A stretch of 25,301 nucleotides of DNA from a virus. The notes under the pieces are model-generated. The model saw only the letters and a list, made by a program, of their open reading frames with translations, did not search any database and was not told the DNA's origin. Each line of letters opens with the position of its first letter. Position 1 is the first letter of the stretch. The position numbers were made by a program, and so were the translations under genes. The stretch is from IMG/VR virus record IMGVR_UViG_3300027668_000090, positions 1-25,301 of that record; one strand, given 5' to 3'. Below are positions 1 through 25,301 of the stretch, piece after piece.

Positions 1-1222
1 CACCTCTCATAGTAGGATCGTTTAAGTATTTCCAGTCAGACTTGTAAAAATCATAACCTCTACGGAATCCTGTGAAACCTAAGTTAAGAGCCATGTCTTT
101 ATCATTGTCAAATAAACCATAAGAAGTACCACCTGCTCCATAAGAGTTTTGTGCTGCTAACATATCGTCAATGTCAAATGAGAATTGTCTGTTTACAAAA
201 ATTACATTTTCTTCAATAGAACCTTGCTTATCAAGTCTTTGAATAACATTGTCAAATTGAGCTAAAGCAACTGGGTTTCCACCACCGAATACATTACCTC
301 TATTTCCTACTACATAGAAAATACCATCAGATCCTGAAAGATTAGCTGCACCTGCACCTACTCCTACACCTTGTAAGAAATCGGCTGCACCAGAAGCTGC
401 GTCTGCTGGAACTGCTTCCACCATTGCTGTTTCTAAATAATCTTCAAAACGTAATCGTGTATCATGCTCAGATTTCAAATACCATAAGTATCCGCTTGCA
501 CCATTTTCAGATGTAACTTCAATCCAACCAATTTGAGCCATGTCAGAACCAGAAACAGAATATTTGTCTTTGATAATAATTGGCTTGTTGTCAAAAATAA
601 AGTCATCAGACTCGTTAGAACCAACCATTCCGTTAGTACCTTTTGCAAATTCAGAACCATAGATAAAAATATCACATCCTGATGCTGCTGCCATTGCTTG
701 ACCGCCTGCTTCATAATAAGCTACAGTAAATGTTCCTGGAGCTGCTGAAGTTGGAGCTACTTTGATAATTGCTTTATTTTGTAATGTTGATCCAGGTGTA
801 TTGTCTGAAATCATTACAGTTTGTCCAACTCTAAGTGTAGCTAAAATACCTGAATTAGCATTTAACTGTGGATTAAAGTTAGTAGGATTGTTAGCTCCAG
901 CTCCTGGTGCTGCTCCTACTCCTGGAACTGTCCAAACACCATCTACTGCACCTGCTGCTGAAGCAGAAGTACATCCTTGATATTTTGTGTGTAATCTACC
1001 TTGTTCTGCCCATTTAATTAAATCTGAGTTAGAAGGCATTTCAGCTCCTACCATTCTCAAGAATGATGCTACTGATCTGTTTCCATAACGCTCAAATTCC
1101 TTTTCGTAAGTATCTGGAAGATACTGATTTAAGAAATCAAAGTTGTTTATGTAGTTTGTTGATAACGGAGTTTGCTGCGCACTTGGCTGCAAGTCAAATC
1201 CTGGTGTTACATTTACTGCCAT
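1..1222 (-). CDS. major capsid protein, N-terminal 407 residues (runs off the left edge)
   Basis: Likely the HK97-fold shell protein. The open frame starts MAVNVTPGFDLQPSAQQT and stays open to base 1, so the C-terminus lies outside the window. The N-terminal arm is followed by a segment with FLRMVGAEMPSNSDLIKWAE, an Ala/Gly/Pro-rich stretch near residues 88-110, and an alpha/beta region containing YLWYLKSEHDTRLRFEDYLE. The last visible part includes NVIFVNRQFSFDIDDMLAAQ. Position is the strongest argument: it is last in the order TerL, portal, scaffold, capsid, which is the normal order of head genes. It begins 31 bases after the scaffold stop, behind a threefold A/T-rich repeat and no Shine-Dalgarno site. 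I recognise this by context and general composition rather than by a diagnostic motif. A different abundant head protein is possible but less likely. Confidence 0.75.
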   Translation of the reverse strand, partial: MAVNVTPGFDLQPSAQQTPLSTNYINNFDFLNQYLPDTYEKEFERYGNRSVASFLRMVGAEMPSNSDLIKWAEQGRLHTKYQGCTSASAAGAVDGVWTVPGVGAAPGAGANNPTNFNPQLNANSGILATLRVGQTVMISDNTPGSTLQNKAIIKVAPTSAAPGTFTVAYYEAGGQAMAAASGCDIFIYGSEFAKGTNGMVGSNESDDFIFDNKPIIIKDKYSVSGSDMAQIGWIEVTSENGASGYLWYLKSEHDTRLRFEDYLETAMVEAVPADAASGAADFLQGVGVGAGAANLSGSDGIFYVVGNRGNVFGGGNPVALAQFDNVIQRLDKQGSIEENVIFVNRQFSFDIDDMLAAQNSYGAGGTSYGLFDNDKDMALNLGFTGFRRGYDFYKSDWKYLNDPTMRG

Positions 1223-1255
1223 TTTTTAATTGTTTTTAATTGTTTTTAATTGTTT
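1223..1255 (-). repeat. three tandem decamers in the capsid gene leader
   Basis: On the plus strand the unit TGTTTTTAAT recurs at 1231-1240 and 1241-1250, with a near copy at 1221-1230 and a partial one after 1250. Read on the mRNA strand this is an AATTAAAAAC-type repeat directly before the capsid start codon. It fills the whole leader, so it probably affects translation of this highly expressed gene. That role is inference. Confidence 0.6.
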
Positions 1256-2411
1256 AACTTTTTTTAACACTTCTAATTTTGAGTCCTCTTCCATGTTCAT
1301 TTCTATTATCACTACTCACAGGACGTATTTTCATTCCATCTTTTGAAACGGTTTGAGATTGTTGCCTCATATCCATGTTTATGTTTTTAGATTTTCTTGA
1401 AACATTATCCACAGCATTGGCTACGCCTTGATCATAAAAATATTGAGCAAACTTATCAGGATTCATCGCTACCGACAAAGCTTTATGATAACCTACTGCG
1501 TCTTTAATTAATCCACTTTCGTCTAAATATTTGCCAATAAAATTACCAACATTAGATTGAACATTTCTTAATTCTTCCGCAGTACCAGGTTTATAAGTTA
1601 AATTATTATCAGACACATTGAAATCAAAACCTTTAAAATCATTGTTAAACACATCATTTGTTTTGTCTGTAAAAAAATCAGCTTTCTTCCTGTTTACTTC
1701 CTCTAAACTTTTAGATTCCTCTATTGAACTTCTGTAAGCATTAAGATTTTTTTCCTGTTCTTCAGATAATCCACCCCCACTTGACTCAAGAGGAATGTTG
1801 TATTTATCTTTTTGTTCATTCAAAAATTTCTTTGCTTTCGCAAGTTCACGTTTTTTAGCTAATTTTACTTTCTTGATTTCTCTTGGTTCGTCTAAATCCT
1901 CATCGAAACTAAACTTGTCCTCAATAATATCTTGAATGTCTATTTCGTCTAAACCTTCTTCAGTTGACGAATAATAATTAGCCAGTACAACATCGTCTTC
2001 CATTTCCTCAAAGTTTTTTTGTAAATTATAAAAATCTTCAATTCCACGTCCAGTTTCTTGTTTGTACTTAAAATACGCTGATACATCCTCTGGTAAATCA
2101 ACATTTGCCTCTTTTTCCGCAAATAATTCATCAACAGAATTAATATCCTTGTCGTATCTATTTTTTATATATGAAAGAACGTCTTGATCATTTAATTCAA
2201 CCAAGGGTGTTTCAATTTCCTGTTCTTTAACAGGATTGTTATTTTCTTTAGGCTCTTCTGTTTTATTATCTTCAGATAAATTAACTTTATCTATTGAAGG
2301 TTCATTTGTATCTGAGTCTTGATATTTTTCTTCATGCGCTTTTAGTAAATCGTTTTCTACTTCAACACGAGACTTTTCCTCTTTTGTTACTTCTCTTACT
2401 TTAATTTCCAT
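1254..2411 (-). CDS. probable scaffold / head-assembly protein
   Basis: A 385-residue, strongly charged protein with an acidic N-terminal half (MEIKVREVTKEEKSRVEVEN, then many Glu and Asp) and long predicted helices. A structured patch is DVSAYFKYKQETGRGIEDFY near residues 110-130. The C-terminal 45 residues turn basic and end RSVKKS. It has no cysteine-rich, enzymatic or membrane motif. An acidic, helical, low-complexity protein between portal and major capsid genes, with a basic C-terminal tail, is the usual profile of a phage scaffold, where the basic tail contacts the capsid subunit. I do not recognise a named family. A candidate promoter lies just upstream, which would let scaffold and capsid be expressed above the portal and terminase genes. 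Confidence 0.6.
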   Translation of the reverse strand: MEIKVREVTKEEKSRVEVENDLLKAHEEKYQDSDTNEPSIDKVNLSEDNKTEEPKENNNPVKEQEIETPLVELNDQDVLSYIKNRYDKDINSVDELFAEKEANVDLPEDVSAYFKYKQETGRGIEDFYNLQKNFEEMEDDVVLANYYSSTEEGLDEIDIQDIIEDKFSFDEDLDEPREIKKVKLAKKRELAKAKKFLNEQKDKYNIPLESSGGGLSEEQEKNLNAYRSSIEESKSLEEVNRKKADFFTDKTNDVFNNDFKGFDFNVSDNNLTYKPGTAEELRNVQSNVGNFIGKYLDESGLIKDAVGYHKALSVAMNPDKFAQYFYDQGVANAVDNVSRKSKNINMDMRQQSQTVSKDGMKIRPVSSDNRNEHGRGLKIRSVKKS

Positions 2412-2427
2412 TTGATTTGATTTTTTA

Positions 2428-2435
2428 CAAAGTTA
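2428..2435 (-). promoter_or_regulatory. candidate -7 box TAACTTTG before scaffold-capsid
   Basis: The minus strand reads TAACTTTG, matching the Bacteroidota -7 consensus TAnnTTTG, 17 bases before the scaffold start, in the 53-base gap between portal and scaffold. I see no TTTG at the expected -33 spacing, so the call rests on the -7 box and its position. Confidence 0.45.
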
Positions 2436-2464
2436 ATATTAATTTTAATTAAATTTTAGGCTAT

Positions 2465-4900
2465 TTATCTTGGATTAAATTCTGAAAAATCAAACCCATC
2501 TAAGCTATCTTCATTAGATTCAAAATTAATAGAAGGTAGATTACGTTTTCTTTGTTCAATCATTCTTGATTGATTAGAAGATTGATTATTTAATCTATCA
2601 GATTTATTTGTTTCTCTACTTTTCTCTCTTTCGTCTAATTGACTTTGCTCTACACCCTTTAATTGCATTTGATAATTAAACTCAACCTCCATTAACTTGG
2701 ATTTTAATTGAACTTCCATTTGCATTTTTTGAATCGCCATCTGACCTTCAGCAGTCATTGTTTCCATTTTTGCAGCTGACTGAGCTTGAGCTATTTGCAT
2801 TTGCTGTTGAGCCGCTGCTTCTTGAGCTTGCATTTGTTGTTGCGCCTGCATCTCTTGTTGTTGCATTTGCATTTGCTGTTCTCTTTCTTCTTTTTGTTTA
2901 CGTTTTAATTTTAATAACTGATTAGCCATTTTTAGATTATGAATCTCTCTAATATCAATAGCGTCTTCTAAACTTATATTTTTTTGAGATAAAGCCATTT
3001 GAATGTTTTGCTCTAACATAGCTTTTTCCTCTTCATCTGGAGACATTTCAATAAATATTCCAAAATCATATAAATACAAGTTTTTTATATCTTCAATAAT
3101 TTGAAGATTATATTTACCAATTTGCATTGCAAACTCATCTTTAAAATCAGCATACTCTAATATATCAGCCATTCTAATAGATAAGCATTCAGCTAAACTT
3201 CTTGTCATATATAAACTTGCTTGTAATATATGTCTTGTAGCTGTATTTGAATTTAATGCAGCTAATTTATTAACACCAACTAAAGAATTAGGATCAGGAC
3301 TTGATCCATCACGAGCTTCGTTTAGTCCTGTTACAGATCTAATCATATCTAAATAATGATTATAATTGCCTATAAGCATTTGCATTTTACCTGCTCCACT
3401 TGAAGCTGTTAATTGAGTAATTGGAACTTTTGCATTATTATATTCACCATCCTGAGTATAACTTCTACCAATAACACTACCTGTTTGAAAGTATAATCGT
3501 AAAGCATCCTCTGGATTGTATGCAGCTCCAGTACCTAAATCTACCTCATTTAATCCATCAGCATCAATAAAAACACCATCAGGAACTACACGAGAAACAA
3601 CTTGTTGAATTTTTAAATGCGTCATTTGAATTAAATCCGCAAACGGAATCATTCTACGAACTAAAGATTCAACAGCTCCTTTGTACATTCTTGGCGCGCA
3701 AGCTATATAATTAGGTCTTGCATATTGATTTGCTGATTTTGGTCTAACCATATTTTCACTCAATTTCCATTGAAGCATAATATTAGTACCCATAACCATT
3801 ACACCATCATACCAAACATCAATTCTTTTAGTAACTTTTTCAAAGCCACCTTCATCCATCATTTCTTGAGGAGGATTAAATTCATCTGTTTTTTCTACAG
3901 TTTTAAATGTTCCATCAGCCATTCTTTTCTTCTTGTAAACAAAAGAATTTGTAGATTTATAATTAAAATACAACAAGGTAGCTGTGTCTCTATGAAACAT
4001 ACTATTGTTGTAAGCTTGTGCGTCATTATAATACTGATACCATGATTGACTATATTTAGATATTTCATCTAAATCTCCAAGAGATAAGTCTGGATCTATT
4101 TTAATTAACTCTCCAATTGGAACAGTTTTAATTTCTCCCCAATAAAAATTATCTTTAAAATAAGGATCTTCAGTATAACTATAAACCACATTAGCTGGAT
4201 CAACATAATCAATTTGAACACCAGAACCTGGTAAAAACATATGTTTACATATACCAATACCTAAAACAGTTTGATCATAATCACATCTTTTTCTAATATC
4301 TTGGTAATGATTTTCATCTAACAAAGTATTAATACCAACCTCTTGAGCAATCTCAACAGCTGGTTTAAACTTCATTTGCATATACAATTCTAACTCCTCA
4401 TCGCTTCCTGGTAGATCTTCTTCTGCTACCGAAAAAACAGGGATTCCAAATTGTTTCTCTAACTCTTTTAAAACAGGTGCGGCCACCATATCAGCTTGAA
4501 CCATGTCTTGAAAAATATTTCTTTTTTCTGCTGACATTGCATCTTGCGCATACGTTTTAACTTTAAATAATCGATCAGACATACCATTAACAACTATATC
4601 CACAAATTTTGGAATAATTGGAACTGGAGTCCAGTCTAAATTCAAGTGACTTAAATCACCATCTACTGATATTTCATTTTTATATTTAGCAATAGACTGT
4701 TCACCTCTTGCGTATAATCTTAACCTATTAAAATCTGCCCATTGATTATAAAACCTACATGAACCACTATCTCTCCTAAACCACTCGTACTGAATTGCTT
4801 GACCTACTTGAAGTCCAAATTCCATTGTTTTTTTAACGGAGTCTGAAGCAAATTGATCAGGAAAAGCAGCAGAGTTAACTTGTATGTTTACATCTTTCAT
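2465..4900 (-). CDS. portal protein
   Basis: The portal forms the dodecameric DNA gate at one capsid vertex and docks the terminase. The 811-residue protein has a conserved-looking N-terminal block at residues 49-110 (RLRLYARGEQSIAKYKN, DLSHLNLDWTPVPIIPKFVD), which recalls portals of crAss-like and related Bacteroidota podoviruses. A long mixed alpha/beta body follows. The region around residues 670-760 is very rich in Gln, Met and Ala and should form a long coiled coil or barrel helix. The C-terminus ends SEFNPR after an acidic stretch. Its start overlaps the TerL stop by four bases (ATGA), so the two are translationally coupled. Length and gene order both fit. The crAss-like resemblance is from memory. 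Confidence 0.85.
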   Translation of the reverse strand: MKDVNIQVNSAAFPDQFASDSVKKTMEFGLQVGQAIQYEWFRRDSGSCRFYNQWADFNRLRLYARGEQSIAKYKNEISVDGDLSHLNLDWTPVPIIPKFVDIVVNGMSDRLFKVKTYAQDAMSAEKRNIFQDMVQADMVAAPVLKELEKQFGIPVFSVAEEDLPGSDEELELYMQMKFKPAVEIAQEVGINTLLDENHYQDIRKRCDYDQTVLGIGICKHMFLPGSGVQIDYVDPANVVYSYTEDPYFKDNFYWGEIKTVPIGELIKIDPDLSLGDLDEISKYSQSWYQYYNDAQAYNNSMFHRDTATLLYFNYKSTNSFVYKKKRMADGTFKTVEKTDEFNPPQEMMDEGGFEKVTKRIDVWYDGVMVMGTNIMLQWKLSENMVRPKSANQYARPNYIACAPRMYKGAVESLVRRMIPFADLIQMTHLKIQQVVSRVVPDGVFIDADGLNEVDLGTGAAYNPEDALRLYFQTGSVIGRSYTQDGEYNNAKVPITQLTASSGAGKMQMLIGNYNHYLDMIRSVTGLNEARDGSSPDPNSLVGVNKLAALNSNTATRHILQASLYMTRSLAECLSIRMADILEYADFKDEFAMQIGKYNLQIIEDIKNLYLYDFGIFIEMSPDEEEKAMLEQNIQMALSQKNISLEDAIDIREIHNLKMANQLLKLKRKQKEEREQQMQMQQQEMQAQQQMQAQEAAAQQQMQIAQAQSAAKMETMTAEGQMAIQKMQMEVQLKSKLMEVEFNYQMQLKGVEQSQLDEREKSRETNKSDRLNNQSSNQSRMIEQRKRNLPSINFESNEDSLDGFDFSEFNPR

Positions 4901-7146
4901 TTATTAAGTAATTGACTAACCGAGGCTGTGTTATTATATCTTGCAAAGTTAATGCTTATTTTCGATTTTTCTTTAGTAGGAGTGTACAGGTGTTTTTGAT
5001 TAGCCATTATTGCTAAACCAGAACTAATAGAAGCATCAAACTTAGTTCTATTGCTTATATCAAATTTCGCCCAATCCTCTAAGGTTCTATGAAAATTCAT
5101 TACACCCATATCATCTTTATCTCTATACGATCCTTCCATATCTAATCCCACATACTTTTCTATATACGATTCTATAGCAGAAGCGTGTGATTGTTTTACA
5201 TCTTCGCTGGAGTTAGGAATACCGCCTAATTCTTTTTCAGTTTTTGATAATTTATTAAAAACCTTATCAGGCCTATTAACACTAAACCCACGATAACCTC
5301 TATTTTTTAAATGATACAATAATCGAGGTTTATTGTTTTCACATAATATTGGCATACCATAAAATACTATCGCCATTAAAACATCTTCAAAAAACAGTTC
5401 AGCAGTTTGAGGACGAGCTATGTATTCTAAGAAAAATTCATTACTTGGAGCATTATCCATATTAAACTTTGTTAATCCATGTAAAGAACCGTTAGATCCT
5501 TTACCGACAACTACCCCTGATATATCATAAGAATCACATCCAAATGTACCCACATGTTCATTCCCTGGATATTTTTTACCATTCTTATTTATAACATTGT
5601 TTTGCAACGCTTTTTCTGGTAACCAAGTTACAAAAAATCTACCTCTTTTATTAGGCGTCCAAATTACCCTACTATCTTTAATTCCGTTCTCCCAAGAAAA
5701 AGATCCCTGTGTTACATATCGGTCAGTAATTAAAGAATCATTGTAATCAATTTGTTGATATATCTTAGTAAGATTAAATATAGACTGCTTGCTTTCATCT
5801 CTAAAAGCATGAGACTCTGATCGAGGAAATTGTCTGTAAAATTCATTTAAAGCATCAGGATCTTGTTTTAAAGAATCTACTTCATTTTCCCAATAATCAA
5901 CAGCACCTTGAAATATAAATTCATTGTCTATTCCTAAAATTGGTTTTTCAGGAGATCTAAAAACTGGCATCCCATATCTATCAATAAAACCCTCCATGTT
6001 CCATTCCATAGGGATAAAAAGTGAATATAACCCACTTTTTGTTTGACCATTTGAATTTCTTTTAGTGCAGTCTGAATCATTGTATAATTTTTTAAAATTA
6101 GAACCACCTTTATCTAAGGCATTTGAAGTTGAACCCATCATACATTTACCTATAACCTTGCTACCTAAACGCAAACAGGTTTTTGTAACCCTCCAGTTAT
6201 TTAAAATATTATCAGGACGCTCCCATTTACCACTCTCATCATGCAAAAGTAATTGTAATTTTTCTCCATCATAACTGTTGTCTCCAGTATTTTTCCAGTC
6301 AATAGTTGTATCTAAACCTTCAAGTTCTTGATCTTCAGTTAAATACATATTTTTTTTAGTGATCTTAGAAGCAGGAACTCTATATGCTAATTCTGTTTTA
6401 GGTTTATCCATACCATCTTGTATGGGTTTAAAAAAGAAAGGGTAGTTATTAGATATAGGAACTATTTTATCTGTAAACATTTTTTTAGCATCCGAACCAG
6501 TTTTAGATAAAACACCTATACGAGCATCTTTAGTAATAGTCCCAGTGTTAACACCTTCACACGATGCCATAAATGAAAACCCAGAACGTCTAATTTTTAA
6601 ATAGTCCATTCCAAAACTTCGTTTATCCGCTTTACAAGCTTCCCAAAAAATATAAAAAATTCTATTTGCTTCTCTAAAATCTGGTAATCCAATATCTATT
6701 TTAGTCCATTGCAAATACATATAATGTGTACCTGTGATATAAGTTGGAACACCTTTGTTTAAAAACCAACATCCTTGTTCTCTATAATTAAACTGAGTTT
6801 CTATGTAATCAACCCATTCGTTTTTAAAACTTGCAGGGGTGTCATGCCATTGAAATATAGATTTAATTTTTTTTAATTGTTTAGGAATTTCTGTTGCTTC
6901 CCAATATTGCTCTTCTTTTTTTTCTGATCTTTTAATAAAGCTTTTAGGAGCTTTAGGTAATGCTATATTTAATCCACTTATATTTATTATATTTTCAATT
7001 TGACCTGTTTTTGAAATTACAACAAAATTATATTTCTCATTATATCCATAAGTCCATGATTTAGCTTTGTTTTTTATAGACAAAACATTTTTTGGAACTA
7101 TGTTAACAAGCTCATTATATATTTTATTTTGAATTTCTTTCTGCAA
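4897..7146 (-). CDS. terL: terminase large subunit (packaging ATPase-nuclease)
   Basis: This is the motor that pumps DNA through the portal and cuts concatemers. In the 749-residue protein the ATPase half has an atypical phosphate-binding segment KIRRSGFSF (residues 184-192) in place of a textbook Walker A. It has a clear Walker B with catalytic acid, LLLHDE (299-304), and a coupling segment GKCMMGSTSNA (333-343). The C-terminal RNase H-like nuclease half has FGCDSYD (D538), then ILCENN (E603), and an Ala/Ser/His stretch SHASAIESYIEKY (653-665) where the last metal ligand would be expected. The start lies inside the end of the upstream small gene (23-base overlap) and the end overlaps the portal start. 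Divergent Walker A sequences are known in large terminases, so I do not read this as inactivation. Confidence 0.9.
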   Translation of the reverse strand: MQKEIQNKIYNELVNIVPKNVLSIKNKAKSWTYGYNEKYNFVVISKTGQIENIINISGLNIALPKAPKSFIKRSEKKEEQYWEATEIPKQLKKIKSIFQWHDTPASFKNEWVDYIETQFNYREQGCWFLNKGVPTYITGTHYMYLQWTKIDIGLPDFREANRIFYIFWEACKADKRSFGMDYLKIRRSGFSFMASCEGVNTGTITKDARIGVLSKTGSDAKKMFTDKIVPISNNYPFFFKPIQDGMDKPKTELAYRVPASKITKKNMYLTEDQELEGLDTTIDWKNTGDNSYDGEKLQLLLHDESGKWERPDNILNNWRVTKTCLRLGSKVIGKCMMGSTSNALDKGGSNFKKLYNDSDCTKRNSNGQTKSGLYSLFIPMEWNMEGFIDRYGMPVFRSPEKPILGIDNEFIFQGAVDYWENEVDSLKQDPDALNEFYRQFPRSESHAFRDESKQSIFNLTKIYQQIDYNDSLITDRYVTQGSFSWENGIKDSRVIWTPNKRGRFFVTWLPEKALQNNVINKNGKKYPGNEHVGTFGCDSYDISGVVVGKGSNGSLHGLTKFNMDNAPSNEFFLEYIARPQTAELFFEDVLMAIVFYGMPILCENNKPRLLYHLKNRGYRGFSVNRPDKVFNKLSKTEKELGGIPNSSEDVKQSHASAIESYIEKYVGLDMEGSYRDKDDMGVMNFHRTLEDWAKFDISNRTKFDASISSGLAIMANQKHLYTPTKEKSKISINFARYNNTASVSQLLNK

Positions 7147-7399
7147 ATCCTTTTGGTGTATTACTTATTTTAGTGTCAACTCCTTCCAACAAGTCTTTTT
7201 CTTCTTGTATTCTTTTTAGTATTTCAAATGCGTCAAATATTGCTAACTTTTTTGTAGCAGCAGCATTTTTTAATTTATCCGCAGCCAGATCATCTTCGCT
7301 ATCGTATTTAATAATGTCTGCTTTTGCAACTTTAATTAATTGATGAACAGCTAATTCACCAGCTTTTATAATCTCTTTTTTTATGTTTTTTATATCCAT
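7124..7399 (-). CDS. small helical protein before TerL, possible small terminase subunit
   Basis: A 91-residue protein that is almost wholly alpha-helical by eye, with a run of alternating Lys/Ala/Asp and a segment KKLAIFDAFEILKRIQEEKD that could form a coiled coil. It has no recognisable helix-turn-helix. It sits immediately upstream of TerL with a 23-base overlap, the usual place of the small terminase subunit, which binds the packaging site and regulates the large subunit. Length is short but within range for small terminases. The functional call is from position only. It could equally be a head accessory protein. Confidence 0.4.
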   Translation of the reverse strand: MDIKNIKKEIIKAGELAVHQLIKVAKADIIKYDSEDDLAADKLKNAAATKKLAIFDAFEILKRIQEEKDLLEGVDTKISNTPKGFAERNSK

Positions 7400-7484
7400 C
7401 TTGATTTCGATTATATTTAAGTTTTAATTTATCTACTTTATCTTCCCAATCAGAATTTTTTTTATTAATTTCTTTCTTATTCAT
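7356..7484 (-). CDS. possible 42-residue basic protein bridging two genes
   Basis: The reading frame starts MNKKEINKKNSDWEDKVDKL and ends KSW. It overlaps the stop of the upstream dioxygenase gene by eight bases and the first 44 bases of the next gene. It would account for an otherwise non-coding 77-base gap, and its composition (Lys, Asp, Trp, Tyr) looks like coding sequence in the non-overlapping part. The large downstream overlap argues against it. I would keep it as a candidate only. Confidence 0.3.
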   Translation of the reverse strand: MNKKEINKKNSDWEDKVDKLKLKYNRNQDGYKKHKKRDYKSW

Positions 7485-8058
7485 AATCAGAAACTTTATA
7501 AAACATTACAAAAGCTTTCCTTCCTTCTTTCCAAGATACGTTAGGATATTTACTGTGAAAATAACTTGAGGGATAAGAAACTAATCTATTTTCTTCGTAA
7601 CCAACTACAGTGCTTAACCTCCATTTTTCTAAAGTATTTGCATCTACTTTTATCATTTTATCATACTCTTCATCTGTAATATCTTTAGGTATTTCTCTTC
7701 CATATATATCATGCTCCCATAATGCAGTACCATGAAGTTCTTCTTTTTCTCTTGGAGATAAATAAAGAACCAATGCTCTGTCAGGTTTTTCTCCATTAAT
7801 ATTTAAGTCAGAATGAATACGCCAAGAAACATCTAATTTATCTGTAGCAATTCTAAAAAAACTTAAAATATTTTTAATTTCCTTGCCTTCAATAATAGAT
7901 ATTTTTTGTGTTATATATTTATCAAACTCTTCATTTGATTCTTGAATATGGAAATCTTTATCTCCAGCTTTTATTTTTTTAAACTCATTTTCGTCTAAAT
8001 ATTTATTAGCTATTTCAAAAAGATTTTTTTGTACAAAATCATCTACAATATATATCAT
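7477..8058 (-). CDS. 2-oxoglutarate/Fe(II)-dependent dioxygenase
   Basis: The 193-residue protein has the double-stranded beta-helix signature of the prolyl-4-hydroxylase-like superfamily. The iron-binding HxD is H82-S-D84 (WRIHSDLN), followed by a strand ALVLYLSP. The distal iron histidine is H168 in SSYFHSKYP. The 2-oxoglutarate-binding arginine is R180 in EGRKAFVMFY. Spacing and the final aromatic strand fit the family. These enzymes hydroxylate proteins, nucleic acids or small molecules; the substrate cannot be read from the sequence. It overlaps the upstream gene by four bases and lies in the head/packaging operon, so expression is late. A virion protein or DNA as substrate is an inference. 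Similar stand-alone dioxygenases are common in phages of aquatic bacteria. Confidence 0.8.
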   Translation of the reverse strand: MIYIVDDFVQKNLFEIANKYLDENEFKKIKAGDKDFHIQESNEEFDKYITQKISIIEGKEIKNILSFFRIATDKLDVSWRIHSDLNINGEKPDRALVLYLSPREKEELHGTALWEHDIYGREIPKDITDEEYDKMIKVDANTLEKWRLSTVVGYEENRLVSYPSSYFHSKYPNVSWKEGRKAFVMFYKVSDYE

Positions 8059-8618
8059 AATGAAAAGGTTATATTGTTAGTAAACATCCTATACAACCGC
8101 TCTCCATCTACATTAAATTCATATTCACTTTCTGGTTGATAAGAAATCTCATCACCAACATTTAAACCCATACTTAAAAGTTGATTATTTATATACTTAA
8201 TAGTACCAAACAAGGGTTCTTCTGTAATAGATTTTTTAATAAAAGAATTTTTTGCAGGAGATGGTTTGATGAAACAATATTTATTGTACCCTCTCCATTC
8301 TCCATTTTGTTTGTATAAAAAAAACTGATCAGGATCTACAAAAAATAAATTATCTTTAAAATAACTTTTGCCGCTTTTTCTACGGCCCTGCATATCATTA
8401 TAAAACTTAAATACATTATGATGAACTAAAAGGGTGTCACCCTCTTTTACAGGCCCTGAATAATCTATAGGGGTTGATACTACAATTGCGTAACGATTTG
8501 ACGCACTATGGTCTTCTTCTGAAGTACTTATGATAAAATTAGTTTCACCGTAAGTTTTTGTGTTATCGTATCTCTTATTATTATAAGGTTTTACAATAAA
8601 CGAATAAGGAGATTTCAT
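8055..8618 (-). CDS. protein with two GroES-like domains, structural module
   Basis: The 187-residue protein looks like two successive copies of the co-chaperonin beta-barrel. Domain 1 (about residues 5-102) runs FIVKPYN, then a loop, AIVVSTP, VKEGDTLLVHHN and LFFVDPDQFFLY. Domain 2 (about 114-187) runs FIKPSP, EPLFGTI, VGDEISYQPESEYEF and NVDGERLYRMFTNNITF. The GD-plus-hydrophobic pattern, and the closing strand pair with a Gly turn followed by an Arg-rich strand and an Asn-Asn-Ile end, are what GroES proteins show. It is unlike the true GroES at 22.4 kb in length and lacks a clear mobile loop with three hydrophobic residues. It overlaps the dioxygenase start by four bases. The fold call is by eye. 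The function (tail or head chaperone, or structural subunit using the same fold) is unknown. Confidence 0.5.
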   Translation of the reverse strand: MKSPYSFIVKPYNNKRYDNTKTYGETNFIISTSEEDHSASNRYAIVVSTPIDYSGPVKEGDTLLVHHNVFKFYNDMQGRRKSGKSYFKDNLFFVDPDQFFLYKQNGEWRGYNKYCFIKPSPAKNSFIKKSITEEPLFGTIKYINNQLLSMGLNVGDEISYQPESEYEFNVDGERLYRMFTNNITFSL

Positions 8619-8842
8619 TAAAAATTTATATTATATTCTAAAGATATAGGTAAGGTACATTTAAATTCTTTCCAAAGCAAGACTTCATCCTTTTTCATAA
8701 TCCAAATTTTGTAAGACTCTGAAGCAACATCATGCTGAATAAGATGTATTCCATAACTGCCGCCTAAAACATCCTGACCTACTATATAATGCATAGCGCC
8801 AGACTTATAGTCTGCTCCGATTGAAATTTTTCTTATGTCCAT
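8618..8842 (-). CDS. small protein of unknown function in head operon
   Basis: A 74-residue protein, probably all-beta, beginning MDIRKISIGADYKSGAMHYI with a Gly-rich turn DVLGGSYGIH. The C-terminal half has alternating hydrophobic and charged residues (YKIWIMKKDEVLLWKEF). It has no signal peptide, cysteine or membrane segment. It shares one base with the next start (TAATG), so it is translated with the GroES-like protein. I recognise no family. Position suggests a virion or assembly role. Confidence 0.7.
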   Translation of the reverse strand: MDIRKISIGADYKSGAMHYIVGQDVLGGSYGIHLIQHDVASESYKIWIMKKDEVLLWKEFKCTLPISLEYNINF

Positions 8843-8846
8843 TTAA

Positions 8847-9392
8847 TTAAAATGATGTTCCCACTGTAAGAACTCTATAAGATATGTTTAAATATAATAA
8901 TCCATTTCCTTGAGTTGGGTTAGCTGAATTTGCTTGCAAAGTAAATGGAACTCCTGAAGGAATATCTATTTGACTTCCACTTGCAACATTTAGCGCTAAT
9001 TTTTTAACAGAATCTGTTGCACTATTTAAAGTACCAGTTAATATAGCGTATTGATTTGAAGAGCCTGCTAATAATAACAAATTATTCCCAGACGCAAAAT
9101 CATAAACAGCATTCCCTGCATCGAAAGAAGTCATTACACTCATAATATCTAAAACTTTTCCAGCTCCAGGATTAGGAATTAATGTAACTGGTGATGTGAA
9201 AATAGTTGATAATTGAGAACTTGTTACAGCTACTTTAGCAACAAAAGTGTCAATTCCAAATAAAGATTGTAACGCACTTATTGTACAAGTCTTAGTCATT
9301 AAGTTATTTTCCGCGTCAGTTATAATTAAATAATCTGCTGCATCAAGATTGCTAATGTTAGGATACGCTGATATGTTGCTAATTTTTGCCAT
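8847..9392 (-). CDS. tail/fibre-associated structural protein
   Basis: The 181-residue protein opens with MAKISNISAYPNISNLDAAD, then ITDAENN, MTKT and ALQSLFG. A similar opening (MARIS, SDSKDNMSTK, AQAVADFI) starts the protein at 15.0-15.7 kb, so this is likely a shared N-terminal virion-attachment domain. The remainder is beta-rich with many Ser, Thr, Ala and Gly, ending NISYRVLTVGTSF, typical of trimeric fibre or decoration domains. It lies between a coiled-coil protein and the head operon with very short gaps. I infer a minor structural protein attached to the tail or neck. No enzymatic motif is visible. Confidence 0.6.
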   Translation of the reverse strand: MAKISNISAYPNISNLDAADYLIITDAENNLMTKTCTISALQSLFGIDTFVAKVAVTSSQLSTIFTSPVTLIPNPGAGKVLDIMSVMTSFDAGNAVYDFASGNNLLLLAGSSNQYAILTGTLNSATDSVKKLALNVASGSQIDIPSGVPFTLQANSANPTQGNGLLYLNISYRVLTVGTSF

Positions 9393-9398
9393 GTTGTT

Positions 9399-9653
9399 TT
9401 ATTCTACTGCCTCTAAAGGCTTTTCTTCTTCGTCTTTAACCTCACCTGTTTGTAAGTTAATAACTGCATTTTTACCAAATTCCTCCATTAAAGATTTCTC
9501 TTGTTCTGCGAATTTTTCTTTGATACCAGCTATACCAGATATAAGATCTGCTTTTTTAATTTCTAAATCTGCAATTTCAAATTTTGAATCATTAAATTGT
9601 TTTTGTAAACCTTGTAATAATTCTAACTGTTCTTTACTTAATTGTTGTGACAT
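9399..9653 (-). CDS. small coiled-coil protein
   Basis: An 84-residue protein with a heptad-like helix from about residue 5 to 57 (QLSKEQLELLQGLQKQFND, then IKEKFAEQEKSLMEEFG). A short beta hairpin follows (NAVINLQTGEV), and the acidic tail is KDEEEKPLEAVE. It has no cysteine, membrane segment or catalytic motif. It is the first gene after a candidate promoter and so opens the operon running to the terminase and portal genes. Likely a small structural or assembly component; I do not recognise a named family. Confidence 0.65.
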   Translation of the reverse strand: MSQQLSKEQLELLQGLQKQFNDSKFEIADLEIKKADLISGIAGIKEKFAEQEKSLMEEFGKNAVINLQTGEVKDEEEKPLEAVE

Positions 9654-9683
9654 TTGATTATATTTTATTTATTAAACTTAACA

Positions 9684-9691
9684 CAAATATA
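9684..9691 (-). promoter_or_regulatory. candidate -7 box TATATTTG before the packaging operon
   Basis: A perfect match to TAnnTTTG on the minus strand, 30 bases before the coiled-coil gene start, in the 50-base gap after the S74 fibre gene. No TTTG is seen at the -33 position. The same octamer occurs in four other intergenic gaps of the window. Confidence 0.5.
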
Positions 9692-9703
9692 AGAATATTT
9701 TTT

Positions 9704-12466
9704 TTATGATTCTAATAGTTTTAATCTTGCCTCTAAAGATTCTATTTTAGCTACAGCTTCTTGCAATGCACTTGTTAATAAAGGAACTATTTTAGATTGA
9801 TCAATTGATTGATATTCAGGATCTCCTTTATAATCTACTCCATCTTTTTCTCCTGTAATAGCTTCTGGAATAATATCAGAAACCTCATGAGCTATAAATC
9901 CATCAACTGTAATAGTTGCGTCTCTACTAACATCTTGATCAATAAAATTAAATTTTGAAGGTTTTAATTTTTTTAACCTATCTATTGAGCCAGTCATAGG
10001 TATAATATTCTCCTTTAACCTATAATCAGAACTTGTATTAAAAGATGTACTTGAACTTCCGCTTTGAGTTATAGTACCCACAGTAGATCCAGAACTACTG
10101 TAAAACCTCATGAATGTAGATCCTACATTTGGATTTTTAATAGATATACCAGCGTTTCCATATCTTGGCCCATTAACATATATACCATGCGCGCCATAAG
10201 GAGAGCCTGATGTGGAGTTATATATTTGCATGCCTATTCCACCTGAGCTGGTTGTAGGGCCTTGTATTTGCAATGCTCCACTATTAAACGTAGTGCCACT
10301 ATAATTTATACCTAAAACATTATTAGATGAACTCCAATATAAAGTATCAGATGATTGCGTTCGAGTTCCTGTAAAAAAGGCTACTCTACCACTTGTTCCT
10401 GATCCTGTTATAGCTCCAGCATTTGATAAAAACTGTGTTGGTGTTTGCTCTCTCAATAGTCTTGGAACAGTGCTACTTGCAGAATCTGTATAAACAGGAA
10501 TAAATGTAGCGTTACTTGAAGTTGGACCATTTATAATGCTATAAATATTTTCTAACTTTATATCTCCAAATATATTTTCTTCTATATTTATTAAAGTAAG
10601 AGTTCCTCCAACTGCCATATCCGTACTTCCTCCATTCGCATAAATATAATTCCATTGATCACCATCATCATCAAAAACTATTTTACTACCCTCATCTAAA
10701 TTTATTGGCCCAGAATTAAATGTATTCCCAAAATTGCTCATAGTTCCATTTGAGCTTATTGAAAGTCGGTTTGTACTGCCATCTTTTACTCGGAAATTAT
10801 CTCCAAAATATATTATAGTATCAGATCCAGAAGTAAGAGCTGAGTTTGAAACCTCAACATCATTACCAGAAGTTAAAGATATTAAAGTTCTGGCATTACC
10901 ACTTGTGTCTGTTCCCAAATAATCACCATTGTTTGGTATTTGAAAAAGAGTGGATGTTAGTTTGTTTGTTGAAGTGTCAAAAAGAAGTTGTGCATCAGAA
11001 CTAAGGATGTTAGTTCCACTCCAGATAGTTACTCTACCACCAGCACCAGAACCTGATAATGATGATGAATTAGCATCTACATAAGCTTTATTAGCTGCAT
11101 CTGTAGTTGCTGTTGGTGTTGCAACATTAGTAATTTTTTGAGCATTCATACTGACAGAACCATCTGGATTGCCAAAGTCATTTAGTCTCATGTTACCAGT
11201 TCTTATTTTACTAACCGCACCATAAGTAATACCTGGGTTGCTATCTGCACATAAAAAATAAGTACCATAAGAAGTACCTGTATTAAGGCTACTAATTGTG
11301 GTGGCTGGGTGTACAAGGTTATTACTTGCAGCTGTATAGTTTACACCAACTGTAGCGTTTGCAGTTGTACCCCCTGTTACGGTTATACCATTTGCTGAAG
11401 CTAAAGTTAATATACCAACTGACTTTGCATCTACATAAGCTTTATTAGCAGCATCTGTACTTGATATAACATTATCTATACCTTGTATACGCCCTGTTGC
11501 TCCTAAAACTATTTGACCACCTACTAATGTCAACACACCTGATGTGTTAATAGACATTCTTTCAGCAGCCTCGTCATTTACAAAAAAGTCTAATGTTTCA
11601 GTTCCTGAATCAAATTTAATCGCTGCTCTTTGACTTGTTTCTCCTTGCGCATCACCAAAAACAACTCCTGCTTGAGTTTCAGCTGTATTGAAGATAAAAA
11701 GATTTTTAGTTGCTCCTGATATTGTAAGATCGTCACTAAAAGTTTTAGCACCACCTATTGATTGTGTGCCTGAAGTTCTTACAACTGTACTATCTACAAC
11801 GATATTATCTGCGTTAGCAGTAATACCATCACTTCCAATAACATTTAAAGTAACTGATCCTGAACTACCACCACCTGTCATACCTGTGCCAGCTATAACA
11901 TTTGTGATGTCACCTTGCGGTACACCTGATATTGCATTGTCAACGTACAGCTTGTTCGCTGCATCTGTATTAGCACTTACTGTATCTACTCCTTGTATTC
12001 TTCCTGTGCCACCTAAAGTTATATCACCGCCTGAAACAGTTATATCTCCTGCAAAAGTTACATTACTATTGTCTCTTGCAAGAGTTATTACATTTGTACC
12101 AGCAGTACTATTACTGTGTCTTTTTATTTCTAATGTATTACTTACATTTCCAGTTTGATTAAATGAAAATCCATAATTCATATCACGACCTACACCTGTT
12201 GTAGTTTCAGTAAGTTCTAATCTTGAGCTTTGATTCCCTGCTCCTCCTATTCTTAAATAAGGTGTATTGGCAGCAGTTGTTGAGCCTATAAGAACTCTTT
12301 CATAAGCACCATCAAAATGCACTAAAGGATTAGTTGTATTAGCAGGATCTCCTACTGATACCTCCAATCCTTGAGAAACCATTTTTAATGTAGCGTAGTT
12401 TTCTCCACTCCCTACAAATTTAATAGTATTATCAATCGTTTGGTTTACTAAAAAATTAATTGCCAT
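9704..12466 (-). CDS. tail fibre/spike with C-terminal S74 intramolecular chaperone
   Basis: A 920-residue receptor-binding-type protein. The N-terminal region starts MAINFLVNQTIDNTIKFVGS. The body is a chain of Gly/Ser/Thr/Asn-rich beta modules. A motif TDAANKxYVD recurs three times, and a second motif (GSG, GRV, SSD, N-x-L) occurs twice. The last 108 residues are a peptidase S74 (endosialidase-type) chaperone: SDYRLKENI at residues 813-821, then LKKLKPSKFNFI, DGFIAHEV, and a final coiled coil AVAKIESLEARLKLLE. In this family the domain drives trimer formation and is cut off before the Asp of the S-D pair, here D814. Adjacent fibre genes share modules with it. It most likely contacts the host surface; the receptor is not readable. 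Confidence 0.85.
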   Translation of the reverse strand: MAINFLVNQTIDNTIKFVGSGENYATLKMVSQGLEVSVGDPANTTNPLVHFDGAYERVLIGSTTAANTPYLRIGGAGNQSSRLELTETTTGVGRDMNYGFSFNQTGNVSNTLEIKRHSNSTAGTNVITLARDNSNVTFAGDITVSGGDITLGGTGRIQGVDTVSANTDAANKLYVDNAISGVPQGDITNVIAGTGMTGGGSSGSVTLNVIGSDGITANADNIVVDSTVVRTSGTQSIGGAKTFSDDLTISGATKNLFIFNTAETQAGVVFGDAQGETSQRAAIKFDSGTETLDFFVNDEAAERMSINTSGVLTLVGGQIVLGATGRIQGIDNVISSTDAANKAYVDAKSVGILTLASANGITVTGGTTANATVGVNYTAASNNLVHPATTISSLNTGTSYGTYFLCADSNPGITYGAVSKIRTGNMRLNDFGNPDGSVSMNAQKITNVATPTATTDAANKAYVDANSSSLSGSGAGGRVTIWSGTNILSSDAQLLFDTSTNKLTSTLFQIPNNGDYLGTDTSGNARTLISLTSGNDVEVSNSALTSGSDTIIYFGDNFRVKDGSTNRLSISSNGTMSNFGNTFNSGPINLDEGSKIVFDDDGDQWNYIYANGGSTDMAVGGTLTLINIEENIFGDIKLENIYSIINGPTSSNATFIPVYTDSASSTVPRLLREQTPTQFLSNAGAITGSGTSGRVAFFTGTRTQSSDTLYWSSSNNVLGINYSGTTFNSGALQIQGPTTSSGGIGMQIYNSTSGSPYGAHGIYVNGPRYGNAGISIKNPNVGSTFMRFYSSSGSTVGTITQSGSSSTSFNTSSDYRLKENIIPMTGSIDRLKKLKPSKFNFIDQDVSRDATITVDGFIAHEVSDIIPEAITGEKDGVDYKGDPEYQSIDQSKIVPLLTSALQEAVAKIESLEARLKLLES
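11074..11970 (-). repeat. three in-gene copies of the TDAANKxYVD module
   Basis: The DNA for the motif is nearly identical at 11074-11105 and 11428-11459 (32 bases, one difference). A more diverged copy lies around 11938-11970. The copies mark duplicated beta modules within the fibre gene and are possible sites of recombination between fibre variants. Confidence 0.7.
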
Positions 12467-12498
12467 CTATTTGATTTGTTTTAAAATGTTATGTACTA

Positions 12499-15009
12499 CT
12501 ATGTTACTTTTGTAATAATAACTGACACTTGATTAGAGGATAAAGCATCTGTCGTTCTTAAAGTAACTTGATCTACAGTTGTTCTTTCTACATCTAACAT
12601 TACTGTGTCAAAAGGAGCAGAGTTTCTATAGCATGATACAATTACATTTCTTGTATTTAAATTATGATTTATAGCGTAAGCTACAGCTGATCCATCTCCT
12701 ATATTAGCAGTTACACCATTATCAGCAACACAAGTATCAACCGCTGTACAGAAATCAGTTACCTGAGATGCTGTAATTGCAATTGCTTGTTCTGAAGCTG
12801 AAGTAATAATACCATCTGCATTTACTGCAAGAGTTACTGTTTCATTAGCATCTCCGTAGTTACCTGCTGTACCTTGATTGTTTAATTGAACCCAACCATT
12901 AGAACTTACTGTAAAGTTAGCTGAATCAAATCCAGATGCACCTTTATTTGTTCCACCATCTGTACTACCAGAACCTGCGATGTTGGCATCTGCCTGGACA
13001 ACTGTATATGCTGAAGCTGCTGGGCTTGAGTTTGCTGCAATATCTGCATTAGCAAATATAAAATCACCAGGTTCTAAAGTCGGAAAATATCCTCCGTTAT
13101 TACCTGTAACAGACACTACAAAGTAATCTCCTAAATTAAGAGCCACGTTACTTCCTCCAGATATAGCTGGAGAGTTTGTAGCTGCGTTATATGCTCCTTG
13201 GAAAACACCTACTCCTGCAATAAGTAATTCTACTTGAGCTAAGTTTGGTGCGCTTGTTCCTGTATTTGCTGTTGGCACAGTAACTTGACCTGTAAATGAA
13301 CCAGTACCTGATACACTTAAATCATTTGTTACAGTTAAATCATTTCCTACACCAACATCTTGAACAACAGTTAAAGAATCTGCTATTGTAACGTCATCTT
13401 GTAAACCTATAGTAATACTACCGTTATTTCCTGTACTCTCTGTTACTTTAACACCTGATCCAGTACCATTAAATGTTACTGTTGATTTAACTCCTGATCC
13501 AGTTCCACCTGCTGTTAATTGAACCGAAGCTGAATTTGATGCTCCTGCTGCAACTGGCAGTGTATATGTTTCATTAGTATCAGTAGAACTAAAGGTAACT
13601 AACTGAGTCGCAGCTGAAAAAGCTATTGATGTTCCTCCACTTGCCGCAAATCTAACCCCTGTTGTTTGAGTAGAGGTAAATTGAGTAGTTCCTCCACTAT
13701 TTTTAACTGGTAAAGAAGTTGTATTCGTATTTGGGTTAGCAGGTAATGTAAATGTTGTTATCTCATGCCCTGTAACGTGTCCAGTTGCATTAGTTGTAAC
13801 CTCTGTATAAGCATCAAACGTGCCGCCAAATGCTAAAGTAGCTGCGTCTGTACTTTCCGTATCTGTTTGAGTTGCGTGTCCAATAGCTACACTTCCTGAA
13901 GTTCCACCACCAGTAATAGGAGATGTTGTTGTTACAGCTGTGATATCACCTTGTGGTATTGTTGGGAAATTAACTAAGTTACCTTGACCAGTTATATAAT
14001 CAGTCGATAACCCATTCATTGCAATATTTACGGATGGATTAACATTCGCATTATTTCCAATAGATGCTGTAAATGCATCACCTGCATGAGTTGTCGCTAC
14101 AGAAGTTACTGTACCTCCACCAATCGCAGCTGTTAATTGTGATATGTTTACAAATTTAACAACGCTATCAGTAGCATCACTTAAAATTATTTTATCCGTT
14201 GAAACAACAGTTATTGGAGTTGTAACACCATCAGCAGCTGATAATACAATGTTATCTGCACCTGCATAATCTACACTAACAGTTCCTACGCTTGTTATTC
14301 CACCAACTGGACTTGTAATAAGACCAGCACCAGAATCAACTTCGGTAACTCCTTGCAAATCAGCTGGCAAAGTAACTGTTTTTGTATTTACAGCAGTAAC
14401 GTGACCTGTTGAATTAGAAGTAATACTATCAATTGCAGTAAAAGTCGCTCCATGTGCTGGAGAAGCTGTAGTTGTTGTATTAGTTCTTGTAGTAGAATTA
14501 TGCTGTATATCAACAATAAATCCATTTGCAGAAGTAGTTATATAAGTACCTCCCTGAATATCAACTAAATCATTGTCCCCAACAGATGCAGAAGTTCCGC
14601 TATCTCCTGTTAGTCTCCATGATGTCATTGTTCCTGCTCCACCATCAGATGCCGCAGTAATTCTACCGTAAGTATCTACAGTAATATCAGCACTCGTATA
14701 AGATCCAGCAGTAACCCCAGAAACTGGTAAGTTAACTGTTAAAGTTCCAGCCGAAGTTATAGGGCCACCACCGACAGTAATTGTCCCTGTAGCACTACTA
14801 ATATTTACAGAAGTAACCGTACCTCCACTCGTTCCAAACGCTACCCAAGTATTAGATCCTGTATGATATTTCATCTGATTAGTATCAGTTCTATATATCA
14901 TTTGTCCTTCACCTGACAGGCCTGTTGGATCAGATGTTACGTTATCAATCTTAAAATCTTTGACCTGATTATTATTAAGATCAATATTAGTTAAATACCC
15001 TATTGCCAT
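12499..15009 (-). CDS. large repetitive tail fibre protein
   Basis: An 836-residue Gly/Thr/Ser-rich beta protein. It opens MAIGYLTNIDLNNNQVKDFK, then GEGQMIYRTDTNQMKYHTG, an N-terminal module often seen in phage fibres. Internal modules repeat: GTVTSVN and GTVTSVAT blocks, GDITAVTTTSPITGGGTSG (a close relative of a block in the neighbouring S74 fibre), and copies of NxTGHVTxxxTxTxTLPA. The C-terminal 70 residues form a separate domain containing YAINHNLNTRNVIVSCYR and ending VSVIITKVT. It has no S74 chaperone. It lies between another fibre gene and the S74 fibre with gaps of 11 and 32 bases, so the three are probably one transcription unit and one adsorption apparatus. Confidence 0.75.
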   Translation of the reverse strand: MAIGYLTNIDLNNNQVKDFKIDNVTSDPTGLSGEGQMIYRTDTNQMKYHTGSNTWVAFGTSGGTVTSVNISSATGTITVGGGPITSAGTLTVNLPVSGVTAGSYTSADITVDTYGRITAASDGGAGTMTSWRLTGDSGTSASVGDNDLVDIQGGTYITTSANGFIVDIQHNSTTRTNTTTTASPAHGATFTAIDSITSNSTGHVTAVNTKTVTLPADLQGVTEVDSGAGLITSPVGGITSVGTVSVDYAGADNIVLSAADGVTTPITVVSTDKIILSDATDSVVKFVNISQLTAAIGGGTVTSVATTHAGDAFTASIGNNANVNPSVNIAMNGLSTDYITGQGNLVNFPTIPQGDITAVTTTSPITGGGTSGSVAIGHATQTDTESTDAATLAFGGTFDAYTEVTTNATGHVTGHEITTFTLPANPNTNTTSLPVKNSGGTTQFTSTQTTGVRFAASGGTSIAFSAATQLVTFSSTDTNETYTLPVAAGASNSASVQLTAGGTGSGVKSTVTFNGTGSGVKVTESTGNNGSITIGLQDDVTIADSLTVVQDVGVGNDLTVTNDLSVSGTGSFTGQVTVPTANTGTSAPNLAQVELLIAGVGVFQGAYNAATNSPAISGGSNVALNLGDYFVVSVTGNNGGYFPTLEPGDFIFANADIAANSSPAASAYTVVQADANIAGSGSTDGGTNKGASGFDSANFTVSSNGWVQLNNQGTAGNYGDANETVTLAVNADGIITSASEQAIAITASQVTDFCTAVDTCVADNGVTANIGDGSAVAYAINHNLNTRNVIVSCYRNSAPFDTVMLDVERTTVDQVTLRTTDALSSNQVSVIITKVT

Positions 15010-15020
15010 AATTTCTTTTT

Positions 15021-15731
15021 TTAATTAAATGTTGCTTTTGCAGTAACTAAACTTGTGAAAGTTAAAGTACACTGGTTTAAATTATTATATATTACTTCTC
15101 CAAATACTTCCTTTTTAGTTCCATCTTCAAAAACAGAAACTGCTGGAAATTTATTTAAATTGTGAGTTATTAAGTAAGTAAGGCTGTTTCCAGGAATCCC
15201 TACTGTGAAATTTAAATCTCCCCCACCAATATTATCATATTTTAGCAAAGATATGAAATAATCTTTATTTGCAATTAAGCTCCCACCCCCTGCTTTAAAT
15301 GTTAAATCTAAATCTATTAAGAAATTAACTCCTTTTACAGCAGATGTTACAGCATATATCGCCCAGTTAGATAGATCTACACAATCAGTTAATAATATTT
15401 CTGACTGATTTAAAGCTCCTGTTACAAAATCAGATACATCTAACGTTTCACTTCTTTGATCGTAAATACCTGCATTAATAGTTGTAATGCTATTCAATAA
15501 AACATCCGCAGCTCCTCCTCCTGTAAAAGAAAGACTACCTGTTTCGTATCCTGCTGTATCGTTGTAAGTGTATCTTAAATTTTGAGCTTGGCCTCCAGTT
15601 TTATTTATAAAATCAGCAACAGCTTGAGCAGTAAAATTTTTAGTAGACATATTGTCCTTAGAATCAGAACCGATCCATTTATCTTGAGCTACTACAGGAG
15701 ATGTATTTCCGTATGTACTTATTCTTGCCAT
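15021..15731 (-). CDS. short fibre/tail-associated protein
   Basis: The 236-residue protein has an N-terminal segment MARISTYGN, DSKDNMSTKNFTAQAVADFI that resembles the start of the 181-residue protein at 8.8-9.4 kb. The C-terminal domain SLTYLITHNLNKFPAVSVFE, then NNLNQCTLTF, closely resembles the end of the adjacent large fibre. The middle is beta-rich. It therefore looks like a minimal fibre built from an attachment domain plus the HNLN domain. A candidate promoter precedes it, making it the first gene of the fibre operon. Virion location is inferred from these shared domains. Confidence 0.65.
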   Translation of the reverse strand: MARISTYGNTSPVVAQDKWIGSDSKDNMSTKNFTAQAVADFINKTGGQAQNLRYTYNDTAGYETGSLSFTGGGAADVLLNSITTINAGIYDQRSETLDVSDFVTGALNQSEILLTDCVDLSNWAIYAVTSAVKGVNFLIDLDLTFKAGGGSLIANKDYFISLLKYDNIGGGDLNFTVGIPGNSLTYLITHNLNKFPAVSVFEDGTKKEVFGEVIYNNLNQCTLTFTSLVTAKATFN

Positions 15732-15756
15732 CTATTTTACTGGTTTTTTATAAACA

Positions 15757-15764
15757 CAAAGTTA
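15757..15764 (-). promoter_or_regulatory. candidate -7 box TAACTTTG before the fibre genes
   Basis: The minus-strand TAACTTTG matches TAnnTTTG and lies 26 bases upstream of the short fibre start. Just upstream is a small inverted repeat, ATCAT and ATGAT around a T-rich loop at about 15766-15780, which could be a protein-binding site or a weak terminator of the holin gene. No -33 TTTG is visible. Confidence 0.4.
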
Positions 15765-15782
15765 ATCATTTTTTTATGATGT

Positions 15783-16436
15783 TTATTTTTTAGAAATGGT
15801 TATATTTTTAGATATTTTCTCTGCACTTCTACCAACAACATATCCACCAATGCCTATTTTTAACAACTCCCAAAATTCAAGTTCTAATTCAGGAATTGCT
15901 AACCCCAATAAAGGAGCTAAAAATTTTACATATATAACAATAAATCCAAAAGACATCATAAGAATAGGTCTCCAACTTCTTTGTATCCAATTTCCTTTTG
16001 CTTCCGTTATAATAATATCAGTTTGCATTTGCTGCAACTCTAATTGTTTTTGTATAATAATTTGTTTTATTATACTTTCAGCTTTTATTTTTTCTTCTTT
16101 AGAAGTAAATAATTTATCCAGGCCACCTAATAAATCTTTAAGTACGCTACCTCCGAACCAATCAAATATTTTTTTCATAATTATTTTTTTAGATTTTTTA
16201 CCAGAACATTTCCATCTTTTACGAGACAAGTTATTTGGTGTATTAGGATTATTTCTTTTGCCAATAGGTAATCCCATTTTTATTCCATAGCTTCTTGCGC
16301 AATATGAATCACCTTTAGATGTTCCAGGCTTTACCCTTGGGCCACCACCAGAAGCCTGACCTGCTTGACCATAACTAACTTTCTTTCCAGAAGAAGTTAC
16401 TTTAACTTTTGCTTTACCTTTCCTGGGTGTTGCCAT
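15783..16436 (-). CDS. basic small-protein domain fused to a holin-like membrane protein
   Basis: The 217-residue frame has two unlike halves. Residues 1-84 are very basic and contain GDSYCARSYGIK, NPNTPNNLSRKRWKCSGKK, a pattern I recall as a stand-alone small phage protein. From Met87 it reads MKKIFDWFGGSVLKDLLGGL, an amphipathic helix, a charged helix (TSKEEKIKAE), then RPILMMSFGFIVIYVKFLAP and LLKIGIGGYVVGRSAEKI as membrane segments. This is the layout of 3-TM gene-transfer-release-type holins, which permeabilise the inner membrane for the amidase. The junction is an A7 run (16184-16190). One base fewer would give KSKK, stop, TT, ATG: two genes with the same TAATTATG junction used elsewhere here. 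It may be a true fusion, a frameshift site or a sequencing error. Confidence 0.65.
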   Translation of the reverse strand: MATPRKGKAKVKVTSSGKKVSYGQAGQASGGGPRVKPGTSKGDSYCARSYGIKMGLPIGKRNNPNTPNNLSRKRWKCSGKKSKKIIMKKIFDWFGGSVLKDLLGGLDKLFTSKEEKIKAESIIKQIIIQKQLELQQMQTDIIITEAKGNWIQRSWRPILMMSFGFIVIYVKFLAPLLGLAIPELELEFWELLKIGIGGYVVGRSAEKISKNITISKK

Positions 16437-16561
16437 TATTTCTTTTTAGGAGTATGATTATATCCTTTTTTCTTTAATGCTAAATGATCCTTCATTGTTT
16501 TAGCAACTTTTTTAATTCCAGTTTTGCTATACATATTATGTATCTTAAATGCTTTTGCCAT
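16436..16561 (-). CDS. 41-residue basic protein
   Basis: Starts MAKAFKIHNMYSKTGIKKVA and ends HTPKKK. About one third of residues are Lys, with hardly any acidic residues. Its stop overlaps the next start by one base (TAATG), and its own start follows the stop of another tiny basic gene by three bases. No family is recognised with confidence. It belongs with the other small basic proteins and may bind DNA or be carried in the virion; that is inference. Confidence 0.6.
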   Translation of the reverse strand: MAKAFKIHNMYSKTGIKKVAKTMKDHLALKKKGYNHTPKKK

Positions 16562-16564
16562 AAT

Positions 16565-16684
16565 TTATTTTTTTACACAGTTATTAACGCGTTTAACTTT
16601 TCCGCTTGCGGTTTTTTTTCCGCTTGGAGATTTTTTAGTGCCTTTTGCAACATAACCTTTCCAACATTTTTGTTTATATGCCAT
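16565..16684 (-). CDS. 39-residue basic protein with two cysteines
   Basis: Starts MAYKQKCWKGYVAKGTKKSP and ends VNNCVKK. Two cysteines lie at residues 7 and 36, and Lys dominates. The start is joined to the amidase stop as TAATTATG, a junction seen repeatedly in this region, which supports it as a real translated gene. Function is unknown; DNA binding or virion packaging is a guess from charge. Confidence 0.6.
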   Translation of the reverse strand: MAYKQKCWKGYVAKGTKKSPSGKKTASGKVKRVNNCVKK

Positions 16685-16686
16685 AA

Positions 16687-17115
16687 TTATATATTTTTAT
16701 ATTCATCTGTAGCATCAAAACTTGGGCAAGCTTTTGCAGCAAAATCTCGATGACCATTTATCTTAGCCTCTGGATATATTTTTTTTAATAAACGAAGTAA
16801 TTCTAAAAGCGTTGCTATCTGTTCTGGTGTCCTTGTATCCTTTGCCGAATACTTTCCTTTATCATTTCTTTCTGACTCTACACCGCCTATGTAACACACT
16901 CCTATTGAACTGCAATTCATTCCTTTTGTGTGAGCGCCACACTTATTTATCATTCTACCTGTTTCAATTGATCCATCAATCAAAATTACAAAATGATATC
17001 CAATACCTTTCCAACCTCTTTTTTTATGCCATCGATCTATAACTTCAGCATTAATAGAGTCATCACCTTCTCTTGTAGCAGAGCAATGAACTATAATTTT
17101 TTTTACATCCTTCAT
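16687..17115 (-). CDS. N-acetylmuramoyl-L-alanine amidase (T7 lysozyme-like endolysin)
   Basis: A zinc amidase that cuts the bond between N-acetylmuramic acid and L-alanine in peptidoglycan for lysis. The 142-residue protein is the compact amidase_2 fold, close in length to T7 lysozyme. Expected residues are present: zinc ligands H10 (IIVHCSAT), H122 and C130 (NGHRDFAAKACPSFD), plus catalytic-site Y40 (GIGYHFVI) and K128. There is no signal peptide or SAR helix, so export depends on a holin. Candidates lie on both sides: the fused membrane protein downstream and the 58-residue membrane protein upstream. A strong terminator lies between the upstream gene and this start, so readthrough or a hidden promoter is needed. 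Confidence 0.92.
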   Translation of the reverse strand: MKDVKKIIVHCSATREGDDSINAEVIDRWHKKRGWKGIGYHFVILIDGSIETGRMINKCGAHTKGMNCSSIGVCYIGGVESERNDKGKYSAKDTRTPEQIATLLELLRLLKKIYPEAKINGHRDFAAKACPSFDATDEYKNI

Positions 17116-17130
17116 AATTATAAGTATAAA

Positions 17131-17155
17131 AAAAACACAGATGTTCTGTGTTTTT
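17131..17155 (-). terminator. intrinsic terminator upstream of the amidase
   Basis: A perfect 11-bp stem (AAAAACACAGA and TCTGTGTTTTT) with a TGT loop, followed on the minus strand by eight consecutive T including stem bases. Its T-flanks are present on both strands. It ends transcripts of the virion-protein and small membrane genes before the amidase start 16 bases further on. Confidence 0.8.
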
Positions 17156-17179
17156 AATTTTTAAATTAATATTTAGAAC

Positions 17180-17356
17180 TTATTTCTTTTTTTTATCTCT
17201 TCTTTCTTTATCTAATAAATACCATTTTTGAGCTGTGTATCCCACACTGATAATTAGAAGAATAACTTTTAAGACCATATCAAGATGTGAAAAAGATAAG
17301 GCCAACGAGGTTGCGTTTAATGCGTATAATTTTATATCTGACATGTTAAATTCCAT
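17180..17356 (-). CDS. small membrane protein, possible holin
   Basis: The preferred start is the ATG one base after the preceding stop (TAATATG), giving about 58 residues: MEFNMSDIKLYALNATSLAL, a moderately hydrophobic helix, then MVLKVILLIISVGYTAQKWY as a clear membrane helix. The tail LLDKERRDKKKK is highly basic. The frame extends upstream into the previous gene, but that longer start is less likely. One or two membrane passes with a basic cytoplasmic tail next to an endolysin fits a small holin. A spanin or anchoring role cannot be excluded. A terminator follows the stop. Confidence 0.65.
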   Translation of the reverse strand: MEFNMSDIKLYALNATSLALSFSHLDMVLKVILLIISVGYTAQKWYLLDKERRDKKKK

Positions 17357-17357
17357 A

Positions 17358-18125
17358 TTACCATATTGCCACACAAGCATTCCTTGCTTCAGCAGTTGTT
17401 GAGGTTAATAATAGTTGAGTGATCTGTATTGGTAAATAACTTCCAACTGGAAATTTTTCAAATGTAATAATATTTCCTGCTGTTGTTTTTACTCGTATAT
17501 CTACATAACTTCCAGCAGCTGTCATTGGAGACAAAGAACTACCAACGTATAATAAACATCCTTCTGCCGAATCTATTCTTGAAGAACCGCCAGGGCCTCC
17601 TAAATATATTTCATAGTCATCATTGAAAGTTTCACTTCCACCAAATAAATCAACTGAAAGAGTTAAATCTATTTCACTGTTTACAGCGGTAACTACAGCT
17701 GTAGTATTAGCAGTGTCGTTCCAAACTATATCTCCTACATTTACACCTTTGGTTATAAATGTTTCTCCAGATACAATTAAATGATTTGCTTTAACAATGG
17801 CATAAGTTTCATTTCCATTAGGAAATATATCTGCCGCTAAAGTTATTACTTGTCCTGTAATGGGTGCTATCGCAGCTGTTCCAGCTCCTGCAACTATTGA
17901 AATAACTAAATCTCCTACTACTACTGGTAGTGGAGGTGTTGCTAATAAAAAGTTTGCCGTTGAATCTTCTAACGCGAATGCAGTATCTACATCTGCTGTT
18001 CCGCTTGCAATTCCTGTAGATGTGCCTGAAATTATTGCTGAGTCTGGTGAAGGTATTGGTGTTACGTCACTGGCTATTATTTCTCTCGCCAGTCCTGTGT
18101 TTACTGTAATCTTTGGATATGCCAT
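17358..18125 (-). CDS. beta-rich virion structural protein
   Basis: A 255-residue protein low in Lys and rich in Ala, Gly, Thr, Ile and Val, in sharp contrast to the basic genes on both sides. It begins MAYPKITVNTGLAREIIASD, then PIPSPDSAIISGTS. The middle has repeated Gly-Asp turns (VVVGDLVISIVAG, NVGDIVWND) typical of small beta barrels. The C-terminus runs GSYVDIRVKTTAGNIITFEK to NACVAIW. No enzyme motif is seen. A head decoration, stopper or tail-tube type protein is plausible. The adjoining membrane protein starts one base after its stop. Confidence 0.6.
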   Translation of the reverse strand: MAYPKITVNTGLAREIIASDVTPIPSPDSAIISGTSTGIASGTADVDTAFALEDSTANFLLATPPLPVVVGDLVISIVAGAGTAAIAPITGQVITLAADIFPNGNETYAIVKANHLIVSGETFITKGVNVGDIVWNDTANTTAVVTAVNSEIDLTLSVDLFGGSETFNDDYEIYLGGPGGSSRIDSAEGCLLYVGSSLSPMTAAGSYVDIRVKTTAGNIITFEKFPVGSYLPIQITQLLLTSTTAEARNACVAIW

Positions 18126-18156
18126 TTTATTTTTTTTTGAGGGTTAAAAATCTCGT

Positions 18157-18345
18157 TTACTTACTATATGGAAACGCTCTATTAAGCGAATCTTTTCTTC
18201 CACTACAACCACAGTCTTTACCTGTTGCTTTAGCTACTCTATCTACTACTTGTTTTATTCCAGTAGCTTTTGTAAATTTCTCTACTGTATCTCCAAATCC
18301 TTTTGATCTTTCAATTCTTTGTACTTTTGTGAAAACATTTTTCAT
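18157..18345 (-). CDS. small protein with CGC motif
   Basis: A 62-residue basic protein: helical N-terminal part (FTKVQRIERSKGFGDTVEKF, VVDRVAKATG) and a compact end DCGCSGRKDSLNRAFPYSK. I recall the CGC, RK, LN, FPY ending from many Bacteroidota phages, where it accompanies virion genes, but I know no established function. The two cysteines could bind metal with the nearby side chains. Its start overlaps the stop of the upstream membrane-like small gene (ATGA). Confidence 0.7.
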   Translation of the reverse strand: MKNVFTKVQRIERSKGFGDTVEKFTKATGIKQVVDRVAKATGKDCGCSGRKDSLNRAFPYSK

Positions 18346-18482
18346 TTTTTACATTTACAAATTTGATTAGGACAACTATCTACTTTTATAATTAATTTTG
18401 AAACAATAGAATTATAGAAACAAGCAAACTTGCACCATATCTTTGTTACCCAATAACCTAATTTTATTAATAGTTTTCCCAT
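18342..18482 (-). CDS. 46-residue Cys-rich small protein
   Basis: Reads MGKLLIKLGYWVTKIWCKFA, then a middle with CFYNSIVSKLIIK, and ends CPNQICKCKK. It has a hydrophobic/basic N-terminal helix and five cysteines, three of them in the last 11 residues. The ATGA overlap with the next gene and the one-base spacing from the previous stop support translation. It could be membrane-associated or metal-binding. Function unknown. Confidence 0.55.
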   Translation of the reverse strand: MGKLLIKLGYWVTKIWCKFACFYNSIVSKLIIKVDSCPNQICKCKK

Positions 18483-18483
18483 T

Positions 18484-18618
18484 TTATTTTCTTAAAGGAT
18501 TGTACTTTGGATAAATATTTATTTGCTGAATAGAGTTTTTTAACTCTAACTCAACAACCTTTTTCTTATCCACTGCTGGTTTAATAATTTCTTTTTTAAT
18601 AATTTTCTTTTTAGCCAT
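18484..18618 (-). CDS. 44-residue basic protein
   Basis: Reads MAKKKIIKKEIIKPAVDKKK and ends IYPKYNPLRK. Lysine-rich, with a central helix VVELELKNSIQQIN. It ends one base before the next start, so the two are coupled. No family is recognised. An internal palindrome, TAGAGTT/AACTCTA at 18531-18548, lies within the coding sequence. Confidence 0.55.
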   Translation of the reverse strand: MAKKKIIKKEIIKPAVDKKKVVELELKNSIQQINIYPKYNPLRK

Positions 18619-18637
18619 TTGATTAAAATTTAATTAT

Positions 18638-18796
18638 TTATTTTTTAGATTTACCTTTTACTTTTTTAAGTTTAGGGTTTTTCTTTTTAGCTTTAGCGCT
18701 TGCGTTTCTTGATGCAGAAGCTAAGATAGCTCCAGCCGCTTTTTTAGAAACGCCAGATTTTTTTGCTATTTTTGCTTGTACTTTTTTAAAACTCAT
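18638..18796 (-). CDS. 52-residue basic protein, recurrent phage family
   Basis: Reads MSFKKVQAKIAKKSGVSKKA, then AGAILASASRNASAKAKKKN, PKLKKVKGKSKK. The pattern IAKK, SKKAAGAILA, ARxAS, KKKNPKLKKV is one I recall from small proteins scattered through Bacteroidota and aquatic phages, with no known role. The N-terminal two thirds could be a small helical domain; the tail is unstructured Lys. Both ends share sequence with neighbouring DNA: its first codons recur at 19003-19045 and its last 12 codons resemble the end of the 92-residue gene, which points to local duplication. Confidence 0.7.
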   Translation of the reverse strand: MSFKKVQAKIAKKSGVSKKAAGAILASASRNASAKAKKKNPKLKKVKGKSKK

Positions 18797-19045
18797 AATA
18801 TTATTTTAAATGATCATGCCTAACTATTTTAGCTGTGTGTCTATAAGACATATCTGAATCAGCTCCATAAGAGTGACTATACATTTTTTTAGACATTGAC
18901 TTAGACTCATCTCTACGAGATTTCATAGATTGAGATTTTTTTCCGTTTCTTTCACCTAATGACTCATTAAGTCTTGAGTTAAATCCTTGTTTTTTCATAA
19001 TTACTATTTTTGTTTATACTTTTTTAAAACTCATAATATTATTTT
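18765..19045 (-). repeat. 43-bp direct repeat carrying a duplicated gene start
   Basis: 18765-18807 and 19003-19045 match at 40 of 43 positions and are identical over 29. Copy one contains the start of the 52-residue gene (MSFKKVQAK). Copy two encodes MSFKKV and then a stop, so it is a dead duplicate. The 65-residue gene lies between the copies. The 3' ends of the genes ending at 18638 and 19039 are also alike (KLKK-KGKSKK). Confidence 0.75.
18801..18998 (-). CDS. 65-residue basic Ser/His-rich protein
   Basis: Reads MKKQGFNSRLNESLGERNGK, KSQSMKSRRDESKSMSKKMY and ends RHTAKIVRHDHLK. The opening QGFN-RL-ESLG-R and the RRDESK block recur in my memory of small phage proteins of unknown function. 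It is disordered by eye, highly charged and lacks cysteine. It starts after TAATTATG and is followed four bases after its stop by the next start. It may be virion cargo or DNA-binding. Confidence 0.65.
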   Translation of the reverse strand: MKKQGFNSRLNESLGERNGKKSQSMKSRRDESKSMSKKMYSHSYGADSDMSYRHTAKIVRHDHLK

Positions 19046-19317
19046 TTAGACTTACCTTTTGATTTTTTAAGTTTCTTAGAAACAGTAGCATCCGCCATCC
19101 AGCCTCTTTTTCCATACTCCTCTATTCTTGGTGAAGATCCTAATGGTAAGTCTTTCATGCTTGGCTTTTTTGTTTTTCGCATATGACTTTTATCGTAATA
19201 TTGATTATCATAATACATATCTCCCTTTTCTGAAGGTGAAGATTTGTATTTGCTGTTTTTTTGAGCCTTTTTTTGACAAGCTATTAAAGCCTTACCTGTT
19301 AATCCTTTACACGACAT
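19039..19317 (-). CDS. 92-residue basic protein with MSCKGL N-terminus
   Basis: Reads MSCKGLTGKALIACQKKAQK, a Tyr/Asp-rich centre (GDMYYDNQYYDKSHM), PLGSSPRIEEYGKRGWMAD, and a Lys-rich end. The first 18 residues match the start of the next gene upstream, the 272-residue histone-like protein, at most positions, including both cysteines (C3 and C14). The shared head on two otherwise different proteins suggests a modular tag, perhaps for metal binding, disulphide formation or packaging. A candidate promoter lies 30 bases upstream. Confidence 0.65.
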   Translation of the reverse strand: MSCKGLTGKALIACQKKAQKNSKYKSSPSEKGDMYYDNQYYDKSHMRKTKKPSMKDLPLGSSPRIEEYGKRGWMADATVSKKLKKSKGKSKK

Positions 19318-19346
19318 TGTTGTTTATTTTTTGAATTAATATATTA

Positions 19347-19354
19347 CAAATATA
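19347..19354 (-). promoter_or_regulatory. candidate -7 box TATATTTG inside the basic-protein cassette
   Basis: Minus-strand TATATTTG, 30 bases before the 92-residue gene, in one of the few gaps longer than 50 bases in the cassette. A second near match (AATATTTG) lies immediately upstream. No -33 TTTG is at standard spacing. Confidence 0.45.
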
Positions 19355-19375
19355 CAAATATTTATAAATAGATTT

Positions 19376-20194
19376 TTAGTTCCATTTTGCATTAAATCGA
19401 TTGCCTGTTCTTTTTCTGGAAAGTTTTTTGTTTACTTTCTTTTCTAACTTAGCTTTTTTCTGAGCAGGTGTTTTCTTTTTAAAGATTTTTTTTACTTTTT
19501 TGCCAGCGTCTTTTAATTTTTCTTTTGTAGTACGTTCCAGTTTTTTTCTTATAGCAGCTTTCTTGGCTGCTAAAGAAGTAGCGGTAGCTTGCTTGTCTTT
19601 ATTCTTTTTATTAGCAAGAGCAGTTTTTCTTCTCTGCGCTACACTAACTTTTGTTTTTTTAGTTAACGTACTTTTACCTGTGCCTCTTACATAAGGTTTT
19701 TTAGTCTCAGTTTTTTTCTTAGCCTCAGTTTTTTTCTTAGTCTCAGTTTCTTTCTTAGCCTTAGTTTTTTTCTTAGCCTCAGTTTTTTTCTTTTTTTCTA
19801 CTAAAGTAACCTTACTTGCAAGTTCTTTTTTATTAAAAACAGCGGTAGACACATATTCAGTCTTTCTCTTTTTTCTATTCTTTTTTAATAAAGCTTTTTT
19901 TCTTGGAGTTACTTTTACAGTAGTTTCTACTTTACCTTTAGGATTAACTGTACCAATAAGATCTATTGTTGCATTGTTGTTTTCAAGCTTCTTTTTCTTT
20001 TCTTTTAATTTTAAAGCAACCGCAGCATTTGTTTTTTTATTTGTAAAACTTCCTAAAGAAGCATCTTTAGATGAAGATTTATTCACTAATAAGGTGTCCT
20101 TAGCAGTCATTTTAGGATGTCTTAGTTTTAGCTTTGCATATGCTTTTGCTTTACATGCCTTTAAAGCTTTGCCTTTTAAACCTTTACAACTCAT
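19376..20194 (-). CDS. histone H1-like lysine-rich protein
   Basis: A 272-residue protein dominated by Lys, Ala and Thr. The N-terminus MSCKGLKGKALKACKAKAYA is shared with the 92-residue protein. A short less basic stretch (TIDLIGTVNPKGKVETTVKV, about 77-96) could be a small folded element. Residues 135-164 are five six-residue repeats of the KKKTEA type. The end runs KLEKKVNKKLSRKRTGNRF. Composition resembles the C-terminal tails of histone H1 and bacterial Hc1-like proteins, which compact DNA. Here it may condense genome DNA in the particle or coat intracellular DNA; that is inferred from charge. Its start is joined to the previous stop as TAACTATG. Confidence 0.7.
   Translation of the reverse strand: MSCKGLKGKALKACKAKAYAKLKLRHPKMTAKDTLLVNKSSSKDASLGSFTNKKTNAAVALKLKEKKKKLENNNATIDLIGTVNPKGKVETTVKVTPRKKALLKKNRKKRKTEYVSTAVFNKKELASKVTLVEKKKKTEAKKKTKAKKETETKKKTEAKKKTETKKPYVRGTGKSTLTKKTKVSVAQRRKTALANKKNKDKQATATSLAAKKAAIRKKLERTTKEKLKDAGKKVKKIFKKKTPAQKKAKLEKKVNKKLSRKRTGNRFNAKWN
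19703..19792 (-). repeat. five 18-bp in-frame repeats (KKKTEA type)
   Basis: Five tandem 18-base units encode KKKTEA, KKKTKA, KKETET, KKKTEA, KKKTET. The copies are almost identical in DNA, so the number of units is likely to vary between related phages. Confidence 0.8.
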
Positions 20195-20196
20195 AG

Positions 20197-20475
20197 TTAT
20201 TTATTTTTTTTTCTACCTAAAATTGATTTATCTCCGATTTTTCTTCGGTTCTTTTGTTCTTTTTTAGCTAAACGATTAATTCTACTAATATATTTCTTTT
20301 GCTTAAAAGTTAACTTAACATCTTTAACCTTATCAGTTCTAATTTTATTATAGTCTTTTTTACCTAATTCTTCTTTTAGGACTTTAACCATCTCGACTCT
20401 ACTCGTAGAATCTCTTTTTATTTTTTTTCTTGTATTTAATGAGTCCCTGACTCTTTTAGTAATTGGATCTGGCAT
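20197..20475 (-). CDS. 92-residue basic protein, MPDP group
   Basis: Reads MPDPITKRVRDSLNTRKKIK, a helical centre (RVEMVKVLKEELGKKDYNKI), and KQKKYISRINRLAKKEQKNR near the end. Rich in Lys and Arg, with no cysteine. It shares the MPDPxxK start with the 101-residue protein two genes upstream. Likely mostly helical and DNA- or RNA-binding by charge. No named family. Confidence 0.65.
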   Translation of the reverse strand: MPDPITKRVRDSLNTRKKIKRDSTSRVEMVKVLKEELGKKDYNKIRTDKVKDVKLTFKQKKYISRINRLAKKEQKNRRKIGDKSILGRKKNK

Positions 20476-20478
20476 AGT

Positions 20479-20652
20479 TTAATACATTTTTTTACCCATA
20501 GCCTTTTCATTGCCATAGTTTGGATTATTTTTTACTTTACCGCTCATTGTTTTTGCAAACTCTGTAGCTTGAGCCTTTCCTACTGCGTTGTAAGGAAATT
20601 GTTTTTTTTTCATTTTACCTGTGTCTCCACATTTATAACTTACTGTTGGCAT
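20479..20652 (-). CDS. 57-residue basic protein of a recurrent phage family
   Basis: Reads MPTVSYKCGDTGKMKKKQFP, YNAVGKAQATEFAKTMSGKV, KNNPNYGNEKAMGKKMY. I recall the MP-VSYKC...GKMKKKxFPYNAxGKA pattern from many small phage proteins with no known function, which supports this as a real gene. One cysteine at residue 8. The start follows TAGTT, and the next gene starts at TAAACTATG just after its stop. Confidence 0.7.
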   Translation of the reverse strand: MPTVSYKCGDTGKMKKKQFPYNAVGKAQATEFAKTMSGKVKNNPNYGNEKAMGKKMY

Positions 20653-20662
20653 AACTATTTAT

Positions 20663-20968
20663 TTAAAATTGAATTTTATTTTCTTTTCTTAACTGAGCAA
20701 CAGTCTTTACCTTCTTTTTTTTGTCTCTCAAGTCTGCTCGTTTCTTTAAAGCAAGTTGTCGTTTGTTTAGAGGTTTAGAGGATAATTTAGCTTTTTTGGC
20801 CTTAGTATAATTATATTTAACTGCTTTTTTTCCTGGGCCAGTAGTTTTTACTTTTTTCTTTTTAGGAGCAATCCCAGTTCTATTTTGTGCGCCATAGCCT
20901 GCTTTACCTGCTTTGGTTTTCTTTTCTGCTTTTCTTTTTTTGTTATTCTTTTTTACTGGATCTGGCAT
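20663..20968 (-). CDS. 101-residue very basic protein, MPDP group
   Basis: Reads MPDPVKKNNKKRKAEKKTKA, GKAGYGAQNRTGIAPKKKKV, then repeated Lys clusters and ends LRKENKIQF. About 40 percent of residues are Lys or Arg, with few acidic ones. Low-complexity, probably disordered until bound to nucleic acid. It shares its first residues with the 92-residue MPDP protein. Function unknown; DNA condensation is the most economical guess. Confidence 0.65.
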   Translation of the reverse strand: MPDPVKKNNKKRKAEKKTKAGKAGYGAQNRTGIAPKKKKVKTTGPGKKAVKYNYTKAKKAKLSSKPLNKRQLALKKRADLRDKKKKVKTVAQLRKENKIQF

Positions 20969-21002
20969 GATTATATATATTTAATGTTTAAATCAAAACG
21001 AC

Positions 21003-21233
21003 CTATGCGTTTCTTTTTTTTATGGTTTTGCATCCTGTTTTTACACCTGACGAATTATATACAGATCTACGACCTCTTCCGCAACTGTTTCTTGCTTCTC
21101 TTTTAGCTTCGTAAGCTTCTTGCTCACTTCTTCTTGCTGCTTGAGGCCATCCTCTATCTCTTCTTCTTTCAGCTTGTCTTTTTTTTCTTTCCGACTTTTT
21201 TAGTAGTCTACTTCTTTTATCTTTAACTGCCAT
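21003..21233 (-). CDS. 76-residue Arg-rich protein
   Basis: Reads MAVKDKRSRLLKKSERKKRQ, AERRRDRGWPQAARRSEQEA, then NSCGRGRRSVYNSSGVKTGC. Unlike its neighbours it uses Arg as much as Lys, and it has two cysteines in a Gly/Arg-rich end. The first 50 residues should form one charged helix. The start overlaps the previous stop region as TAGTTATG. No family is recognised. Confidence 0.65.
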   Translation of the reverse strand: MAVKDKRSRLLKKSERKKRQAERRRDRGWPQAARRSEQEAYEAKREARNSCGRGRRSVYNSSGVKTGCKTIKKRNA

Positions 21234-21235
21234 AA

Positions 21236-21445
21236 CTATCTTTCTATAGGAGCTGGACTTGTAACATCAAGATCACTTAATTTTCCAAAACCTGATCTAC
21301 TTGTTTTATTTGTTTTTTTCATTTTATCGTAAGCTGTTAACTGTTTAGGTGTTCTGTTAACCATTTTGTACTGACAACTTCTTTCTCCTTTTTTATTTGT
21401 TTTACAAACTCGAGTTCTTACTTTTTTTCTTTTTTTATCTGCCAT
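21236..21445 (-). CDS. 69-residue basic protein with Cys pair
   Basis: Reads MADKKRKKVRTRVCKTNKKG, ERSCQYKMVNRTPKQLTAYD, and ends LDVTSPAPIER. Cysteines at 14 and 24 flank a Lys-rich turn, possibly a small hairpin. The C-terminal third is less basic than in its neighbours. Two bases separate its stop from the next start. Function unknown. Confidence 0.65.
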   Translation of the reverse strand: MADKKRKKVRTRVCKTNKKGERSCQYKMVNRTPKQLTAYDKMKKTNKTSRSGFGKLSDLDVTSPAPIER

Positions 21446-21454
21446 AATTAATTG

Positions 21455-21925
21455 TTATTTTTTTTTCTTTCTTCTATAGTTAATAACCCTTTTAGCTTTT
21501 TTAGCCTCATTGTAAGTATTGACAACTGTTTTAGCAGCTCCTTTATAGTCAAGGTTTCTTATGTTTTTTGCAAGCTTAATAGCTCCTCCAACTATTTTAC
21601 CAGTTTTAGAATTTGCTAATTTTTTACCTGTAGCAACTGCTTTTCTTATTCTTCTTTTTGAGCGAGTTGTATTGGTTAAAGTATTAACAAGTTTACGAGT
21701 AGCTAACTTTTTAGCTTTCTTGGAATTACCTTTTTTAGTAGCTCTACTAATTCTTTTTGTAAGTTTTGCATTTTTTCTTGCAACTCTTTTGCTTGTTTTA
21801 GGTAAAACTGTTTTTTTAGCAACAGGTTTTTTAGGTGTTGGTTTTTTCTTTTTTACTGGGGTAGTCATCTTTCTTGCTGGTGGTCTACCTCTTTTAGAAC
21901 CATAAGTCCCTTTTCCTGCTGGCAT
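21455..21925 (-). CDS. histone-like protein with AT-hook
   Basis: A 156-residue protein with 56 Lys or Arg residues by my count and only two acidic residues. Residues 10-19 read SKRGRPPARK, a match to the AT-hook core (GRP flanked by basic residues) that enters the minor groove of AT-rich DNA. PK-repeats follow (KKKKPTPKKPVAKK), then two basic helical blocks (TKRISRATKKGNSKKAKKLA, RSKRRIRKAVATGKKLANS). A less charged patch IVGGAIKLAKNIRNLDYKGA, about 117-136, may be a folded helix pair. First gene of the cassette behind its own promoter box, so probably the best expressed. AT-rich phage DNA is the obvious ligand. Confidence 0.7.
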   Translation of the reverse strand: MPAGKGTYGSKRGRPPARKMTTPVKKKKPTPKKPVAKKTVLPKTSKRVARKNAKLTKRISRATKKGNSKKAKKLATRKLVNTLTNTTRSKRRIRKAVATGKKLANSKTGKIVGGAIKLAKNIRNLDYKGAAKTVVNTYNEAKKAKRVINYRRKKKK

Positions 21926-21959
21926 AATTTATATGTTTTAATTAATTATTTTATCTTTA

Positions 21960-21967
21960 CAAATATA
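21960..21967 (-). promoter_or_regulatory. candidate -7 box TATATTTG heading the basic-protein cassette
   Basis: The TATATTTG match on the minus strand lies 34 bases before the AT-hook gene. The 55-base gap also serves the divergent regulator gene; on the plus strand TATCTTTA (a near match) lies just before it. The regulator could therefore bind here and control both directions. Confidence 0.5.
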
Positions 21968-21980
21968 AGAATTTATTTTA

Positions 21981-22445
21981 ATGAAATTTAAAGCAGTATA
22001 TCCAAGAAAAAATACCACTCGTAAATTACCTGACCACGACTTTCTAAAGTACTGGAGAGTAATAAGGTATTGGGTTAAGGTAAAATATGAGTTAGGTACA
22101 CCAGAATTAGAAATGCTTCTATTTTTGTATAGTGAACAGATATTTAATAAAAGTCAATTCAAAGAGTATGAGCAAATTATGTCCTGGGATATATGCCGTT
22201 TCCGTAAACTACTAAATGAAGAGTGGATTCATGTATGGAGAAAAAAAAATGGTAATGAAACTACCCTATATGAATTAACATACAAAGCTAAACGAGTAAT
22301 AAACACCATATATAAAAAATTAAACGGAGAAGAATTAGCAGAAACTGCTATATCTAATCCGCTTTTTAGAAACGATGCTTCTTATATGGATAAAGTTTAT
22401 CGTAATATGGTTAAGGAAATGAATAAAGAAATTAAAGAACTATAA
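21981..22445 (+). CDS. winged-helix (MarR-like) DNA-binding regulator
   Basis: The only plus-strand gene in the window. The 154-residue protein has a helical N-terminal part (FLKYWRVIRYWVKVKYELG), then TPELEMLLFLYSEQIFNKSQ, IMSWDICRFRKLLNEEWIHV as a helix-turn-helix. A charged wing follows (WRKKNGNETTLYELT), then KAKRVINTIYKKLNGEELAE. That is the MarR-type order: helix pair, recognition helix, beta wing, dimerisation helix. It shares a 55-base divergent region with the basic-protein cassette. At its end it overlaps the groES stop by 14 bases on the opposite strand, so transcription of the two can interfere. I infer a regulator of one of these neighbours; target unknown. Confidence 0.7.
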   Translation: MKFKAVYPRKNTTRKLPDHDFLKYWRVIRYWVKVKYELGTPELEMLLFLYSEQIFNKSQFKEYEQIMSWDICRFRKLLNEEWIHVWRKKNGNETTLYELTYKAKRVINTIYKKLNGEELAETAISNPLFRNDASYMDKVYRNMVKEMNKEIKEL

Positions 22446-22689
22446 CAACATCTCTTTCCTGAATAATTGTATAAGTATTATCACCTATCATCATTGTATG
22501 ACCAGCATTTTTATCATAATAAATTAAATCTTCCTTCTTTATTACAGTTACATCTGTCCCTGGTTTAACTACAGAGCCTTTTCTGTATCTAAAATCATCT
22601 ACATCTGACTGAGAAAGTAATAATCCTGAAGAAGTCTTTACCTCTTCTGTTATTGTTTTTATAATAATATATTTTCCGACTGGTTTCAT
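22432..22689 (-). CDS. groES: GroES-like co-chaperonin
   Basis: An 85-residue lid partner for the adjacent GroEL. Barrel strands: KYIIIKTITEE, RKGSVVKPGTDVTVI, EDLIYYDKNAG, and the closing pair IGDNTYTIIQERDVVIVL. The mobile loop at residues 17-31 (VKTSSGLLLSQSDV) carries the hydrophobic triplet LLL, equivalent to IVL in E. coli GroES, that docks on the GroEL apical domain. It is somewhat shorter and more diverged than host GroES. Only two bases separate groEL from this start, but the order is groEL first then groES, the reverse of the usual bacterial groES-groEL order. It overlaps the regulator gene tail-to-tail. Confidence 0.88.
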   Translation of the reverse strand: MKPVGKYIIIKTITEEVKTSSGLLLSQSDVDDFRYRKGSVVKPGTDVTVIKKEDLIYYDKNAGHTMMIGDNTYTIIQERDVVIVL

Positions 22690-22691
22690 AA

Positions 22692-24317
22692 CTATTCTTC
22701 TATTTTTCTTGCATGAGTAACAATTGCATTAGTACTAAGTATTGTTGTTGCAACACTTACCGAGTTTAATAAAGCAAGACGAGTTACTTTTAAGGGATCA
22801 ATAACACCCATTTCAAACATATCTCCGTATTCCTCATTTTTAACATCATACCCATGATCTTTTGGTAGACTATGTGATTTTACTAAAACAGTACTTGCAC
22901 CTCTATCATCAATACCAGCATTTTCTAATATTTGATAAAAAGGTACACACATTGCGTGTCCTAAAATAACATCTGCAACATCTTCGTTATCCCAATCATC
23001 TTCAGGCTTTCCTTTAAAGCGTTGCATCTCCATGTGTTCACCAATATCAAACAAAACAGAGCCACCACCCTTTACAATACCCTCTTCTAAAGCACTACGA
23101 ACTGCACAAACAGCGTCTTCTACCCTATCATATTTCTCTTTTTGCTCTACATCAGAGTTACCTCCAACATAAATAGCTCCAATAGATCCAGATAAACTTG
23201 CAATACGCTCGTTAATAAACTCTCTGTCAGATACAATCTCTGTATTCTCTTGCTGCTCTTTTAATTCTTTAATCCTATTCTCTATATCTCCAGTAAGCTG
23301 GTTGTTTTTAATAATAACAGTTTGATTTTTACCAGAGATCACTTTATCAGCTTGACCTAAATCCTCCATTGTTATTAAATTCAAGTTATCCCCAGTCTTT
23401 TCAGAGAAATATTTTGCTCCAACCGACAACGCAATGTCCTGCATTAACTCATGTTGCTTATAGCCAAAGTTTGGCGGTATAATATTACAAAGCTTTAATC
23501 CATTTCTCACTACGTTTGCCGCCAGAGTATTCACAACATTGGGCGAGCAAGCTCCAATGATGAGAAGTTTTTTGTTTTGTTGTATAATTGGTTTTAAAAT
23601 TGTTTCGATTTGAAGAATGTTACTTATCTCCTGGTCACAAACTAAAACTAAAGTGTCCTCCAGGACAGCCTCGTCATTTTTTTGATTAGTAATAAACATT
23701 TGAGAAGTATAACCCCTATCAATCTTAATACCGTTTGTAACAGTTGCATACGTCTCATGGTTTTGAGAACTCTCAACAGTTACTATTCCATTAACACCTA
23801 CTTTTTCGTAAGCTTCAGAAATAATCTGACCTAATTCAGAATCATTATTAGAAGAAATAGTAGCAACATCTTTTAACATATCAGAAGTTACCTTACGACT
23901 ACGCTCTTTTAATTTATCAATAACCTCTTCTGTAGTTTTTTTTATGTTCTTAACAACCTCAGTAACATTATGCTCTGAAGTTAAAAACTTTTCACCAGCT
24001 TTTACTAAAGCTTCAGTCAAAACAATTGCAGTAGTAGTTCCATCACCAGCAGAATTAGCAGTTCTACGAGCCGCATCCTTCATCATAGTAATAGCCAAGT
24101 TCTCTACAGGATCTATTAACGATATAGACTCTGCAACAGTAACCCCATCTTTTGTAATTGTAATTCCTTGTGTATGATTTGAAGACTCTATAAGAACAGT
24201 CTTTCCGCGTGGGCCTAAAGTACTCTTTACAGCTTTAGATATTTTTGATATCCCACTAATTAATCTCTCTCTTCCTTCTTGATCGAATAAAAGATCCTTT
24301 GGTATATAATTGCTCAT
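22692..24317 (-). CDS. groEL: phage GroEL chaperonin
   Basis: A double-ring ATP-dependent foldase of 541 residues, close to the family's length. ATP-site motifs are intact: TLGPRGKTVLI (33-43), GDGTTTAIVL (91-100), SSNND (155-159), and VEDAVCAVRSALEEG (399-413) with D401 at the position of the catalytic Asp398 of E. coli. The apical segment DRGYTSQMFI keeps the tyrosine of GYLSPYF but changes later residues, and FGYKQHELMQDIA replaces the usual FGDRRK. The C-terminus stops at HARKIEE with no Gly-Gly-Met tail. These changes suit a phage-specific partner or client, likely a capsid or fibre protein. It is transcribed from its own promoter and coupled to groES. Confidence 0.95.
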   Translation of the reverse strand: MSNYIPKDLLFDQEGRERLISGISKISKAVKSTLGPRGKTVLIESSNHTQGITITKDGVTVAESISLIDPVENLAITMMKDAARRTANSAGDGTTTAIVLTEALVKAGEKFLTSEHNVTEVVKNIKKTTEEVIDKLKERSRKVTSDMLKDVATISSNNDSELGQIISEAYEKVGVNGIVTVESSQNHETYATVTNGIKIDRGYTSQMFITNQKNDEAVLEDTLVLVCDQEISNILQIETILKPIIQQNKKLLIIGACSPNVVNTLAANVVRNGLKLCNIIPPNFGYKQHELMQDIALSVGAKYFSEKTGDNLNLITMEDLGQADKVISGKNQTVIIKNNQLTGDIENRIKELKEQQENTEIVSDREFINERIASLSGSIGAIYVGGNSDVEQKEKYDRVEDAVCAVRSALEEGIVKGGGSVLFDIGEHMEMQRFKGKPEDDWDNEDVADVILGHAMCVPFYQILENAGIDDRGASTVLVKSHSLPKDHGYDVKNEEYGDMFEMGVIDPLKVTRLALLNSVSVATTILSTNAIVTHARKIEE

Positions 24318-24337
24318 TGTATTTGATTTGATTTATG

Positions 24338-24345
24338 CAAATATA
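24338..24345 (-). promoter_or_regulatory. groEL promoter
   Basis: Minus-strand TATATTTG lies 20 bases before the groEL start. A TTG lies 19 bases further upstream, the spacing expected between the Bacteroidota -33 and -7 boxes. This is the only candidate promoter in the window with both boxes visible. The untranslated leader would be short. Confidence 0.6.
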
Positions 24346-24591
24346 CACTATATATTTTAATAAACAATATTTCAAATGTGTCGGATGCAGAAAAAGATAT
24401 AGCCTATTTACTTATATATATATTTATACTACTACTACTTTTTTTATATTATTATTATTACTTTTTTTTCGACATTATCGACATTAAAGATAAATAGTAA
24501 TATAAAGTATTGAAAAATAGATAGTTAGTTTGTGTCGTTTTTTTTTTAGAATAACATTGTTGTGTCGCTTATTGTACATATTAAATAAAAA
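24346..24591. other. non-coding AT-rich region between groEL and the 70-residue gene
   Basis: I find no convincing reading frame on either strand. It holds alternating TA/AT tracts (about 24413-24424), ACT and ATT microsatellites, a tandem TCGACATTA pair, three TGTCG motifs and T-runs of eight and eleven. It looks like a regulatory or replication-associated segment rather than a lost gene. Confidence 0.6.
24379..24567. repeat. five CGACA/TGTCG pentamers
   Basis: TGTCG occurs at 24379-24383, 24533-24537 and 24563-24567 (each as TGTGTCG). Its complement CGACA occurs at 24470-24474 and 24479-24483 within two tandem TCGACATTA units (24469-24486). In such AT-rich sequence this is a marked concentration and resembles operator or iteron sites. 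Confidence 0.55.
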
Positions 24592-24615
24592 AAGAGAACC
24601 AATAAAGATTCTCTT
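24592..24615 (-). terminator. intrinsic terminator after the 70-residue gene
   Basis: A 7-bp perfect stem (AAGAGAA and TTCTCTT) with a ten-base loop, followed on the minus strand by a T-run, 22 bases after the stop of the 70-residue gene. It separates that gene from the groEL transcription unit. Confidence 0.7.
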
Positions 24616-24637
24616 CTAAAATAAAGATAATGAGTGA

Positions 24638-24850
24638 CTAAAATCTTAGCTGTCTAAAGTTTTTGTTGTCATCAGCAAGTTCTATAGCCTCTGCAATTTG
24701 ATTAATCTTACGATCATTCTTTACAGACCTTTTTATAGAAGCAGCTTTCTGAATACCAGTCATTGAATCAGGTCTATCGTTTATCAATCTACCACCCTCA
24801 ATATAAAGTCCATTTACAAAATCCCTTTTGTTTAAGTTTTTACTATGCAT
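24638..24850 (-). CDS. small protein of unknown function with its own promoter and terminator
   Basis: A 70-residue protein: MHSKNLNKRDFVNGLYIEGG, RLINDRPDSMTG, then two helices (QKAASIKRSVKNDRKINQIA, AIELADDNKNFRQLRF). Charged but not extremely basic. It is a single-gene transcription unit, with a TATATTTG box 26 bases upstream and a hairpin terminator downstream. That layout suggests an early-expressed or regulatory protein, which is inference. I recognise no family. Confidence 0.7.
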   Translation of the reverse strand: MHSKNLNKRDFVNGLYIEGGRLINDRPDSMTGIQKAASIKRSVKNDRKINQIAEAIELADDNKNFRQLRF

Positions 24851-24875
24851 AACGTTTTGTTTTTTAATTAAAAGA

Positions 24876-24883
24876 CAAATATA
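24876..24883 (-). promoter_or_regulatory. candidate -7 box TATATTTG before the 70-residue gene
   Basis: A perfect octamer on the minus strand, 26 bases from the start codon. Upstream is a T/A homopolymer stretch with no TTTG at -33. Confidence 0.5.
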
Positions 24884-25020
24884 CTAAAAAAAATTTTTTT
24901 TATTCAGACACATGGAACTGGAGGGTAATACATACATATACGTTTACTATTACAAAAAAAGAAATCAATTGTTTTAAAAAAGTTGTTTGAGTTTATAAAA
25001 AATTCCTTCCGATTGTTTCG

Positions 25021-25145
25021 GCTTTTGCTACACGCCAAGCACGACACCAGCACCGCACCGCACCAGCACCGCACCGCCTCCGCCGTTCCGCGCTCCGCCT
25101 CGCAACGCCTCGCGCCTTTCCTCCTACGCGCTCCGCTCCGCATAT
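25021..25145. repeat. GC-rich, C-skewed low-complexity island
   Basis: I count 85 G or C in bases 25021-25140, in a region otherwise strongly AT-rich. The plus strand is mostly C. It includes a perfect tandem pair of ACCAGCACCGCACCGC (25046-25061 and 25062-25077) and several CGCTCCG words. Composition is unlike any other part of the window. Confidence 0.8.
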
Positions 25146-25175
25146 CCTGGAGAGAGTAACCAGGCAACACCAGGA

Positions 25176-25202
25176 GAAGAAGAAGAAGAAGAAGAAGAAG
25201 AA
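25176..25202. repeat. GAA trinucleotide repeat, nine copies
   Basis: An uninterrupted (GAA)9 purine tract beside the GC-rich island, followed by further A residues. Such tracts can form triplex or slipped structures and vary in length. Confidence 0.9.
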
Positions 25203-25204
25203 AA

Positions 25205-25233
25205 AACGCTTAGACGTTTAGAGTCTTCGCGTT
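25205..25233. other. interrupted hairpin
   Basis: AACGC and GCGTT pair, then a two-by-two mismatch, then AGAC and GTCT around a seven-base loop. It directly follows the GAA tract. No T-run follows on the plus strand, so a terminator is unlikely. It may be part of the same structured non-coding element. Confidence 0.4.
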
Positions 25234-25301
25234 ATACCCCCACGTTTGCCAATAATAGCAAACATTTCTTATTTATAATCATTACAAACTACACATATAA
25301 C

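Follow-up and report, generated by a model that had tools for sequence, protein, structure and literature searches.

The internal proteins IPI-III of phage T4 are a small, basic and variable late set. Small cations are usually regarded as the main agents that neutralize or organize the genome in the heads of dsDNA phages.

Among cyanophages, mass spectrometry (MS) detected 45 virion proteins in S-SCSM1 (PMC9602691), and 14 virion proteins have been reported for S-CREM1 (PMC9964418). MS of CsCl-purified S-CREM2 virions found ORF137 and ORF160 with 4 and 7 unique peptides, respectively, at a low coverage of 4-13% and in a table that also holds probable non-structural proteins (Table 3, PMC10665884). 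Cytidylyltransferases have likewise been reported from cyanophage virions (PMC9602691; S-CREM2 ORF154, PMC10665884), and conservation of the Pfam family DUF5754 (PF19058) has been described for PLVs, NCLDVs and bacteriophages (PMC12220804). A keyword reading of the cobavirus paper showed no virion MS.

The locus analyzed here belongs to IMG/VR record IMGVR_UViG_3300027668_000090, whose 25,301 nucleotides are referred to below as the window. The host group of this virus is marine Bacteroidota.

Results

The minus strand between 15783 and 21925 carries 16 small basic open reading frames (ORFs) arranged head to tail, with intergenic gaps of -4 to 64 nt. All the ORFs listed in the initial annotation were found there with their lengths. 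The head-to-tail order it described held, but the supposed single row is divided into two blocks, one of 13 genes (18157-21925) and one of 3 genes (16185-16684), between which lie an acidic 255-aa protein, a 66-aa protein and an N-acetylmuramoyl-L-alanine amidase (endolysin; 16687..17115, minus strand; Pfam Amidase_2, 2.8e-14; phrog_822, 5e-55). The cassette is bordered by a divergent, transcriptional-regulator-like gene of 154 aa on the plus strand (21981..22445; phrog_12817, 6.6e-5; phrog_17028, 1e-10), whose family occurs in 12 fragments of the lineage and, in those examined, is placed between GroES and the cassette slot. The cassette stands between chaperonin and regulator genes on one side and lysis and tail genes on the other, outside the head module. 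Gene order suggests late expression of the cassette, and Bacteroidota promoter patterns occurred across the window no more often than by chance. When the window proteins were scanned directly against Pfam and PHROG, the holin and the amidase alone were recognized, and neither a histone nor an HU domain appeared.

The description of these proteins as small and rich in Lys and Arg was borne out, as the net charge per residue of all 16 units (0.14-0.37, median 0.25) lies above that of every other window gene (-0.10 to +0.07 for the other 20 proteins; Mann-Whitney p = 2e-7, and p = 1e-4 against the other small window proteins only). Their K+R content is 20-38% and their pI 9.6-12. The most basic members are those of 272, 156, 101, 92, 92, 76 and 44 aa, and homologues are few or none for these seven. 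The strand is A-rich (AT skew to -0.40), which favors lysine codons, and the row could therefore be read as a compositional artefact made of chance ORFs. This is barely credible given the tight tiling, the dN/dS values well below 1 and the hundreds of homologues found for two members. For the conserved members, a dN/dS of 0.02-0.4 (0.22 for the portal of the same phage) indicates purifying selection, so they are real genes and the chance-ORF reading is refuted for them; the 44-aa ORF stands as an unproven candidate.

The large block, like the small one, is encoded entirely on the minus strand. Its first gene codes for a 156-aa basic protein (21455..21925) of histone-H1-like composition with an AT-hook-like N-terminus (GKGTYG..KRGRPPAR). 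At its N-terminus, 16-21 aa are matched by stand-alone MPxGKGTYGxxxGRP proteins in the related loci L027, L029, L033 and L035, a similar Lys-rich frame occupies the equivalent place in L125, and the match to phrog_4151 ('DNA binding protein') is weak (E 0.0075); the viral-contig search returned no relative of this protein. Two basic two-Cys proteins come next, of 69 aa (21236..21445; 62% identity to an L062 homologue in the equivalent place; dN/dS 0.37) and 76 aa (21003..21233), then a basic protein of 101 aa (20663..20968). L125 encodes proteins of 78 and 105 aa whose similarity to the 76- and 101-aa proteins, respectively, was not significant. The 57-aa protein (VSYKC..FPYNA; 20479..20652) is 82% identical to its counterpart in L062 and 55% to that in L048, and the adjoining 92-aa basic protein (20197..20475) has a homologue in the syntenic L125 (37% identity, E 1e-4) with an SW score that beats all 500 shuffles. 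The Lys-rich 272-aa protein (19376..20194; N-terminus MSCKGLKGKALKAC) has an N-terminus in common with a second basic protein of 92 aa (19039..19317; N-terminus MSCKGLTGKALIAC) and resembles MSCTGKTG/MNCAGKKG proteins in L018 and L021.

Further along the block, the 65-aa QGFNSRLNESLG protein (18801..18998) has 10 related loci (identity 52-78%; dN/dS 0.13-0.17 in pairs with unsaturated dS), and the 52-aa AGAILA family protein (18638..18796) is represented in 269 IMG/VR contigs. No homologue was found for the 44-aa Lys-rich ORF (18484..18618). The 46-aa Cys-rich CPNxxCxCK protein (18342..18482; 12 related loci, dN/dS 0.23-0.25) is partly hydrophobic, and the block ends with the 62-aa DCGC..FPY protein (18157..18345; 18 related loci), whose family is also found in MW202828 and, more distantly, in a Microcystis phage.

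The small block comprises the 39-aa CW module protein (CWKGY..GTKK..VNNCV; 16565..16684), the 41-aa HNMYSKTG protein (16436..16561; 8 related loci, identity 69-100%; dN/dS 0.02-0.10 in pairs with unsaturated dS) and the 84-aa protein N84 (SYCARSYG..LSRKRWKC; 16185..16436), followed by a holin of 131 aa from its own ATG (15783..16178, minus strand; Pfam GTA_holin_3TM, 1.1e-7; phrog_3427, 1e-26). The initial annotation took the 84-aa domain to be fused to the holin. The assembly does read this way, but relatives have two genes: the holin is separate in L004 and L005, and in L004, the closest relative, the 84-aa gene has its own stop and is followed by the 131-aa holin. The fusion arises because an A-run at about 16180 is one base longer than in L004, and this extra A stems either from a frameshift of recent date or from an error in the assembly. 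Relatives of the fused protein are encoded on 588 IMG/VR stretches, and most of the kept loci match the N84 part.

Given that amidase and holin are direct neighbors, the cassette proteins could be lysis aids, for example cationic membrane-active peptides. We consider this very improbable, as the same families adjoin portal, scaffold or capsid genes in other phages and marked hydrophobicity is limited to the 46-aa member.

N84 carries the core [FY]CAR..G....DPxS...RxWxC, common to the DUF6321 C-termini of virion proteins. Roseobacter phage CRP-7 and Vibrio phage 1.036.O encode N84 as a gene of its own. Of five predicted structures of N84, one was good (pLDDT 83.5, pTM 0.52), and it had no counterpart among solved folds at E below 1; PDB sequence searches with N84 and with CW gave no matches. 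The dN/dS of N84 is 0.05-0.15, and few of the genes compared evolve as slowly as N84 and the 41-aa protein (0.02-0.15). Beside this constraint stands a restriction to viruses: just 10 loci turned up across 84,980 genomes, most of them on short MAG contigs; the conserved cassette genes are essentially confined to viruses.

Against a CW profile built from cyanophage and haloarchaeal virus proteins, the 39-aa protein scored 24.7 bits, and none of 2000 shuffles exceeded 12.5 bits. It follows the pattern C-W-x(2)-[YH]...G-x-K...N-C-V, a match tempered by a 9-residue insertion and a low-complexity bias. The same profile matched RB11-B (1e-11), S-SCSM1_29 (1e-6) and S-CREM2 gp160 (2e-4). Furthermore, the N84 core profile matched S-SCSM1_29 (4e-7), labeled 'virion protein' in its database record, the RB11-B structural protein (6e-7), S-CREM2 gp137 (1e-4) and S-TIM5 gp65 (7e-15). 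CW and its sister module J are also fused to XkdF-type head-maturation proteases, CW directly downstream of the protease domain in HSTV-1 gp13 (Peptidase_S78_2, 8.7e-22) and J upstream of it in Aeromonas PAc gp55 (S78_2, 1.5e-20). For J, a search of PDB sequences turned up nothing beyond chance matches to tetratricopeptide and RNase proteins. Profiles of two further sister-cassette families, GELKKW (G) and YPSAYANM (H, strict form), matched none of these cyanophage proteins on their own, and a widened H profile did. The virion MS concerns multi-module cyanophage proteins, among them S-CREM2 gp137 and gp160; since the modules are parts of larger chains there, the detected peptides may come from outside them.

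The initial annotation compared several members to families that recur in Bacteroidota phages. The families are not restricted to these phages, as N84, CW (39 aa) and AGAILA (52 aa) recur in phages of other hosts. N84 is common to phages of very different hosts, and CW also occurs in haloarchaeal viruses. Elsewhere, these three families are found beside portal, scaffold or capsid genes, in head-maturation proteases or strung in a cyanophage structural protein. AGAILA lies about 7 genes after a major head gene in about 20 contigs. For N84, a head gene is present in 31 of the 52 loci outside this lineage and lies at most 5 genes away in 30, with a mean distance of 1.71 versus 3.41 for random small genes from the same contigs (0/2000). 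Homologues do, to some extent, occur singly in other contexts, which the initial annotation had counted against a virion role, but the contexts found are head modules, and this favors the virion reading rather than refuting it.

Against a role in the head, the cassette here adjoins lysis and tail genes, not head genes. Its products might instead be late proteins that stay out of the virion and target nucleic acid, ribosomes or host machinery inside the cell, their loose genomic link to head genes deriving from shared late expression. Their high charge would suit general nucleic-acid binding, and the position outside the head module agrees with such a role. We nevertheless consider it unlikely, because CW and J are fused to head-maturation proteases, multi-module forms are seen in virions, and N84 is nearer to head genes than random small genes are.

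Relatives hold 4-13 such small basic genes at the same slot, and the gene content of this fixed site varies strongly between them; the cassette is modular. Cultured elemo relatives are mostly without it. This turnover could reflect host conflict, if the proteins were packaged and injected counter-defense or takeover factors in the style of T4 internal proteins, their charge aiding packaging with DNA. The cytidylyltransferases of Melnitz and Sf-CH8 carry CW/J modules, and such enzymes are reported in cyanophage virions (PMC9602691). However, the slow evolution of N84 and the 41-aa protein and the wide spread of N84, unlike that of host-specific effectors, make this explanation quite unlikely. 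Moreover, the 16 N-termini, read by eye, have no sequence in common, unlike T4-type internal proteins, which share an N-terminal capsid-targeting sequence cleaved by a prohead protease.

Discussion

The cassette is somewhat more probably than otherwise a late, modular set of small basic proteins that would associate with the forming head and be packaged in the virion. The row would most likely be packed in the virus head because several members correspond to modules that unrelated viruses keep near, or fuse to, the capsid machinery and that occur in purified particles. Of the earlier proposal of a virion-packaged or DNA-condensing set, the virion part has independent, though indirect, support from homologous modules in MS-detected cyanophage proteins, from the protease fusions and from the head-gene neighborhood of N84 in unrelated contigs. 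For this phage, we infer packaging of the stand-alone small proteins. They would be made late and join the forming head, where their Lys/Arg-rich surfaces would probably contact the encapsidated genome or the inside of the capsid. The varying gene content may then reflect interchangeable sources of counter-charge or injected factors.

The cassette proteins may bind or condense DNA, as suggested by their charge, the AT-hook-like KRGRPPAR of the 156-aa protein and the predicted model of the 52-aa family, in which a hairpin weakly resembles that of HU. In 18 of 19 Foldseek rows this model retrieved HU, though weakly (E 2.4, Z at most 4.7), and the family gave no sequence-profile match to HU and no Pfam Bac_DNA_binding or histone match.

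More tentatively, bacterial and archaeal tailed viruses may share a hitherto unrecognized set of small basic, often two-Cys modules that build or fill the head and together would play, for packaged viral DNA, the part of protamines or histones. Such modules would be deployed in three ways, as rows of tiny genes (as here), as domains of head-maturation proteases and as beads on one virion protein.

In marine phages, late regions are filled with small basic proteins of this sort, which carry no annotation other than hypothetical. Linking distinct families to a single module set that recurs in head-maturation proteases and virion proteins provides a shared, testable hypothesis, for which the cultured viruses CRP-7, Vibrio 1.036.O, S-SCSM1, S-CREM2 and HSTV-1 offer entry points. 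If packaging is true, it would bear on how dsDNA phage heads neutralize or organize their genome.

The likeness to bacterial HU lies in the predicted helical hairpin of the 52-aa family, whose model differs in being without beta arms. Pfam DUF6321 (PF19846) has its C-terminal core in common with N84, which has its own N-terminal half and misses the Pfam model (no match at E 0.1). DUF5754 is related to the J family of sister cassettes (E 0.006, under the Pfam cut-off), and J is absent from the window. No sequence relation to T4 IPI-III was seen; nonetheless, the window set is also small, basic and variable, belongs to the late genes by gene order and may similarly be packaged. The multi-module 'structural/virion' protein of RB11-B, S-B43 and S-SCSM1 (phrog_727, phrog_3477; DUF6321 C-terminus) has a CW module and an N84-like core, together with stretches like the sister-cassette families GELKKW (by eye) and YPSAYANM (by profile). 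In those phages it is a single chain of 427-517 aa between tail-fiber and terminase genes, whereas the window encodes separate tiny genes.

Composition of the cassette and its slot in relatives

The linear 25.3-kb fragment (IMG/VR) derives from a podovirus whose terminase is 71% identical to that of its relative 'Podoviridae sp. ctfjg026' (Manatee Spring); Flavobacterium elemo phages (46%) and the phages of Cellulophaga are more distant kin. The minus strand of the fragment runs from GroEL and GroES through a cassette of small basic genes and the lysis/tail genes to those for terminase, portal and a virion structural protein. GroEL and GroES (22432-24317) are kept in relatives, as is a second GroES-like protein of 187 aa (phrog_13932; 8055-8618), which adjoins a minor-coat-like gene. 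All the small ORFs that the initial annotation had listed between 15783 and 21925 were found; they are tiled, neighbors being -4 to 64 nt apart. The net charge per residue of the 16 basic units (0.14 to 0.37) does not overlap that of the other 20 window proteins (-0.10 to 0.07; p = 2e-7). These genes form two blocks (18157-21925 and 16185-16684). The interval between the blocks encodes an amidase and two further proteins, one of 66 aa and one, acidic, of 255 aa. The 92-aa (19039-19317) and 272-aa (19376-20194) proteins have a common N-terminus, MSCKGL(T/K)GKALxAC, which suggests duplication; proteins of the viral contigs L018 and L021 begin much like this pair.

Relatives among the viral contigs (L004-L008, L011, L018, L021, L048, L060, L062, L080 and MW202828) have a slot bounded by GroES on one side and by the lysis/tail genes on the other. 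It contains some 4-13 small basic genes that come from a shared pool and vary in order, the automatic count taking in a few neighbors wherever GroES was not tiled. The cassette is modular and its site fixed; the elemo phages have almost no basic genes of this kind. Divergent from the cassette is a regulator-like gene (21981-22445; phrog_12817/17028), which may control the late operon; its family occurs in 12 fragments of the lineage and adjoins the slot in those examined. The Bacteroidota -7 element is TAnnTTTG. Similar TATATTTG[CT]A sites lie on the minus strand at 24336-24345, 21958-21967 and 19345-19354, in the gaps 5' of GroEL, the 156-aa gene and the 92-aa gene, and total counts of this type of motif were no higher than chance.

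Constraint and distribution of the basic families

The 84-aa protein N84 (16185-16436, minus strand) yielded dN/dS values of 0.05-0.15 against its relatives, the 41-aa protein 0.02-0.10 (pairs with unsaturated dS) and seven other members 0.13-0.38, with the portal of the same phage (0.22) as a yardstick. These values mark as real genes the basic members that the comparison covered, which were those other than the 272-, 156-, 101-, 92-, 92-, 76- and 44-aa proteins. For the 92-aa protein at 20197, a single homologue reached significance, in the related locus L125. N84 had initially been read as a domain fused to a holin; in relatives, this stretch is an independent protein. Because the closest relative, L004, has a stop codon two bases 5' of the holin ATG and the A-run at the junction is one base longer in the window, the fusion (15783-16436) either arose by a recent frameshift or is an error of the assembly.

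Relatives of the N84-holin protein occur in at least 588 IMG/VR stretches, and about 60 of 80 loci taken from these matched the N84 part at 75-90% identity. Cultured viruses with N84 include Roseobacter CRP-7, Vibrio phages and cyanophage S-TIM5. Since 84,980 bacterial and archaeal genomes contained it at only 10 loci, mostly short MAG contigs, N84 is a viral gene. Of 52 N84 loci outside the window lineage, 31 include a gene that PHROGs assign to the head (for the portal, terminase, scaffold or major head protein), and in 30 it lies no more than five genes from N84. The mean distance was 1.71 genes versus 3.41 for random genes on the same fragments (0/2000 draws, not an exact probability, as the loci are partly related). 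The 52-aa AGAILA family (window member 18638-18796, minus strand) was found in 269 contig stretches; in about twenty contigs its genes stand about seven genes after a major head gene, adjoining DUF6321 proteins and those of the DUF5754-related family J.

Proposed role and comparison with known virion proteins

The cassette proteins may bind DNA, as hinted by their charge, by KRGRPPAR in the 156-aa sequence and by the structural model of the AGAILA family. This model is helical and confident (pLDDT 82), and HU filled 18 of 19 Foldseek rows, weakly (E 2.4 or worse, Z 4.7 or less); a search for HU likeness in the family's sequence found none, and the N84 model matched no solved fold. One copy of the whole basic set sums to +346 charges; by arithmetic, neutralizing 60 kb of DNA would take about 350 copies of every member.

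Related modules occur within larger proteins of cultured viruses. The window's 39-aa protein (16565-16684, minus strand) scored 24.7 bits against the profile of the small module CW (best of 2000 shuffles, 12.5). CW recurs in the 427-aa structural protein of Synechococcus phage RB11-B (1e-11) and in S-SCSM1_29 (1e-6), together with a YPSAYANM-type module (6e-4 and 7e-5) and a C-terminal N84-type core (6e-7 and 4e-7), which Pfam names DUF6321 (6e-22 and 3e-22). A GELKKW-like stretch was seen by eye only, the GELKKW profile alone giving no match to either protein. The RB11-B protein (L099, 3470-4753) strings together small two-cysteine modules which exist elsewhere as separate genes; it has relatives in 513 phage records, most of those listed being called hypothetical. 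CW directly follows the XkdF-type head maturation protease domain (8.7e-22) of haloarchaeal HSTV-1 gp13 (L097, 3293-4714), J precedes that of Aeromonas PAc gp55 (1.5e-20; L090, 4770-5693), and Melnitz gp18, a cytidylyltransferase, carries both.

In CsCl-purified S-CREM2 virions, mass spectrometry (MS) detected ORF137, with a DUF6321 C-terminus, by 4 unique peptides and ORF160, with CW and YPSAYANM-type modules, by 7 (PMC10665884 Table 3), low counts whose peptides could fall outside the modules. S-SCSM1_29 is labeled 'virion protein', which we infer to stand for MS detection because other structural genes of that record bear the same label; 45 proteins were detected by MS in the S-SCSM1 virion (PMC9602691). 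Such homologous modules in MS-detected virion proteins lend indirect support to the earlier proposal that the cassette products are packaged. Extended from these modules to the stand-alone proteins of the window phage, the comparison would imply that the latter are most likely late products that join the forming head, remain in the virion and touch the DNA or the inner shell. The cassette is worth following, since cultured phages permit a direct test.
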